Below, piece by piece: positions 1 through 64,000 of a stretch of 64,000 bases of DNA (position 1 is its first letter; every line of letters begins with the position of its first letter). The translations under genes were made by a program, and so were the position numbers. The stretch is from Desulfosudis oleivorans (GTDB taxonomy: Bacteria; Desulfobacterota; Desulfobacteria; Desulfobacterales; SURF-7), in the NCBI GenBank assembly GCA_020723305.1, contig DYJC01000005.1, positions 62,001 through 126,000 on the forward strand, in the 5' to 3' direction. The notes below the pieces were generated by a model that worked only from the letters and a program-made list of their open reading frames with translations, searched no databases and was not told where the DNA came from.

Positions 1-255
1 TCATCAAAATTGAAGGATAACTATCGCGCATTGGCGCTCAAATCCCTGGTGGAGGTGATCCTTCAAAAACGGATGCCGGATTCCAGCTTTTTAAAAGTTG
101 AATCCACTCCGGACGGTGTTGTTACCCTTTCAGGTTACATTGCATCACATCCTGAAAAAGAGGCTGCATGCGCGCATGCGGAAACCGTAACCGGCGTAAC
201 ATCGGTCGTGGACAATATCCATGTCGCAAACTTTCCGGTAACAACCTGGCCGTAA
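1..255 (+). CDS. BON-domain protein, C-terminal part
   Basis: The reading frame is open to the left edge of the window, so this is the end of a longer gene. The visible 84 residues carry a BON-type module (beta-alpha-beta with the Gly-Tyr-Ile turn after VTLSG and the closing VVDNIHV), a fold found in periplasmic or outer-membrane-associated proteins that bind phospholipid or other envelope components. An internal TTG at 10 could serve as a start, but no ribosome site can be seen there. Its stop overlaps the ATG of rlmN as TAATG, so the two are probably translationally coupled. The full protein cannot be named from this fragment. Confidence 0.75.
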   Translation, partial: SSKLKDNYRALALKSLVEVILQKRMPDSSFLKVESTPDGVVTLSGYIASHPEKEAACAHAETVTGVTSVVDNIHVANFPVTTWP

Positions 256-1295
256 TGAGTTCTGGATTGAAAATTCTCGAACTCACATTTGATGAATTCC
301 TGAAGCTGCTTCACACCCGATACGGAAAAGGGATCTATCATGCCCGTGTTATCTATCGTGAAATATTTCAAAACGGAATCCTTGACCTGAAAAATATCCA
401 TGATTTTTCAAATTCAAAAAATTTTGCCCATACCATTACATCTGATCTTGAAGTCAATACAGGAAAACTGATTGAGATAATAAAGGAAAATGGAACTACC
501 AAATTTATTACGCGTTTGCAAGATGGTCATGAGATCGAATCGGTTGTCATACCTATGGCCACCCATAACACAATCTGTGTCTCTTCCCAGGTGGGGTGCA
601 GGTTTGGCTGTAAATTCTGTCAGACCGGCCAGCTGGGTTTTGCCCGAAACCTCACAACAGAAGAAATTATCGGGCAGGTATATTCTGCAAAATTCAAACT
701 GAACCTCATTGCGCGAAATATTGTTTTTATGGGCATGGGCGAACCGTTTGACAACTTTGAAAATGTGATACAGGCTGTCCGTGTATTGAATGACCAGAGG
801 GGATTTAATGTTGCCCTTCGGTACATCACAATTTCAACCGTCGGGGAAAAAACCGCCATCCAAAAATTGGCAAACCTGAGGATGAAAGGGCTCAGGCTGT
901 CGATATCATTGAATGCCTCAAATGACCGGGTTCGGTCCCAAATCATGCCATCACGCAAAATATCGTCCATGAAAACACTTCAGCATACACTTATTCATTA
1001 CCCTTTTTCAAAAAAAGAAACCATTTTTATCACCTATATTCTGATCCAAAATGTAAATGACTCATATGAAGATGCACTTGAACTTGCTGAATTTGTGAAA
1101 CCAATTCCGTCAAAAATAAATGTGATTCCCTATAACCCCCGTTCGGCATCACCCTTTGAATCCCCTTCTGAAGAGAAGGTTCTGCAATTCTGCAGCTGGC
1201 TGGCTGATTGCGGGGTTTTTGTTCGCAAACGCAGTCCAAAAGGCCAGGATGTAATGGCAGCATGTGGACAACTCGGTAAAATCAAGGAATCTTGA
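255..1295 (+). CDS. rlmN: 23S rRNA (adenine-2503-C2) methyltransferase RlmN
   Basis: Dual-specificity radical-SAM enzyme that methylates C2 of A2503 in 23S rRNA (and A37 of some tRNAs in the family). Cys115, Cys119 and Cys122 form the CxxxCxxC cluster motif in the context SSQVGCRFGCKFCQTG. The motif MGMGEP and the C-terminal AACGQLG, whose Cys near residue 337 is the methyl-carrying/resolving cysteine of the family, are present. The start is placed at the ATG overlapping the BON gene's stop (TAATG), giving 346 residues, the normal family length. The frame extends upstream only into the BON gene. The related Cfr family cannot be excluded from sequence alone, but RlmN is the usual chromosomal copy. 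Confidence 0.93.
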   Translation: MSSGLKILELTFDEFLKLLHTRYGKGIYHARVIYREIFQNGILDLKNIHDFSNSKNFAHTITSDLEVNTGKLIEIIKENGTTKFITRLQDGHEIESVVIPMATHNTICVSSQVGCRFGCKFCQTGQLGFARNLTTEEIIGQVYSAKFKLNLIARNIVFMGMGEPFDNFENVIQAVRVLNDQRGFNVALRYITISTVGEKTAIQKLANLRMKGLRLSISLNASNDRVRSQIMPSRKISSMKTLQHTLIHYPFSKKETIFITYILIQNVNDSYEDALELAEFVKPIPSKINVIPYNPRSASPFESPSEEKVLQFCSWLADCGVFVRKRSPKGQDVMAACGQLGKIKES

Positions 1296-1366
1296 CAATT
1301 AGTTTATAATGCTCATAGTCATGAATTAAAAGCTGTCCAGACTGTTTTTTATGGAGGATAAAAAGT

Positions 1367-1612
1367 ATGCCGATTTATGAATTTAAATGTTTGAAATGTG
1401 AAGAATTTTTTGAATTGCTCGTGATGGGAAATGATAAAAAAAACGAACTGCAGTGCTCCAAATGCGGATCTGAAGACTTTGAGCGGGTACTCAGCACGAC
1501 AAACTACAGCATGCCAGGAGGGGGAAATTCACCGGATAAAAGCACACATACCCAAACAAGAACTTGTTCGGGCGGCTCTTGCACGACGTATAACATTCCA
1601 GGGCCCAAATAG
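1367..1612 (+). CDS. FmdB-family zinc-ribbon regulatory protein
   Basis: An 81-residue protein starting MPIYEFKCLKC, with a second Cys pair (CSKCG) about 25 residues later: the four-cysteine zinc ribbon typical of the FmdB/CxxC_CXXC_SSSS family. The tail is rich in Gly, Ser and Thr with two further cysteines, as in many delta-proteobacterial members. Spaced well behind a GGAGG ribosome site. Family members are putative regulators of unknown target. It converges with the MBL-fold gene only 15 bp away. Confidence 0.85.
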   Translation: MPIYEFKCLKCEEFFELLVMGNDKKNELQCSKCGSEDFERVLSTTNYSMPGGGNSPDKSTHTQTRTCSGGSCTTYNIPGPK

Positions 1613-1627
1613 ATCCGATTTTGGGAA

Positions 1628-2257
1628 TCAGGTATATGGATTTGTTCTTTGTTCAAGTAAAATCGTCGATCTCGATGAAGAGCCATAATCATGTCCCGGC
1701 CACATGATGGTATCTCCCGGAAGGGAATAGATATTCTTCCGGATTGAACAAACCAGTTGATGATAAGATCCTCCGGGAAGATCTGTCCTACCTACAGCGC
1801 CCACAAAAAGTGTATCCCCTGTTAAAATATGCCCGGGTGAATACAGGCAGATCGACCCGGGCGTATGTCCTGGAGTGTGAATTACCGTGAGAGTAGTGCT
1901 TCCGATTTCCACTACATCTCCCTGTTCAAGCAATCTGTCTGGAGGCGGTGACCCCTTTCCCCCTAATATCCTTGAAAAAGCCTTATGCAGTACTTTCGTC
2001 AATCTTACAGAATCCAATTTATGGATGAGCAGGGCGGCACCAGTCTGATGAATGATGTCTGCATTTCCGGAGGTATGATCAGAGTGGCCATGTGTGTTGA
2101 TTACATGGGTTACATGATATCCCTCTTTTTCCGCCTTCATCAAAATTTTTTCGGTTTCAAATGCCGGATCAACCAGGGCACAGGTTTTTGAATCCTCATC
2201 CCCGATAAGGTAACAAAACACAGCCATTTTCCCAACCTTGATCTGATGAACAACCAT
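1628..2257 (-). CDS. MBL-fold metallohydrolase (glyoxalase II-like)
   Basis: A 209-residue stand-alone metallo-beta-lactamase-fold hydrolase. The metal-binding motif THGHSDH is at about residues 55-61, followed by HTPGHTPGS, GDTLF and WPGHDYG, which supply the remaining His/Asp ligands. The ending RTNPYT is typical of the YcbL/hydroxyacylglutathione-hydrolase-like subgroup. Probably a cytoplasmic thioester or persulfide hydrolase; the substrate cannot be read from sequence. Monocistronic, convergent with the zinc-ribbon gene. Confidence 0.88.
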   Translation of the reverse strand: MVVHQIKVGKMAVFCYLIGDEDSKTCALVDPAFETEKILMKAEKEGYHVTHVINTHGHSDHTSGNADIIHQTGAALLIHKLDSVRLTKVLHKAFSRILGGKGSPPPDRLLEQGDVVEIGSTTLTVIHTPGHTPGSICLYSPGHILTGDTLFVGAVGRTDLPGGSYHQLVCSIRKNIYSLPGDTIMWPGHDYGSSSRSTILLEQRTNPYT

Positions 2258-2342
2258 ACATTTCTCGCTTCTGTTCGATTGATATTCTTAAATCAGCAAT
2301 TCCCGGATAACCATCCTGTCGGACAATGTTTCACAATCCAGG

Positions 2343-3134
2343 CTAAAACGACACCCCTGCTTCCAGGAAAGGTCCGCTGAAAGACACATCTGCCAGCACA
2401 TCCTCTTCATCAATATCAATGGAATCATACCGGTATCCGCCGGCAACAAAAGCTGGACCGAAAACTTTTGCCTTTGCCCTGCCAATGACGCTGAATATTT
2501 TATTATCCCCAACTGAAAGCCCTCGAGCCTCTGCTTCAATCGCAAATCTTTCAACCGGATTAAACTGAACAGCCAGATAAACCATTGGGATAGGAACAGT
2601 AATGCTTTTTTCTTCGGAAACAGCAATCGACCCTCCCACAGACTGCCCGGTGATCTCAGCCTTGATTTGCATGATCCTGGCATTCACACCCAAATCAACC
2701 CCCAGTTTGTCACTGGTGGCTGTTTTTAAAAAGGGAATTCCATAATACAGGCCAACATCATACTGATTCAATGTTAACCTGGAAGATATTATCGTACCTG
2801 CAGTAAAGGTTTCATTGCCAAATGTGAAACCTGTATCCACGGTTTTCGAGCCATCAAACTCCATAGGCGCGGCAACTAGATATATATTCGGAACAACGGG
2901 AAGATCAATTTTGACACGCCCGATAATCCTTGTCTGATCATCAAATCCCAGATCGGTTTCAAGGTCCAGAGCATCATCGATCCCCGGAACACCTGTTACA
3001 TAGGATAAATCTCCTGATGGTGTCTGAGCCCATCCTCCAACAGTTATTTCCACATCAATTCCAGGCAGAGCAAACGCAATCACAGGAAAAATTAGAAAAA
3101 AACCAAGCACAACTGGAAGAACAAACTTTTTCAT
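2343..3134 (-). CDS. TIGR04219-type outer-membrane beta-barrel protein
   Basis: The 263-residue product has a clear signal peptide (MKKFVLPVVLGFFLIFPVIAFA) followed by the opening GIDVEITVGGWAQ and repeated amphipathic strands, ending in the aromatic C-terminus LEAGVSF that is characteristic of barrels assembled by BamA. The overall pattern matches the TIGR04219 family of outer-membrane proteins common in marine and sulfate-reducing proteobacteria. The function of the family is unknown. A GGAGTT ribosome site precedes the ATG. Confidence 0.8.
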   Translation of the reverse strand: MKKFVLPVVLGFFLIFPVIAFALPGIDVEITVGGWAQTPSGDLSYVTGVPGIDDALDLETDLGFDDQTRIIGRVKIDLPVVPNIYLVAAPMEFDGSKTVDTGFTFGNETFTAGTIISSRLTLNQYDVGLYYGIPFLKTATSDKLGVDLGVNARIMQIKAEITGQSVGGSIAVSEEKSITVPIPMVYLAVQFNPVERFAIEAEARGLSVGDNKIFSVIGRAKAKVFGPAFVAGGYRYDSIDIDEEDVLADVSFSGPFLEAGVSF

Positions 3135-3188
3135 GGCAACTCCTTTTCAATTTTCAATTTGCATCGTTATTCAATCAACAGAAAGCCA

Positions 3189-3205
3189 CCAAGACAAAGT
3201 CTTGG
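3189..3205. other. Short stem-loop between two minus-strand genes
   Basis: A 7-bp perfect stem (CCAAGAC / GTCTTGG) with a 3-base loop lies in the gap between the unknown 270-residue gene and the barrel gene. It has no T-run on either side, so it is a weak or factor-assisted terminator at best. Confidence 0.35.
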
Positions 3206-3218
3206 GCATTATACGATT

Positions 3219-4031
3219 CTAGACAGACTCCTGAATGGATGGATTCAGGTGACGAGAGATAACCTCTTTTTTTAAAAACTCAAAAACCTTGGCCCCTTCC
3301 CTATCTGCTTTTTCTTGTCCCAGTGCAATCTGCCTGATCGATTCAATTTTCTCTTTTTCATGAGATTCCATACGATCATTCACAAGAGAAATGATATTCT
3401 CCTGAAAATTGTAAATCAGAATCGGTCCAAAAACAATAGAACGATTTTGATTTTTTGTAACACCTGCCCGGACAATGTATCCACCCAGCCGAAACCATCC
3501 GGGGGCATCCTGATAGCCCAACATTTCTGAAAAAAGATCAATGCTCTGCTGAATTCCACTGGAGTCTCCTTTTTCCAAAGCCAAACTGCCCGCTGATTCA
3601 ATTTCTTCAATATCCTGCTTTGAAAAGGAAAGATCCAGAAAAGAGATCGCTTCTTTTTCAATCTCCTGGACAGAGGTTTCTTTTTTACTGACAACGACAT
3701 CCTTGTCATTGAGTATTTTGATTGCATTTCGAATGCTGATCATCTCCTTGACGGTTGGATTTTTTCGCAGCAGCACATCTTCCAGTGTGGTGTGGTAGAC
3801 GTTCAGATCATTATCCAGCACCAATATCCGATCCTGTCCATCCTCCAATTTTTTATAAAACAGAAGAAGTTGGCGCTTTTCCTGTTTTTTGTACCGGGCT
3901 CTCATGAGCAGGTTGCTCATTGCATCTTTGTCTACTTTTTGCGGACTTCCTACCGGTCCAACGGTCGAAAGCACCTTCCGGGCAATTGCATTGATTTCAA
4001 TTTTATTAAGTAAATTTTCTGCAAAGGACAT
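3219..4031 (-). CDS. Conserved-looking protein of unknown function
   Basis: A 270-residue soluble protein without signal peptide or membrane segment; I do not recognise the family. The N-terminal third is basic (RARYKKQEKRQ), the middle is acidic and helical (QDIEEIESAGSLALEKGD), and a Gly/aromatic stretch PGWFRLGGYIVRAG sits near residue 180. Codon use and an upstream GGAGATTGCG ribosome site support it being coding. It is transcribed divergently from citrate synthase, sharing a 316-bp intergenic region, with the barrel gene downstream. No function is proposed. Confidence 0.75.
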   Translation of the reverse strand: MSFAENLLNKIEINAIARKVLSTVGPVGSPQKVDKDAMSNLLMRARYKKQEKRQLLLFYKKLEDGQDRILVLDNDLNVYHTTLEDVLLRKNPTVKEMISIRNAIKILNDKDVVVSKKETSVQEIEKEAISFLDLSFSKQDIEEIESAGSLALEKGDSSGIQQSIDLFSEMLGYQDAPGWFRLGGYIVRAGVTKNQNRSIVFGPILIYNFQENIISLVNDRMESHEKEKIESIRQIALGQEKADREGAKVFEFLKKEVISRHLNPSIQESV

Positions 4032-4224
4032 GTCGCAATCTCCTCTTTATTCAATGACGCGTGATAACCTGTTTATGGACTTTCCAGAAATACCAGAATT
4101 TTTAATTCTTATCATAAATTTTGATACCTTGTAAGATTAAACAGGCACAATTTTATTAGCTAGATCTTGACCTAAATAATATGTTTATGTATGCTTATAT
4201 TTTTTTTCAGAATTTTGCGGACAA

Positions 4225-4310
4225 ACGGATAATAAAGATATGACTCCGATCTGTTTTTTGGCTTTTTGCTACATATCATTATCCGTAAAAAAAACAAACA
4301 AATGTTTGTT
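4225..4310. promoter_or_regulatory. Inverted repeats upstream of citrate synthase
   Basis: The 316-bp divergent region holds a 9-bp perfect inverted repeat, ACGGATAAT (4225-4233) and ATTATCCGT (4278-4286), reinforced by an inner ATATG/CATAT pair, and immediately after it a second dyad, AACAAACA-AA-TGTTTGTT (4293-4310), 38 bases before the gltA start. The second looks like an operator or the leader of the mRNA. The first could form a hairpin in the leader. The remainder of the gap is AT-rich with no coding signal. Confidence 0.45.
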
Positions 4311-4347
4311 CCTTTTGAGAAGAAAATAATTTTAACGAGGATAAACA

Positions 4348-5628
4348 ATGAGTGAAACAGCTACAATAATTCTTGACGGGAAAAAATATGAACTGCCGGT
4401 GATCGTTGGAACAGAGGGGGAAAAAGCGATTGATATCCGGAAGCTGAGGCAGGAAACCGGATACATCACCTATGACCCTGGTTTTGGAAGTACCGGAAGC
4501 TGTAAAAGCGCCATCACTTTCATGGATGGGGAAAAAGGGATATTGCGATATCGTGGCATACCCATAGAGCAGCTTGCTGAAAATTCAACCTTTGTGGAAA
4601 CCGCCTATCTGCTGATGAACGGAGAACTGCCCAACCGGACTGAACTGAACCAGATCAGAGTCCAGCTGAACGATTATTCCGTGGTTCACGAAGATATGCA
4701 GGATTTCTTTAAAAGCTATCCAAGGGCTTCCCACCCCATGGGAATTCTTTCTGCCATGGTCAATACGCTACGAAGCTTTTATCCGGAACTGACAAACACA
4801 GAGGAGTCCATCAACAAAACTTTTTTGAGACTTGTCTCAAAGGTAAGGACCATGGCAGCCATGTCCTATAAAATTTCCCGAGGCCACAAGGTTGTATATC
4901 CCAGACAGGATTACACATATTGTGCAAATTTTCTGAACATGATGTTTGACAGTCCGGTTCGGCCATATGAGATTGATGAGGAGCTGGTCAAGGCATTAAA
5001 CATTTTCTGGATACTCCATGCAGATCATGAGCAAAACTGTTCGACCGCTACTGTCAGGGTAGTTGGAAGCGGACAGGTTAATTTATATGCTGCAATTTCT
5101 GCTGGAATCGCGGCACTCTGGGGACCGCTTCATGGTGGTGCCAACCAGGCTGTAATTGCCATGCTGGAAGATATTAAAAATAATGGTGGAGATTTCAGCA
5201 GAGCTGTTAAAAAAGCAAAGGATAAAAACGACCCATTCCGATTGATGGGTTTTGGACATCGGGTCTACAAAACCTATGATCCCAGGGCAAAAATCATGAA
5301 AAAGATGTGCGATATCGTTCTCTCCAAACTGACCAAGTCTGACCCACTGCTGGATATCGCGAGAAAACTGGAAGAGATTGCGCTGAAAGATGAATACTTT
5401 ATTGATCATCACCTGTATCCCAATGTAGATTTTTATAGCGGCATTGTTCTTCGCGCCATGGGAATACCGACAAACATGTTTACCGTCATGTTTGCGATCG
5501 GAAGACTTCCGGGATGGATTTCTCAATGGAAAGAAAGTCTGGATGATCCGGACTGGAAAATCAGCCGGCCCCGGCAGGTCTATATCGGCAAGACAAAAAC
5601 AAACTATACTCTCATCGGAAAAAGATAA
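4348..5628 (+). CDS. gltA: Citrate synthase (type II)
   Basis: Condenses acetyl-CoA and oxaloacetate to citrate at entry to the TCA cycle. The 426-residue length and the N-terminal extension with GKKYELPV are those of hexameric proteobacterial citrate synthase. Catalytic regions are visible: HGGANQAV (His), MGFGHRVYKTYDPRAK (His plus substrate Arg) and the Asp in NVDFYSG. A good ribosome site (AACGAGGA) precedes the ATG. Monocistronic, followed by a strong hairpin. In sulfate reducers the enzyme may work in oxidative or biosynthetic direction; the sequence does not tell. Confidence 0.95.
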   Translation: MSETATIILDGKKYELPVIVGTEGEKAIDIRKLRQETGYITYDPGFGSTGSCKSAITFMDGEKGILRYRGIPIEQLAENSTFVETAYLLMNGELPNRTELNQIRVQLNDYSVVHEDMQDFFKSYPRASHPMGILSAMVNTLRSFYPELTNTEESINKTFLRLVSKVRTMAAMSYKISRGHKVVYPRQDYTYCANFLNMMFDSPVRPYEIDEELVKALNIFWILHADHEQNCSTATVRVVGSGQVNLYAAISAGIAALWGPLHGGANQAVIAMLEDIKNNGGDFSRAVKKAKDKNDPFRLMGFGHRVYKTYDPRAKIMKKMCDIVLSKLTKSDPLLDIARKLEEIALKDEYFIDHHLYPNVDFYSGIVLRAMGIPTNMFTVMFAIGRLPGWISQWKESLDDPDWKISRPRQVYIGKTKTNYTLIGKR

Positions 5629-5652
5629 TAATCCGATTCGCCAGACATAAAA

Positions 5653-5680
5653 ACCGGATGTCCCAAAATGGACATCCGGT
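5653..5680. terminator. Perfect 11-bp stem-loop after citrate synthase
   Basis: ACCGGATGTCC and GGACATCCGGT pair perfectly around a 6-base loop, 24 bases after the gltA stop. The plus-strand side lacks a T-run, while the minus strand continues with five T. It is the likely end of the gltA transcript. Confidence 0.7.
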
Positions 5681-5768
5681 ACTAGGGAGCTGTCACAACC
5701 TGAAATCCGTATTATCAAACAGACAATCGCCATGTTTATGATTCTCTGCAAAGAAAAAGGATTTACAA

Positions 5769-7232
5769 ATGCTTGTTGTTCCGATCACCGGTAAAATAAG
5801 CTGGAAAAATCCGCCGGTTGTCACTATTGCCTTAATTCTCATCAACTGTTTGATCTTTTTCCTCTTTCAAATGGATGATAACATCAAGTACCTTCTGGCG
5901 CATGAACAGTACTTCAAATCCGGACTGGCGGATATCGAGGTTTCCGCATATGTGGAATATAAAACCTCCGAGAAACTCCCGGCAGATCAGATCCGGAATC
6001 ATTTCAATGATGAAATACGGAATCAGTATTATGAAGCAATGGAATCGGATTCGGAATTTCAGAAAAAGCTCGCTGCAGAAAAGATCATAACCCGAAATGA
6101 TCCAATATTTGAAAAATGGAAGGGATTAAAATTACAAAATCAAAAACTTCTAGATGATGTCACTTTCTTACATTACGGTTTCATACCTGCAAAAGCAGAT
6201 ATTACAACTGCTTTTACTTACATGTTTCTTCATGGCGGGTTTACTCATCTGTTGGGAAACATGATTTTTCTATGGCTTGTTGGATGCATGCTGGAAATGG
6301 GATGCGGCCGTCTTTTCTGCCTTGCAGCCTATCTTATCACCGGCCTCTTTTCCGTCCTGCTGTTCTGGGCTGTCTACATGGACAGCATGGTTCCGCTTGT
6401 CGGAGCATCAGGGGCAATTGCCGGATTTATGGGTGCATTCACGACCGTTTACGGCAGAAAAAAAATCAAGGTATTCTACTCACTTGGTTTTTACTTTAAT
6501 TATATCAAATTTCCTGCAATCATTCTATTTCCCATCTGGATTGGGAATGAATTTTTCCAGCTCTTTTCCATCGAACAGAGCAATGTTGCCTATGTTGCTC
6601 ATATCGGAGGTCTTTTAAGCGGGGCATTGATGGGATATCTTGATCTGAAATTTTTTAAAATCCATAATGCAGAAGTTTTCACCGAAGAGCCAAAAGATGA
6701 AATCTCTCCACTGCTTGAACATGCGCTCCAATGTATTGGAAGACTGGAGATAGAAGAAGCACGATCTTATCTGATGAAGATATTAACAAAAGCGCCTGAA
6801 AATAAAGATGCGCTTGTCCATCTTTTTAACATTGAAAAACTTACACCTCAAACTCAAGAATTTCATCATGCTGCAAGTAGGCTGCTTCATTTTTATTGCC
6901 GCGGTCGCGAGAATCACAAAAAGGCATATGATATCTATCGAGAATACAGAAGCCTGACAGCATCTCCCAGGCTATCACCCGATCTGTATACCCGTCTGGG
7001 TTCAGTATTCTCAGGAATTGGAGAAACCGGGCTTTCTGAAAAAATCTTCCAGATGCTTGTACAGAAAAAACCGTTACAACCAGGGATTCCGGAAGGACTT
7101 CTGAAACTGGCCGATGCGGAAAAAAATAAAGGAAACCTTGCCAAGTGGAAAAAATGCCTGACACTTGTCTGTACGCAGTATCCGGAATCAGCAGAGGCCA
7201 GAATTGCAAAACAACTGCTTCTGGCCCCGTAA
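5769..7232 (+). CDS. Rhomboid intramembrane serine protease with TPR tail
   Basis: A 487-residue membrane protein. After a first membrane helix (residues about 16-34) comes an unusually long polar insert of about 100 residues, then the rhomboid core. The core has HGGFTHLLGNMIFLW, the catalytic serine in GASGAIAG near residue 213, and the catalytic histidine in AHIGGLLSG near residue 278. The last 180 residues are helical repeats that look like TPR units. Rhomboids cleave membrane-anchored substrates within the bilayer; the TPR tail would face the cytoplasm and may recruit partners. The start is the ATG behind AAAAAGGA. Confidence 0.9.
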   Translation: MLVVPITGKISWKNPPVVTIALILINCLIFFLFQMDDNIKYLLAHEQYFKSGLADIEVSAYVEYKTSEKLPADQIRNHFNDEIRNQYYEAMESDSEFQKKLAAEKIITRNDPIFEKWKGLKLQNQKLLDDVTFLHYGFIPAKADITTAFTYMFLHGGFTHLLGNMIFLWLVGCMLEMGCGRLFCLAAYLITGLFSVLLFWAVYMDSMVPLVGASGAIAGFMGAFTTVYGRKKIKVFYSLGFYFNYIKFPAIILFPIWIGNEFFQLFSIEQSNVAYVAHIGGLLSGALMGYLDLKFFKIHNAEVFTEEPKDEISPLLEHALQCIGRLEIEEARSYLMKILTKAPENKDALVHLFNIEKLTPQTQEFHHAASRLLHFYCRGRENHKKAYDIYREYRSLTASPRLSPDLYTRLGSVFSGIGETGLSEKIFQMLVQKKPLQPGIPEGLLKLADAEKNKGNLAKWKKCLTLVCTQYPESAEARIAKQLLLAP

Positions 7233-7258
7233 ATTGTAATCTGATCGAGTACCCGCTT

Positions 7259-8161
7259 CTACTCTGTCATCAATAAAAACTCAACTCCATTCTGACTTGG
7301 AGTAATAACCGGTTTGATAACTTTTTCCGAAATCAAATCACACACGATCCTGAGTTTTCTCTCATGTCTCCAGATCCTAATTTTTGAGACCAGATCACTG
7401 CTGACCTCTTTCAATTGAAAAGAAGGCTTCTGCCATTTCCCAGGCAGGTCAATCACTAGTCTGGGGGGATTGCTGAGAACAAAATACTTTTGCTTCAAAA
7501 TGGTCCTGTTGGCCCAGACTTCCAACAATTTTCCTTTCATATTCTCAGACAGCCGGATATCCTGTAAAATCAACTCCTGATGATCGGCTTCCGACAATAC
7601 CGGCTTAGGGATGGCTGTATCTTCTTTCTTCTGGTTTGCCAAGGGCTGAAGACCATTCTTTGTTTCAAAATCTGCTTGCTGCACTGGAACATCTTTTTTA
7701 GGTTCTATTCCTGGTACAGCCGATTCTGCCACGATCTTCTCCTGCCCGGCAGCAGGAAGATCTTCTTCACGATAACCCGCTGTCTTTGCCTGAATCACCT
7801 TTCCATCTTTTTCAAGGCTACGATTCTCTCCGTTTTCCTCTTTGGATGAATCCGGTTCGGTTGTGACGCTTCCCTCTTCGGGTTTTCCTTCCACCTCGCT
7901 GACTGTCACAGGAGAATCGACTGCCATTCCTGCATCACCTATGGCCTCAGACTCTATGTCGGATTTCTCTTCCAAGGATATGGAAGCATTTGATGAGGGG
8001 ATTTCGGATTTGGGAATTTTTATGGCAACCGTTTCTATGGGCTCAGGTTCCGTATTCTTTTGCTTCCCATTGATCCACAACACTCCCAAAATGAAAATAA
8101 AAACGACAACTGCACCTATTCCAAATTTACCAGCCTTGCTTTTCAGTATGTAATGAGCCAT
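7259..8161 (-). CDS. Membrane-anchored AMIN-domain protein
   Basis: A 300-residue protein with one N-terminal membrane helix (about residues 16-32), a long low-complexity Glu/Pro/Ser/Lys linker, and a C-terminal AMIN domain (about residues 205-300; YFVLSNPPRLVIDLPG and the IRIWRHERKLRIVCDL strand are characteristic). AMIN domains target cell-wall amidases and secretins to peptidoglycan or the septum in the periplasm. It is the third gene of a minus-strand set with a membrane amidase and an actin-like ATPase, 57 bp behind the amidase, which supports a role in wall processing. Confidence 0.82.
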   Translation of the reverse strand: MAHYILKSKAGKFGIGAVVVFIFILGVLWINGKQKNTEPEPIETVAIKIPKSEIPSSNASISLEEKSDIESEAIGDAGMAVDSPVTVSEVEGKPEEGSVTTEPDSSKEENGENRSLEKDGKVIQAKTAGYREEDLPAAGQEKIVAESAVPGIEPKKDVPVQQADFETKNGLQPLANQKKEDTAIPKPVLSEADHQELILQDIRLSENMKGKLLEVWANRTILKQKYFVLSNPPRLVIDLPGKWQKPSFQLKEVSSDLVSKIRIWRHERKLRIVCDLISEKVIKPVITPSQNGVEFLLMTE

Positions 8162-8218
8162 AGTGATACCTGTTTGTTAGAATCGATTCGTTGTTTTTTT
8201 CACCCCAATAGTAACAGG

Positions 8219-9718
8219 CTATGTTCCTGGTTGATCTCCTGTCGACAGCCCCCGATTTCCCACAGTTGTTTTTTCTTTCATCCATGTAAAAAACTGTTTG
8301 AATTTTCCGTTCAATATTTTTCGGTAATCTATAACACTCATGCGTCTTTCTTTGGCACGCATGGTGATAATTTTTTCAGATGCCGCTATCCCAGACCATA
8401 ATTTTCCTTGAAAAATTTCAACAAAATAATTGTCATATGTAAATCCGAATTCAGTTATGGCCGGTATCGGTTCTTCATATTTATTACTGATCTCAAAAAA
8501 ATCAAAAGGGAATCCATGTGACAGATCAAGATGATGACCAATCAACCGGTCATACGGATTAACAGATACCAGCCCATGCGGGACGCAATTGTTCTGTTGG
8601 ATTTTATATTTTACTCGAAGCCAATCTGTCAATTCCTTTCCGGATATTAATTGAGACTCGTTTATGGAAGATCGCTCCATCGGAACAATCGCCGGCTGAT
8701 TTTCATGCTGCAAAGAGGCATCGGAATGCTTTCTATCCTCAAAATCCTTGCCTTCAAAACAGATTCCGATAAATGCATGGTTCAGGTCAAGATATATAAA
8801 TTCATCATCTGCCCAGATAGAATTTCCACTGTGAAATGCCACCTGATCTTCCGGGATAAGCCTATAGATTTTCCCAAAACGATCAATAAAATAGTGATAG
8901 GCTTTTTTCTTATTCAGATACCGGATCAACAGTCGACTGTATTCCTTTATGGATTGTGTCATTTCAGGACGGTAAGCAAAAATATCACTTTCCGATGCGT
9001 GATAGAGAATGCCTTTTATCTGGTTTGTAAAAACTCCTGAACCCAAGAGTTTTCCATCTCCTTTTTTAAACAGATAATAACCCCTTGGAATGTTTTCTAT
9101 GGTCTGTGTTGTATTGATTTTTAATCGATTGCTGTAATACTCTGAATCATCCGATTTCTCGACCATCCAGATCAACTTGTCCAGGTATTTTGGAAATTCC
9201 CGGGACTGATCCTTTTTTTCAACAGGCGGAAGTGGTTCTACCTCCTTCACATGCTTGACCAACGGATAATGAACCGCATGGGATACCAAGGGCTCTTTTG
9301 TGTGTTGCAAGTACTCCTTCTGATGATTGTTGTACATTCCCTTGAAGGGAAATACCAGAATCCCGCCACTGAATAAGAAAATCAGGAATAACCCCAGACC
9401 CATAAAATAGACGGAACCCCGGAATCTTTCGATACTTGTTTCCGGAGTCCTACGGGCAGCTTTCAAATACTTTACTGCATTCTCTCCACTATACTCATTC
9501 TTCTTCTGTCTCTCTGAGAAATTGTTTGATGTATCGGATGATATTTCTTCTCTTTCAGGCCCGCTTTTCTCCGGATATTCATCAATGGCTCGTTTCAAAA
9601 ATCGGAGTTTCTGCACCGGATCTGAGATTGAACAAGCCACTGCCTCAATTTTCTTTCGATAGCTTTCAGGTGGCAGCTCTTTGGGCTCAGAAGACTGCAT
9701 GACATCAGATACAATCAA
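8219..9718 (-). CDS. Membrane-bound N-acetylmuramoyl-L-alanine amidase (Amidase_2)
   Basis: The first 100 residues are cytoplasmic and charged, a membrane helix runs from about 104 to 124 (FMGLGLFLIFLFSGGILVF), and a periplasmic Amidase_2/PGRP-type domain follows. Zinc-ligand candidates are His240 (GILYHASES), His296 (VAFHSGNS) and the later HHLDLSHG; the QNNCVPHGLVS loop is also present. This domain cleaves the amide between MurNAc and the stem peptide. The TTG start overlaps the actin-like gene's stop (TTGA), indicating coupling; an ATG six codons later (9700) is an alternative start. The cytoplasmic domain could contact the actin-like partner. Confidence 0.87.
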   Translation of the reverse strand: MIVSDVMQSSEPKELPPESYRKKIEAVACSISDPVQKLRFLKRAIDEYPEKSGPEREEISSDTSNNFSERQKKNEYSGENAVKYLKAARRTPETSIERFRGSVYFMGLGLFLIFLFSGGILVFPFKGMYNNHQKEYLQHTKEPLVSHAVHYPLVKHVKEVEPLPPVEKKDQSREFPKYLDKLIWMVEKSDDSEYYSNRLKINTTQTIENIPRGYYLFKKGDGKLLGSGVFTNQIKGILYHASESDIFAYRPEMTQSIKEYSRLLIRYLNKKKAYHYFIDRFGKIYRLIPEDQVAFHSGNSIWADDEFIYLDLNHAFIGICFEGKDFEDRKHSDASLQHENQPAIVPMERSSINESQLISGKELTDWLRVKYKIQQNNCVPHGLVSVNPYDRLIGHHLDLSHGFPFDFFEISNKYEEPIPAITEFGFTYDNYFVEIFQGKLWSGIAASEKIITMRAKERRMSVIDYRKILNGKFKQFFTWMKEKTTVGNRGLSTGDQPGT

Positions 9719-10803
9719 CCTTGATACATTGCCGAGATAAGGGCACCATTGGCTGTTGCATTCAATGGATCCCTGGCCATTCTGATTTCACTGATCTCAA
9801 CAGGGAATTCAATCTGATTGAGGAATTTCTCAAACCGCTCTTTAAACCCTTTGGGTTTTGCGGTTCCTCCGCTTAACACAATGGGAAGAGGTGAACTTAA
9901 CTTGGGAATTCTGGAGGTTTCTTCGATACTTTTTTTCATGGTCATAACAAGTTCACGGATTAAATCATCATAATAAATATGAAGCGCATCCTCTATCTCA
10001 TTTTCCGGCGTATTCAGGAGATTCAACTTGTTTTCTTTGATGGATCGAACCCGGGTGCTGACTTCCCGTGTAACAGAAGATACTGCCTCATCAATATAAT
10101 CACCACCTTTACTGATGCTGAAGGAGATGTGCGGTATGGAAAGAAAGGATAGGCAGACATTGCACATGCCGCCGCCGGCACTGATGCCAAATCCGGTAAA
10201 ATTTTCTTTTTCAAGCTCTGAAAAAACAACTGCCATGCCCTCATTGATGCTTTTTGATTTAAAACCTTTGTCATCCAACAATCGTTTTATAATGGCTTCA
10301 TGGTAAATGATATCACTCTCCGCTTTTTTGGGTGCTGCCGGAATGGAAAAGCAAAGCGGAGCATTTTTTTCTTCCGGATCCGGAACCAAGTCATCCAGAA
10401 TCCCTTTTATAATCTCGACGGCATTTACTTCGTTGGCGTTCAGAAGACCATTTTTCAACGGACGCCTTGTCTCTTTATTCAGTGTATTGGCAAAAATTTC
10501 TGCGCCATCTCCATAAACAACGATTGAGTCCTTGAGTCGATAGTGACATATATCATTCTGCTGCAATATCTTTTCCGTAAATTTTGAGTAATCAACCTCA
10601 ATAAATGCATTACGTTGGGAAAAATAATCCTTGCCGCCGTTTCCATTCCCATTTTTTGCAAAAACCGTTTTGGAGGTCCCGATATCCACACCAAGTGCTG
10701 ACCGACATATGTCTTTTTCATCATCTGATTCATTCACGGCATCTTCAAATATCTGGGAGATCTTTTTTTTGTTTTCAAAATGACCCTTCCGAACCTTTAC
10801 CAT
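9715..10803 (-). CDS. Actin/MreB-like ATPase
   Basis: A 362-residue member of the actin/Hsp70/MreB ATPase superfamily. The phosphate-1 loop GVDIGTSKT (residues 38-46), the phosphate-2 loop GFGISAGGG, the MreB-like GGDYIDEAV, and the adenosine motif VLSGGTAKPKGF are in order, and NATANGAL lies at the C-terminus. It is not a canonical MreB: it has an N-terminal charged extension of about 35 residues and Lys/Asn-rich inserts. It may polymerise in the cytoplasm. First gene of the set with a membrane amidase (overlapping) and an AMIN protein. It could also be of MamK or plasmid-segregation ParM type, but no magnetosome or par genes are nearby. Confidence 0.82.
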   Translation of the reverse strand: MVKVRKGHFENKKKISQIFEDAVNESDDEKDICRSALGVDIGTSKTVFAKNGNGNGGKDYFSQRNAFIEVDYSKFTEKILQQNDICHYRLKDSIVVYGDGAEIFANTLNKETRRPLKNGLLNANEVNAVEIIKGILDDLVPDPEEKNAPLCFSIPAAPKKAESDIIYHEAIIKRLLDDKGFKSKSINEGMAVVFSELEKENFTGFGISAGGGMCNVCLSFLSIPHISFSISKGGDYIDEAVSSVTREVSTRVRSIKENKLNLLNTPENEIEDALHIYYDDLIRELVMTMKKSIEETSRIPKLSSPLPIVLSGGTAKPKGFKERFEKFLNQIEFPVEISEIRMARDPLNATANGALISAMYQG

Positions 10804-11046
10804 TTTCAGCCTCCTTGTTTCATGAACTTTTGTTTACCTGCTTTTTTCTGTAAGGAAAGTCCTTTGCCGGTGTAAAAAATAAATGCAGTCATACCAAGCC
10901 ACCATCTTTACAAAGGTGTTACCGGCAATTGTACGCTTTTTTCTTATGGAACTTTTTGGGGTTTTTTATAAATATTATTAGGGATGCAACCACCATAGAA
11001 GTATTGCACCAATCATGCCAATCAATTAGAGGCAATTGATGCTAAA

Positions 11047-11320
11047 TTATTTCAATATAATAACATACAACTCCCCACATGTACCATCTGTCAAATATTC
11101 AACAGTCTGCCGGTTCTTTGGCAATTTACAATCCATCATTGCAATGGAAGGATTGTATTGAATTTCTGATACTGACAAAGCCAGGACATAGAACATTGAC
11201 TTTTCCTTCAACAATGATAAAGCAGTCAGAATTCTCTTCAGATCTCGGGATCGGAACCTGACAAGGAGCATATATCTTAACTTTCCCTGTGCATAGACGA
11301 AACATTTTTCTGTTATCCAT
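11047..11320 (-). pseudogene. Remnant of a cyclic-nucleotide-binding domain
   Basis: Two overlapping minus-strand frames together spell one cNMP-binding fold. The upstream part reads RSEENSDCFIIVEGKVNV, matching the strand pair and EGKV turn of the domain. The downstream part, in another frame, reads KNRQTVEYLTDGTCGELYVI, matching the phosphate-cassette approach (normally G-x-FGE). A frameshift separates the halves and one residue seems lost before GEL. The rest of the 485-bp gap (10804-11046) shows no coding signal. It lies antisense to the region just before the metallopeptidase gene. Confidence 0.45.
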
Positions 11321-14195
11321 TATTTTTTTTTTACCGGGTATTGTCTGGGGCTATCCATCCAATCAATGGCAACATGCGGAAACCGAGCATTTTTTTATCT
11401 CAACCAATGAAAAAACACACCATCTTCTATCTGAAGCAAGCTTGATCGCGGAACAGATCGCAGCAACATTTGCAGACTATTTTGATGAAGAAGTTATCAA
11501 AACCAGAATTGCGATTGTTCTTCAGGATCACCATGATGATTCGCAGGGGGAATCCTATCGCGATATACCCCTTGTCATCATCGACTGCCGGAAAACCGAT
11601 CAATTGTGGCGGGGAGATGCTGAATGGCTTAAAAATGTCTTGGCTCACGAGCTCGGCCATGCATATTCGCTCCGGATTATGCAATTGCCGGTCCTATTCT
11701 CTCTTGGGCTGGGCCTGAACTCCGATGGAAACGGGCAGGAAGGGGACTTCAATATTCACTACCGGCATAATCGCCTTCCATCATGGTTTGCGGAGGGCAT
11801 TGCACAGATGGCCTCATATCAAATGAGATCCGATTCTTTTGACCTTTATCGGGAGATGCTTCTGCAGGATGCATTTCTGAACGGAAAATTACTGACCCTG
11901 GATCAGATGGAGCGTTTCGAAGGCACCTCCAGAGAAAATGAACTGGTATACAACCAGGGCTTTCATCTGATGTTGTACCTGAAAAAAAACTATCCTGACC
12001 GATCCATTAGAACATTATGCCGGAATATTCGGTCCATGGGTTTTCAAAAAGGATTTGAGATTTACTATGGAAAACCCATGAATGCATTATATCTGGAATG
12101 GATGGCGGGTCTTAAAAAAAAATACTCCCCAAAGCCAGGAAGTACGATCAACGGCACAGCTTTATTCCCCGATAACCATATGCCGCTCAACACAGAAATC
12201 CGATCTGCCGGTAATGGAAAATTTGTGATTGCAAACTGGAGACATGATTATCATCGCTTCGACCTGTTTGAAATGACAGACGATCGAAAAGAGATCCAGC
12301 AGGTAATCAAGGATACCGGCATGATCCTGAAACAGGATACAACCACCGGGAATATCTGGTTCAACCGCTCCATTTACAATCCTGATACCGGCGTTGCGAA
12401 TTTTGATATTTTCATGATGGACCCAAAAGGCCGGATACAACAGGTTACGCATGGAAAAAGATGTATGGCATTTGATGTACAGAGCAACACACTGGTCTAT
12501 GCAGAATATAAAAATGGTGAAACAACCCTTGTATTGAAGCCGGAAAAAGGCTTATCCGTTCCCTTGATAACCTTTTCCTACCATACGGCTGTCCATCATG
12601 TTTCCATGATAACGCCTGATCTCCTGATTTTATCTCTGACAGAGGAAAACAGGAAAACCGCCGCCATCCTGAAAAATGGAAAACTTGAACCGATTTGGGA
12701 AAACATAGGGGCCGATGTCACGGACTGTATTGCCGCAACCCCTAATCGATTGTTATTTATCAGTACAATCTCCGGATCCCCCCAGCTCTATTGGTGCGAT
12801 CTGACGGAAGACCGATTTCAATGGTATCAGATCACTCGAGTCCCTGGAGGCGTCCGGTTTCCAACCATCGAATTTCAAAACAATGAGCCGGTTATTTTTG
12901 GCTCGGTTTTTCAAAATGGGCACAACCGGATTTTTCAACTGCATCAGCCCTTTTCCAAATTGTCAGGAATTGATGTTCGGGCCTATCCGCAATTCAATGG
13001 CAACAAACATCCGATACAACCGCCGGAAAGCCAGACAGATCCACCTGAAAAATCATTTGCCTTTGTTACTGCTACCCCGTCTATATCCGCATTTATCGGC
13101 CTGGAAGAAACTGAATCAACCATTCCCCTGACCACACCGACCATGTCAACGAGTGTGTCTCTTTTCGGCAGAAATGCACCTGGCAATTTATCCCTGAATC
13201 TGAAGGGAACTGCCAACAAATCATTTTCAAACACCTTTGACCAGGTATACCCCACCGGAAGCATCCGGCTGCAGGCTGCCCTTTGGCAGCTCAAGCTCTC
13301 GGAAACCGTTTCCTTTAATAAAATCATTCATGAGTATGAAAACAGCTTCAGTTATCAGACCGATCTTTATGATGAGTATAACCTGACCACTATACTGGAT
13401 TACCAGCTTTCCAATTACGACTATGTCTGGGTTACCTATCGTCATCGAATACTCGAATCAGAATCCCGGTATGAATATAAATATTCTGTTCCGTACTTTT
13501 TCACTGATTCTATGGACTGGGGAACACTGCACCGGGGAAATATCATGAGTCTGGACTGGCAGCATATTGAAACTGTTTCCAGCTTCAGTCCCGGCAGGTT
13601 AGGGCAGCCTTTTTTCTCTGTAAACGGTGGTATGGACTGCCTGATCAACCGATATCCGGATATCTTTTTTCAGGATTATGAGATGTATTATGCTGAAAAA
13701 AGTCCGGTGTATAAATTCCGCCTGGGTACTCATCAGCGGGATACATTCTGGCAGGGAAAAATCTCCCTTGGTTTTGGTATGGACGGATTCACCTATCTTG
13801 GAGGTATTGAAAACAACAAGGTATCGTTGTATATGTACGATCTGATTGGAAGTCAAAGCACATTTTCCGGATATCCCGGAGAAATTCAAACCAGAAGGCT
13901 TCTTCGGGCCTATGGAGAGTGCCGGATCAACCCGTTTATCCGGATTCAGGATGCGACGAAACAGATTGAACGCATGCATCTTGGTATTAAACTGGAAGCC
14001 GGTATCATGGAGTATTTTTATTACGGTATCGAATCCCATGCACCTGTGTCCCTTGAGACATCGTACCGGATCTTTTTTTACGTCTGGCCGGATCGACAGA
14101 GCCATGCCTATATAAAATGCGCGTTTCCATTAACAGACATAGACACATTAGAAGATGTACCATCGTACCGGCTTTTTTTTGGAATTTCGATTTAG
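11289..14195 (+). CDS. Secreted gluzincin metallopeptidase with propeller and C-terminal barrel-like region
   Basis: A 968-residue exported protein. Signal peptide: MHRRNIFLLSIIFFLPGIVWG. The peptidase domain has the zinc motif HELGH (residues 120-124) and the third ligand Glu169 in WFAEGIAQ, the arrangement of peptidase-MA-like gluzincins. Residues about 280-560 look like TolB-type beta-propeller blades. The last 350 residues are rich in alternating aromatic strands and end in YRLFFGISI, an outer-membrane-barrel style ending. It is likely anchored in the outer membrane. GTG is the only usual start between the upstream in-frame stop and the signal peptide; the AAGGAG site is about 20 bases away, further than usual. 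Confidence 0.8.
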   Translation: MHRRNIFLLSIIFFLPGIVWGYPSNQWQHAETEHFFISTNEKTHHLLSEASLIAEQIAATFADYFDEEVIKTRIAIVLQDHHDDSQGESYRDIPLVIIDCRKTDQLWRGDAEWLKNVLAHELGHAYSLRIMQLPVLFSLGLGLNSDGNGQEGDFNIHYRHNRLPSWFAEGIAQMASYQMRSDSFDLYREMLLQDAFLNGKLLTLDQMERFEGTSRENELVYNQGFHLMLYLKKNYPDRSIRTLCRNIRSMGFQKGFEIYYGKPMNALYLEWMAGLKKKYSPKPGSTINGTALFPDNHMPLNTEIRSAGNGKFVIANWRHDYHRFDLFEMTDDRKEIQQVIKDTGMILKQDTTTGNIWFNRSIYNPDTGVANFDIFMMDPKGRIQQVTHGKRCMAFDVQSNTLVYAEYKNGETTLVLKPEKGLSVPLITFSYHTAVHHVSMITPDLLILSLTEENRKTAAILKNGKLEPIWENIGADVTDCIAATPNRLLFISTISGSPQLYWCDLTEDRFQWYQITRVPGGVRFPTIEFQNNEPVIFGSVFQNGHNRIFQLHQPFSKLSGIDVRAYPQFNGNKHPIQPPESQTDPPEKSFAFVTATPSISAFIGLEETESTIPLTTPTMSTSVSLFGRNAPGNLSLNLKGTANKSFSNTFDQVYPTGSIRLQAALWQLKLSETVSFNKIIHEYENSFSYQTDLYDEYNLTTILDYQLSNYDYVWVTYRHRILESESRYEYKYSVPYFFTDSMDWGTLHRGNIMSLDWQHIETVSSFSPGRLGQPFFSVNGGMDCLINRYPDIFFQDYEMYYAEKSPVYKFRLGTHQRDTFWQGKISLGFGMDGFTYLGGIENNKVSLYMYDLIGSQSTFSGYPGEIQTRRLLRAYGECRINPFIRIQDATKQIERMHLGIKLEAGIMEYFYYGIESHAPVSLETSYRIFFYVWPDRQSHAYIKCAFPLTDIDTLEDVPSYRLFFGISI

Positions 14196-14209
14196 TGAAA
14201 TAGACTCTC

Positions 14210-16066
14210 ATGAAAAAAGACTTTCATCATATGATTACTTTTCCACGACAATTCACGGCTTCATCCCTTTTCTGTGTTTTTTCCCTTGCGTATATTGCGG
14301 GACCTTACTGGACAATTCCCCATTCACTGTTTATCAGAATACTGCTTTTGATTGCAACGATCGGAGTGACAATGTTCTGGGCTTACTATTCAAGCAGTGA
14401 CTTACAAATCAGACTTAACCGCAATGATTTCATCACCTTTCTCATCCTTCTCCTGATCATGCTGTTATTGAATCACCGTACACTTATTTCGGCCATCCCG
14501 ATGCGTGGAGATGAAGATTACCATATCATGGTGATACTGGATTTTGCGCGAAAATTCACAGCCACCATTTATTTTCATCTTCCTTTTCTTCTGTTGACAG
14601 GGCTTTTTCTTATCATGGCTTTCCGCAAATCCAAATATTATATTGTTTTTGGCGCCGGTGTCCTGTTCTACTTTATTTTGTTCGGAGCTTCCGAACAGGT
14701 ATCCCATTCCAAAATACTCCGTTATCCCTTTTTCTCGAGAACTTTTCAGGTTATCGTTCCGATCATTGTCAATTTCTTTGACAATTTATATATTGAATTT
14801 CCTTACAGAGTCGCACCTTTTGTCTCCGCAATCCTCCTTGCATGGCTTTCTCAACGCTATCGGCCACTGCAAGATCGTATTCTGAATCTGATGTTTGGCA
14901 TTGCCATCGGAACAATGCCTCTTGTTTATTATTATTCATCTGTTGTTTACCTGGAGATGCCGGCTGTGGCCCTCATGATTATCATATGCTTTCAGATGGA
15001 GTCACTGCTGAATGATGATTTTCAAAAGCTGAAACAACAGCCCGTATGGTATGCCTTGATCACTCTTGGCTTTATCAAGGAAACAACCCTGTTATTCCTT
15101 CTTCTTTTTATATTTTTCAGGATTGCCAATCAGATGTGCATCACCATCCGTTGCAAAAAAAAATTTCTTTCAAACGGGTTCAGGGAATTGCTTATTGGAC
15201 TATGTGCACTGCTTCCGGTGTTCACATATCTTTTGTATCGATCTTACTACGGAACAAGCAGAAACACTTCCTTTGAGATCAGCAACCTGATGCGGTTCGA
15301 AATTTATCCGGTTATATTTCGATCCTTTTTCGACCAGTTCGGATTCTTTATTATTCTGTTTGCTGCCGGTTGCTTCTTATTAGTAAAAAAACGTCGGATT
15401 TTGACCCTGACATTTACCCTCTCCACCATAATCGTATATTCATTATTTTATGCCATCGAAAATACCATCTATTCCGGATATAGCCGATTCAATCTTTTCA
15501 GCCTGCCATTGATTATTTTCATATCTAAAGATTTTTTATATGATCTGCGGAATAAAAAAATACTGGTCTGTTCTTTGATACTGATCACCCTCATTTTGAA
15601 TATCCGATTATCTCCCATCCATATGGACGGAACCAGAATACCCTTGTGGGGAAATTACCTGGTGGATACTTCCGAGCATTATTACCCATACCCGGAAACA
15701 ATTCAGTGGCTGAAAAAAAATCACAAATCCAAAAAAATCCTTTTTTCCGGAATGAATTACCCCTATTTCTTTTCCTTTTATTTTAATAAATATGAATGGA
15801 CGCCTCCATCCAATATGCTGAAATCGAACTATCGGGATGATGAAAAAATATCTTTGATGAAAGCACTAGAAACAGCTGAAACCTCAAATTATGATATCGT
15901 AATCTTTCAACTTCGAAACAACAAAATGCCCAAAACAGATAACCCATATGGATTTCGACTGGAAAAAATATTCCGTAATCAAGCCCATTCAATTGGTATA
16001 TTTATAAAAACAGATCACTACCGGAGACCGCGGACAAAATCCCCTACTGCTTTGACGCCTTTCTGA
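14210..16066 (+). CDS. GT-C type polytopic membrane glycosyltransferase
   Basis: A 618-residue protein with about ten to twelve hydrophobic helices. The first large loop holds MRGDEDYH (Asp101-Glu102-Asp103), the acidic motif of GT-C enzymes that use polyprenyl-phosphate sugars (ArnT/PMT/GT39-like). The loop YYYSSVVYLEMPAVA is a further family signature. A soluble C-terminal domain of about 100 residues follows the last helix. It starts 14 bp after the metallopeptidase stop, so both are probably one transcript. Acceptor and sugar are unknown. Its 3' end overlaps trpA, which lies on the other strand, by 49 bp. Confidence 0.8.
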   Translation: MKKDFHHMITFPRQFTASSLFCVFSLAYIAGPYWTIPHSLFIRILLLIATIGVTMFWAYYSSSDLQIRLNRNDFITFLILLLIMLLLNHRTLISAIPMRGDEDYHIMVILDFARKFTATIYFHLPFLLLTGLFLIMAFRKSKYYIVFGAGVLFYFILFGASEQVSHSKILRYPFFSRTFQVIVPIIVNFFDNLYIEFPYRVAPFVSAILLAWLSQRYRPLQDRILNLMFGIAIGTMPLVYYYSSVVYLEMPAVALMIIICFQMESLLNDDFQKLKQQPVWYALITLGFIKETTLLFLLLFIFFRIANQMCITIRCKKKFLSNGFRELLIGLCALLPVFTYLLYRSYYGTSRNTSFEISNLMRFEIYPVIFRSFFDQFGFFIILFAAGCFLLVKKRRILTLTFTLSTIIVYSLFYAIENTIYSGYSRFNLFSLPLIIFISKDFLYDLRNKKILVCSLILITLILNIRLSPIHMDGTRIPLWGNYLVDTSEHYYPYPETIQWLKKNHKSKKILFSGMNYPYFFSFYFNKYEWTPPSNMLKSNYRDDEKISLMKALETAETSNYDIVIFQLRNNKMPKTDNPYGFRLEKIFRNQAHSIGIFIKTDHYRRPRTKSPTALTPF

Positions 16067-16779
16067 TCCACCAGACGAATGGTCTCGGACCCAATTACGG
16101 CTATATCCACTTTTCCGGTTAAGAAATCAACATCGGCCTTGTCTTTTACTCCAAAACCAAGGGCAAGAGGAAGTGTTGTGGCATTCCTGCATCTTTCCAG
16201 ATAGTCATGAAATTCCGAAGTAAACTTTGTCTCACTTCCGGTAACGCCTTTTCGGGCCACGCAATAGATAAAACCATTCCCGCAGGCTGCAATCTTTTTC
16301 ATCCGTTCATCTGAAGTGTTGGGAGTAAAGATAAAAATCGGCGCAAGATTTTTCTCTCCCATTGCCTGCAGATACTCTTCTCCTTCCTCCGGAGGAAGAT
16401 CCGGCACAATCGCTCCATGCAAACCAATATCCGACATCATGGAAGCAAACGACCTGATTCCATATTTGAACGGAATATTATAATAGGTCATGAACAGAAA
16501 TGGAATATCAAAGGATCGGACCGCCTGCTTTGCAAAATCCACACAATGCTGAACCGTGGAACCGTTTGCCAGTGACTTCTGGTTGGCTGTTAGGATTACC
16601 GGACCGTCTGCAATGGGTTCAGAAAAGGGAATCTGAAGTTCCATCAGATCCACCCCTGCCTCCACCATCTCCTTGACGATTTGGAAGGAATCCTCAAATG
16701 TTGGATAACCGATCACAATATGGGTCATGAGCAGGATCTCTTTTCCCTGACGTTTTTTTCGTATACTGGATTCAAGCAT
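16018..16779 (-). CDS. trpA: Tryptophan synthase alpha chain
   Basis: Cleaves indole-3-glycerol phosphate to indole and glyceraldehyde 3-phosphate. The catalytic acid pair is visible in LMELQIPFSEPIADGP (Glu and Asp), and the phosphate-binding GFGV and VIGSE loops lie near the end. The start is taken at MLESSIRKKRQG, giving 253 residues; an upstream in-frame extension runs inside trpB and is not family-like. The ATG lies 8 bp inside the trpB end, typical of the coupled alpha/beta subunits. Convergent overlap with the GT-C gene at its 3' end. Confidence 0.95.
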   Translation of the reverse strand: MLESSIRKKRQGKEILLMTHIVIGYPTFEDSFQIVKEMVEAGVDLMELQIPFSEPIADGPVILTANQKSLANGSTVQHCVDFAKQAVRSFDIPFLFMTYYNIPFKYGIRSFASMMSDIGLHGAIVPDLPPEEGEEYLQAMGEKNLAPIFIFTPNTSDERMKKIAACGNGFIYCVARKGVTGSETKFTSEFHDYLERCRNATTLPLALGFGVKDKADVDFLTGKVDIAVIGSETIRLVDQKGVKAVGDFVRGLR

Positions 16780-17998
16780 GATACTCCTCCGCTTTTTGAA
16801 TAATAAATTCCTTCCAGCCTGGATCGGAAAAGGCATCTGCAATTGTAAAAATATCCTTATCTCCTCTTCCGGATTGATTAATGATAATAATATCCTTATC
16901 TGAAAGACCGGATGCTTCCTGATATGCCCGGGCAAAGGCATGGGAAGACTCCAGAGCTGGGATCAACCCTTCTTTCTGTATGGTCAAGGACAAAGATTCT
17001 ACTACCTCTTTATCCGTGGCTGCTTCAAACCTTACTCTGCCGGTTTCCTTGAGATGGGATAAAATCGGGGAAACGCCCACATAGTCCAAACCCGCTGCAA
17101 TGCTATGGGTTTCTTTCATCTGACCGTCCGAATCCTGAAGAAAATAGGTTTTGTATCCCTGAGCAACCCCGATGCCGGCATCTTTCGAGCAAAGCCTGGA
17201 TGCATGCTGACCGGAGTCCAGCCCTTTACCGCCTGCTTCAACCCCCACAAGTTCAACCGGATCATCCATAAACCCGCTGAATATGCCCATTGCATTGGAG
17301 CCGCCCCCCACACAGGCATATATTCTTGCCGGAAGTTTTCCTTCCAGAGACAGAATCTGTTTTCGTGCTTCTTTTCCAATGATGGACTGAAAATAGGTTA
17401 CCATTTCCGGAAATGGATGAGGGCCGCAGGCCGTACCCAGAACATAATGGGTGGTATCCATGTTGGTCACCCAATCCCGGAAAGCTTCATTGATGGCGTC
17501 CTTTAAAATTCGGGTTCCATCTTTTACGGCGACCACTTTCGCACCCAGCCTCTCCATCCAGAACACATTGGGCCGCTGGCGAGCCACATCCACCTCGCCC
17601 ATATAAATGGTGCATTCAAACCCGAAACGGGCTGCCATTGTAGCTGTTGCAACTCCGTGCTGCCCGGCACCGGTTTCGGCAATCACCCGCCTCTTCCCCA
17701 TTCTCTGGACCAGAAGCCCTTGACCCATTACATTGTTTGCCTTATGTGCACCAGTATGATTCAAATCCTCCCGTTTAATGTAGATTCTGGCACCGCCAAA
17801 ATGCCGGGTCAGATTCCCGGCAAAAGTCAGCGGGGTTGGCCGGCATGAATAAGAAGACATGATCTCCTTGTATTCCTGCCAGAAGCCCGGATCATTTTTC
17901 ACCTCTTGAAATGCCTTTGACAACTCTTCAAATGTTGAAACCAGAATTTCAGGAATAAACGCTCCCCCGAATCCATTATAATAACCTCTACTATCCAT
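16772..17998 (-). CDS. trpB: Tryptophan synthase beta chain
   Basis: PLP enzyme that joins indole and serine to give tryptophan, working in the alpha2-beta2 complex. The PLP lysine is Lys86 in HTGAHKANN, with AETGAGQHGVA and the phosphate-cradle GGGSNA downstream. The 408-residue length is normal for the TrpB1 type. The start is MDSRGYYNGFGG; the ATG overlaps the end of the gntR gene by 8 bp. Only trpBA is present here, without trpECDF, so the rest of the pathway must be elsewhere or the operon salvages indole. Confidence 0.96.
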   Translation of the reverse strand: MDSRGYYNGFGGAFIPEILVSTFEELSKAFQEVKNDPGFWQEYKEIMSSYSCRPTPLTFAGNLTRHFGGARIYIKREDLNHTGAHKANNVMGQGLLVQRMGKRRVIAETGAGQHGVATATMAARFGFECTIYMGEVDVARQRPNVFWMERLGAKVVAVKDGTRILKDAINEAFRDWVTNMDTTHYVLGTACGPHPFPEMVTYFQSIIGKEARKQILSLEGKLPARIYACVGGGSNAMGIFSGFMDDPVELVGVEAGGKGLDSGQHASRLCSKDAGIGVAQGYKTYFLQDSDGQMKETHSIAAGLDYVGVSPILSHLKETGRVRFEAATDKEVVESLSLTIQKEGLIPALESSHAFARAYQEASGLSDKDIIIINQSGRGDKDIFTIADAFSDPGWKEFIIQKAEEYHA

Positions 17999-18722
17999 TG
18001 TAAATCCCTCCGATGGTCTGGGAAAAAACAAACTGATCTGTACGACAGTATATCTCTGCATAGATCCCGTTTTCAATCTGCGGAAAATGAAGAAATCTTT
18101 TTACGACAAGAATCGGTGTTTTTTTGCTGACATTCAACAATCCGGCCCGATCTCCTGAAAGAAATCCAATTCGGAAATTCTGATTTCCCCGAACCGGTGT
18201 TAAATAAAACTTTTCAGCCGCAACCTGGGACAAGGAACGGCCTTCCAGGTCAAACCGTTCAATACCTGAAAACAGTGTGGGATGAAGATAAATATCCTCG
18301 ATCAGCACTGGATTTTCAGATACCTTACCCAGTCTCGATAAAAAATAAGCTTTTCCAAGGGAAAAAGGGTTTTCCGTATCTTCGGAAATATCTGCAAGCT
18401 GAATCCCTTGGATGATGGAGGTCTGAAGCATGATTCCCTTTTCCCGAAACGAAGAGATGGTACCGCCCAGGGAGAACAGGTCAATCTCTTTGCGTTGATC
18501 CAGAACAAATGTTCCCGCCCCCCTCTTCCGAACCAGAATATTCTTCCGAACCAAGAGATCGGTTGCCTGTCTCGCGGTTGGCCTGCCAATGCCATAAGTT
18601 TGGGCCAGATCATGCTCTGACCGAATCTTGGCTCCAGTCGGATATTCGCCGGATCTGATTTTTTCCAGCAAAATATCCGCAAGCTGATGATACAATGGAA
18701 CAGGTGACTCCGGATTCAGCAT
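17991..18722 (-). CDS. GntR-family (HutC/UTRA) transcription regulator
   Basis: A 243-residue regulator. The N-terminal winged helix-turn-helix (YHQLADILLEKIRSGEYPTG ... GIGRPTARQATDLLVRK) is of GntR type and the C-terminal about 160 residues have the UTRA (chorismate-lyase-like) ligand pocket of the HutC subfamily. It is the first gene of an operon with trpB and trpA; all three overlap by 8 bp. HutC-type regulators usually repress their own operon and respond to a small molecule, here perhaps tryptophan, indole or a precursor (inference). A strong dyad that would be its operator lies 100-137 bp upstream. Confidence 0.9.
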   Translation of the reverse strand: MLNPESPVPLYHQLADILLEKIRSGEYPTGAKIRSEHDLAQTYGIGRPTARQATDLLVRKNILVRKRGAGTFVLDQRKEIDLFSLGGTISSFREKGIMLQTSIIQGIQLADISEDTENPFSLGKAYFLSRLGKVSENPVLIEDIYLHPTLFSGIERFDLEGRSLSQVAAEKFYLTPVRGNQNFRIGFLSGDRAGLLNVSKKTPILVVKRFLHFPQIENGIYAEIYCRTDQFVFSQTIGGIYNG

Positions 18723-18812
18723 GATTTAAATCTCCCCTTGTGAATTTACTTGATTGGGATCTTATCATCGGCAACAGCATTCGATCCGATTCCGACTTTC
18801 TCTGCTGGTTTG

Positions 18813-18841
18813 AATGTAAAATATACTTGTAAAGTTGTCAA
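18813..18841 (-). promoter_or_regulatory. Sigma-70-like promoter of the gntR-trpBA operon
   Basis: On the minus strand a perfect -35 box TTGACA (18841-18836) is followed after 17 bp by TACATT (18818-18813), predicting a start near 18806 and a leader of about 85 bases before gntR. The -35 box is in the centre of the 38-bp dyad, so a bound repressor would block polymerase directly. Confidence 0.6.
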
Positions 18842-18859
18842 GACAATTTTACAAGTATA
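18822..18859. promoter_or_regulatory. 38-bp near-perfect dyad, likely GntR operator
   Basis: Two 18-base arms pair at 17 of 18 positions around a 2-base centre. Outer half TATACTTGTAAA and inner half TTGTC-AA-GACAA suggest two nested half-site pairs. No T-run follows on either side, so a terminator is unlikely. It is in the divergent region between gntR (minus) and the DUF362 gene (plus), about 250 bp from the latter; the rest of the 384-bp gap shows no coding signal. Confidence 0.72.
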
Positions 18860-19106
18860 CCATAAATAAAGAAATTCATCACTCAAGTCATTTTTCAACT
18901 TAAAAAAGAGTATGTATGAATTTCGGAGAATATAATTAAGAAAGTAATATGGAAAAGCTGTTTGACAAAAAATAGTCATCGTGAAATCAATGAAGCAATG
19001 AAAAAAAAGATGCATTAAAAGGAAAAGAAATCATGCTGGAAGTTTTACTATTTGCGGAAAAGCAAACCCTGAAAGCAGTCGTCCTTGAAATCGAAAGGAG
19101 AAAAGA

Positions 19107-20573
19107 ATGAAAAGCAACGGCAAAACAATATCCAAAAATACCGTGATCATCAAACAGTTGTATGCTGAACATGGTCAGGAAACTTTCAAAAATTATCTCC
19201 CTTTGAATCCGGAAATGGTCAAGGAAATTGAAAAAAATGTAAAAAAAATTTTTGAGGCCCTGGGCGGTTCATCTCTGATCAAATCAAGCGGCGAAGTTTA
19301 TATCAAGCCGAACGCTGTCGGCACCAACGCATATGTTTATACCCGCCCCGAGGTCATTGAGGCTGCAATTCGTTACTGGTTTTCCGTAGGCGCGAAAAAT
19401 GTCTACCTGATCGAGAGCTGTACCCAGGCAAACTGTACCCGGTTTGTTTTCGAGACGATCGGGTACAATGCTCTATGTAAAAAAACCGGCGCAGTTCCGG
19501 TTTATCTCGATGAAGAGGATGCTGTGGAATACGACTTTTCTGGGAAGAAACCAGTCGACAGCGATCCAAAAGGGTACGCGCTTACAAAATTCAAGATGCC
19601 CCGTACCATCCATGAAAAGCTCATCAGGGGAAAAGACGCCAGTCTGTACGTGAACATTCCCAAACTCAAAACCCATTCAATGGGGGTAGTGACTCTGGGG
19701 ATCAAAAACCAGTGGGGATTTCCGATTCACTGCGACCGAAGCCCTGACCATAATTACAACCTTCACCACAAAATCGTCGATGTTCTATCCCATATAAGAC
19801 CCGATGTCACTCTTATCGAAGGGGTTGAAGGAACCATTTTCGGGCATTATCCTCCGCTGGTACTGGCTGACCGATGTGTAAGGCCATTCAGGGTACTGGT
19901 CGGCGGATTGAACGTTGTGGCGGTCGATACTGTGGGTGCAAGGATTTTCGGCAAGCGGATCAAAGACGTTCCGCATCTGAAAATCGCGTTGGAAAGAAAT
20001 CTTGGCGACGGAATCCAGAGCGAACAGGACATCGTCATAACGGGAGATTACTCAAAGTACGACGATATTGATATTCTGAATGAATTATCTGAATACGGTG
20101 GCCAATACCCCGACAACCTGGTTCCCGATTTCCCGGAAGATGTCACTATCATCAAGGGAAAGGAAATGGCATGCCGGGAAGGTTGCGTGAACAACTCCCT
20201 CAGCGTCCTTCAAGGCATATACCTTGATCAACACGGAAAAGGCGGATGGACGATGATCATGGGCAAGGGGTTTGATCATGATGCTATTGACAACATCACC
20301 GGGCCGATTCTCGTGGTCGGCCCCTGTGCAGTCAGGGAAGTAGGCAGCAAACTGTTGGAACGACTGGGCAAAAAAAAGGTATATTTCAGCCAGGAGTGCA
20401 ATGACCTGACAGCTCTGGTTGAATCCATGTGCCATCTGATGAAGGTCAGCCCCTTTAAATTGGCACCGCCGATCAATCTCATTAAAGCAGGGTACCTTTT
20501 ACTTCAAATGAAGCTTAACAAGAGCAGCGCAAGGATGACCAATCCCCTAGCCAATCTTATCAAACTCAGATAA
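19107..20573 (+). CDS. DUF362 domain protein
   Basis: A 488-residue protein with the DUF362 core: SGEVYIKPNAVGT, the Arg-Pro-Glu-Val region, VNIPKLKTHSMGVVTLGIKNQWG and the later VAVDTVGARIFG. The family has conserved acidic and Cys residues and is often linked to metal or redox centres, but its reaction is not established. The C-terminal third is longer than in the minimal domain and carries several cysteines (CREGC, VGPC, QEC, MCH), which could bind metal. A good ribosome site (AAAGGAG) precedes the ATG. Followed by a Nudix gene at 7 bp. Confidence 0.85.
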   Translation: MKSNGKTISKNTVIIKQLYAEHGQETFKNYLPLNPEMVKEIEKNVKKIFEALGGSSLIKSSGEVYIKPNAVGTNAYVYTRPEVIEAAIRYWFSVGAKNVYLIESCTQANCTRFVFETIGYNALCKKTGAVPVYLDEEDAVEYDFSGKKPVDSDPKGYALTKFKMPRTIHEKLIRGKDASLYVNIPKLKTHSMGVVTLGIKNQWGFPIHCDRSPDHNYNLHHKIVDVLSHIRPDVTLIEGVEGTIFGHYPPLVLADRCVRPFRVLVGGLNVVAVDTVGARIFGKRIKDVPHLKIALERNLGDGIQSEQDIVITGDYSKYDDIDILNELSEYGGQYPDNLVPDFPEDVTIIKGKEMACREGCVNNSLSVLQGIYLDQHGKGGWTMIMGKGFDHDAIDNITGPILVVGPCAVREVGSKLLERLGKKKVYFSQECNDLTALVESMCHLMKVSPFKLAPPINLIKAGYLLLQMKLNKSSARMTNPLANLIKLR

Positions 20574-20580
20574 ACACATC

Positions 20581-21240
20581 ATGACTGAATTATTTGAAAT
20601 CACCGATCACTTCGGCAGGTCAACCGGAAAAAAAAAGAAAAGAGAAGAAGTGCATCGGGATGGGGACTGGCATCGATCCTCCCATATGCACCTGATTCAT
20701 CCGAATCACCGGATCATTTTCCAACAGCGCTCCGACAAAAAGGATGTCTGTCCGGGTCTGGTTGATGTTGCAGTAGGTGGACATCATTCCCCAGGTGAAC
20801 CAGCCAGGGATGCTATCCAACGTGAGGCTTTAGAAGAGATTGGAATAGATATGAATCATTATCCAGGAGAACTGATTCCCATTCGGGGATATCGGATCGC
20901 TGCCCATGAATTCCCGGATAAAAACATCTTTGACCATGAGGTTCAGGATGTCTCCTTTTTTTTATCTGATATACGGATTGAACAGCTCGTACTTCAGCAG
21001 GAAGAAATTTTTGCAATCATGGAGTTTTACATCCAGGATATTCTGGATCTGTTTTCGGATCAACAGAAACAGATCAGGAATCTTTCCGGCCTGGCTTTTG
21101 ATCAGAACAGCAGAATGGTTTCCTATATTAAACCTTGGAAAAAAAAAGATTTTATCGCTACTGCTGATCTTTATTTTGGTAAAGCCGCCTTTATTGCACA
21201 ACGTATACTTCGGGGAGAAAGGAATTTCCCGGGCATTTAA
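20581..21240 (+). CDS. Nudix hydrolase
   Basis: A 219-residue protein whose Nudix box runs from GGHHSPGEPARDAIQREALE to EIGI (Gly, Glu, Arg-Glu, Glu-Glu in register). The N-terminal KKREEVHRDGDWHRSSHMHL and the length match the isopentenyl-diphosphate-isomerase-like/YfcD subgroup, which hydrolyses nucleoside diphosphate derivatives of uncertain identity. It begins 7 bp after the DUF362 stop and is probably co-transcribed. Convergent with the FG-GAP gene. Confidence 0.87.
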   Translation: MTELFEITDHFGRSTGKKKKREEVHRDGDWHRSSHMHLIHPNHRIIFQQRSDKKDVCPGLVDVAVGGHHSPGEPARDAIQREALEEIGIDMNHYPGELIPIRGYRIAAHEFPDKNIFDHEVQDVSFFLSDIRIEQLVLQQEEIFAIMEFYIQDILDLFSDQQKQIRNLSGLAFDQNSRMVSYIKPWKKKDFIATADLYFGKAAFIAQRILRGERNFPGI

Positions 21241-21257
21241 TATGCAACTTTATTGGT

Positions 21258-23261
21258 TTACAGATTCTCAACACTGGCAATAAAGCAACCTCCGCCGCCG
21301 CCTCCTTCGGTAGAGCCGGCTGTACTTGGGATCTCCCCTCCTGTTTGGCTCTGACCTTGGCTTTCGGCAAATGCACTTCGAACACCCAGCCCGATCATGA
21401 TCTCATCTTTATGATCTGCATTTGTATCACCGACAGCCGGGAGACTTTCCCCATTCCCCTTGTTATACTCATCCCATTCGATTTCAGACCAAGCCAGATG
21501 GGTATAATCACTGTCCAATATAGGGAAAATACCTCCTGGAATCTGCGGATCATCCAGATTGGATGCCAACCCCACAATAATTTCATCCTTCCCATCCCCA
21601 TCAACATCACCACTAACCGGACGAGTTTCTCCAATAGTCTTATTGTATTCATCCCAATCAATCGTGATCCAGTCTTTATGGGATGCTGCTCCATCTTTGA
21701 ACTGAAAAACTTCCATCCTGCCCTCTCCAGTGTTTCCAAGTCCAATCACAATCAGGTTGTCGCCTTGTCCAGTAAGGTTGGCACAGCTGGGATAGGTTTC
21801 ACCGTTAAGGCGGTTATAGTCAGACCAGTCCACCTCTCCCCATGCCAGGCTGGAAAAATCATTATCCAGTATCTGAAAAAGTCCTGCCGGCATCGCCGGA
21901 TCTGATTGATTGGAACCAAGCCCGATAACAACCTCATCCTTTCCGTCCTGATCAATATCCCCGCAGGTCGGCCTTGTCTTTCCAAAGTGTTGATTGTAAT
22001 CCGGCCAATCAACCTGAACCCAATCTTTATGATAAAGAACTCCTGATCGATAATTGAATACTTCCACTTTTCCCTGGCCGCCTTCTCCCAATCCCATAAA
22101 AATCTCATCAATTCCATCACCGTCAATATCTCCGCAGGCTGGGAAGCTCTCTCCATTTGACGAATTGTAGTAATCCCACTTGATCTGCCCCCATGCCAAA
22201 GGAGTATGGTCATCGTTTAAAACCTGAAACATCCCCCCCGGGATTGCAGGGTCATGATCCGGACCCAGGCCGATAATGATTTCATCCTTTTTATCTCCAT
22301 CGATATCACCCATGGCAACCCTTGCCTCTCCATTGGCTACCATATATTCATTCCACATGATCTCTATCCATTTCTGGTGCGCATACTGATTGTTAAACAC
22401 TTCAATGGCTGGATGCAGATCTCGATCTTCCGTTGTTGTATTTTCCAATGCCGGCGAGATATTCTCCCCGGTAATCGTCCGCGTAATTTTAGACAACGAT
22501 TCGGACATCCCGGAAACTGCTCCCAGTACCATACTGGTTTTTACTTCCGCCTCCTTTGCCGGTTTTGCGATTTCCGGCTCCTCGCTTACCGGGCCCGCTA
22601 TTTCCTGAGCGATCTGTTCTGCGTTAAAAAACACTTCATTTGAATTCCGGCTTTCAACATTGGATGCGGAATACGCCCGTACAACAAAATAATAATCCTT
22701 ATATTCGTCAAGATTCAACTCCGTTGAACACTTATCCGAGGAGCATTTGGATGCCGGCAAAGAGGCAACGGGGTTGCTGTAATCATACTTCCCTTCTGAC
22801 GTTCGCCGATAAATCCGATATCCCTCAACAACCTCTTTGTTCGGTGTCCATGAAAGAAAGATCCCTGACGGCAGTGTGATTTTTATTCCACTATATAGGG
22901 TTTCATTGGAATCCAGACTTTCCAGCCCGGTCTCCAGATAGGCTCGAACAACAAAATAGACATCTGAATTATCCGGGACTTTGACCAATACGGAACAAGT
23001 CGCTGCATTACATTCAGAGGATGGAATAATCATGAAAGGATTTTTATAATCATATGTTTCATTCGAAAAACGGCTGAAAAGTTTATATCCATCCACATTA
23101 TCCTGGTTCTGCGCCCAGGATAACGTGATCTCTTTTGCCTGGGCAACTGTCGAACCCATAATCAGCAACACAAAGGCGAAAAGCAGAGGCCAGCTGAAAC
23201 ATAAAATTGGATTTCTGAGTTGATTCCATTTTATAAATAATCTAATTTGATACTTCATCAT
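21258..23261 (-). CDS. Secreted FG-GAP/fibronectin-like repeat protein with short Cys-Phe-Ile tail
   Basis: The start is placed at MMKYQIRLF, giving a long signal peptide ending AQA. Two homologous modules of about 100 residues follow (ITLSWAQNQDNVDGYKLF; GIFLSWTPNKEVVEGYRIY), fibronectin-III-like and each closing on a Cys-x4-Cys-like pair. Then come about six FG-GAP/VCBS-type repeats with the calcium-loop pattern GDxDGDGxDEI and WDEYN. The end is a poly-Gly run then CFIASVENL, resembling but shorter than the CFIATAAYGS C-terminal box of Desulfobacterota secreted proteins. Third gene of the Wzz/CpsD operon; probably on the cell surface. Confidence 0.78.
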   Translation of the reverse strand: MMKYQIRLFIKWNQLRNPILCFSWPLLFAFVLLIMGSTVAQAKEITLSWAQNQDNVDGYKLFSRFSNETYDYKNPFMIIPSSECNAATCSVLVKVPDNSDVYFVVRAYLETGLESLDSNETLYSGIKITLPSGIFLSWTPNKEVVEGYRIYRRTSEGKYDYSNPVASLPASKCSSDKCSTELNLDEYKDYYFVVRAYSASNVESRNSNEVFFNAEQIAQEIAGPVSEEPEIAKPAKEAEVKTSMVLGAVSGMSESLSKITRTITGENISPALENTTTEDRDLHPAIEVFNNQYAHQKWIEIMWNEYMVANGEARVAMGDIDGDKKDEIIIGLGPDHDPAIPGGMFQVLNDDHTPLAWGQIKWDYYNSSNGESFPACGDIDGDGIDEIFMGLGEGGQGKVEVFNYRSGVLYHKDWVQVDWPDYNQHFGKTRPTCGDIDQDGKDEVVIGLGSNQSDPAMPAGLFQILDNDFSSLAWGEVDWSDYNRLNGETYPSCANLTGQGDNLIVIGLGNTGEGRMEVFQFKDGAASHKDWITIDWDEYNKTIGETRPVSGDVDGDGKDEIIVGLASNLDDPQIPGGIFPILDSDYTHLAWSEIEWDEYNKGNGESLPAVGDTNADHKDEIMIGLGVRSAFAESQGQSQTGGEIPSTAGSTEGGGGGGCFIASVENL

Positions 23262-23347
23262 ACACCGCCTTGTCCGACACCCACACCAACAGTTCCCTGA
23301 ACTCTTTACAATACTCAAAATTCGAATAAACTTCCGGAAGATACTTC

Positions 23348-24082
23348 TTATCTCTCCATGGAAGAATATACTCTATGAAGATCCGGAATTGACCCCAGAA
23401 TCGGAACCTCCAGATATCTTGCCATCTGCCGCTCCGATTTAAATGAAGAATCCCTGTACTCCAGAATACCACATAGCATCATGACACTGATCACCGATAA
23501 AATCACAATCTCAAGTAATTGCCACATGCGAATCTTTTCAAAAATAATCCGCTTTTCCTTAACCTTTGCTACACCCGCCATCTGGACGATAGAAGGTTCC
23601 TTTGCTTTACTGCGTCTTACTCCCTCAGAAAGACTTTGAATCAAACGATCCGAATAAAATTCCACCATCAGGAGCCCTTTCTCTTTTTCCGGCCCCTGGT
23701 ATACAACCTGAACCTTATCCTTGTTGTTTTTTTCAAGAAGCATATTATTCTTCACTGCCTCAAACAGCACCCGGAACTGGGGATCTGTCCGGTAATAATC
23801 AATATCTGAATAAAGTTGACCATATAAAGCCCTGACGGATAACTTGTTTTGGAACAGGGTTTCCGGACGCGATAACAACTCCTGCATGGATATATAACCT
23901 ACCGGTGATGTCATTAATGCAACCGGAACATCCTTTGATGCAGGGATATCCTGTGTGATGATAAATTGATTGGGTGTTATTGAGGAAACAACTAAATAAA
24001 TTAATGGTGGAAAAAGTGCCAGCCATAACCATGATCGATATTTTACTAAACCATAATAATAACGCTTCATATGAAAAAACAT
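23348..24082 (-). CDS. Wzz-like polysaccharide chain-length/co-polymerase protein
   Basis: The start is taken at MFFHMKRYYYG behind a clear GGGAGG site. Two membrane helices, at the N-terminus (about residues 17-34) and C-terminus (LEIVILSVISVMMLCGIL), flank a periplasmic domain, the layout of Wzz/Wzc-N proteins; the tail YLEVPILGSIPDLHR carries the Pro-rich motif after TM2. It lacks the fused kinase, which is encoded by the preceding gene, as in the CapA/CapB split systems. The product would tune polysaccharide length or export at the inner membrane. Confidence 0.72.
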   Translation of the reverse strand: MFFHMKRYYYGLVKYRSWLWLALFPPLIYLVVSSITPNQFIITQDIPASKDVPVALMTSPVGYISMQELLSRPETLFQNKLSVRALYGQLYSDIDYYRTDPQFRVLFEAVKNNMLLEKNNKDKVQVVYQGPEKEKGLLMVEFYSDRLIQSLSEGVRRSKAKEPSIVQMAGVAKVKEKRIIFEKIRMWQLLEIVILSVISVMMLCGILEYRDSSFKSERQMARYLEVPILGSIPDLHRVYSSMER

Positions 24083-24116
24083 GGGGCCTCCCTGTACACG
24101 GATGACTATAGATGGA

Positions 24117-24836
24117 TCACACCATCGGATTTTTCCACTGATTCGCAATCATGCCAATAATATTCGCACCTGCCGTATGCAATATTTTCATTGCCCGTTT
24201 GATATCCTCACGTGGCGTAGAATTCGCAAGGGCAACAACCGCCACTCCATCCGCTTCCTTTGAAATAATAGCTGGATCAATCATTCTTCGGTTGGGTGGA
24301 TATATTGCCGAAGTATCAACAATAACAAATGAATACTCTTTACGGGCCATCTGAATCAGCCTGCCGGCAATGGATTCGGATTCACCAAATGAAATATTTT
24401 CATTTTCGGAATTGGATCGGACAGCCGGAAAGATATCCAGATTCTCCAGACCAGATGGTTTCACAATATCAAGAATGGAGTCAAAATTTCTCAGCCGATT
24501 AAAAGAATGGCTTATTTCTGCACCAAAAAAGGTATGCAATGCAGGAGAATACCAATTTAAATCCATAGCCAGTACCCGTTCTCCTTTTTGCTTTGCAGCG
24601 AACGCTGCAATCCCGGCGACCATTGTGGTTTTACCTTCACCGGAAATACTGCTGGTAATGACAAGACAGGAAGTTTCCTGATGTTTTAAAGAAGTTTCAA
24701 TTGCTGAATAAATTCTTTTGATTTCAGCAATTTCTCCATGCAATGCGATTCTGCTGCTCAATGAGTTTTCTGTTTTCAAAATTCCCCCCTGTTGTTTGGT
24801 TAACATCCAATAATCAGGTATCCTTACAACATTCAA
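24117..24836 (-). CDS. CpsD/CapB-like P-loop ATPase (BY-kinase type)
   Basis: A 239-residue soluble ATPase. Walker A SSISGEGKTT, Walker A' VLAMDLNW and Walker B VIVDTSA are those of bacterial tyrosine kinases (CpsD/CapB/Wzc-C). The usual C-terminal tyrosine cluster is absent (the protein ends ANQWKNPMV), so autophosphorylation of the classic type is doubtful. An ATG at 24806 is an alternative start. It precedes the Wzz-like gene by 34 bp and would act as its cytoplasmic partner. Confidence 0.78.
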   Translation of the reverse strand: MNVVRIPDYWMLTKQQGGILKTENSLSSRIALHGEIAEIKRIYSAIETSLKHQETSCLVITSSISGEGKTTMVAGIAAFAAKQKGERVLAMDLNWYSPALHTFFGAEISHSFNRLRNFDSILDIVKPSGLENLDIFPAVRSNSENENISFGESESIAGRLIQMARKEYSFVIVDTSAIYPPNRRMIDPAIISKEADGVAVVALANSTPREDIKRAMKILHTAGANIIGMIANQWKNPMV

Positions 24837-24907
24837 ACATCCAACATTCTATTTCTTGAGTATCAAGCAGTTGCTCTCCAGCTTTGCAAAAAGCATGCAA
24901 TGATGAA

Positions 24908-24941
24908 ATAACAATTATCAATTATGATATCAAATTGTTAT
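24908..24941. promoter_or_regulatory. 9-bp dyad upstream of the polysaccharide operon
   Basis: ATAACAATT (24908-24916) and AATTGTTAT (24933-24941) are perfect inverted halves 16 bp apart, 72-105 bp before the ATPase start in the AT-rich gap behind dapL. A possible operator; no matching regulator gene is adjacent. Confidence 0.35.
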
Positions 24942-24969
24942 CCTTTACAACCTCCTTTCATTGTTAAAA

Positions 24970-24986
24970 AATTATGAAAAATAATT
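24970..24986 (-). terminator. AT-rich stem-loop after dapL
   Basis: On the minus strand AATTAT-5-ATAATT is followed by four further T, about 45 bases after the dapL stop. The stem has no G-C pair, so the call is weak. Confidence 0.35.
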
Positions 24987-25029
24987 CACAAATAGTAACA
25001 ATTCATCTCACAATTATAGCATCTTATGC

Positions 25030-26250
25030 TCATATGGTTTTACGGATTCTTTCCATTGCAAGCTGAACATTTTCAAGACTGTTGAATGCACTTATCCGGA
25101 TAAATCCTTCTCCGCATCTTCCAAATCCCGCACCTGGTGTACAGACAACACCGGCTTTATTCAGCAGAAGATCAAAAAATTTCCAGGAATCGGTTTTGCC
25201 GTCGATCCAGATGTAAGGGGAGTTGATTCCGCCAACACAGGAATACCCGAGATCGGTCATCTCTTTCCGGATCAACTTTGCATTTTGCATATAATAATCG
25301 ATCAGCGCCCTGACCTGAACGCTGCCCTCCTTGCTGTAGACAGCTTCGGCTGCTTTTTGAACCGGATAAGACACACCGTTGAACTTGGTTGAATGACGAC
25401 GGTTCCAGAGGGAATGAAGAGAATGTTTCTCTCCTCCACTTATATAAGCCATGCATGTTTTGGGTACGACCGTATAAGCGCATCGGGTTCCCGTGAAGCC
25501 TGCTGTTTTGGAATAGCTCCTGAATTCGATGGCAACCTCTCTGGCTCCATCGATTTCAAAAATGGAATGGGGAATCGCTTCATCCTGGATAAAAGCCTCA
25601 TATGCAGCATCAAACAGAATCACTGCCTTGTTTTCCCGTGCATATTCCACCCATCTGGACAGAATTCCTTTGGTGGCAACCGCCCCGGTTGGATTGTTTG
25701 GAAAACAAAGATAGATCAAATCAACCGGTCTATCAGGGAGAGCCGGGATAAATCCGTTTTCTGTTGTTCCATCCAGATACAGGATGTTCTCATACCTTCC
25801 TTCTTTACATATCCCGGTACGACCGGCCATCACATTGGTATCCAGATAAACCGGATAAACCGGATCCGGAATCGCGATGGAAATATCGGTTGCAAATATT
25901 TCCTGAATATTCCCGGTATCACATTTTGCACCATCGCTGATAAAAATTTCATCTGCCGCGATATCCGATCCTCTTTTCTGAAAGTCATGCTCGGCAATCT
26001 TTTCTCTTAAAAAACCATACCCCTGTTCCGGCCCATATCCCTTGAAAGTGCTCTCCCTGCCCATCTCATCCACGGCAGCATGGAACGCTTCAATGCAGGC
26101 TTCCGGCAGAGAGCGTGTCACATCTCCGATACCAAGCTTGATGATCTTCCGTTCCGGATTATTCTTTTGAAATAATGATATACGTCTTGCAATATCTGAA
26201 AACAGATAGGATGCTTGTAGTTTCAAATAATTTTCATTGATTCGGATCAT
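25030..26250 (-). CDS. dapL: LL-diaminopimelate aminotransferase
   Basis: PLP-dependent class-I aminotransferase that makes LL-diaminopimelate from tetrahydrodipicolinate in one step, for lysine and peptidoglycan. The family signature is visible: [59 protein letters not shown], and the PLP lysine near residue 248 in [12 protein letters not shown]. The 406-residue length is normal for DapL of Desulfobacterota, Chlamydiae and plants. Monocistronic. Confidence 0.95.
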
Positions 26251-26426
26251 TTTGTTAAACCCCTATTTTGTTTCATTTTTTTTATTTACAATTGGAAGAA
26301 AACCATGATGCACTCTACATGTTCCTTAAAATAGAAAATATTTAAAGGGAAGTCAAACACTCCGCAATATAAACCCCATCGGATTTTGGCTTTCTTTGTT
26401 TTCCAAATTGCGGTATTTACTTTTCT

Positions 26427-26569
26427 GAGCCAATTTCAAAAGTCTGTTGTTGTAGTTCCGGCGAAAACTAGACACGCAGTGAAGCGTAGCGCTATCCAGT
26501 ATTTTCGGCTCTTTTCTGGGCACCGACTTTCGCCGGTGTGACGCTTTTTAATAGTTTTGAAATTGGCTC
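26427..26569. repeat. MITE-like element, copy A
   Basis: A 143-bp noncoding element with perfect 15-bp terminal inverted repeats, GAGCCAATTTCAAAA and TTTTGAAATTGGCTC, flanked on both sides by TTCT (a possible 4-bp target duplication). Inside, GTAGTTCCGGCGAAAA and TTTCGCCGGTGT form an inner dyad. Copy C (61532-61653) is an inverted relative and copy B (about 40474-40546) a one-ended relative. It sits in the 437-bp gap between dapL and rimO; the rest of that gap holds nothing recognisable. Confidence 0.8.
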
Positions 26570-26687
26570 TTCTGTAAGCGATTTCATCAACAGAGATTGG
26601 AAAATTTCCTTCCTGGTTTTGATTAAAAAAAATGAGAATGCAAAGCATTTTTAAAAGGAAAAATATCGCACGGCAAAGGATTGAAAA

Positions 26688-28010
26688 ATGAAGTTACATC
26701 TGGCCAGTCTGGGGTGTGCCCGAAACCTTGTGGACAGTGAGACTATGCTCGGACATCTGGTAAAAAGCGGTTGGGAGATCACCCAGGAACCAGCAGAGGC
26801 TGACGCAATCATTGTCAACACATGCAGTTTTATATCCGATGCGGTTAACGAGTCCATTGATACCATCCTTGAACTTGCGAAATTCAAAAAATCCGGCAAC
26901 TGTAAGCAGCTTCTAGTAGCCGGGTGTCTTCCGGAACGATTCCGGGAGGAACTTGTTTCAACCCTTCCTGAAGTAGATTTTTTTTTAGGAACCGGAGCTT
27001 ATGATCAGGTTGCCCATATTCTTGAACCTCATCCTGACAGGAACAAACAGATCTGCCTTCTGCCGAATCCTGAAAAAGCCTCTTTTCCGGAAACAGATGT
27101 TCCCAGAATCAGCACATCAGACTCGACCGCCTATGTAAAAATTGCAGAAGGATGCAGCAGACACTGCACCTATTGTATTATCCCCAGACTGCGGGGAAAG
27201 CATCGAAGCAGACCCGCAAATGACATCCTTCATGAAGCCCGGACTCTAGTTCAGTCCGGTGTCAAGGAACTGACCCTGGTAGCGCAAGATACAACTTATT
27301 ATGGAAAAGACCTGTTTCCGCCATCAAGCCTCGCTGTTCTTCTATCACAACTATCTGAAATTTCAGAAAACATATGGATAAGATTCCTGTATGGCCATCC
27401 GGAGAGCATGGATGAAAATGTTATAAAAACCATTGCCGGACATCCGAATATCTGTTCCTATTTTGATATTCCCATCCAGCATGCGAGCAATCGGATTCTG
27501 AAAAAAATGGGTCGTAACTATTCCATAGATGATTTACGAAAACTGTATGATACCATCCATACCATTATACCGGATGCCGCACTTCGAACAACGATCATCA
27601 CGGGTTTCCCAGGAGAAACGGAAAAGGATTTTTCCATTTTAATGGATTTTATCCAGGAAATCCGATTTGACCATCTGGGGGTTTTTACCTATTCCGATTC
27701 TCATGATCTTCCATCCCATAATCTGCCCCTACCGGTTGATGGGCACACCGCAAACCAACGACAGGATCTTCTCATGAACCAGCAGGCGGTCATTTCTGCC
27801 GCCAACAATCAAAAACATATTGACAAAATCTATCCTGTGCTGATTGAAAGCCGGGATTCGGAAAATGTTTTTATCGGACGGACATACTTCCAGGCACCCG
27901 AAGTAGACGGAATCACCTTTGTTTCCTCCCGGAACTTGAAATTAGGCGACTTTGTACAAACAAGAATCAAAAATTCATTTGAATATGATCTTTCAGGAGA
28001 GCCCGTATGA
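26688..28010 (+). CDS. rimO: Ribosomal protein S12 methylthiotransferase RimO
   Basis: Radical-SAM methylthiotransferase that modifies an Asp of ribosomal protein S12. The N-terminal UPF0004 domain carries the conserved cysteines in LGCARN, NTCSF and AGCLPER; the radical-SAM motif CSRHCTYC is near residue 155; a TRAM domain closes the 440 residues. HRSRP and IITGFPGET match RimO rather than MiaB. A ribosome site AAAGGA precedes the ATG. Its stop overlaps the polyprenyl synthase start (ATGA). Confidence 0.94.
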   Translation: MKLHLASLGCARNLVDSETMLGHLVKSGWEITQEPAEADAIIVNTCSFISDAVNESIDTILELAKFKKSGNCKQLLVAGCLPERFREELVSTLPEVDFFLGTGAYDQVAHILEPHPDRNKQICLLPNPEKASFPETDVPRISTSDSTAYVKIAEGCSRHCTYCIIPRLRGKHRSRPANDILHEARTLVQSGVKELTLVAQDTTYYGKDLFPPSSLAVLLSQLSEISENIWIRFLYGHPESMDENVIKTIAGHPNICSYFDIPIQHASNRILKKMGRNYSIDDLRKLYDTIHTIIPDAALRTTIITGFPGETEKDFSILMDFIQEIRFDHLGVFTYSDSHDLPSHNLPLPVDGHTANQRQDLLMNQQAVISAANNQKHIDKIYPVLIESRDSENVFIGRTYFQAPEVDGITFVSSRNLKLGDFVQTRIKNSFEYDLSGEPV

Positions 28011-28987
28011 GTGAGTTAAAGAAGACCATTCTTGAAACTGCGGCCAATGACCTTGCAGAAATTGAAACAGCGCTGAAAAAAAATCTGAACACCTATCTTG
28101 ATCTGATTTCTCAGGCTGCAGGCCATATACTTTTCAGCGGAGGCAAACGATTTCGTCCTCTTTTGATGGTTCTATCAGCCAGAATCTGCGGATATTCAGG
28201 AACCTATGACAAAACTTTTTCCGTGATTTTTGAATATCTCCACACGGCAACCCTGCTGCACGACGATATCGTGGATGAGGCAACACTTCGACGGGGAAAA
28301 CCGGTTGCAAATTCCATCTGGGGAAGTGCCATTGCCGTCCTCGTGGGTGATTTTCTACTGGCGCGTTCCCTTTCCATTGCAGCGGAAACTAATAAAATAA
28401 AAGTGATCCAGGCTATTGGAGAGGTCACGGAGGATATGGCGCAGGGTGAAATTCATCAGTTGCTGAACAAAGGAAGCATAGTTCTTACGGAAATGGAATA
28501 CAAAGAAGTGATCCGGCGAAAAACCGCATCCCTCATTCAGGGTGCCTGCCGGACAGGCGCACTGATTGCCGAAGCCTCTCTGGAAAAAGAAAAAGCACTC
28601 ACCACTTTTGGCCTGAACCTGGGTTTTGCATTTCAAATGGCAGATGACCTGCTGGATTACACTTCTGACACGGAAACATTGGGTAAAGCCATTGGTGCGG
28701 ATTTGCGGGAGGGAAAGATGACGCTGCCCCTGATTCATACCCTGAAAAATGCAGATAAATCAGATCAGGAAACGATCAAAAAAATCATACAAAATCCCGA
28801 TTTTTCGGATAAAGAATTTAACACCTTGAAAAGGCTGCTTGATACTTATGGCGGGATTCGATATACAATCGATCAAGCGGCTAAACATGTGGATGACGCC
28901 AAGGATGCACTTTCCATTTTTGCTTCATCTAAAACAAAAGATCTGCTGCTGATGCTGGCGGATTACACGATAAATCGAAATCTCTGA
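28007..28987 (+). CDS. Long-chain polyprenyl diphosphate synthase
   Basis: A trans-prenyltransferase (octaprenyl/heptaprenyl class) that builds the side chain of respiratory quinones. First Asp-rich motif LLHDDIVDEATLRRG, second MADDLLDY, with GGKRFRP near the N-terminus. The product chain length cannot be read safely. The 4-bp overlap with rimO indicates co-transcription. 326 residues, normal length. Confidence 0.9.
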   Translation: MSELKKTILETAANDLAEIETALKKNLNTYLDLISQAAGHILFSGGKRFRPLLMVLSARICGYSGTYDKTFSVIFEYLHTATLLHDDIVDEATLRRGKPVANSIWGSAIAVLVGDFLLARSLSIAAETNKIKVIQAIGEVTEDMAQGEIHQLLNKGSIVLTEMEYKEVIRRKTASLIQGACRTGALIAEASLEKEKALTTFGLNLGFAFQMADDLLDYTSDTETLGKAIGADLREGKMTLPLIHTLKNADKSDQETIKKIIQNPDFSDKEFNTLKRLLDTYGGIRYTIDQAAKHVDDAKDALSIFASSKTKDLLLMLADYTINRNL

Positions 28988-29042
28988 TGTTACAATTTGA
29001 TTCTAAATCTTTGCACACTCATGATGGAGGAAGTTGAATCCT

Positions 29043-30308
29043 ATGCCTTTCTTTTCCCAAAAAAAAATATTCCTGACATTTTTCATATTTACCCTTGTTT
29101 TAGTATCCATCCAGACCAGCTTCTCGATAGAACCGTCATCGGACTTGAAAACCATTGTTGTCACGGGAACCGGACTCATTGACAAAAATAATGTTGCGAA
29201 AGCACGGGAAAATGCAATATCCGAGAGCCTGATCACGGCCATCGGAATTGTGATGTCGGATTTGGCACCATCGGATATGCTTGTATCCAATTTCCAATCC
29301 GCAAATGAAATCCTCTTTACCCATAAGGACAGTTTCATAAACGACTACCGGGTTCTGGCTGAAACAAAATATGATAACCGATACCGGGTATTGGTTCAGG
29401 CAAAAATTTCAGCCGGCAAAATAAAACAACAATTCATTGAAATTGGAATTCTGTCCAGCGAAACCAAAAAACCAAAAGTTCTTTTTTTGATCTCACAACA
29501 AAATACAGGGGATATCCAGCCACACTACTGGTGGGATATCCAGTCTCCGGGATTGGAGAATAAGGCTGAAACCATTCTATCCGATATTTTTTCCCGGAAA
29601 GGATTTGTTGTTAAAGGCCATCCCAGTTCAACAACTCTTTTTGAAACAAAAGATCTTGTTCTGAATACCCCGGAGCTGGATCAAAATACAATTATCAGGC
29701 TTGCAAAATTGGTACAGGCGGATATTGCAGTCGTCGGACGCTCCTTTGCCGAGCAGACATCCAACACAATGGGAAAGGATAGTCATTCATTCAAGGGAAC
29801 ACTCATGGCCAGAGCCATAAATATTTCCAAAGAGAGTGAAATCGGAAAAACATCTCAAACCGCAAATACTGTAAACATAAATGAAATTTCCGGGGGGCTT
29901 GACGCGATATCTCAGTCTGCATCCCTAGCTGGTGAAGACCTGGCAGTTCAACTCATTTCCTCATATTCCAAAAAAGAAAATGAACAATCCTTCATTAAAA
30001 TTGTGGTAGAGGGAACCCGCATTCTATCCAATTTTGTGAAGTTCCGCAACGCCTTGAGCAGTCTGAATAATGTCGGAGAAATCCGCAGCAGTGAAATGAA
30101 ATCCAATGAAACCACCCTGACCGTTGAATACCGCGATAATACCAACACTCTTGCGGAATCGTTGATGTTACAATCATTTGATTCTTTTGGAATCAACATT
30201 TCCAATATATCTCCCGATCAGCTTACCATTGTCCTTGTTCCGGTCGAAAAAACAGGGGCTGTAGACACACCGGCAGGAAATTTTAAGGCAGATAAAACCA
30301 TAGAATAA
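29043..30308 (+). CDS. Secreted FlgT-like protein
   Basis: The start is the ATG at MPFFSQKKIF; a TTG three codons earlier is less likely. A signal peptide (about 28 residues) leads to a domain VVTGTGLIDKNNVAKARENAISESL that resembles the N-terminal fold of FlgT, the periplasmic flagellar H-ring protein, and of LPP20-type lipoproteins. The middle has a Rossmann-like part (DIAVVGRSF) similar to FlgT-M, and the C-terminus a third small domain. Whether it serves flagella or another envelope structure is not shown; no flagellar gene is nearby. Confidence 0.6.
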   Translation: MPFFSQKKIFLTFFIFTLVLVSIQTSFSIEPSSDLKTIVVTGTGLIDKNNVAKARENAISESLITAIGIVMSDLAPSDMLVSNFQSANEILFTHKDSFINDYRVLAETKYDNRYRVLVQAKISAGKIKQQFIEIGILSSETKKPKVLFLISQQNTGDIQPHYWWDIQSPGLENKAETILSDIFSRKGFVVKGHPSSTTLFETKDLVLNTPELDQNTIIRLAKLVQADIAVVGRSFAEQTSNTMGKDSHSFKGTLMARAINISKESEIGKTSQTANTVNINEISGGLDAISQSASLAGEDLAVQLISSYSKKENEQSFIKIVVEGTRILSNFVKFRNALSSLNNVGEIRSSEMKSNETTLTVEYRDNTNTLAESLMLQSFDSFGINISNISPDQLTIVLVPVEKTGAVDTPAGNFKADKTIE

Positions 30309-30332
30309 CCGAATCCTTGAGGAACAGATTTC

Positions 30333-30869
30333 TTGACCATCAACCTTCCGAACATTATCACGGTGATCAGAATACTGATTGTCCCCTTATTTGTTATCTT
30401 TCTGCAAAAAGATCTTTATTTTCTTTCTCTGATCGTGTTCACGATTGCTGCAATCAGTGATGGCCTGGATGGCCTGCTCGCCCGGTATCTGAATCAGAGA
30501 ACCACACTTGGCGCGTATCTGGACCCAATCGCAGACAAAATGCTCATGGCATCAGCATTTGTTACGCTTACCATCCTGAAAATAATTCCCTTCTGGCTGT
30601 CTGTAGTTGTCATCAGCCGGGATATCCTGATTATGACCGGAATCATCATCTATACTCTGGCCGATATCGAAATGGAAATCCAGCCAAGCCTGCTCAGCAA
30701 ATGGACAACTTTTTTCCAACTCCTGACGGTGTTTGTCGTTCTGTTATACCAGGTTATTCCTCCGGAAATCCCTGAGACATTCTCCTTTTTTCTGTATGGC
30801 ATCACATCAACCATCACCATTCTTTCCGGGTTGCATTATATTTACAAAGGGCTGAACATCCAACAATGA
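30333..30869 (+). CDS. pgsA: CDP-diacylglycerol-glycerol-3-phosphate 3-phosphatidyltransferase
   Basis: Inner-membrane CDP-alcohol phosphatidyltransferase that makes phosphatidylglycerol phosphate. The catalytic motif D-x2-D-G-x2-A-R-x8-G-x3-D-x3-D is complete (SDGLDGLLARY, then GAYLDPIADK). Several membrane helices, 178 residues. The start is TTG behind GAGGA, reading MTINLPNIIT, the usual PgsA N-terminus. Its last 63 bp overlap, on the other strand, the end of the B12-radical-SAM gene. Confidence 0.9.
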   Translation: MTINLPNIITVIRILIVPLFVIFLQKDLYFLSLIVFTIAAISDGLDGLLARYLNQRTTLGAYLDPIADKMLMASAFVTLTILKIIPFWLSVVVISRDILIMTGIIIYTLADIEMEIQPSLLSKWTTFFQLLTVFVVLLYQVIPPEIPETFSFFLYGITSTITILSGLHYIYKGLNIQQ

Positions 30870-32465
30870 TTTCATTCCAGTAAGAAATTGATTCACCAGG
30901 GTATCATCGGCCAGGTGTTCAAAAACAAGGCCATCGGGTGTTACACCTCTGATCCGACCATCATGTAGAAACCATGACAGCAGTTGTTTCCCCTTTTCTT
31001 CCCGATCTTCCACATCCAACAAAACCTCACCCTGAAAAGACCGGAGTACGGGAAGGCCATGCCCTTTTTTAATCAGACTTTTCATGAAATTCAGGATACG
31101 CCCAAGACGGACAATCGTTACAGCTTCCATACGCCTGGTGGTGTGAGAAATCGGAAACGCAGCAGACCGCATCAGGGATATCTGTTCCGGGAGGAGTTTC
31201 AGCTCTGCACATTTCCGGTAATCCGGACTTCCGGGGGCAGGATAAAAGATCGATACACCGACAATTGTATTTTGGCCTGCAAGATACAAAAGATCTTTTA
31301 CAGAATCGGAAGCGGTTTGCTCCGGGGCACCTGCAATGATGTAACAAACAGTTTCCATATCCATCCTCCCGGCAATTCTGAGCACATGTTCAAGCGAATT
31401 CCGAACATCCGGTCTTGAAAAATTCCTGAGTTGGGAAGGAGAAGTAGATCCAACAGAAAGATTCAGTGTTTTAAACCCGGATAATTTCATCTGCTCAATG
31501 ATTTCCTGATCCAGGGAGGGAGGAAAAAGTCCGTTCATGGCTCTCAGTTCCATATTAAAGCGCCCGAAACGATTTTGAATTTCCCGGAGAAGGGCAAGGA
31601 ACCAATTTTTATCCAGGGACAGGTTCTCATCTTCAAAATCAATGAACCGGACAGGCTCCGAAACAGTCGCCAGCTCAATCTCTTTTACTACGGATTCAAC
31701 CGACCGTTTCCGATACGGCAGACCGGATTCTCCCATGGAACAATAGGAACATTTCATCGGACAACCCCGGCTTGCCACAACTGCAATACTTCCGGATTTA
31801 TTTCGCTGATAGTAGTTCTTTTTTACAAGATGGGTGGCAGGGAGGGGATAATGATCCAGGCTGTCCATTACTGCCGGAGGACGGATGACAAGAGAACCAT
31901 TTTTCTCCCGATATACAATCCCCGGAATATTTGTAATGGAGAGATGATCTTTTACTGCTTTGGCCAGAGAAGGCATGGAGACCTCCCCCTCTCCTCGGAT
32001 CAGAAAATCGACTGCCGGATTTTTCATCACCTCTTCCGGCATGGAGGTGGCATGGTGTCCTCCGATTACAATTTTACAGTCAGGAAGCCATTTTTTTACA
32101 ATCTCCGCTGTTTTCAGTGCTTCAGTTTGATATGCGGAAAACAGGGAGGAAATACCGACCAGAAAGGCATTGGATTGTCTTACAACATTTCCGATATGTT
32201 CATAACTATACCCGAAATGACGGAAGTGATGAAACAGGGCAAAAGGAGATCGATCCGGTTTTCCATAATACAGACGGAGGTAGTCCATCTCATCCGGATA
32301 TTCGAGAATGTTCGATTTATGGGTTGCAAGGCTGTCAAAAAGCTCGACGGAAAAACCATGTTGAATTAATACTGCGGCGATTGCGGAAAGTCCGTAAGGT
32401 ATGGTCCTTTTCCGGGTAAGATAAAAATCTCGGACCGGAGGTTGAATCAGAAGAATATCTGCCAT
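30807..32465 (-). CDS. B12-binding-domain radical-SAM protein
   Basis: A 552-residue protein with an N-terminal cobalamin-binding-like domain (DILLIQPPV; VIGGHHATSMPEE in the usual position) and a radical-SAM domain with the cluster motif CPMKCSYC near residue 234. The C-terminal third resembles HemN/P-methylase relatives (FYPAPGSPDY). Members act as methylases or ring-forming enzymes; the substrate is unknown. Convergent with pgsA, 63 bp of antisense overlap. A small gene and a second radical-SAM gene lie upstream on the same strand. Confidence 0.85.
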   Translation of the reverse strand: MADILLIQPPVRDFYLTRKRTIPYGLSAIAAVLIQHGFSVELFDSLATHKSNILEYPDEMDYLRLYYGKPDRSPFALFHHFRHFGYSYEHIGNVVRQSNAFLVGISSLFSAYQTEALKTAEIVKKWLPDCKIVIGGHHATSMPEEVMKNPAVDFLIRGEGEVSMPSLAKAVKDHLSITNIPGIVYREKNGSLVIRPPAVMDSLDHYPLPATHLVKKNYYQRNKSGSIAVVASRGCPMKCSYCSMGESGLPYRKRSVESVVKEIELATVSEPVRFIDFEDENLSLDKNWFLALLREIQNRFGRFNMELRAMNGLFPPSLDQEIIEQMKLSGFKTLNLSVGSTSPSQLRNFSRPDVRNSLEHVLRIAGRMDMETVCYIIAGAPEQTASDSVKDLLYLAGQNTIVGVSIFYPAPGSPDYRKCAELKLLPEQISLMRSAAFPISHTTRRMEAVTIVRLGRILNFMKSLIKKGHGLPVLRSFQGEVLLDVEDREEKGKQLLSWFLHDGRIRGVTPDGLVFEHLADDTLVNQFLTGMKSLLDVQPFVNIMQPGKNGDG

Positions 32466-32492
32466 ATTTACCGGGGGTCATTGCATCTGCTC

Positions 32493-32885
32493 TTACCGCT
32501 CATGAACAAAACGCAAAAATATCTTATACTCTCCGTTATGGATATCTTTCGGAAGATTATTGCTGTCCGGAACCAGAAGTGTCAAAATTCGGCCCCCTGC
32601 AGGGTCCAAACCACTGGCCCGGAATCTGCGATTCCGTTCTCCCTGCCTTGGCATGCCATACGGGTTCCTGGGTCGACGCATGGCAAGGAAATGCGCCTCT
32701 ACTGAGGATTCGCCGGCAAGCCTCCTCTTTTTTTCCGGCAATCCAACATAAGGTGCCGCACCGATAACAATCTCCATGGGTCTTCCTCCTTTTCCACAAT
32801 CCAGATTCAAAAATACAAAATCGATGTATTTTATATAGTTATCGGCATAAACCCTTCCATTCTTTAGCAAACCGCATTTTTTCAT
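32493..32885 (-). CDS. Possible small protein coupled to the radical-SAM gene
   Basis: A 130-residue frame whose ATG overlaps the preceding radical-SAM stop as ATGA. I do not recognise it. The N-terminal 45 residues look like a normal soluble protein (KNGRVYADNYIKYIDFVFL). The second half is Arg/Gly/Pro rich (RRPRNPYGMPRQGERNRR) and locally more GC-rich, and it includes an 11-bp inverted repeat at 32646-32688. The second half might be a repeat sequence that is read through. Coding status is uncertain. Confidence 0.35.
   Translation of the reverse strand: MKKCGLLKNGRVYADNYIKYIDFVFLNLDCGKGGRPMEIVIGAAPYVGLPEKKRRLAGESSVEAHFLAMRRPRNPYGMPRQGERNRRFRASGLDPAGGRILTLLVPDSNNLPKDIHNGEYKIFLRFVHER
32646..32688. 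repeat. Imperfect inverted repeat, GC-rich
   Basis: CCTTGGCATGC and GCATGGCAAGG face each other across about 21 bp with one mismatch, within a locally GC-rich stretch unlike its surroundings. Could be a REP-like palindrome. Confidence 0.35.
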
Positions 32886-34222
32886 TTCCGGCGGCAAGCC
32901 ATTGCCTGTTCAAACCGTTCCCTGGGAGGATTGAAGTATCCGAACAGAATCTCAGGAAACCTTACCCGGATCGTTTCCAGAAGATTCTTCATACCCATGG
33001 GTTCTCCCAGTGAACCTGCTTCCGACATGATCTTCCAGTATCGAAACGGATCAAAATTCAGATTCCGCCATTGTATCAAATCTACCGGATGCTTCTCCAG
33101 AAAGGCCTGAAAAGCATCCACTTCTTTCTTGCTGTCACTGACCCCCGGACAGTTGAGATAATTGATGGCTACCCTTTTCCCTTTTTCAATGGCCATATCA
33201 ATGCTCGCTTCCACATCCTCAAAGCAGTAATTGACCGGTCTGAAATAAGCGTTATACAATTCTTTGCCGGCACTGTTCATGCTGATCCGGATGCTGTCCA
33301 GCCCCTGATCAAAAAGCCTTGACAACAGATCCGGCAGGCTTCCGTTTGTATTCATATTGATGGTTCCCTGGCTTGTCTTGGAACGAATCTGTGCTATGGC
33401 CGGCCCGATAACATGAGCAGCCATAAGCGGGTCTCCCTCACACCCCTGACCAAAACTGACAACGCCCTGGTTGACTTTCCGAAAATGGGCAAGCGCTACT
33501 CCTGCGATCTCCTCTGGAGAAGGCGTAAACCTGATCCGATTTTGAGGACTTTTGATTGTAAACTCCTTTTGCAGAGAAATACATCCAATGCACCTTGCAT
33601 TGCACTTCCTGGATGTCGGGAGCGGGGCTTCACACCTGCCGATAAAAAAATTCTTGGCCGCAGGGCAGGCATACTCAAGGGCACAATTTTCAAGATGATT
33701 CCGCAACCGGTTATCGGGAAGCAGACTCCTCATTTCCCGGATACCGGCATGAACCTTTTCCATTTTCATCAACCGGAGATCCTGGCGGGGCTCTTCATCC
33801 ACCTGGATCGCGGCCGAACAAAAACCATCCTGATGCCAACCCACAGCTCCATAAGAAAAAAGAGGAAGGTATGCTGCAGAATCCTCCTCTTCATATGCAC
33901 AGGTTGCGGTATTGACATATCCGGGAGAATTGAAAACCGCGACAGGAAACAGCGGCTCGCCCGGATGATATGGATCTTCTCCGAGGGTTTCAAACTGATC
34001 CAGCGAAAGATTATAAACAATCGGCATCCTGTCCGGCAGAAACATCAGTTCCGATCCATGGGGCATGGACACGGTTTCCGAACCGGTAAGGACTTCCAGA
34101 TGATTTCCTGCCATTCCTACAGCAGCATATCCCTCTAAATCGAAAATCTCTCCATTTGAATCCGCCACAACCGCTGTTACCGGATCAACGATATCTGCAC
34201 TGCTTCTATTTATACTTATCAT
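32882..34222 (-). CDS. Radical-SAM protein with N-terminal unknown domain
   Basis: 446 residues. The first 185 form an unrecognised domain without signal peptide. The region NCALEYACPAAKNFFIGRCE leads into the radical-SAM motif CNARCIGC (about residues 206-213), so up to three extra cysteines precede the cluster, perhaps for an auxiliary Fe-S centre. The rest has the TIM-barrel pattern (GQGCEGDP, NTNGSLPDLL, ISMNSAGKELYNAYF). The reaction is unknown. Its ATG overlaps the PhoH stop and its stop overlaps the next small gene, so translation is coupled. Confidence 0.82.
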   Translation of the reverse strand: MISINRSSADIVDPVTAVVADSNGEIFDLEGYAAVGMAGNHLEVLTGSETVSMPHGSELMFLPDRMPIVYNLSLDQFETLGEDPYHPGEPLFPVAVFNSPGYVNTATCAYEEEDSAAYLPLFSYGAVGWHQDGFCSAAIQVDEEPRQDLRLMKMEKVHAGIREMRSLLPDNRLRNHLENCALEYACPAAKNFFIGRCEAPLPTSRKCNARCIGCISLQKEFTIKSPQNRIRFTPSPEEIAGVALAHFRKVNQGVVSFGQGCEGDPLMAAHVIGPAIAQIRSKTSQGTINMNTNGSLPDLLSRLFDQGLDSIRISMNSAGKELYNAYFRPVNYCFEDVEASIDMAIEKGKRVAINYLNCPGVSDSKKEVDAFQAFLEKHPVDLIQWRNLNFDPFRYWKIMSEAGSLGEPMGMKNLLETIRVRFPEILFGYFNPPRERFEQAMACRRK

Positions 34223-35553
34223 AAAAGATCAACGCCTATTTTTGCCAGCTCGGATCGAACAGAGGTATGAAACTTAACTTGACCTACGATTTCCTGGTTG
34301 AGCATCCGGCCTGCTGCATATGCCAGCCCATTGGAAAACCGATCCAGGCGCCTTTTCCGGTCGATCTGATCCAGATCTCCGGTGAAAACCAGTTTTGTGC
34401 CGACACCCGCCCGCGTGATAATGGTCTTGACCTGGTGAGGCGTCAGGTTCTGCGCCTCGTCAATGATCATAATGCTTTTGATAAATGTCGTCCCCCGGAT
34501 ATAATCAAGGGGCTCGATATCGATCTTCTTATCCGCCAGGAATTTATCAATCAGTTCCCGGTTCTGGGGGTCGACCTCTTTCAGAACAGACAGGTTCTGC
34601 CAGATCGGACGCAGCCACGGATCCATTTTTTCACGGATATCGCCTGGCAGAAATCCCATGTTATCCTTATCTTCCAGATGCACCATGGGTCTTGTGATCA
34701 GTATCTGACGGAAATCCTTTTTCCTCTCCAAAGCGCCTGCCAGTGCGATCAGGGTTTTTCCGGTTCCAGCCCCCCCTTCCAGAAATACCAGCGAAATATC
34801 ATTTCTGGACAAAAGGTATAAGGCCACATTCTGCGGCCAGTTGGGAGTAGTCTCCGGATCAACATGATCCGCGCCTGAATAGGGCCGGATGCCGAAGGCC
34901 TGTAGATTTTTCGGGATAATCCGGAAATAATCTTGTCTTTTGATTGCTGCAAACTGCTCTCCCCACTCTGCCTTTTCCTCTGGTCGCTTGAAATCTCCTT
35001 TCCAGTCACTGATACACACCACACCGCTGTTGAATGGAATTTCCCCATGGATTTCCGGTTTATAGGCAAAGGTAAAATTCTCTTTATCAATTTCATCAAA
35101 CATCACTTCAACGCGCGGCATATCGTGATTGGATTCCTGTTCAACCTGATCCCGGTAATAGTCTTCGGCTACAAAACCAAGCTCTCTGGCTTTTATCCGC
35201 ATCATGGTGTCCTTGGACATGATCTCAACCACCCCGTACCGCTCTTTCAACGCATTGGCAGATGCAATGATGCGATGATCATTGAGCGTCTTGTCCAGAA
35301 ACTCGATCCCCTTCCAGCTTATTTCCCGGACGACCTGAAGAAGCGGATGATTGGCAGTTCTCATGTCCTCGATGGTTCGTGTTGCCTGCCGGACGTCAAA
35401 GCCGATATCCGGACGCATTTTCAAACCATCCAGTTCCTCCAGGACTGTCCAGGGAATGCAGGAGATCACCTCATTTTTAACAAGATATTGAAGACAAACA
35501 GGGTCATGAACCAGAACACTGGTATCGATCACTTTCACTTTTTTCTTTCCCAT
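34219..35553 (-). CDS. PIN-PhoH fusion (PhoH2-type RNA helicase/nuclease)
   Basis: An N-terminal PIN nuclease domain (IDTSVLVHDP with the first Asp, DVRQATRTI, and MSKDTMMRIKA) is followed by a PhoH P-loop ATPase (GGAGTGKT near residue 259, LITRPMV, IIDEAQNLT Walker B, TGDLDQID). Such proteins are RNA helicase-nucleases. The start is MGKKKVKVIDT behind AAGGAG; the upstream ATG at 35580 reads the ribosome site as codons. Coupled by ATGA to a radical-SAM gene, an unusual partner. Confidence 0.92.
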   Translation of the reverse strand: MGKKKVKVIDTSVLVHDPVCLQYLVKNEVISCIPWTVLEELDGLKMRPDIGFDVRQATRTIEDMRTANHPLLQVVREISWKGIEFLDKTLNDHRIIASANALKERYGVVEIMSKDTMMRIKARELGFVAEDYYRDQVEQESNHDMPRVEVMFDEIDKENFTFAYKPEIHGEIPFNSGVVCISDWKGDFKRPEEKAEWGEQFAAIKRQDYFRIIPKNLQAFGIRPYSGADHVDPETTPNWPQNVALYLLSRNDISLVFLEGGAGTGKTLIALAGALERKKDFRQILITRPMVHLEDKDNMGFLPGDIREKMDPWLRPIWQNLSVLKEVDPQNRELIDKFLADKKIDIEPLDYIRGTTFIKSIMIIDEAQNLTPHQVKTIITRAGVGTKLVFTGDLDQIDRKRRLDRFSNGLAYAAGRMLNQEIVGQVKFHTSVRSELAKIGVDLL

Positions 35554-35741
35554 TTTTCTCTCCTTTTTTCCCTGAACCATGGATTGAATTTTACGTTATG
35601 TATCGCCAATAGACAAGGAAATTCCTTTTCAATCTGATATCCCGTTCATTTTTCCCTGGATTTGACAAATAAAACCATATCCTGATATGGGTAAGATCCA
35701 TCCAGAACCATTAACCCAAAAATTTAAAAAATCGAGGCTAT

Positions 35742-36323
35742 ATGAACTTCAACAACCTGTTTAAAACATCGTGGAATCTAACACTCAGCCATATTGTCCC
35801 GCTGATTATCCTGACACTGGTAATGTTCGGAATCTGTTTTTTATCACTCGGGCTCCTTGCTCCTCCCATGATGGCCGGATACACCCACTCCCTGCTCAGG
35901 CTGATTCGGGAAAAACGGGAACCAAAAGTCAATGACCTGTTCTCACAGATGAGACTCTTCCTGCCCTTGCTCGGATTTGGGATTGCAGCCTTTGTCCTGA
36001 TTGGAATCGGATATCTGCTCCTTTTTCTCCCCGGACTTGTTCTTACGCTCGCACTGGCTTTCTGTTGCATCTACATGCTCCCTCTCATGGTCGATAAGGA
36101 TATGAAACTGTTCGATGCCCTGAAAGAAAGCTATTCCATGGCCACCAGTGGTGAAATTATGGATCATCTGGTTCTGGTCATATTATATTTCGGCATCATG
36201 GCAATCGGAAGTTCGGTTTTTATCGGCGCCCTCTTTACGCTCCCATTTTCGACCTTGCTTCTTCTTCAGGTTTATGAGGAGAAATCTGTTCATACCCCGG
36301 CTACAGCCATGAAAAACCACTGA
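35742..36323 (+). CDS. Small polytopic membrane protein
   Basis: 193 residues with about four to five hydrophobic segments, and the repeated pattern LLAPPMMAGY / FLPGLVLTLALAF followed by MVDKDMKLFDALKESY, as in DUF975/glycerophosphoryl-diester-phosphodiesterase-type membrane proteins. The family's role is unknown. A ribosome site (GAGGC) precedes the ATG. Alone on its strand between phoH and the PilZ gene. Confidence 0.7.
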   Translation: MNFNNLFKTSWNLTLSHIVPLIILTLVMFGICFLSLGLLAPPMMAGYTHSLLRLIREKREPKVNDLFSQMRLFLPLLGFGIAAFVLIGIGYLLLFLPGLVLTLALAFCCIYMLPLMVDKDMKLFDALKESYSMATSGEIMDHLVLVILYFGIMAIGSSVFIGALFTLPFSTLLLLQVYEEKSVHTPATAMKNH

Positions 36324-36509
36324 TGGTTTTTCCGTCTGATCAACAACCGGAAGCAAAAAGCAGGCGAAGATGCGAAAATAATTCCGGGGATTAAAAATAT
36401 TCATTGACATTGTAAGCAGATATGGATTGTATATACGACAATCATTATCGTCGAACCAAATAAAAATCAAGATCGCCGTTTTCAACACTTGAACAGGAAT
36501 GGATCCATC

Positions 36510-37187
36510 ATGAACACATATCTTTCCCTTTTTAATTTAACAAAAGCCCCCTTCCCTGAAATCCTTGAGGAAATCCCGGAAAATCAGATGATGCCGGAAC
36601 AGGAGACCGATGCTTATATCAAGGGCTGTCTCCTGAATGCGGGAATGGAAAAGCCTCTGTTTACCGATGGCTCCATTCAGATGATTTATAACTACACCAA
36701 GGGTGATCGCAAACTGATCCACACCATCTGTGATTATGCACTTCACCGTGCATTTTATACCAACAGAACCGCCATCCAGGAAGACCTGCTTTCCGAGTGC
36801 ATGGAATTGATTCTTGAATCAAAACCGCCTGATACTTATGAGGGTGATAAAAGACGCCATAAGCGAATCAGCACCAGTCTCCAGGGGACTTTTCATATCC
36901 CGGATTCGACAACCAGAGGTATCCTGACCGTCACCAACATTTCCCGTGCCGGAATTCAGATCAAACTCGCACGGCAAAGAATGGTCAAGGTGAATGATCG
37001 GGCAAACATCTTGTTTAAACTGAATGATCAAAAAGGCTCCGACATCCGGACAGCTGTTATTATCAAGCATACATTCGGTTTTTTTGCCGGATGCACTTTC
37101 CGTCACACAGACAACAACACCTTTAACCAGTACCTGGAAATCTTATTGAAGGAAGCGGAAAAAAAATGGAGCAGCCTACAGTTTTGA
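36510..37187 (+). CDS. PilZ-domain protein with AAA-lid-like N-terminus
   Basis: The ATG at MNTYLSLFNL is preferred; a TTG 21 bases earlier is open. Residues about 40-95 (LFTDGSIQMIYNYTKGDRKL then IHTICDYALHRAF) match the C-terminal lid of GspA/ExeA-type AAA ATPases, but no Walker A or B is present. The C-terminal half is a PilZ domain with RRHKR and NISRAG, the RxxxR and [DN]xSxxG motifs that bind cyclic-di-GMP. It may be a c-di-GMP-responsive adaptor, perhaps of a secretion or pilus system. Its 3' end overlaps a decayed aminoacylase on the other strand. Confidence 0.75.
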   Translation: MNTYLSLFNLTKAPFPEILEEIPENQMMPEQETDAYIKGCLLNAGMEKPLFTDGSIQMIYNYTKGDRKLIHTICDYALHRAFYTNRTAIQEDLLSECMELILESKPPDTYEGDKRRHKRISTSLQGTFHIPDSTTRGILTVTNISRAGIQIKLARQRMVKVNDRANILFKLNDQKGSDIRTAVIIKHTFGFFAGCTFRHTDNNTFNQYLEILLKEAEKKWSSLQF

Positions 37188-37692
37188 ATCTGATGCCTGT
37201 CGCAACTCCATCTTCAATCGAAAGTTCACCATTGACCAGCAGATGAGTAATTCCTTCCGAATACTGGTTAGGTGATGCAACCGTTGCGTGATCCGTTATG
37301 GTCTTCAAATCCATGACTGCGATATCCGCATAATAGTTTGCTGCAATTTTTCCCCTTGCCTTCATATTGAACTTTTCAGCCGGCACTTCCGCCTGCCTGC
37401 CGATTTCAATGGCCTCTTTTACCGCCTTGATCACGCCGATTCTATTGATATCCGTATACCCCCACCCGCAATTGCCGGTCACAACCGTTGTAACACCCTG
37501 ATACAGATAATTATTGTTCCCTTTCCAGCTCGGCAGCAGGTATGCCCCATATCGTTTCCAGCTTGCCCTCTTGAAGGTAAGATCACAATGGGTGTGGATA
37601 TCGATAAAGCCGGGTGTAACAATCTTCTCGTCTGCATCGATCACTGTTCCTGCATCATTGTCCAGATCCCCGATTGCGACAATCCTGCCTCC
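37123..37692 (-). pseudogene. Decayed D-aminoacylase/amidohydrolase
   Basis: The fragment reads GGRIVAIGDLDNDAGT, then VTPGFIDIHTHCDLT (the metal-binding HxH of N-acyl-D-amino-acid deacylases) and GVTTVVTGNCGWG. It then jumps to the family's C-terminus (ARGKIAANYYADIAVMDLKT ... GITHLLVNGELSIEDGVATG). About 300 central residues are missing, an in-frame stop lies just upstream of GGRIV so the true start is lost, and the end runs into the PilZ gene. Clearly a remnant, with no functional product expected. Confidence 0.7.
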
Positions 37693-37744
37693 TTTATTTT
37701 ACGATATCCGTAACCCCCCAGCTTGTCAATTTGCGGTTATGTTG

Positions 37745-38914
37745 TCATGTTGTTGACCGCACCTCGTTACTGCCGGCAAACTTTTCCCAACAAAGATCAT
37801 AGCTGGTACTTCGTCCTCTACTCAGGTTGAGGCGCAAAATACCCTTTTGCATAAGATCGGCCAGCTCCCTTTGAGCCGTTGCTTTGCTGATATGCCCCAT
37901 GGCAGCATATTTGCGATTGGTCAGCCCGCCTTCAAAACCCCCGGGGCCAGCCTCCAGCAGGCGATTGATGATTTTACTTTGACGTTCCTTCAACCCGGCT
38001 TGCGCATAATGTTGCCAGAAACGGGCTTTGAGCCTGACGTTGAAAAGCAGTTTGCCTGAGTCCAAAATGGCCTTAGACATACATTCCAGAAACCATTTTA
38101 TCCAACCGGTGATATCCCCATCTGCCTTGTTGGTTTGCTCGAGAATTTGGTAATAGGCCCTACGTTCTGCCATGATCTGTGAAGAAAGGCTGTAATACCT
38201 GATTGAGAGATTCTCATCTTGAGCCAGGGCCATTTCCGTCAATGTTCGAGCAATTCTACCGTTACCATCCTCAAAAGGATGTATAGCCACAAATTGTAAA
38301 TGGCCGACAGCAGCCCGCAGCAGTCCATCCATCTCAGTGTGACTTATTTTCCACCAATGGATAAACCTGTGCATCTCACCGGAAAGATGCGTTGCCGGGG
38401 GTGCCTCGTAATGGATTTTTTCCCGGCCAATTGGGCCTGATACAACTCGCATCGGCCCATTACGATCGTCACGCCAGGAGGCTACCCGAATTTTGTGCAA
38501 ACCTGAATAGCTTGTGGGAAAGAGGGATGCATGCCAGCCAAACAGTCTTTCTTCAGTCAGATTCTGTCCATAATTCATGGTTGCGTCCAGTAAAATATCA
38601 ACAATCCCATCCGCCTGTCGATCTCCTGTGGATGAAAACCCGGCTGTGGGCAAGCCCAGTCGTCGGGCCACAGAGGAACGAACAGCATCAGGATTCAGAC
38701 GCTCTCCTTCTATTTCCGACGTTTTCATGGCTTCCTGCATTAAGATTTCTGCTCTGGCCTGCTGCCTGAGATCAAGCCCTAACTCCTTCATCTGAGTCAG
38801 CAATGCGCCCTGTTGGAAACGGCAGTTGCCCAGTGGTTCGAGAAGGGCTGCATGATCCCATTGTAACTCCGGCCATGAAGTCTGTTGCCAGATATATTGT
38901 TTTGTATGAGGCAT
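37745..38914 (-). CDS. Fic family protein (DUF4172 type)
   Basis: A 389-residue Fic protein. The catalytic motif HPFEDGNGR is complete (about residues 208-216), implying AMP transfer or related modification of a target protein. An N-terminal inhibitory helix motif TSEIEGE fits the (S/T)xxxE(G/N) rule, so activity is probably self-inhibited. The N-terminal DUF4172-type segment starts YIWQQTSWPELQWD. A C-terminal winged helix (HISKATAQRELADLMQKG) is likely DNA binding and autoregulatory. Its target cannot be predicted. Confidence 0.9.
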   Translation of the reverse strand: MPHTKQYIWQQTSWPELQWDHAALLEPLGNCRFQQGALLTQMKELGLDLRQQARAEILMQEAMKTSEIEGERLNPDAVRSSVARRLGLPTAGFSSTGDRQADGIVDILLDATMNYGQNLTEERLFGWHASLFPTSYSGLHKIRVASWRDDRNGPMRVVSGPIGREKIHYEAPPATHLSGEMHRFIHWWKISHTEMDGLLRAAVGHLQFVAIHPFEDGNGRIARTLTEMALAQDENLSIRYYSLSSQIMAERRAYYQILEQTNKADGDITGWIKWFLECMSKAILDSGKLLFNVRLKARFWQHYAQAGLKERQSKIINRLLEAGPGGFEGGLTNRKYAAMGHISKATAQRELADLMQKGILRLNLSRGRSTSYDLCWEKFAGSNEVRSTT

Positions 38915-39101
38915 TTGGGTTCCTTATCGGCTCAATTTTTGAGTTGATTATAAGGCATAATCGACTCATAAGCAACATATTAATAGTGGAACGAATTGTT
39001 TTTTCAGTGCATAAGTGTTGTGAGTAACAGAAAGTTGAAAATCACTATTTTTATTTTAATGACTCAAAATGACCTGATTTTTTAATAATCAATGTTGGGT
39101 C

Positions 39102-39159
39102 TTGACAAAATTTTATTAATGAGTAAATGAATTAATAAATTATTTATTCATTAATTCAT
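39102..39159 (+). promoter_or_regulatory. TetR-gene promoter region with overlapping dyads
   Basis: A TTGACA box (39102-39107) is followed by an AT-rich stretch with a perfect 10-bp dyad, ATGAATTAAT (39127-39136) and ATTAATTCAT (39150-39159), and an inner 7-bp dyad (39134-39148), ending 9 bases before the TetR start. Its size and position fit an autoregulatory TetR operator. The -10 box is not clear. Confidence 0.5.
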
Positions 39160-39167
39160 GAGGAACC

Positions 39168-39764
39168 ATGATTCAAAAAAAAGATCCGGCTGAGATTTAT
39201 GATGCTGCGCTGTCTGTTTTCGCCGATTATGGATTCAAAAAAGCCACGCTGAACGACATAGCTCAAAAGCTTAACATGACCAGCGGCAATTTTTATCGCT
39301 ATTTTAAAAGTAAAAAAGATCTCTACGAACAGACTGTCAGCCATGCCCTGCTTCAATGGCAGGCCTATTCCATAAACATTTCCGTCCCTGAGGGTGCAGA
39401 TGTTCGAACCCGGTTCATCATGATGAGTTTCAGGGCAGTGGAATACCTGTCCGTGAACAATACCTTTCGAAAACTTTTAGTTCGTGATCCGGACATTTTT
39501 CCAATTTTTCCGGTAAATGATCCCTATGAAAAGATCAACAAAGACTCCATGGAGCTTATAAAATCCATGCTGGAAGAAGGAATCCGTTCACAAGAGTTTC
39601 GGAACACGGATCTGGAATTGACCACCCAGCTTCTCTGGCTCATCTACAAAACATTCATCATCCGGATTTATGTCCAAAACCATGGAAAGGAGATACAGGA
39701 TATCTGGAAAGTATTTGTTGATTTAATCACCAACGGCCTTTTTGCCGGAACAGGCAAATCCTGA
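39168..39764 (+). CDS. TetR-family transcription regulator
   Basis: 198 residues. The N-terminal helix-turn-helix (FADYGFKKATLNDIAQKLNM then TSGNFYRYFKSKKDLYEQ) is a textbook TetR DNA-binding domain; the C-terminal ligand domain is of unknown specificity. It is followed at about 50 bp by a polytopic membrane protein, which is the likely target together with the regulator itself, through the dyads just upstream. Confidence 0.9.
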   Translation: MIQKKDPAEIYDAALSVFADYGFKKATLNDIAQKLNMTSGNFYRYFKSKKDLYEQTVSHALLQWQAYSINISVPEGADVRTRFIMMSFRAVEYLSVNNTFRKLLVRDPDIFPIFPVNDPYEKINKDSMELIKSMLEEGIRSQEFRNTDLELTTQLLWLIYKTFIIRIYVQNHGKEIQDIWKVFVDLITNGLFAGTGKS

Positions 39765-39813
39765 CCAAAAAACAAAAAAACGATTCTCTTTCACAACCTG
39801 AAAAGGAGGGCAC

Positions 39814-40437
39814 ATGAATCATCCGGAAGCAACACAAAAAGCATTATCCATATTGCGGGACCCAAACACTTTCCAGTGGTATATCATCCCGATGCTGATG
39901 TTTCTATTTTATATCTATTTTAACGAGTATGACAAAAAAAATTATAAAGAGATTGCCGCAGGTTTATCCCTTTATATGGTTCACTGGTTTTATGAAATCA
40001 TCAATGCCCTGATCCAGCATTTCAGCGGTCATGCCCTGTGGACAGTCCCGGAAGGCACGGGTTTTCTGCTGCTGGTCGGGGTATGCGCGGAAATCAGCAT
40101 CATGTTTGCCGGAGCCGGCCTTGTTTACAGCAAGCTCCTGAACAAAGATCCGGAATACAAGGTTTTCGGCATCAGCGACCGGCTGCTGATCGGTGTCAGC
40201 ACAGCAGCATTTTTCTCAATATTTGAGATCTTCCTTGCCAAGACACCCACCTTCATATGGGTATACCCATGGTGGGGTTCATTCCCGGTTTTCATTACCG
40301 TGTATATTCCCTTTTTCGTCATATCCATGTACAGCTATGACTGGAAACCCGGAACACAGGTTCGGTTCATCGGGTCTCTTGCCGCGATCAATGCGATCAT
40401 GCTGGTTGTTTTTGCCGGAATCCTGAAATGGATATAG
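39814..40437 (+). CDS. Polytopic membrane protein of unknown function
   Basis: 207 residues with about six hydrophobic segments (WYIIPMLMFLFYIYF; FLLLVGVCAEISIMFAGAG; FPVFITVYIPFFVISM; AAINAIMLVVFAGIL). It starts behind AAAGGAGGG, a strong ribosome site. I do not recognise a family. Linked to a TetR regulator just upstream, so it may be an inducible export or sensing component; this is only inference from position. Confidence 0.65.
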   Translation: MNHPEATQKALSILRDPNTFQWYIIPMLMFLFYIYFNEYDKKNYKEIAAGLSLYMVHWFYEIINALIQHFSGHALWTVPEGTGFLLLVGVCAEISIMFAGAGLVYSKLLNKDPEYKVFGISDRLLIGVSTAAFFSIFEIFLAKTPTFIWVYPWWGSFPVFITVYIPFFVISMYSYDWKPGTQVRFIGSLAAINAIMLVVFAGILKWI

Positions 40438-40473
40438 CCGAAGTATAAAGCCGATATCCAGAAAAGAACTGAA

Positions 40474-40546
40474 AAACTGGATAGCGCACGTTTTACTGTG
40501 TGTCCGGCTTTTGCCGGAACTACAACAACAGACCTTTGAAGTTGGC
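40474..40546. repeat. MITE-like element, truncated copy B
   Basis: The stretch ACTGGATAGCGCACG then GCCGGAACTACAACAACAGA then TTTGAAGTTGGCA matches one half of copy A and copy C but lacks the other terminus. Several substitutions make it an older copy. It lies in the 399-bp gap between the membrane protein and the histidine kinase; the remainder of the gap shows no feature. Confidence 0.6.
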
Positions 40547-40836
40547 ACACAAAAAAAGCAATTGACCTATTCTTATAATTAGGTTATTTTGAAACATCTG
40601 AAATCGTTACGAAGCTACATTGCTTCAATCTTATCTAAAACTCTTTTTTAATCTGTAATAATACTTGCAAAACTAGAACATATCACAGGCAAGGAATACC
40701 TGAATTATCTTCTGCTATAGGCACTTACATGTATTCAATGAAAAATTTTTTTCAACCTTGCAACCTCTGTCCATGAAAAAATTGTCATGATGATCCGGCA
40801 TCCTAAACCGGATGGTTCGAAGGAAAAAGTGAATTC

Positions 40837-41988
40837 ATGAAGCCTTTGGAAATCAACCAAAAGGGAAAAGTCCTGATCATCGATGATGCTCCTTCGGTGG
40901 CAAAATTCACCAGTGAAGTCCTGAAAAAGGAATATCAGATCCGGATCGCCTCCAGCGGTGAAGAAGCATTGGAAATCCTTCACACCTATCATCCGGATAT
41001 TGTCCTGCTGGATATTGTCATGCCGGGAATGAGCGGGATTGAGGTGTGTCAAAAGATTCGAAAAGACCCGGGCTTTTCTTTCATGAAAATTATCATGGTC
41101 TCCAGCAAAACCCATATCGAAGAACGGATTGAGGGATATGAGGCCGGCGCAGATGATTATATTGGAAAACCGTTTAAAAGGGAGGAATTGCTTGCCAAAG
41201 TACGAGTGTTTTTCCGTCTGAAACTGGCCGAAGACCAGTTGCACAAAATGAATGAAAAGCTTAATGAGCAGGTTCGGATCCGGACAGATCAATTGATCGA
41301 TTCTGAAAAAATGGCGACCATCGGGAAATTAACGGCCGGCATTGTCCATAATTTAAACAATCCGCTCCAGGCAATCCTCGGTTATTCCCAACTGATCGAA
41401 TTGAAATTGCCGGAAAACCCCTACACTCAAAAACTAAAAGCATCCGCCATGCTCATGAAGGAAATGATTGCTACCATCCTGACAACCAGCAGGAAGGAAA
41501 ACTCCATCCGGGTGGACAATATTGATCTGAACGCACTCCTGATGAACCAGCTGGAAATGATGAAAGCAAACAATTTTTTCAAACACCAGATAAGAGCAGA
41601 AACCGATTTGAACCCGATCCCCCTGTACAAAGGGGTATATTCTCATTTCAGCCAGAGTTTCGGCAACCTGATCAAAAATGCAGTGGATGCGATGTATAAA
41701 ACCGATAAAAAAATACTGTCTGTTCAGACCAGAGCCGGTGAGCATGACATTCAGATCACCATAACCGATACAGGGTGCGGAATGGACCCGGAAACAATAC
41801 CAAAAATATTTGATCCCTTTTTTACGACCAAACCCCTGTCTGCGCAAGATAATGAACCCACGGGTACGGGAATCGGCCTTGCCTCCACCCAGGAAATGAT
41901 TGAGTCTTATGGCGGAAAAATTGAGGTTGATTCACAACCCGGGATTGGTTCACGTTTTATTGTAACGCTTCCGCTGACAACCACATAG
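40837..41988 (+). CDS. Receiver-histidine kinase hybrid
   Basis: A 383-residue signalling protein with an N-terminal receiver domain (DDAPSVAKF; phospho-acceptor Asp near residue 59 in VLLDIVMPGMSG; DYIGKPFKREEL), a coiled-coil linker, a HisKA domain with the autophosphorylated His near 171 (AGIVHNLNNPLQ) and an HATPase domain (GSRFIVTLPL at the end; DTGCGMDPE; GTGIGLAS). There is no sensor or membrane region, so input must come through the receiver. No cognate output gene is adjacent. Confidence 0.9.
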   Translation: MKPLEINQKGKVLIIDDAPSVAKFTSEVLKKEYQIRIASSGEEALEILHTYHPDIVLLDIVMPGMSGIEVCQKIRKDPGFSFMKIIMVSSKTHIEERIEGYEAGADDYIGKPFKREELLAKVRVFFRLKLAEDQLHKMNEKLNEQVRIRTDQLIDSEKMATIGKLTAGIVHNLNNPLQAILGYSQLIELKLPENPYTQKLKASAMLMKEMIATILTTSRKENSIRVDNIDLNALLMNQLEMMKANNFFKHQIRAETDLNPIPLYKGVYSHFSQSFGNLIKNAVDAMYKTDKKILSVQTRAGEHDIQITITDTGCGMDPETIPKIFDPFFTTKPLSAQDNEPTGTGIGLASTQEMIESYGGKIEVDSQPGIGSRFIVTLPLTTT

Positions 41989-42043
41989 AGATATAAAAAA
42001 AGTGATCAAACTCGATGATCAGGAGTTCGAAAAATTCTAACGA

Positions 42044-43645
42044 TTATTCATCCCTTTTGTAGCGCACCACGCTTCTCTTATTCAACCGGCTGAAAACAGA
42101 CTTATTTTTTTTATAAATCAGCAGGAAGGCATCAAACAACTCATCGTAGATCTGCCGGTGTTTTGGATCCGGCTCGAAAATTCCGTCATACTCCATGAGA
42201 CCCGGTATATCGTTAAAATCAATATAATTCAGGCCGGCGGAGGCCAGAAATGCTGCTCCGCGTGCATTGGTTTCCCGTGCATTTTTGACCCTGCGGATTT
42301 GCCGGTTTAATACATCGGCAAAGATCCGGCACCAGATATCTGAAACCGCCCCGCCTCCGATAATGGTAAGGGTTTCCATTTTCCGGCTGATAAATTTTTC
42401 AACATACTGAAAGCTCCACCTTGTATTATAGGCCACGCCTTCCAGAACAGAACGAATAAAATGATCTGCTGTTGTCCTCATGGAAATATTGAAAAAACAT
42501 CCACGCAAGTTGGTATCGTCTACCGGTGCTCTTTCCCCGTTCAGCCAGGGTGTGAAGATCAGTTTATCGCTTCCTGCCGGAATCCTTGCGGCAATCTCTG
42601 AAAATTTCCGGTAGGGATCATCCGGACTTTTATAGGAATGAAACTCATTTTGAAAGAGAATCAGATTATTGAGGAGAAACGAAACACAGCCGCCTGCAAT
42701 ATCCTGCTCATTCAGAACCTGGTATCGGCCCGGGATCGCAGCGGGAAGTGATGCAATTTTGTGAAACAGGTCTGTCTTTTTATACGGAACAAGACACTCC
42801 ACCCAGGAAGATGTGCCGATATAGACATGTCCTTCATAGTCCCTGACCGCACCCGAACCGATCAGGGCAGCCTGATGATCCGGAGACCCCATAATGACTT
42901 TTGTTCCGGCCTTCAATCCGATCTGCTTTGCAACTTCAGGCCGGACCGTTCCCAGCACTTCGGTCGATTGTTTCAGGACAGGCAGCTTGTCTTTGTCAAT
43001 ATGAAAGAAATCGATCAGATAATCATTGTATTTCACATGATGAATATCACGGATATCCGTGACCCAGAAAAGCATGATGGAATCAAAGGATGCTGCGAAT
43101 TCGCCGGTCAGCCTCATGTTCAGGTAGTCTTTGCTGCCCAGGAACTTATAGGTTTTTTGATAAATATCCGGATATTCGTTCTGAATCAGAAGTACATGAG
43201 CGATGTCATCCTTGCCGGTGAGCGACGGTCCTCCGCCTGTGTAATAGATGGATTGCAAAGCCTTGCTCAGACCATATCCTTCTACACTTGGAAAACCTTT
43301 TACAATCTCCTCCACATAAGGAGCACCCCTTGAATCCATCCAGGTGAGGCAGTTCATGAGGTGCCTGCCGTTCTGATCCACCGCGACCGTGCTTGAAAAT
43401 GTGCTGGAGACGCAGACCGCTTCAATATCATCAATGGATGCAATCCCTTTTTTTATCAGCCGGGTTGCGGCAAGGATCAACGCATTCCACCAGTCATCCG
43501 GATTCTGTTCCGCGCCGCCATCCGGCAGAAAAAAAGTCGGTGTGGCAACATATTCAAAATCGATGATCTCACCATAAACCGACACAATCGCGACCTTCAG
43601 ACCTGAGGTGCCATGATCAATGGCAAGGATGTATTTGGTTTTCAT
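42044..43645 (-). CDS. FGGY-family carbohydrate kinase
   Basis: A 533-residue sugar/polyol kinase. Phosphate loop LAIDHGTSGLKVAI at the start, SPDHQAALIGSGA and HVYIGTSSWVE in the first domain, and the adenosine motif TIIGGGAVSDIWCRIFADVL. Closest in pattern to xylulokinase-like members, but the substrate is uncertain. It follows the saccharopine-dehydrogenase-like gene with a 6-bp gap, so they are one transcript under the TetR-linked operator upstream. Confidence 0.87.
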   Translation of the reverse strand: MKTKYILAIDHGTSGLKVAIVSVYGEIIDFEYVATPTFFLPDGGAEQNPDDWWNALILAATRLIKKGIASIDDIEAVCVSSTFSSTVAVDQNGRHLMNCLTWMDSRGAPYVEEIVKGFPSVEGYGLSKALQSIYYTGGGPSLTGKDDIAHVLLIQNEYPDIYQKTYKFLGSKDYLNMRLTGEFAASFDSIMLFWVTDIRDIHHVKYNDYLIDFFHIDKDKLPVLKQSTEVLGTVRPEVAKQIGLKAGTKVIMGSPDHQAALIGSGAVRDYEGHVYIGTSSWVECLVPYKKTDLFHKIASLPAAIPGRYQVLNEQDIAGGCVSFLLNNLILFQNEFHSYKSPDDPYRKFSEIAARIPAGSDKLIFTPWLNGERAPVDDTNLRGCFFNISMRTTADHFIRSVLEGVAYNTRWSFQYVEKFISRKMETLTIIGGGAVSDIWCRIFADVLNRQIRRVKNARETNARGAAFLASAGLNYIDFNDIPGLMEYDGIFEPDPKHRQIYDELFDAFLLIYKKNKSVFSRLNKRSVVRYKRDE

Positions 43646-43651
43646 GTTTTC

Positions 43652-44878
43652 CTACATGTCCATAATCGAAACATTTCCTTCTGCATCAACACGTTCGACA
43701 ATCACACCGCTGAAAGAATCATCTCCCTTTCTCTTTTCCCCCAGCTTCATTACCTTTGAAATCAGATCAATGAAATCAACGGGATTGACTCCTCCCTCAG
43801 GAGGATAAACCCCTTTGCCGGTAACTTTTCCCTGCTGCATCAGGATGACAGCTATGGCAGCGGGGATACCGGTTCCTTCTCCAAGGGCCTGACTGCCGGA
43901 TGCCATATGAAAACGGTACTCCTGATCATTGCCGTCCTTTTTCCCTTTTACCACAACCGAACAGCATCCACGCTGCGATCCGAAATTGGTTTGTTGTAAA
44001 ATCCGCTCCCGCTCTCTGATGATATAGGCTGTTGCAAAATCGGCAGGTACCACAGACTGCCCCTTGACCATAAGCGGCACCCGGCTTGCCAGACCCAGCC
44101 TGCACAACTCCCTTGTCAGTTCATAATATGCATCCGGTATGACCGTACCCTTATTGGTCACTTGATTCACCTTGATATATCTTGGAAGCGTAACCTGCTC
44201 CGGATGCGGATAGGGATAAAGCTGAATATTTTTCCCCAGCACCGGAAAATCAAAGGTCTGCCGCAAGGCAATACCATCTTCCTCAAAATATTTTACATAT
44301 TTCAACTCACCGTTGAGATACATGGGGATATCGATACTCATGCAGTGGAACCGGTGTCCGATCACGCCCTCGCCCTCAAACAGCTCACCGCCATGGGCAT
44401 GAAAGATATCGATGGAATCGGTTTCATCCAGCAGGTTGTCCGCAGCGAATTTTGCCAGGAGATTGGTTGCTCCCGGAGAGCTTCCCATACCGATCAAGGC
44501 AGATATGCCCGCCTTTCCGGCATCCTCATCCATTTCAAGAATCTCCAGGGTGACATCCACATCATCGCATACATCGACATAGTTGATGCCGGATTCAATG
44601 ACCGCCCGTAAAATCAGTTTCACGGATTTATAAAACGGGCCTACACAGTTCAACACCAGGTCGCATCCTTGTATGGCATTTTTGATGCTTTGCGGATCCA
44701 TTGCATCAAACTGGATGGCCGATACCTTTTTTCCCCCGATTTCCGAAATGATTTTTCCCGCCCGTTCCATGTTCATGTCGCCGATCACGACATGATCAAA
44801 AATTTCCTGTGCTGCCAGGGTTTTTACCGCCACACTCCCGACAGCGCCACATCCGCCCAGAACAATGACTTTTGCCAT
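43652..44878 (-). CDS. Saccharopine-dehydrogenase-family oxidoreductase
   Basis: NAD(P)-binding Rossmann fold with VIVLGGCGAVGSVAVKTLA at the N-terminus and INYVDVCDDVDVTLEILEMD in the region typical of the family. The start is MAKVIVLGG behind TTGGAGG, giving 408 residues. Family members are often mis-named; lysine metabolism is not implied. First gene of an operon with an FGGY kinase, so it may act on an amino- or hydroxy-acid linked to that sugar pathway (inference). Confidence 0.85.
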   Translation of the reverse strand: MAKVIVLGGCGAVGSVAVKTLAAQEIFDHVVIGDMNMERAGKIISEIGGKKVSAIQFDAMDPQSIKNAIQGCDLVLNCVGPFYKSVKLILRAVIESGINYVDVCDDVDVTLEILEMDEDAGKAGISALIGMGSSPGATNLLAKFAADNLLDETDSIDIFHAHGGELFEGEGVIGHRFHCMSIDIPMYLNGELKYVKYFEEDGIALRQTFDFPVLGKNIQLYPYPHPEQVTLPRYIKVNQVTNKGTVIPDAYYELTRELCRLGLASRVPLMVKGQSVVPADFATAYIIRERERILQQTNFGSQRGCCSVVVKGKKDGNDQEYRFHMASGSQALGEGTGIPAAIAVILMQQGKVTGKGVYPPEGGVNPVDFIDLISKVMKLGEKRKGDDSFSGVIVERVDAEGNVSIMDM

Positions 44879-44900
44879 GTTGACTGCCTCCAAAAATTAA

Positions 44901-44921
44901 AAATTTAACAATGTTAAATTT
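44901..44921. promoter_or_regulatory. Perfect 9-bp dyad, likely TetR operator
   Basis: AAATTTAAC and GTTAAATTT face each other across 3 bases, 23 bp before the saccharopine-dehydrogenase-like start and 39 bp after the TetR stop. The position fits an operator for the adjacent TetR protein. Confidence 0.6.
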
Positions 44922-44960
44922 AACTACGTTCATTTTCAAAAAAAGTCAAATGGTTTTTTA

Positions 44961-45596
44961 TTATTTGGCAAAAAGGGAAAACAATCCAACCAGCTCGGTT
45001 ACAATTTTATCATAAATTTTTTCGGTATTCCCGGCAACATAGGAGACCACCTGGCTGTTGTGCAGGGACACCATTCCATGCAGCAGGCTCCAGATCTGGA
45101 TCACACGCATCCGGCCCAATTCCGCATCATCCGTCTTTCCGACAACGGCTTCGGTTGCCTTCAGTGCAAGTTCCGCGATCTCCATTGAAATCCGGTATTC
45201 GATTTCAGAAAGCTTTTCATGGGGGGTTCCAATATAATCATTGTGTTTTGGGGTGGGACGGGTAAACATAATATCATAATAGCGCGGTTTGCTCATGCCG
45301 AATTCAATATAGGCCTTGATCATGGCCCTGGCTCTTTCATTTATATCTTCCGAACTGTAAAACGCTTCCGACAGAACCTTATGAAGCATTTCAAATCCGG
45401 TAATGACGATGGAGATGTAAAGGGCATCCTTGCCAGGGTAGTAGTTATAGATATTAGGCGCAGTCATTCCAATCCGGGAACCCAGCTTTCTCATGGTAAG
45501 CGCATCAAACCCCTCCTTTACAATAATATCCAGGGCCTCTTCCAGGATCTTCTGCCGGATCTGCTCAACCTCTTTTTCTTTTCGTGCGGTTTTCAT
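44961..45596 (-). CDS. TetR-family transcription regulator
   Basis: 211 residues. Helix-turn-helix (LTMRKLGSRIGMTAPNIYNY then YPGKDALYISI) followed by a TetR C-terminal domain of WHG/TetR_C type (ARAMIKAYIEFGMSKPRYYDIMFT). Reads into the saccharopine-dehydrogenase-like/FGGY kinase pair on the same strand, separated by a perfect dyad; it probably represses them. Confidence 0.9.
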   Translation of the reverse strand: MKTARKEKEVEQIRQKILEEALDIIVKEGFDALTMRKLGSRIGMTAPNIYNYYPGKDALYISIVITGFEMLHKVLSEAFYSSEDINERARAMIKAYIEFGMSKPRYYDIMFTRPTPKHNDYIGTPHEKLSEIEYRISMEIAELALKATEAVVGKTDDAELGRMRVIQIWSLLHGMVSLHNSQVVSYVAGNTEKIYDKIVTELVGLFSLFAK

Positions 45597-45685
45597 ATGT
45601 GCAACAATAAATATCTATCGTGGATATCTTTATCCCTGTACAACCCATGAAACAACCGGATTATCTGATTTCCGAAAAAACCAGA

Positions 45686-48268
45686 CTACTTTTCCGACAA
45701 GGAATCTGGTTCAGAAACTTCCAAATGCTTTTCTGTACCAACCTCCTGGGTTTTGATGTGCCTGACATTAAGGTCCATCTGTGGAAAGGCGATTTCAATC
45801 CCCCGCTCCTTAAACAGACGATTAATCCCGTAACGAATATCTGTCTCAACATCCAGAAAATTGTCGATGTAGGTCCATATCCGCAATCTGAAAATAAGCG
45901 CACTGTCCCCAAAATCCATGAATATGACATTTGGTTTTGGAAGTTTCAGCACTCGGCTTGTGTTTCCTGCAATCTCCAGCAATGTATTTCTCACCAGCTC
46001 AAGATCAGAGCCATACGCCACTCCCACATCGATGTTACGACGCAGCCTTCTGTCCTTGAAACTCCAGTTGGTAACCTGGGTGCTGATCAACTCCGAGTTC
46101 GGTATGATCAAGGATGCATTATCATAGGTCTGCGCGATTGTAGACCGTACATTGATTTTTTTCACTGTTGCCCAGACACCGTTCACTTCGATATCATCTC
46201 CCACCTGAATGGGACGCTCGAACAATAGAATAATCCCGCTTAGGAAATTATTGAATATATTCTGCAATCCAAACCCGATACCAATACCCAAAGCGCCCAG
46301 TACCAGTGTCAATGAGGTGGAATCAAAACCCAGGGCATTCAAAGCCAGTATGATGCCCACCACCCAGATGGCATAAATCGATATGGTGGTGACCGACTCC
46401 TTCAACCCTTCCTCTATTCCGCTCTGCTCCAGGAAATTATCAAAAAAAACATGCCGCCAAGCTCTGGCCAGACCCTGAGTGATAAAAAGGATGGGAATCG
46501 CAATCATCAATCCCAGTAGACTGAATTTCATGGAACCGATAGTCAACGGCATTTTGATAAATTCAAAAATCCCGACCAGAACGGCCTTTTTTCCGCCCCA
46601 TGACAATACAAAAAAGACCAGCAAAATCCCGCACCACAGAAAGGTCAGAAACTGGACACCTACCCATTGGAGTGAATTTTTAGCCTCGGAGGTCTCCTCT
46701 CCCTGGATCTCCTGAGCCTTTTTCAATGCCGGATTCCACTCCCGGATGGCCTTGAATGTCATTGCACCCAGTAGACCCACGGCAAAACTGAGCCCCCAAG
46801 ATGTAAACCATAACTGGGATAATGATCCATATCCCGTGACATCCAGAACAAACCCGGAGACAATGATAAAATAGGTCAGCGGTTTCAGTACCGCGGTGCA
46901 TTTCTGAAATTCAGATGGAACATGGTCGCCTTCACTTGCCTGAATTGCGTTTTTGATTCTGTCGGAAATTCTCCAGAATATGATGTTGAATGCATACAGG
47001 CAGATTGCAAACAGGATTCGGCCCAGGATGATCACAATACTGTCACTGGTATGAATCCAGGAAAGAACAATGTAAAAAACGGCAAAAAACCGGATGATAC
47101 GAATCTGAATCCGTATCCAGAATAGCTGATTGTCCTGAAGAACCGGCCGGCCGTCTTTTTGCAGAAGATTCAGTGCATCCTTGAACCATTTGGTAAACAG
47201 CCATACCAGCAGGAAACTGACAATGACCTCAAGAATAACCGGCTTGGGTTTAAACCGTTCCGTCTCTGTCATCACAAAAAAGAAAAGAGTTGCCCCGATC
47301 AGAATGAATGAACGTTTCAGAAGCAGTAGAACGATCCGGGTCCAGTATTTATCCAGCAGCACGGAATGATTCATCAGTTTCTTCAACTGGACTCGCACAC
47401 GAAATGTAATCACCATCACAATCATGAATACGAGAAAAAAAGACCCCAGAAACAGCCTTTCCGATGTTTTAACAAACCGGAATTGCCCTGTCCAGAATTC
47501 TCCGGTCACTGTTTTTCCGGCTTTTACAACCAGTTCCGTGATATCGGCAATGATCTTCTGAAGCCCGATGCTTTCAACAAGCTTTTTTCTTTCCAGAAGA
47601 TCCTGCTTTTTCCTTTTTTCAATCATCTGATCAAACCGTTTGATCAATGAATCATAACGCTGCCAGGTATCACTGACTCCGGTAACAAGTACTTTATATG
47701 TATCCATAACCGATTGTATCATCTTTTTCCGGACGGCAAGAGATTTGGAAAGTTCCTTCAGCTTTTTATTCAGCAGCTTTGCTTCCGGATCGGATTTGAC
47801 TTCAGAAAGAATATCCTGAATCTGTTTATCTGTAATCGCAATCAATTCGTTTGTCTGGGAGTTGATCTTCAGAACCTCTTCCTGTTTGTTTTTCAGTTCG
47901 CCCAGCCTTGATGCGATTGCCTGAAACGATGTTGTCAGTCCCAGATAGTTTTCTTCCAGGGTTTTGAGCGGAACCATCGGGTTCAAAAGATGGTTGCTGT
48001 AAATGGATTCCTGAATTTTGTGTGAATTCATTTCCGCATTCACTTCACGGCCCATTCCGTCAACAGCAGTCATCAGCTCCTTTATCGAATCAATGGTCTC
48101 TAAATTGGTTTTCAACGATGTTTCAATGGATTGTTTCAAGGCTGAAAACTTTGAAGTTGAAGAATCCGCCTTTTCCTTGGCCATGACCCAGATTGCGGGC
48201 ATAAAACAATTGCTTATCATGAAAAATACAACAATTCTTATCCAACAGTTTCCACTCATCTTTTTCAA
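45686..48268 (-). CDS. Large MscS-family mechanosensitive channel (MscK/MscM-like)
   Basis: An 860-residue inner-membrane channel. Signal peptide or first helix, a periplasmic coiled-coil domain of about 250 residues, a run of about eight membrane helices, then the MscS pore and vestibule: LGIGIGFGLQNIFNNFLSGI (pore helix) and ERPIQVGDDIEV, ending in the alpha-beta domain. Releases solutes on hypo-osmotic shock. The start is the first ATG (MKKMSGN); a second ATG is three codons later. Alone between corA and the TetR gene. Confidence 0.9.
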   Translation of the reverse strand: MKKMSGNCWIRIVVFFMISNCFMPAIWVMAKEKADSSTSKFSALKQSIETSLKTNLETIDSIKELMTAVDGMGREVNAEMNSHKIQESIYSNHLLNPMVPLKTLEENYLGLTTSFQAIASRLGELKNKQEEVLKINSQTNELIAITDKQIQDILSEVKSDPEAKLLNKKLKELSKSLAVRKKMIQSVMDTYKVLVTGVSDTWQRYDSLIKRFDQMIEKRKKQDLLERKKLVESIGLQKIIADITELVVKAGKTVTGEFWTGQFRFVKTSERLFLGSFFLVFMIVMVITFRVRVQLKKLMNHSVLLDKYWTRIVLLLLKRSFILIGATLFFFVMTETERFKPKPVILEVIVSFLLVWLFTKWFKDALNLLQKDGRPVLQDNQLFWIRIQIRIIRFFAVFYIVLSWIHTSDSIVIILGRILFAICLYAFNIIFWRISDRIKNAIQASEGDHVPSEFQKCTAVLKPLTYFIIVSGFVLDVTGYGSLSQLWFTSWGLSFAVGLLGAMTFKAIREWNPALKKAQEIQGEETSEAKNSLQWVGVQFLTFLWCGILLVFFVLSWGGKKAVLVGIFEFIKMPLTIGSMKFSLLGLMIAIPILFITQGLARAWRHVFFDNFLEQSGIEEGLKESVTTISIYAIWVVGIILALNALGFDSTSLTLVLGALGIGIGFGLQNIFNNFLSGIILLFERPIQVGDDIEVNGVWATVKKINVRSTIAQTYDNASLIIPNSELISTQVTNWSFKDRRLRRNIDVGVAYGSDLELVRNTLLEIAGNTSRVLKLPKPNVIFMDFGDSALIFRLRIWTYIDNFLDVETDIRYGINRLFKERGIEIAFPQMDLNVRHIKTQEVGTEKHLEVSEPDSLSEK

Positions 48269-48284
48269 TATCCTTACATCCGGA

Positions 48285-49340
48285 TTACAACCATCTGTTT
48301 CGTTTAAACCAGATCAGCATTGCACATAAACAGGCCAGAACCATTCCCCAGAACAGCGGGTAGGAATAATGCCATTCCAGTTCCGGCATATACTTGAAAT
48401 TCATTCCGTAAACCCCGGCAAGAAAAGTCAGGGGGATGAACAGTGTCGCAATGATGGTTAATACCTTCATCACTTCATTCATTTTAATACTCACGCTGGA
48501 TATATAGATTTCCAGTATACCGGACATCTGGTCCCGGTTTGTCTCAACCGTATCCGCAACCTGGATCACATGGTCATACACATCCTGATAATATAAAAGA
48601 ATTTTTTCATCAATCATTTCGGATTCCCCCCGCAGCAGGCTGCTGAGAACTTCCCGTTGAGGCCAGATCGACTTTCTCAGCAGTACAAGCTTGTGCCTGA
48701 GATTCTGAATTTCGGATAATATTCCCGGTTCCGGATGATCCAGTACGCTTTCCTGAATGGTTTCGATCTCCTCTCCAACCTCTTCCAGAACCTCAAAATA
48801 ATGATCCACCACCATATCGATCAATGCATAGGCCAGATAATCCGCGCCATACCGCCGGATGCGCCCTTTGGAATGCCAGAGCCGATCCCGTATCGGGGTG
48901 AATATCTCCCCCTCCATCTCTTCGAATGAGATGATAAAACCTTTACCCACAACCATGCAGATGTGTTCAAGTGCAAGGGACCCATCCGATGAATCCAGCA
49001 GGGGCAACTTCAAAATCAGAAAGAAATAATCATCAAATGCATCCATTTTGGGCCGGTGGTTTGTGTTGACAACATCCTCCAGAATCAGAGGATGAAGCCC
49101 GCACAGCTTTCCAATGTCTTCGATGACATCTACATCCTGGATCCCGGAAACCGTAATCCAGGTAACCGAATCCCGCTTCAGAAACATTTGCAGATCATCA
49201 ATCGGAACATCGCTTGCTTCCTCTATATCGTCGTTTGTAAAATCAACAACCGATATCCGGGTTGCTTCAGCGGTCTTGTCCCCCACATAAACAAGCGTAC
49301 CGGGCGAGAGTCCCGGACTTTTATAAGATGCCTGTGCCAT
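48285..49340 (-). CDS. corA: CorA-family Mg2+/Co2+ transporter
   Basis: 351 residues with the acidic N-terminal cytoplasmic domain and long coiled helix, two C-terminal membrane helices, and the selectivity signature YGMNF (GMN) near residue 312. Pentameric magnesium channel. Located 16 bp before the MscS-type gene on the same strand, so both are probably co-transcribed, which joins two osmotic/ion channels. Confidence 0.93.
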   Translation of the reverse strand: MAQASYKSPGLSPGTLVYVGDKTAEATRISVVDFTNDDIEEASDVPIDDLQMFLKRDSVTWITVSGIQDVDVIEDIGKLCGLHPLILEDVVNTNHRPKMDAFDDYFFLILKLPLLDSSDGSLALEHICMVVGKGFIISFEEMEGEIFTPIRDRLWHSKGRIRRYGADYLAYALIDMVVDHYFEVLEEVGEEIETIQESVLDHPEPGILSEIQNLRHKLVLLRKSIWPQREVLSSLLRGESEMIDEKILLYYQDVYDHVIQVADTVETNRDQMSGILEIYISSVSIKMNEVMKVLTIIATLFIPLTFLAGVYGMNFKYMPELEWHYSYPLFWGMVLACLCAMLIWFKRNRWL

Positions 49341-49557
49341 TTTTTTTCCTGAAAAAAAAGAATTGAATTTTCTAAAGGGTTTCTGTTACGACGGGGAAAA
49401 ATTATCAGAAAGATGGAAATCGTGCAACTTTTATGAAAAAAAACACTTTTTTTTTCCTACATATTTTGTTAAGCAAAACGGAATTTATTCTGTTTTAAAT
49501 CATTCATTGAATCTGCTGATTGATAAGAAAAAGCGGAACTGTCAAAAAAAGGACTCA

Positions 49558-50040
49558 ATGCTTAGAATTAATACGTATCTTGCTCAATCATCTGTCCACG
49601 GGATGGGGCTGTTTGCTGCAAAACCGATCGCCAAAGGCGAGGTTATCTGGAAATACGATCCCCTGATCGACCAGATCTATACAAAAGCCAAATTCAAAAA
49701 ACTGATCGATTCCCTGGATCCGGTTGTTTTAAAGCAGCTCCTCTCCGCCACCTATAAACGGAATGAGACCTACTTTTATCTGGCGGATAATGCCCGTTTC
49801 ATCAATCATATGGAAATCGGATATAATATTTTTCTCATTGACGATTATACGGAAGTCGCCATTCAGGATATCGGGGAAGGTGAAGAGATCCTGGAAAACT
49901 ATTATTTGTCCTATGATGATGATGACTTTTTCATGCTGGAAATGAAAAAAGTCGATATCATGAATATTCTTCTTTTAAACTACAGAAAAAAACGGATTCA
50001 TGCTCCGGATAAAAACATCTTTAAGCAACTCCCCAATTAA
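49558..50040 (+). CDS. SET-domain protein, first of a tandem pair
   Basis: The start is MLRINTYLAQSSVHGMGLFA; a longer upstream frame lacks family similarity. The SET pattern is complete: GMGLFAAKPIAKGEVIW (first SAM motif), NARFINHMEIGYN (the RFINHxxxxN motif) and GEGEEILENYY (catalytic-tyrosine region). 160 residues, the compact bacterial SET size. SET proteins methylate lysine in proteins; the substrate here is unknown. Its end overlaps the start of the paralogous second gene by 41 bp. Confidence 0.85.
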   Translation: MLRINTYLAQSSVHGMGLFAAKPIAKGEVIWKYDPLIDQIYTKAKFKKLIDSLDPVVLKQLLSATYKRNETYFYLADNARFINHMEIGYNIFLIDDYTEVAIQDIGEGEEILENYYLSYDDDDFFMLEMKKVDIMNILLLNYRKKRIHAPDKNIFKQLPN

Positions 50041-50395
50041 CGGTATCGGCCTGTTTGCAGAAGAAAACGTGCAGAAGGGGAAAATCGTCTGGACATTCAA
50101 TCCATTGGTCGATCTTGTATTCAGTCCGGATGAATGGAATGATCTTCAAAAAAAAATTTCAGAAGATTCTTTCAATCAGATCAAAAAATATGCATACAAG
50201 GAAAACAACCGCTATGTTCTCTGTGTTGACAACGCCCAGTTCATGAACCACAGTGATACCCGCTGCAATGTGGGAAACCTGAAAGACGGGGATATCATGA
50301 TCGCCCTGACCGATATCCAAAAAGGGGATGAACTGGTCTGCAACTATTTTGAATACAGTGATGCGGATGATGCCCACCTGCAACAGATTCTGTGA
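50000..50395 (+). CDS. SET-domain protein, second of a tandem pair
   Basis: 131 residues starting MLRIKTSLSNSPINGIGLFA, a close match to the start of the first copy (MLRINTYLAQSSVHGMG), with NAQFMNHSDTRCN and KGDELVCNYFEY. The start sits 41 bp inside the first gene in another frame, so translation of both is likely coupled. Shorter than its neighbour at the C-terminus. Probably arose by tandem duplication, then diverged; a heterodimer is possible. Confidence 0.85.
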   Translation: MLRIKTSLSNSPINGIGLFAEENVQKGKIVWTFNPLVDLVFSPDEWNDLQKKISEDSFNQIKKYAYKENNRYVLCVDNAQFMNHSDTRCNVGNLKDGDIMIALTDIQKGDELVCNYFEYSDADDAHLQQIL

Positions 50396-50423
50396 CATTC
50401 ATACCAGTTTATTGGGTGCAATT

Positions 50424-50987
50424 ATGATTGAGACAAATGTGTTGATAACCGGTGTCATTATTTTTGTTGCGCGCGTATGCGATGTATCCATCGGAACACT
50501 CCGTACAATCATTACGGTTCAGGGAAGAACCGTTATCGCTTTTTTCCTGGCCTTGTTTGAAATCACCATCTGGATACTGGTCGCCGGCAAGGTCATCAAT
50601 CAGATCCATGATCAGCCCATATTGGTGGTCTTTTATGCGTTCGGGTTTGCCACGGGTAACGTCGTCGGTATTCTGGTTGAACGGAAACTGGCCCTGGGAA
50701 TCATTATCCTGAAGGTGATCACCCGGACAGCCGGCAAAGAAATCTCCGAATCCTTGCGGCAGAAAGGACAGGCCGTGACTGTGTTTATCGGCGAGGGGCT
50801 AAAGGGCCCGGTGACCGAGCTGTACATCGCCTGCCGACGCAGGGATCTCCCCTGGATACTGCCGGAAGTTCAGTCGTTTGATCCGGATGCATTTTACATC
50901 ATTGAACAGGCACGGGACATGCGGAAGGTCTTAACCCCGACAGCAGTTCCTTCCGGCGGATGGCGTTCAACCAGAAAGCAGAAATAG
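50424..50987 (+). CDS. UPF0316/DUF5698-DUF2179 membrane protein
   Basis: 187 residues with start MIETNVLITG. Three membrane helices hold the conserved ARVCDVSIGTLRTI and the C-terminal half is the cytoplasmic DUF2179 alpha-beta domain (GEGLKGPVTELYIACRRRD). The function is unknown; DUF2179 domains have been proposed to bind small ligands. It begins 28 bp after the second SET gene on the same strand and likely shares its transcript. Confidence 0.85.
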   Translation: MIETNVLITGVIIFVARVCDVSIGTLRTIITVQGRTVIAFFLALFEITIWILVAGKVINQIHDQPILVVFYAFGFATGNVVGILVERKLALGIIILKVITRTAGKEISESLRQKGQAVTVFIGEGLKGPVTELYIACRRRDLPWILPEVQSFDPDAFYIIEQARDMRKVLTPTAVPSGGWRSTRKQK

Positions 50988-51029
50988 AAATTAATTTTTT
51001 AACCGAAAAAATAACACAGGGAAAAGAAT

Positions 51030-51368
51030 ATGACCCATCTAATCTGGAATCTGCTGCTGCTAAGCCTTGCTGTGTTTTCGGTTTCAAGGTTTCTGCCCGG
51101 AATACACTGCAAAAGCTTCGGGACGGCCGTTATTGTGGCGGTTGTTTACAGCATCATCAATCTAATACTGGGCTGGTTTCTGGTATTGATCTCTCTGCCT
51201 GCAATCTTCCTGACGCTGGGACTGTTTATATTTGTCATCAATGCGATATTGCTGTATGTTACGGATAAACTGATCCAGGATTTTCATATTCACAATTTCA
51301 GCACCACGATACTGGCAGCATTCTGTATCACGGTTGCCCATACTGTTTTAAAATGGATATTTTTTTAA
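51030..51368 (+). CDS. Phage-holin-4 / YvlD-like small membrane protein
   Basis: 112 residues with four hydrophobic helices and the conserved LPGIHCKSFGTAV and NAILLYVTDKLI pattern of the Phage_holin_4_2/YvlD family. Despite the family name, most chromosomal members are of unknown role and not lytic; no phage genes are nearby. A ribosome site (CAGGGAAAAG) precedes the ATG. Confidence 0.85.
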   Translation: MTHLIWNLLLLSLAVFSVSRFLPGIHCKSFGTAVIVAVVYSIINLILGWFLVLISLPAIFLTLGLFIFVINAILLYVTDKLIQDFHIHNFSTTILAAFCITVAHTVLKWIFF

Positions 51369-51408
51369 CCCCCATTCATAAACCCAAACGTACAAGGAGG
51401 AATCAACG

Positions 51409-51771
51409 ATGATAAAACAAACATTGATCATGTCTTTCTTAATTGTAGCTTTGATTCTGGCAGTTGCACCGGCTTTTGCTGATGACCAGGAGGTTACTTA
51501 CGGCAGTCAACTCATGACAGACCAGGAGAAGATCGAATTCCGTGAAAAGCTGCGGAACGCAAAAACAGATGAAGAGCGCGATCAGCTTCTCAAAGAACAT
51601 CACGAGCAGATGATGGAAAGGGCAAAGGAAAAGGGATTGACTCTGCCGGAAGAACCGCTTCAAAAGGGTGCCGGCATGGGACATGGTTCGGGTATGGGAT
51701 CAGGTGGTGGCATGGGATCCGGCAGCGGTTCAGGTGGCGGCAAAGGGCATGGAGGCAATTGTCCCCGATAG
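51409..51771 (+). CDS. Secreted Gly/Met/His-rich small protein
   Basis: A 120-residue product with a signal peptide (cut after VAPAFA), a charged helical middle (KIEFREKLRNAKTDEERDQL) and a tail GAGMGHGSGMGSGGGMGSGS followed by GGGKGHGGNC. The Met/His/Cys tail could bind metal ions, and the middle resembles CpxP/Spy-like helices. A strong AAGGAGG site precedes the ATG. It lies just before an ABC/HlyD exporter operon, separated by a hairpin. Confidence 0.7.
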   Translation: MIKQTLIMSFLIVALILAVAPAFADDQEVTYGSQLMTDQEKIEFREKLRNAKTDEERDQLLKEHHEQMMERAKEKGLTLPEEPLQKGAGMGHGSGMGSGGGMGSGSGSGGGKGHGGNCPR

Positions 51772-51781
51772 TTGATAGATC

Positions 51782-51809
51782 ATGGGGTCAAACCTTGATT
51801 TGACCCCAT
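51782..51809 (+). terminator. 11-bp perfect stem-loop before the ABC operon
   Basis: ATGGGGTCAAA and TTTGACCCCAT pair around a 6-base loop, 10 bp after the small secreted gene and 20 bp before the ABC ATPase start. Only a short T stretch follows. It is either a weak terminator or a REP-like palindrome; the GGGGTCAA core recurs near transposase-associated repeats in related bacteria (recollection, unchecked). Confidence 0.55.
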
Positions 51810-51829
51810 TTATCGCGGAGCGCAAAAAA

Positions 51830-52567
51830 ATGACCGCCCAGAGAAATCCATCCAATAATCCGGAAAACGTTGTATTCCAGGTTCGGGATCTGGCAAAAAT
51901 TTACGACATGGGCGAGGTGAAGGTTCACGCCCTGCGCGGTGCCAATCTGGAATTGTTTTCCAAAGAGCTGATTGTGCTTCTGGGGCCATCCGGAAGCGGA
52001 AAATCGACCTTGCTCAATATTCTCGGAGGACTCGATACCGCGACCAGCGGTTTTGTTTCATACCGTGGCAGAAACCTGACTTCGGCAACAGAGGCTGAAC
52101 TGACCGAATACCGCCGTTTCCATGTCGGGTTTGTCTTTCAGTTTTACAATCTGATCCCGAGCCTTACCGCGCTGGAAAATGTCTCTGTTGTTACGGAGAT
52201 TGCCGGAAATCCCATGAAACCAGAAGATGCACTCGCTCTGGTTGGATTGACGGAAAGGCTGGACCATTTTCCAGCACAGTTATCCGGCGGTGAACAGCAG
52301 CGCGTGGCCATTGCCCGTGCCATATCCAAAAATCCGGAAGTTCTGCTCTGCGACGAACCCACAGGCGCGCTGGACTCGCAGACCGGAGTGGTCGTACTGG
52401 AAGCGCTGGAGCGCGTCAATCGAGAGCTGAACACTGCAACGGCAATTATCACGCACAATGTGGATATTGCTGCCATGGCCGACCGGGTGATTCATCTCAG
52501 CAACGGAAGAATTTCCGAAGTTACGGCAAACAAAGTGAGAAAATCACCGCGCGAAATAAAATGGTAA
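51830..52567 (+). CDS. ABC transporter ATP-binding protein (MacB/LolD type)
   Basis: 245 residues with start [10 protein letters not shown] behind GGAGCGC. Walker [11 protein letters not shown]-loop [16 protein letters not shown], signature [14 protein letters not shown], Walker [13 protein letters not shown] and H-loop. The PSLTALENV wording places it in the MacB/LolD/FtsE group, which powers transport or mechanical work across the envelope. First gene of an operon with an FtsX-type permease and an HlyD adaptor. Confidence 0.93.
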
Positions 52568-52571
52568 TTCC

Positions 52572-54935
52572 ATGAAAGCACTGGACCGGAAAGTTTGGCG
52601 AGATCTCTGGCGGATGAAAGGACAGGTGTTTGCCATAACCCTGGTTGTGATGAGCGGTGTAGCGACCTTTGTCATGTTTATCACGACCATGCACTCTCTT
52701 GATCTTACCCGAAACCGTTTCTATCTGGATTATAATTTTGCAGATGCCTTTGTCAGTTTAAAGCGGGCTCCGGAAAGTCTGAAGGATAAAATAAAAGATG
52801 TCGCCGGTGTCAATCAGGTGGAAACCCGGGTTTCCGCATATGTCAAACTGGATGTCCGCGGTTTTTCCGAGCCGGTTACCGGCCACATTATTTCGGTTCC
52901 GGATGACGGCCAATCGCTGGTAAATCGGATATACATGCGCAAAGGCCGGCTGGCCGACCCGGCCAAGGACAACGAGGTCGTCATCAGTGAAACCTTTGCC
53001 CATGCACATGGTTTCAATCTGGGTGATCCGCTCGCCGCAGTGATTAACGGCAAATGGAAAAAACTGACCATTACCGGAATCGCCCTCTCTCCGGAATTTG
53101 TTCTGGTCATGCGGCCCTTTGCCATGAGTCCGGATTTCAAGCGTTACGGCATTCTCTGGATGAGCCGAAAAGCCATCAGTAAAGCGTATAATATGGAAGG
53201 GGCATTTAATGATGTTGTACTGACTTTATATCCCGGTACAAAAGTAAATGATGTCCTTCGCGAACTGGACAATATTGTGGATCGATACGGCGGTTTTGGC
53301 GCCTTTGCCCGTAAAGATCAGATTTCCCACCGGCTGCTCAATGAGGAATTCAATATGCTCCGGAATATGGCCAGGATATTCCCCACCATATTTATTTGTG
53401 TTGCTGCATTCCTTTTGAACGTGGTGATGAGCCGAACGGTGAATACGCAGCGAGAACAGATTGCGGCACTCAAGGCTTTCGGGTATGATAATACGGCTAT
53501 CGTAATTCATTACGGCAAGCTGGTTGTTCTCATCATATCTTCCGGACTGCTTCTCGGCATAGCAGTGGGCATCTGGCTTGGACAAATTTTAGGCGGCATC
53601 TACATGGAAATCTACCGTTTTCCGGATCTTGCCTTTATTCTAAAACCATGGGTGATTGTTACCGCCATAATGATCAGCATACTGTCTGCCATGGCCGGCA
53701 CAGTACACTCTCTCTGGCGGTCGGCCAAACAACCGCCTGCTGAGGCCATGCGCCCGGAACCACCCGCAAAGTACAGGGTTTCACTGCTGGAAAAGGCCGG
53801 CATTGGTCCCTGGCTCACACAACCATCCAGGATCATTGTCCGTAATATCGGACGCAAGCCAATCCGGACATTTCTTTCGATTATTGGAATTGCCGTGGCC
53901 TGCGCCACCATGATCTCCAGCGGATTTTTCAAGGATTCCGTTGATCATATGGTTAATGTTCAGTTTGTCCTTTCCCAGAAGGAGGACATGGCCGTTGGTT
54001 TTACCGAACCCACTTCCTACCGGGCGCTGTATGAACTCAAAGAAATGGAAGGCGTCCATTATGCTGAAACGTTCCGAACGGTTCCGGTAAGACTTAAATT
54101 CGGCCGCTCCAGTTACAAAACCGTGATCAACGGGATAGAACCGGACAGCCGCCTGCACCCCTTGCTGGATACGAATTTGAAGCCGGTGACGCTGCCGCAG
54201 GAAGGTATTGTGTTAAACGATTATTTAGGCAAGATGCTGGGGGTAAAAGCCGGTGATATGCTGACTGTCGAGGCTTTGGAAGGATCAAAGGCAATCCGTC
54301 AGGTTCAGGTGATTGCATTGGTCAGGCTGTACCTGGGCGTTATGGGTTATATGGATTTAAAAGCACTCAACCGGCTGATGCGGGAAGGAGACGCTGTATC
54401 CGGAATTTATCTGACGGCGGACGAACGATATCAGGATAAACTGTATCGGAGTTTTGTCAATATGCCGCGCGTTTCCGGAACAATTGTCCGAAAAAACGAG
54501 ATCAGTAACTTTTATGATGTGCAGGCCAAGGGGATGCTGTTTTTTACCTTTATTGCCACACTGATGGCCGGTTCCATCTCCATCGGCGTTGTCTATAATA
54601 ATGCCAGGATTGCACTGTCCGAGCGCAGCCGCGAGCTCTCCAGCCTCCGGGTGCTGGGGTACACGCGCGGTGAAATTTCCTACATCCTTCTGGGAGAGCT
54701 GGCACTTATTGCGCTTACGGCCATTCCGCCGGGCTTTCTGATCGGATATGGACTTTGCGCCTACATAACAGAAATACTGCAATCCGATCTTTTCCGGATA
54801 CCGCTGGTTATCGAGCTGAAGACATATTCCATGGCAGCCGCGGTCGTACTGGTTTCGGCATCGGTATCCGGTCTGATCGTACGCCGGAAACTCGATCATC
54901 TGGATCTGGTGGAAGTTTTGAAAACAAGAGAATAA
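52572..54935 (+). CDS. FtsX-like ABC permease (MacB/LolCE type, double core)
   Basis: 787 residues: N-terminal helix (GQVFAITLVVMSGVATFVMF), a periplasmic MacB-PCD domain, three helices, then a second periplasmic region and three final helices, i.e. two FtsX units in one chain. REQIAALKAFGYDNTAI and SRELSSLRVLGYTRGEISY are the coupling loops. It starts 4 bp after the ATPase stop. Together with the adaptor gene it forms an export or lipoprotein-type pump. Confidence 0.92.
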   Translation: MKALDRKVWRDLWRMKGQVFAITLVVMSGVATFVMFITTMHSLDLTRNRFYLDYNFADAFVSLKRAPESLKDKIKDVAGVNQVETRVSAYVKLDVRGFSEPVTGHIISVPDDGQSLVNRIYMRKGRLADPAKDNEVVISETFAHAHGFNLGDPLAAVINGKWKKLTITGIALSPEFVLVMRPFAMSPDFKRYGILWMSRKAISKAYNMEGAFNDVVLTLYPGTKVNDVLRELDNIVDRYGGFGAFARKDQISHRLLNEEFNMLRNMARIFPTIFICVAAFLLNVVMSRTVNTQREQIAALKAFGYDNTAIVIHYGKLVVLIISSGLLLGIAVGIWLGQILGGIYMEIYRFPDLAFILKPWVIVTAIMISILSAMAGTVHSLWRSAKQPPAEAMRPEPPAKYRVSLLEKAGIGPWLTQPSRIIVRNIGRKPIRTFLSIIGIAVACATMISSGFFKDSVDHMVNVQFVLSQKEDMAVGFTEPTSYRALYELKEMEGVHYAETFRTVPVRLKFGRSSYKTVINGIEPDSRLHPLLDTNLKPVTLPQEGIVLNDYLGKMLGVKAGDMLTVEALEGSKAIRQVQVIALVRLYLGVMGYMDLKALNRLMREGDAVSGIYLTADERYQDKLYRSFVNMPRVSGTIVRKNEISNFYDVQAKGMLFFTFIATLMAGSISIGVVYNNARIALSERSRELSSLRVLGYTRGEISYILLGELALIALTAIPPGFLIGYGLCAYITEILQSDLFRIPLVIELKTYSMAAAVVLVSASVSGLIVRRKLDHLDLVEVLKTRE

Positions 54936-54946
54936 GGAGTTGATGC

Positions 54947-56155
54947 ATGAATGTAGCTTTGCGCCGGAAGTCTTTTGTCATTATAATTGCCGCTGTTATT
55001 GTTCTGGCAATGGTTTACGGATTTTTTCCAAAAGCAGTAGATGTCGACCTGGTGCAGGTCAAACGAGGTCCGTTGCAGGTAACCATCGAAGAAGAAGGAC
55101 GCACCCGCCTGAAAGAACGCTTTGTTATCACGGCTCCGACAGCCGGATATCTGGAACGGATTACCGCCAAAGCAGGCGATAAGGTGAAAAAAGATCAGAA
55201 CATAATCGTACTGGAACCCTTGCGCTCACCGGTGCTGGATTCACGCAGCCGGGCTGAAGCAGAATCGACTGTTACCGCAACCGAGGCAGCTCTCAATGCT
55301 GCTGTTGAAAAAGAGAGTGCCGCAGCAGCAGACGCCGGATATATGGAAAAAAGAATTGAGAGATTAAAAAATCTATACGCCAAAGGCTCGATTTCAAAAG
55401 ATCAGTTTGATCAGATCGAAGCAGAGACCCGAAAAGCCCGGGCTATCCAGCGTTCTGCTCAGGCTGCGGTGGAGGTTGCACGATCCGAACTGGAGCGAGC
55501 AAAAACACTGCTTCAGAATTATGCTTCCATCGAAAATACAGCCGGCCACAATACGGTTTATGTCGCCTCGCCGATCAACGGCAGTATTTTCAGAATCTTC
55601 AAAGAAAGCGAGGGTGCCGTCAATGTCGGTGAGCCGCTGATGGAAATCGGTGATTCCAGAAACCTGGAGGTTCGGGTGGAAGTTCTTTCTTCCGATGCGG
55701 TGAAGATTCAAAAAGGAACAAAGGTGTTCTTTAAACGCTGGGGCGGTGATGGAATCCTGGAAGGAGTTGTCCGGGTGGTCGAGCCTTCGGGATTTACCAA
55801 GATCTCCAGCCTGGGTGTGGAAGAACAGCGTGTTTTTGTGATTGCCGATATCACATCACCTTCCGAAAATTGGAGCGCCCTGGGCGATGGATATCGTCTG
55901 GAAGCTCATTTTGTCATCTGGGATGGAAAGGACGTTCTTCAGATTCCCACCAGTTCTCTTTTTCGTGTCAATGATGATTGGGCGGTATTTGTAGAAGAGA
56001 AAGGAAAGGCTCAGCAGCGCCTTTTGAAAATCGGGAATCGCAACGGCCTTGTGGCAGAAATCATTTCCGGTCTGAATGAAAAAGAAAAAGTCATTGCCCA
56101 TCCGGACGATACGGTGAACAACGGCGTTCGCGTGAATGAGAGGTCAGCTCTTTAG
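54947..56155 (+). CDS. HlyD/RND-type membrane-fusion adaptor
   Basis: 402 residues with an N-terminal membrane anchor, a lipoyl half-motif (GYLERITAKAGDKVKKDQ), a long alpha-helical hairpin rich in Ala/Glu/Lys, then beta-barrel and membrane-proximal domains (RVNERSAL at the end). It links the inner-membrane pump to the outer membrane. The ATG follows the permease by 11 bp behind AAGGAG. No outer-membrane TolC gene is in the window. Confidence 0.9.
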   Translation: MNVALRRKSFVIIIAAVIVLAMVYGFFPKAVDVDLVQVKRGPLQVTIEEEGRTRLKERFVITAPTAGYLERITAKAGDKVKKDQNIIVLEPLRSPVLDSRSRAEAESTVTATEAALNAAVEKESAAAADAGYMEKRIERLKNLYAKGSISKDQFDQIEAETRKARAIQRSAQAAVEVARSELERAKTLLQNYASIENTAGHNTVYVASPINGSIFRIFKESEGAVNVGEPLMEIGDSRNLEVRVEVLSSDAVKIQKGTKVFFKRWGGDGILEGVVRVVEPSGFTKISSLGVEEQRVFVIADITSPSENWSALGDGYRLEAHFVIWDGKDVLQIPTSSLFRVNDDWAVFVEEKGKAQQRLLKIGNRNGLVAEIISGLNEKEKVIAHPDDTVNNGVRVNERSAL

Positions 56156-56156
56156 T

Positions 56157-56897
56157 CTAGATCTGTTTATCCTCATCCATAATCCGCTGAAATTCAGAAG
56201 GGTATTTTGAACTGAAAATCCATGATTCCTGTTCTCCGGGCAGCACAAGACAGAGCGACAGCGCGTGGAGTCCCAGACGATCAAAGGCACAATGGGTTTT
56301 CATATAATGTGCCGCCCGCTGCGAGCCATATCTGGAATCACCCAGAACCGGATGGCCGGAAAGTTTTGCATGACGCCGGATCTGATGCTTCCTGCCGGTT
56401 AACGGTTCACACTCGATCAGGGAATAATGGGGACTATGATCCATCAACCTGATCCTTGTCCGGCAATCCACTTTCCGCCCTGCACCTGCCGGGTTCTTTC
56501 GTCCGCCTGCTTCCGGCGAAAGGGGCATATCCCACAACTCCTCTTCTCCGATGGAAAGATCCAAATTTCCATGAATCAGCGCCACATAGTTTTTTTTTAT
56601 TGTCCGCTCTTCGAACTGCCTTGAAAACCAGCGCTGAACCGCTTTATCAAATCCCAGAAGGATGATCCCGCTGGTTTCCATATCCAGTCTGTGGATGGGA
56701 CTGATGGTATATTCTTTTGAATAATTGGTTGCTTCGGACAGTGCCCTGTCCTTTTCCATCATCATGGAAACAAAGGAGACAATATCCTTTCCCGGTTCAT
56801 TATGACTGCTCAAACCACAGGGTTTGTCCACCATGATCCAGCCTTTTCCCGATGCAATAATGGGAATATGATTCACATTCTTCCGTTGATTGTTCAT
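56157..56897 (-). CDS. RluA-family RNA pseudouridine synthase
   Basis: 246 residues with HRLDMETSGIILLGF (catalytic Asp in RLD), EPLTGRKHQIRRHAKLSGHP and GDSRYG. Isomerises uridine in rRNA or tRNA; the substrate position cannot be told. There is no S4 domain, as in the RluA/RluC short form. It starts 5 bp before the alcohol dehydrogenase stop and converges with the HlyD gene. Confidence 0.9.
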   Translation of the reverse strand: MNNQRKNVNHIPIIASGKGWIMVDKPCGLSSHNEPGKDIVSFVSMMMEKDRALSEATNYSKEYTISPIHRLDMETSGIILLGFDKAVQRWFSRQFEERTIKKNYVALIHGNLDLSIGEEELWDMPLSPEAGGRKNPAGAGRKVDCRTRIRLMDHSPHYSLIECEPLTGRKHQIRRHAKLSGHPVLGDSRYGSQRAAHYMKTHCAFDRLGLHALSLCLVLPGEQESWIFSSKYPSEFQRIMDEDKQI

Positions 56898-56902
56898 TGT
56901 TC

Positions 56903-58012
56903 TTATAATTTGCCCAGACTTTTCCGATAAAGCGTCCGGATATCTGCGGCCGTTGGTTTTGGCACTGTGTTCTCTACGCTTTTTGCCATCAGCGCCATTT
57001 CCGTGTAGAGAGAGATTTCCTCATCCGTGAGGGTCAGCGAAGGCTTCATCTGTTTATTAATCAACGACTGAAGTTCTTCCAAGCTATTCATCCCCATGGC
57101 ATCCAGAATACCGGCTATCTTTTTCAAATTGTGCGTTTGCACGTAGCTCAGGTATTCACAGAGAAGAAGACCATTTGCCTTGCCGTGATCAATATTGTTG
57201 AAAAACGTCAGGGAATACCCCATGGCATGAACCACGGTAGTGCCGGTCTGGGCAATAGCCATTCCCCCGAGCATGGCGCCGAGCAGCAGTTTTTCACGGG
57301 TTTGAAAATCAATTGTAAGGGTGTCATCCAGCAAACCCAGAGCCGGGCCGAGCATTCTCAAGGATTCCAGCGCAATCATGGTGCTCATGGCATTGGATTT
57401 TCTGGAAAGAATGCTTTCAACCGAATGGGAGAGGGCATCAATGGCCGTGTTCACCGTCACCTCATAGGGGAGTTTTTCCGTATAGGTCGCGTCGAGAAAT
57501 GCGACTCTGGGAAACAGGGTCACATGGGAAAGATTTTTTTTGGTTTTATTGCTCATGTCCGTAAGGATGGAATAAGGCGTGACCTCGCTTCCGGTTCCGG
57601 CTGTGGTGGGGACTGCAATAACCGGCAGAGGCATTTTTTCATACGGCCCACTGAAAAGAGTATTGTCAGCCAAATTATTTACAGCCAGAACCGCCACGGC
57701 CTTGGCAGCATCCATGGGCGAACCGCCGCCGATTCCGATGATAAAATCCGCCTTTTCCGATCTTGCTTTATCTGCGGCATCCCGCACATTTTCAATGCAA
57801 GGATTGGGCTGGATTTCATCATATACTGACCATGAGACGGAAACACTTGAAAGCGCTGCACACACCTCCTCCAATGCACCGCTGATCCGGGCTGAGTTTT
57901 TTCCGGTGACGATCAGGGCTTTCTTCCCATGATGCCCGAATATGTCTCCATGTTTTTTCACACAGCCTTTCCCGAAAATCACCTGTGTCGGCATCTGATA
58001 GGACAGATCCAT
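56903..58012 (-). CDS. Iron-containing alcohol dehydrogenase
   Basis: 369 residues with start MDLSYQMPTQVIFGKGCV behind AGGTGGA. The NAD-binding GIGGGSPMDAAKAVA and the metal-binding DALSHSVES with later His residues (VVHAMGYSLTFFNNIDHGKA) mark the group-III Fe-dependent enzymes. It oxidises or reduces a short alcohol/aldehyde; the substrate is open. Co-directional with the pseudouridine synthase. Confidence 0.92.
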   Translation of the reverse strand: MDLSYQMPTQVIFGKGCVKKHGDIFGHHGKKALIVTGKNSARISGALEEVCAALSSVSVSWSVYDEIQPNPCIENVRDAADKARSEKADFIIGIGGGSPMDAAKAVAVLAVNNLADNTLFSGPYEKMPLPVIAVPTTAGTGSEVTPYSILTDMSNKTKKNLSHVTLFPRVAFLDATYTEKLPYEVTVNTAIDALSHSVESILSRKSNAMSTMIALESLRMLGPALGLLDDTLTIDFQTREKLLLGAMLGGMAIAQTGTTVVHAMGYSLTFFNNIDHGKANGLLLCEYLSYVQTHNLKKIAGILDAMGMNSLEELQSLINKQMKPSLTLTDEEISLYTEMALMAKSVENTVPKPTAADIRTLYRKSLGKL

Positions 58013-58241
58013 GTTTTCTTTCCACCTTATAATACACTTGAACAGGTAAAAAACCCGGGGCGCTTTATCCACGACACGGTTTTTTCCTCTTTGGATAAGA
58101 ATCGGTGTAACGATATAGCAGCATATTCGTTGAGGTAGGGTCTGAACGAAGCTACCAGATCAACAATTTTATCCAATTCGCTCCTGGAAAATCCGGCACT
58201 GCTGACAATGCCCAATCATAAAATACTGTATGGTTCGAATA

Positions 58242-58472
58242 CTATAAGGCGGCCGTTTTATGCAATCTCTCTGCAAGCCAAATCTTAATAATCGATTGCC
58301 GAGGCACACCAAGACGTTTCGCTTCTTTATCTAAAGACTGAATCATCCATAAAGGAAAATCGACATTAACCCTTTTTTGTTCTTGGTTCGGTCGCCTCGC
58401 TTTTGAAAAATCCAGATGCTCTAAAACGCTTTTCCCTTCATCCAACTTTTTATCTAATTCTTTAGCTTTCAT
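58242..58472 (-). CDS. CopG/BrnA-like antitoxin
   Basis: 76 residues with start MKAKELDKKLDEGK. The C-terminal part (KRVNVDFPLWMIQSLDKEAK then RLGVPRQSIIKIWLAERL) is a ribbon-helix-helix DNA-binding domain; the N-terminal part would bind the toxin. It follows the BrnT gene with 11 bp overlap, the family order toxin then antitoxin. It likely represses the pair at the dyad upstream of the toxin. Confidence 0.85.
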   Translation of the reverse strand: MKAKELDKKLDEGKSVLEHLDFSKARRPNQEQKRVNVDFPLWMIQSLDKEAKRLGVPRQSIIKIWLAERLHKTAAL

Positions 58473-58722
58473 AAAGCTCAACCTCCTCATCTCTGGCACA
58501 CCGAACTGAGATTATTCTAATATTATCAGCCCTATATGTGATAATCCCAGTCCAGTGTTTTTCGTCAATTTTGCCGATGATCAGGAATCTCAGTTCATCG
58601 GTTGTTTTTGCTGGAATCTCTAATAAATCCGGATCATTCCAAATATCTTGAGCTTCAACGAAATCAATCCCATGCTTATCTTTATTTGCATGTGATTTAG
58701 CAAGGTCAAATTCAAAGTTCAT
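58462..58722 (-). CDS. brnT: BrnT-family toxin
   Basis: 86 residues with start MNFEFDLAKSHANKDKHGID. The family landmarks FEFDLAKSHANKDKHGIDF, DPDLLEIPA and the closing VRCARDEEVELYES (RelE-like fold, R and E side chains) are present. BrnT is an mRNA-cleaving RNase neutralised by its partner. An earlier ATG would begin before the predicted -10 box and is rejected. The predicted transcript starts only about 3 bases before this ATG. Confidence 0.85.
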   Translation of the reverse strand: MNFEFDLAKSHANKDKHGIDFVEAQDIWNDPDLLEIPAKTTDELRFLIIGKIDEKHWTGIITYRADNIRIISVRCARDEEVELYES

Positions 58723-58759
58723 GGTATATCCAATATACCAATCAGGCATATTTTGTCAA
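58722..58759 (-). promoter_or_regulatory. Toxin promoter with overlapping operator dyad
   Basis: On the minus strand TTGACA (58759-58754), 16 bp, TATATT (58737-58732). The 8-bp arms TGGTATAT and ATATACCA (58722-58740) form a dyad that covers the -10 and the start site, the expected place for the antitoxin to bind. The predicted start near 58725 leaves almost no leader. Confidence 0.6.
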
Positions 58760-58850
58760 CCACGGTGGTTTGTGAGGATGGATTCGAACAGTTTGTGTGA
58801 AAGGAGCGACATGAACATTGTATCTCATGAACAAACTATTTTCGCCTCCT

Positions 58851-58887
58851 CTTATTCATCGAAATAAATATCGGCTGCTTTTTACTT
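58851..58887. repeat. 37-bp direct repeat, left copy
   Basis: Identical to 61901-61937 over 37 bases (begins CTTATTCATCGAAATAAATA). The two copies bracket the restriction/defence remnants. A candidate attachment or insertion-scar repeat; no integrase gene is present in the window. Confidence 0.8.
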
Positions 58888-58889
58888 AT

Positions 58890-58941
58890 AACCCTGCTCC
58901 CTAATAAAAAGTTGACAAAAAATTTGATTGGTAGCAGGGTT
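58890..58941. repeat. 9-bp inverted repeat next to the left direct repeat
   Basis: AACCCTGCT (58890-58898) and AGCAGGGTT (58933-58941) are perfect inverted halves 34 bp apart, starting 2 bp after the left direct repeat. Possibly a recombination or end sequence of the island. Confidence 0.5.
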
Positions 58942-59023
58942 AAAATCAAAATTCAAATCGATCCCAAAATTATTTATTTAAATACATTTGTAAATTAAGT
59001 TGTTACGCCATTTTTACTAAACT

Positions 59024-59122
59024 TTAACCGGACAGCAGTGCCTCAAAATGAACAATGAATTCCTGCATTACTTTAAAAGACAAATCATTCTTTGATTGGA
59101 TGCGATTATTTGATTTTTTCAT
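59024..59122 (-). CDS. Possible 32-residue peptide with very strong ribosome site
   Basis: A minus-strand frame MKKSNNRIQSKNDLSFKVMQ and on to ALLSG preceded by AAAGGAGGAGGCGCTC, a near-ideal Shine-Dalgarno. No similarity is recognised. It may be the truncated N-terminus of a lost transposase or island gene, or a real small peptide. It lies in the otherwise gene-free stretch 58760-59203. Confidence 0.25.
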   Translation of the reverse strand: MKKSNNRIQSKNDLSFKVMQEFIVHFEALLSG

Positions 59123-59203
59123 GAGCGCCTCCTCCTTTTTTGAGATTAGGTATAAGCACTCATATATTATGCAGAATCGATAGTTTGTTAAAAGCTATTA
59201 CTG

Positions 59204-60143
59204 TCAAGCGATTTCCGAACCGTAACTGCAAAAAATAATATCATATTCCGTCGTTTTGCTGTTTGACCCTCTTGCGGTTAAATCGCCAATGCTAAAACAT
59301 CTACCATCATCATCCTTATATCTATAAAACTTTCTTATATATTCTTCAGAGTATTCTGAATATTGTGTATGGAAATCAAAATTTTGAGTTTTGGTATAGA
59401 AGTGTATTACATCATGAATGTGATTATATGTTTTTGAGTCACTTCTCGCTGATAACCTCTGCCAAATGATTTCATTTTGAAAGTTTGAGTCTCCCAGTAT
59501 CTCATCCATTATAATTTTTATAGAATGGCCTTTTTTTAAATCTAAATGCAAATAAATACCCCCGTCCTCTGACAGAATCTCTCTCAAATAAATTGTTCTC
59601 TCACGAAGATTCTCTAAAAATTCTGAAGAAATCACTTTATCAGAATAGCTTGTTGATCCAGATTTAGACTGGAAATCACTCTTCGTAGCAAACAGTGGAT
59701 CAATATAAACTAGCTTCACCTATCCCTTGACCTTGTCTTGAATCAGAGGATCGGTATTCTGATAGCAGGCTTTCAAAAATTGAAGATTATCGCCCTGAAC
59801 CAATAAATTCTGACAGTCTTGCTGATTGCACTGCTTTTTTTCAAACAGGGACAACTGGGTGTGGGGACTCAGGCCGCCGCCCTTAAAGCAGCGCTCCACC
59901 TGAAGCGGAGAACCGCCATCCACCAGAAAGGTCTGGTTGAGTATGGCGGCTTCACTGCGTTTTCCGGAATATTCCAGGGTGGCAATCTTGACCCCGTTCA
60001 AGGTTGCCACATCAAATGCCTCATTCCTGGAACATACGTTCGGAAACAGCTTGGGCATAAGTTCCGACGCAGGCTCGATTCCTTTTTTTTAAAGCGTCGA
60101 TGAGTTGATTTTTTTCTTCGTCCGTCAGCATAATTTTTGCCAT
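59204..60143 (-). pseudogene. Broken Mod-type (N6-adenine) DNA methyltransferase
   Basis: The true start is the ATG at 60143 (MAKIMLTDEEKNQLIDALKK) overlapping the DUF1016 stop (TAATG). An 8-A run near 60085 shifts the frame by +1; the correct frame continues GIEPASELMPKLFPNV. A TAG at 59720-59722 then interrupts in frame (KVKG-stop-VKLVYIDP). Motif IV reads YIDPLF instead of DPPF. The sequence ends after SYGSEIA, lacking the C-terminal half of a type III/type II-beta methylase. Three independent lesions make activity very unlikely. Confidence 0.8.
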
Positions 60144-61177
60144 TAGTTGCGCTCCGTTTCCTTCTGCAGTATCTGTTTGAACTCTTTTTCCGTGGGCAGT
60201 TTCCTGGTCAGCTCATCCGGCAGATGGTCGTGCAAACGGTATTCGGCCACACCAATGGGATTAATTTTTGTCTGAAGCGAATATTCCACTTCCAAATGAT
60301 CCTTTTCCGCACACAGAATAATACCGATGGAGGGATTTTCCTCGGGACCTTTTTCTCTGTCGTTCAGCAGGTTCAAATAAAAATCCATTTTCCCGGCATA
60401 TTCCGGTTTAAATTTTCCGATCTTTAATTCAATAACTATCAGGGCCTTGAGAAACCGGTGGTAAAACAGCAAATCTAGGAAATAGTCATTATTCCCCAGG
60501 GTCAGCTTGTGCTGATTCCCGATAAAACAAAAACCATATCCCAGCTCCAGAATAAACGCCTGCAATCGGTCGATCAGCCGCTGTTCCAGTTCACGCTCGC
60601 GCAGGGGCCTACCGATCCCCAGAAATTCCAGATTATATGAACTTTTCAATGCTTCGTCAGCCTGTTCCGCCAAATGAGCAGGAAGGACCTCTCCAAAATT
60701 ATGGGTTTTTGTTTCCAGCCGTGCCCGCTCGTATGCACCGGCCTTAATCTGGTTCAACAGCACATTGCGGCTCCAGCCCATCTTCCGGGCGGCTTCAATA
60801 TAATAGGCACGGATATCAAAATTATCAATTTTGTTCATAATCAATAGGTTATGTCCCCATGGAAGTTCTGCGACAACCTGTCGCAGATTTGGGTGTGCCG
60901 CATACTGCTCGTAAAAACGTTTCATGTCCCACAAGTTGCGGGAAGAAAACCCCTTGTGGCCGGGAAATGATCCCTTTAAATCCCGGGCAAGGTTTTCCAC
61001 CACGGACTTGCCCCATCCTTCTTTGGTCTGTTTTTCATCAATCATTCGGCCGATATCCCAATACAATGCAATCAGGTCCCGGTTAACGGCCCTTGCCGCA
61101 GAGATCCGTGCGGTTATAACACGTTGTTTGATATCGGACACCAGTTTGATATAGATGCTGCTGGATTCGATTTTCAT
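60143..61177 (-). CDS. DUF1016 / PDDEXK nuclease-domain protein (YhcG-like)
   Basis: The start is MKIESSSIYIKLVSDIKQRV (after AGGA); two upstream ATGs (61186, 61204) remain possible. The N-terminal DUF1016 helical domain (ALYWDIGRMIDEKQ; SSRNLWDMKRFYEQY) leads to a PDDEXK-fold nuclease domain (GNNDYFLDLLFYH, then VIELKIGKF, the D...ExK motif). Family members are often found with restriction-modification or defence genes; the action is unproved. Coupled to the methylase remnant downstream and overlapping the nuclease fragment upstream. Confidence 0.9.
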   Translation of the reverse strand: MKIESSSIYIKLVSDIKQRVITARISAARAVNRDLIALYWDIGRMIDEKQTKEGWGKSVVENLARDLKGSFPGHKGFSSRNLWDMKRFYEQYAAHPNLRQVVAELPWGHNLLIMNKIDNFDIRAYYIEAARKMGWSRNVLLNQIKAGAYERARLETKTHNFGEVLPAHLAEQADEALKSSYNLEFLGIGRPLRERELEQRLIDRLQAFILELGYGFCFIGNQHKLTLGNNDYFLDLLFYHRFLKALIVIELKIGKFKPEYAGKMDFYLNLLNDREKGPEENPSIGIILCAEKDHLEVEYSLQTKINPIGVAEYRLHDHLPDELTRKLPTEKEFKQILQKETERN

Positions 61178-61190
61178 GATCTTCATCCTG

Positions 61191-61544
61191 TCAGTTAAAT
61201 GCAAAAGCCTTGGTTACCATCCGGTCCAGGACCTCCATCGGTGTTTCACCTTCTTTTTTCGGTTTCAGGGTAAACTTGTTGATCCGTAAAAACCGGTATC
61301 CATAGGTTTCCAATTCAATCTGCCGGTGGATGTCATAGTCCAGGTATTCCTGCGAAAAATTATGATGGGTAACGATTTCCGGATTTTTGGTATGATATTC
61401 CATGCCGTCATATTCCAAAATAAGTACTCGCTCCCTGCTGGATTTTGAATAGGCCATTAAAAAATCCACCCGGTATTTCGGAATCTGTTTTGCGAACTCC
61501 GTCCGAATGTATTCGCCGATTTTAACCTGGGGAGCCAATTTCAA
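61191..61544 (-). pseudogene. C-terminal fragment of a helicase/endonuclease-like protein
   Basis: 117 residues with YRVDFLMAYS, RVLILEYDGMEYH and YLDYDIHRQIELETYGYRFL, the Vsr/PDDEXK-like nuclease end (D...ExDG...H) seen at the C-terminus of large defence helicases. The apparent TTG start lies inside the terminal repeat of MITE copy C, so the N-terminal bulk of the gene has been cut away. The nuclease core is intact but a stable product is unlikely. Confidence 0.6.
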
Positions 61545-61653
61545 AACGATTAAAAAGCATCACACCGGCGAAAGTCAGTGCCCAAAAAAGAGCCGAAAAT
61601 ACTGGATTCTATTTTTCGCCGGAACTACAACAACAGGCTTTTGAAATTGGCTC
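61532..61653. repeat. MITE-like element, copy C
   Basis: 122 bp bounded by the same 15-bp inverted termini as copy A (GAGCCAATTTCAAAA ... TTTTGAAATTGGCTC), in the opposite orientation. Internal ATCACACCGGCGAAAGTC and CGCCGGAACTACAACAACAG match copy A. No target duplication is seen. It truncates the nuclease fragment whose frame begins inside it. Confidence 0.8.
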
Positions 61654-61900
61654 AATTGTTTGCGCTATAGCAATTCTTAATTATAACTCTTATAATTATT
61701 CGATCCGATTTGATGCTATAACAACCTGATCAAATCAAGTCAATACATTAAAATTACAACAAATTATTTAATGATCAGATAATTGAAATAATCTGATCAA
61801 GCTGATTTCAATGCTAATAAACAATGTAAATGTTTTTTAAGGTACAACTCTGTATTCTTTTAAGTCACTTTTATCACTGATTCCGAGTAATTTTGAAATA

Positions 61901-61937
61901 CTTATTCATCGAAATAAATATCGGCTGCTTTTTACTT
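61901..61937. repeat. 37-bp direct repeat, right copy
   Basis: Perfect copy of 58851-58887; ends 97 bp before the 3' end of the tRNA-Glu gene. The flanking bases differ at both ends, so 37 bp is the exact extent. The gap 61654-62034 contains otherwise only the tRNA terminator hairpin. Confidence 0.8.
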
Positions 61938-61991
61938 GTTTTTCGATTGTGTGTGGGAATATTGTGGGGAGTCGAAATTTTAGAAATAAAA

Positions 61992-62009
61992 AAGAGCCTA
62001 TCAGCTCTT
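61992..62009 (-). terminator. Intrinsic terminator of the tRNA-Glu gene
   Basis: On the minus strand AAGAGC-6-GCTCTT is followed by a T-rich run (TTTTATTT), 26 bp after the tRNA 3' end. Confidence 0.75.
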
Positions 62010-62034
62010 CTTAATATATTAATCTTGTTTGGTA

Positions 62035-62106
62035 TGATCCCAAGGGGATTTGAACCCCTGTTACCGGCGTGAGAGGCCAGCGTCCTAACCGCTAGACGAT
62101 GGGACC
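62035..62106 (-). tRNA. tRNA-Glu (anticodon CTC)
   Basis: A 72-base cloverleaf: acceptor GGTCCCA/TGGGATC (one G-T pair), D-arm GTC...GAC, anticodon stem CTGGC/GCCGG with loop CTCTCAC (anticodon CTC, U33 present), T-arm AGGGG-TTCAAAT-CCCCT. The discriminator is A and CCA is not encoded. Decodes GAG. It adjoins the direct-repeat-flanked remnant region; tRNA genes are common integration neighbours. Confidence 0.95.
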
Positions 62107-62176
62107 ATTGAAGGCATTTTTAGTATCCTAACTCTCAAGTTTTGTCAATGTCAATATCATTTTCAAGACACTGGAT

Positions 62177-62377
62177 TCATATGTTCCGGCTTTTTCCCGT
62201 CTTGTAACCCAGGATAAAGTAAAGAACCGGCCCGATAAAAGGCAGAAAAGCAACAAAAGCCCAGAGCGCTTTTTTCCCCATGGATCCAAAATCCTTGCGG
62301 GCAATATCGATGAAAGAGATACAGGTAAAAAGGTAAAACAAAACTCCTACAGCGACAATCAGATGTGCGGTGGTCAT
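62177..62377 (-). CDS. PLDc_N-domain small membrane protein
   Basis: 66 residues with two membrane helices and the PLDc_N pattern (IARKDFGSMGKKALWAFVAF then PFIGPVLYFILG). This is the short domain found at the N-terminus of cardiolipin synthases and alone as small membrane proteins of unknown role. It lies 2 bp after the transglycosylase stop on the same strand. Confidence 0.8.
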   Translation of the reverse strand: MTTAHLIVAVGVLFYLFTCISFIDIARKDFGSMGKKALWAFVAFLPFIGPVLYFILGYKTGKSRNI

Positions 62378-62379
62378 TT

Positions 62380-63273
62380 TCAGCCTTTCAATCGTTGTGC
62401 AATATCAATGAGCGTATCAGCATATGGTTTGCTGTAATTATATCGCAGCAACACCTGATACTGTTTGTCACGATCCAGACCCGGTCTCCAGCCATGGACT
62501 TTGAGATAATTGGCGATGCTGGCTATAGCATCTGCATGGTCAAACAGGTTGATGCGTCCGTCCAGATTTCCATCTCTTGCGATTTTCAGAACATTGCTGG
62601 GCATAAACTGGCAGATTCCAAGGGCACCGGCATAGGAGCCGCTGATGGACAAAGGATCCACCGCCTCTTGCTGGGTATAGGTGATAAACGCTTTTAATTC
62701 ATTATACGCCCAGTCCGTTTTCCGATCCGACCAGGAATTGAACTGGCTTCGCGTATGATCGCTTGTTTTCGACATTTTGTTCCAGATAAATTCTCTTGAC
62801 TCCGGATCGGAAAGAGCGGCCATGGTAGAGAGAGAATTCAGGATTGAACTTCCGCCAAGATAGGTTCCGAGCCTTGTTTCAACCAACATGATCGCAGTGA
62901 TCACCTCTTTTTCCACGCCATACACTCTTTCCGCTGCCTGAAGAGAAGACAGATGCTGCTCCATATATTGCCTGGCTTTTTGAATATTGGAATCGGAGAG
63001 GAACTGGCCATAGTTCAGCTTTGCCTCTTGATGCACGGAAAACATGGAGACGCCACGGGTATCAAAACGAACTTCCGGACGGCGGAACAGCTCTTGAATC
63101 TGTTTTTCATCAAAACCGTCTTTGACCAGCCTTTTGGCAAGGGAGTCCAGATACATCATTTCGGATTCTGTTGAGGATAGGGAATCCAACGGCACGATTA
63201 CAAAAAAAAGAAAAATACTGAAAAAACGAAAAAATCCGCTGATGAATCTCCATATAAAACCATGATCTGACAT
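62380..63273 (-). CDS. MltB-like lytic murein transglycosylase
   Basis: The start is MSDHGFIWRF behind GGAGGG, 1 bp after the PHP gene stop; an upstream TTG would overlap that gene. One N-terminal membrane/signal segment is followed by an SLT2-type domain: AIMLVETRLGTYLGGSSILN with the catalytic Glu, SYAGALGICQFMPS and YSKPYADTLIDIA. It cleaves MurNAc-GlcNAc bonds of peptidoglycan to 1,6-anhydro ends in the periplasm. Second gene of the PHP-MltB-PLDc_N set. Confidence 0.9.
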   Translation of the reverse strand: MSDHGFIWRFISGFFRFFSIFLFFVIVPLDSLSSTESEMMYLDSLAKRLVKDGFDEKQIQELFRRPEVRFDTRGVSMFSVHQEAKLNYGQFLSDSNIQKARQYMEQHLSSLQAAERVYGVEKEVITAIMLVETRLGTYLGGSSILNSLSTMAALSDPESREFIWNKMSKTSDHTRSQFNSWSDRKTDWAYNELKAFITYTQQEAVDPLSISGSYAGALGICQFMPSNVLKIARDGNLDGRINLFDHADAIASIANYLKVHGWRPGLDRDKQYQVLLRYNYSKPYADTLIDIAQRLKG

Positions 63274-63274
63274 C

Positions 63275-64000
63275 TCAGGAGCGCCCTCCATATATATCAA
63301 TGGGAATCTTATATTGTTTTCGACGGCTAAAGCCCGTCAAATGTGTAAATCCAACTGCAACCAGATCGGATATAACCGGTTTAAAATATCGCCCTACTTC
63401 ACCAGGATGATGGGCATCGGATGCAAGGGTGATTTCAATCCCCTTGTGAAAACAATTTTTTAACAGTTCAGGTCCAGGATAGATCTCCTGCGCGGAATGA
63501 GTTTTTCCACTTGTATTCACCTCCACGGTCAAATTCTTATACCTGATTTTGGATAATATTTCATCAAATTTATCAACAACCTCCTCAGAAAGTGGTGCAT
63601 GAAACTTTTTGACCACATCCAGATGGCAAACGGTATCAAAAAAATTATAATCCAGCATCTGATCCAGCTCTTCTATATAATGGTAGCAAAGATTTTGAAA
63701 ATCAATATTGGAAAGGGTTGTCTGTTCCCTGCGGCTGACAATATTCATGCCCCTGACAAAATGAATTGAACCGCCAATTACGTCAAAAGAAAACGGTCTG
63801 ATAATTTCATGAATCCGGTCTATCTGATCCGGAATAAAATCCACCTCAAGCCCGACCCGGATACGGATCTGTTTCCAGTACTGATATTTCAATTTTTGTA
63901 CTGCCTGAAAATACAGCCCTACCTCTGACGGACACATGGAATTACTTCTGCCTTGCCCATTGACCGTCAGATGATCCAGAAAACAGATTTCCTGAAGCCC
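63275..64000 (-). CDS. PHP-family phosphatase (HisJ-like), partial
   Basis: The frame is open to the right edge, so the N-terminus is missing. GLQEICFLDH at the edge (metal His), RVGLEVDFIPDQID, IGGSIHFVRG, VCHLDVVKKF, VEVNTSG and LASDAHHPGEVGRYF are the metal-binding blocks of the PHP family; the pattern is close to histidinol-phosphate phosphatase HisJ/HisK. It could serve histidine synthesis or act on another phosphoester. The first codons visible here are mid-gene. Confidence 0.87.
   Translation of the reverse strand, partial: GLQEICFLDHLTVNGQGRSNSMCPSEVGLYFQAVQKLKYQYWKQIRIRVGLEVDFIPDQIDRIHEIIRPFSFDVIGGSIHFVRGMNIVSRREQTTLSNIDFQNLCYHYIEELDQMLDYNFFDTVCHLDVVKKFHAPLSEEVVDKFDEILSKIRYKNLTVEVNTSGKTHSAQEIYPGPELLKNCFHKGIEITLASDAHHPGEVGRYFKPVISDLVAVGFTHLTGFSRRKQYKIPIDIYGGRS

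Follow-up and report, generated by a model that had tools for sequence, protein, structure and literature searches.

Volactin-type actin genes paired with genes for a single-pass membrane amidase in Desulfobacterales: a candidate module for wall cleavage

The window analysed here, a stretch of 64,000 nucleotides, comes from a genome of 5.4 Mb whose closest named relatives, MAGs of Desulfobacterium sp. and Desulfocicer vacuolatum, place it in the Desulfobacterales, an order of sulfate-reducing bacteria. Three minus-strand ORFs, which the first-pass annotation had described as encoding an actin-like ATPase, a membrane amidase and an AMIN protein, were confirmed, and the domain assignment of each held in Pfam (Table 1). 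The actin and amidase genes had also been described as overlapping; an overlap, limited to 4 nt, is obtained only when the amidase is read from the TTG at 9718. In the relative at locus L040, the amidase ORF starts at a conserved MQS, which corresponds to the ATG at 9700 in the window, so that a gap of 14 nt between the two genes is judged likelier than an overlap, and this ATG is likely to be the true amidase start. Scans for promoters and terminators gave the same counts as shuffled sequence. On the plus strand, at 5769-7232, lies a gene convergent with that of the AMIN protein; it encodes a TPR-repeat rhomboid protease, a weaker relative of which (31% identity) was found about 3 kb past the amidase gene at locus L115.

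Table 1. Features of the actin-amidase-AMIN locus in the window, and wall-synthase genes next to related actins at other loci.
Feature	Coordinates	Strand	Basis
Volactin-family actin, 362 aa	9715..10803	-	Pfam PF25216, AF2, VIA match, motifs
Bitopic membrane amidase, 499 aa ORF from TTG 9718	8219..9718	-	Pfam PF01510, alignment
Putative actin-docking motif of the amidase, residues 14-48	9575..9679	-	Residue conservation; restricted to these amidases
Amidase transmembrane helix, residues ~103-125	9344..9412	-	Hydropathy
Amidase periplasmic Amidase_2-type catalytic domain, residues 183-430	8429..9172	-	Profile alignment to E. coli AmiD
Membrane-anchored protein with periplasmic AMIN domain, 300 aa	7259..8161	-	Pfam PF11741, transmembrane helix
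AMIN domain, residues 203-278	7328..7555	-	Pfam; core kept in homologues
PBP1A-type protein fused to a receiver-like domain, beside sister actins	L042:1272-3479; L046:3576-5807; L048:8158-10380; L050:7851-10193; L140:4647-6889 (split in L140)

The first gene was found to encode an actin of the volactin/MamK type, as judged by Pfam and by structural matching, in agreement with its initial description as an actin-like ATPase. The protein passed the PF25216 cut-off by a wide margin (271.7 bits versus 35; E 1.4e-80; profile positions 3-321 of 321); Haloferax volactin, used as a positive control, was also matched. Structure prediction, which the first-pass annotation had suggested for the ATPase, gave a confident actin fold with AF2 and 37 relatives (mean pLDDT 87, pTM 0.85), preceded by about 28 disordered residues at the N-terminus. 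The best VIA structural match of the model was MamK (5ljv_A; Z 29.3, rmsd 2.9, 296 aligned residues), followed by BeeR (Z 28.2) and then MreB (Z 26-27). The nucleotide-binding motifs DIGTSK (residues 40-45), GISAGGG, INEG and VLSGGT were all recognized. In the phosphate-2 motif GISAGGG (window 10159-10182), Ser208 replaces the usual Asp, and the same Ser (GIS.GGGM) was observed in nearly all members of the volactin family, whether bacterial, archaeal or from viral contigs. Since the corresponding residue of MreB is Asp, ATP turnover by the actin may differ.

Assignment of the protein to better-known actin families was not retained. It is not an MreB, as no MreB_Mbl match was obtained at E 0.1 and its phosphate-2 motif differs from the VVDIGGG, with Asp, of the genome's own MreB. 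Scores of 20.6-35.4 bits against an NCBIfam cut-off of 400 exclude it from MamK proper, and a role in magnetosomes was discarded likewise, no match above that cut-off being present in the host genome. The unrelated families named in the first-pass annotation, PilM, EutJ and ParM, gave no match in Pfam at E 0.1, and a profile built from 37 sequences matched EutJ at E 0.002 versus 2.9e-6 for MamK. A viral origin was also rejected: seven relatives from IMG/VR (L146-L152) are just 28-36% identical to the actin and form a separate clade outside the bacterial one. Purifying selection on the actin was found to be very strong (dN/dS 0.02-0.08).

Two unusual arrangements were observed among other volactin-family actins. 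At L113 (2267-5723), a tandem pair of nearly identical actins is present. The second makes up the C-terminal end of a larger protein (722 aa), which also has a signal peptide, a vWA-like region and a transmembrane helix, so that here the actin domain is fused to a membrane protein. At L142 (4787-10150), the actin lies near an apparent second, different actin-like protein, recognized by eye, and two MinD/ParA-like ATPases.

The membrane topology initially given for the amidase was supported by a single predicted transmembrane helix (hydropathy maximum at residues 105-123), preceded by about 100 cytoplasmic residues. The Amidase_2 domain scored 52.9 bits against a PF01510 cut-off of 26 (E 6.1e-14; residues 233-381). 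In a profile alignment, H240, H381, D398 and E322 corresponded to H50, H151, D161 and E104 of E. coli AmiD, the established zinc ligands and catalytic Glu of that enzyme; the third zinc ligand adjoins a gap in the alignment to AmiD and its assignment is less certain. All four residues were invariant in 16 amidase homologues. Between the membrane and the enzyme domain lies a linker, whose length varied from about 70 to more than 300 residues across the amidases.

The cytoplasmic part of the amidase carries a conserved motif of 35 residues (14-48), LPPxxYRxxIExxAxxIxDPVxKLKFLxxAI, in which the mean fraction of the majority residue was 0.64, versus 0.34 in the remaining cytoplasmic part and 0.30 in the periplasmic linker. 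In a search of 194 genomes with a profile of the cytoplasmic region, these amidases alone were matched with confidence, one further hit being marginal, and in Pfam the motif gave sub-threshold chance matches only. Two short helices were predicted with low confidence, and the AF2 model of the amidase from 16 sequences was too poor for use (mean pLDDT 43), which leaves the motif without a confident structure. As an enzyme acting outside the membrane needs no such motif for its catalysis, a role in binding is its natural reading, and the motif is a candidate actin-docking site. In most other families the conserved cytoplasmic part of the amidase is longer than these 35 residues, so that docking may differ between families.

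To place the pair in a wider context, 389 genomes of the order were searched with profiles of both proteins. The amidase profile matched 17 genomes and the actin profile 39. In all 17 amidase-containing genomes, distributed over seven families, the actin was the next gene upstream of the amidase on the same strand, with an intergenic gap between -77 and 466 nt. Except among members of the same genus, the surrounding genes were unrelated, save for a few weak or off-position matches, so the pairing does not merely reflect synteny of the whole region. In a maximum-likelihood tree of 56 actins, all 17 amidase-linked sequences fell in one clade (support 100/100), and pairwise distances among the actins correlated strongly with those among the amidases (Mantel r 0.916; none of 2000 permutations as high). 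The association of the two genes is well beyond chance, and we regard their genetic pairing as near certain. Outside the order no amidase of this kind was found, the window's own being the single match among 395 sampled genomes of the phylum, nor were homologues found on plasmids. Purifying selection was weaker on the amidase (dN/dS 0.23-0.34), and on the amidase and AMIN genes taken jointly (0.21-0.34), than on the actin, and the much slower evolution of the latter suggests that it may have further partners.

The third protein exceeded the PF11741 cut-off (29.3 bits versus 20.5; E 9.4e-07), and the proposal that it anchors an AMIN domain in the periplasm was supported by one N-terminal transmembrane helix (residues 13-31) together with the Pfam assignment. 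AMIN is a domain of the peptidoglycan-binding type, and its core, IRxW..xKLRIV.DL, was kept in five homologues. The gene was located 3' of the amidase gene in six of the seven same-family loci with enough contig, and after the amidase in none of the sampled loci from other families. Of the three genes proposed to form one set, the amidase gene was thus always accompanied by the actin gene, but by the AMIN gene in a single family, and the product of the latter is an accessory, family-specific helper.

Most of the other family actins in the order form the sister group to the amidase-linked clade. In one subclade of this group (support 100/97), the actin gene is followed by that of a PBP1A-type protein, which has transglycosylase and transpeptidase domains and, ahead of them, a receiver-like domain plus a transmembrane helix (Table 1). 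At other sister loci the receiver-like domain is encoded as a stand-alone protein, and at several of them a MinD-like ATPase then follows downstream, with coiled-coil and HEAT-repeat genes upstream; some sister-group actins have neither partner. In the PDB, the receiver-like profile matched receivers, Spo0F among them. Receivers carry a conserved Lys, at the apparent position of which the stand-alone domains have an Asp, so the domain may be a pseudo-receiver. In L036 (1649-9190), L045 and L047, a conserved group, made up of a HEAT-repeat gene and several coiled-coil genes, was observed upstream of the actin and a separately encoded receiver-like protein. In L045 and L047 a gene for a MinD-like ATPase lies downstream. 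The cluster resembles a larger cytoskeletal apparatus. Taken with the amidase clade, the PBP1A-linked sister clade means that peptidoglycan enzymes of opposite effect adjoin one actin family. These sister actins, together with the amidase's own cytoplasmic motif, lend the initial proposal a support that it did not itself contain; the genetic finding is stronger than could be known from the window, even as the AMIN protein is reduced to a helper.

We consider it somewhat probable that the actin and amidase constitute a two-gene morphogenesis module, in which the filament would recruit the amidase and so fix the sites of wall cleavage, with the AMIN protein as a helper in one family. The computed basis of this reading comprises family membership, hydropathy-derived topology, conserved catalytic residues, obligate adjacency, co-evolution and the cytoplasmic motif. 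From these we infer polymerisation, docking, active hydrolysis and an influence on local cell shape or on the architecture of large cells. ATP-dependent filaments of the actin probably line the inner face of the cytoplasmic membrane. The amidase, crossing the membrane once, would dock on them through residues 14-48, and its zinc amidase domain, carried on the long variable periplasmic linker, would cut the N-acetylmuramic acid–L-alanine bond at sites chosen by the filament. The AMIN protein would add a second membrane-tethered, peptidoglycan-binding part, which may help to keep the amidase at the wall or to activate it there. Judged from sequence, a physical link of this kind between filament and amidase is likely.

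The amidase might instead be more an anchor than a cutter, its enzyme domain gripping peptidoglycan while the actin positions vacuoles, nucleoid or inclusions in the manner of MamK. That the closest fold match is an organelle-positioning filament would fit such a role, as would the peptidoglycan-binding type of the AMIN domain and the intracellular transport or structural function proposed for Bbp in giant cells (PMC10580974). Zinc ligands and a catalytic Glu that are invariant in 16 homologues would however be needless in a pure anchor, and the sister actins adjoin a wall synthase rather than a second anchor; we therefore find this explanation unlikely, if the strongest of the three considered here. 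A second possibility, that the actin-fold protein makes no filaments but serves as an ATP-dependent switch, binding the amidase and activating it, like FtsA or PilM with their single-pass partners, appears improbable. It would account for the Ser in place of the phosphate-2 Asp across the family and for the one-to-one pairing, but Haloferax volactin, from the same Pfam family, makes dynamic filaments in cells (PMC10869688), filament formers (MamK, BeeR and MreB) lead the fold matches, and so strong a purifying selection is consistent with a polymer.

Adjacency could also be the trace of an old operon that provides shared expression only, the two proteins acting separately. Neighbouring genes are often merely co-regulated, and the variable intergenic gap would agree with this. 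Yet the two genes stay linked in seven families in which the surrounding genes are otherwise unrelated, none of the 389 genomes has the amidase without the actin, and the amidase carries its own conserved cytoplasmic motif, so that we give this explanation very little credence.

These findings bear on the function, in Desulfobacterota and other large-celled bacteria, of actins that are neither MreB nor MamK. For Bbp, structure or transport was proposed in 2023 (PMC10580974). The fixed linkage of one clade with an amidase, and that of its sister clade with PBP1A, point to peptidoglycan as the output. We tentatively suggest, at somewhat less than even confidence, that bacterial volactin-type actins make up a second, MreB-independent wall actin system with exchangeable outputs: the amidase in one clade and, in the sister clade, PBP1A through the pseudo-receiver, in some cases joined by MinD-like, HEAT-repeat and coiled-coil proteins. 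If so, filaments of non-MreB actins would guide the cutting of the wall as well as its synthesis, which would give such actins a testable function in large or oddly shaped bacteria, and the short cytoplasmic motif of the amidase is a candidate whose binding can be tested directly.

In the literature searched, which lay mostly outside subscription journals, no description was found of the pairing of an actin with an amidase or PBP1A in these bacteria; several known systems nevertheless resemble parts of it. Control of periplasmic wall enzymes from the cytoplasm is shared with the MreB elongasome and with FtsEX-EnvC-amidase. The first-pass annotation had presented the locus as an alternative to these; as a replacement this does not hold, since the host genome keeps a canonical MreB, elsewhere on contig C32, and two Amidase_3 genes, and the module is better described as an addition to both.

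Among bacterial actins outside the MreB line, the magnetotactic MamK and Mad28 are comparable to the window actin, MamK being its closest fold match and the one covered by our sequence comparison. Bbp, the 'big bacteria protein', is an actin distinct from MreB that occurs in large bacteria (Ca. Electrothrix gigas, Desulfonema, Beggiatoa and Ca. Magnetoglobus). Compared by description only, it is similar in standing close to MamK and in occurring in Desulfobacterales alongside MreB, but its reported partners in E. gigas are a hypothetical protein and a Kelch protein, an amidase being unmentioned (PMC10580974). The volactin of Haloferax volcanii belongs to the same PF25216 family as the window actin; the role shown for it differs, being morphogenesis of the disk shape. 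A Haloarcula relative is 41% identical to the window actin and has the same altered phosphate-2 motif. Haloarchaea lack peptidoglycan, and no annotated amidase lies within 4 kb of the Haloarcula volactin-family gene.

The closest parallel in organization is that of BacA and LmdC in Hyphomonas and Rhodospirillum, in which the bactofilin BacA binds LmdC, a bitopic M23 hydrolase encoded in the same operon, at residues 1-38 of the hydrolase (PMC10945521). There too, a cytoskeletal gene adjoins that of a single-pass membrane hydrolase with a short conserved cytoplasmic N-terminus and a periplasmic zinc hydrolase domain. Docking is proven for LmdC and predicted for the amidase described here, and the parts differ: a bactofilin and an M23 endopeptidase in the one case, a volactin-type actin and an Amidase_2 enzyme in the other. 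The window module is thus not a BacA-LmdC system, but appears to follow the same logic with unrelated components.
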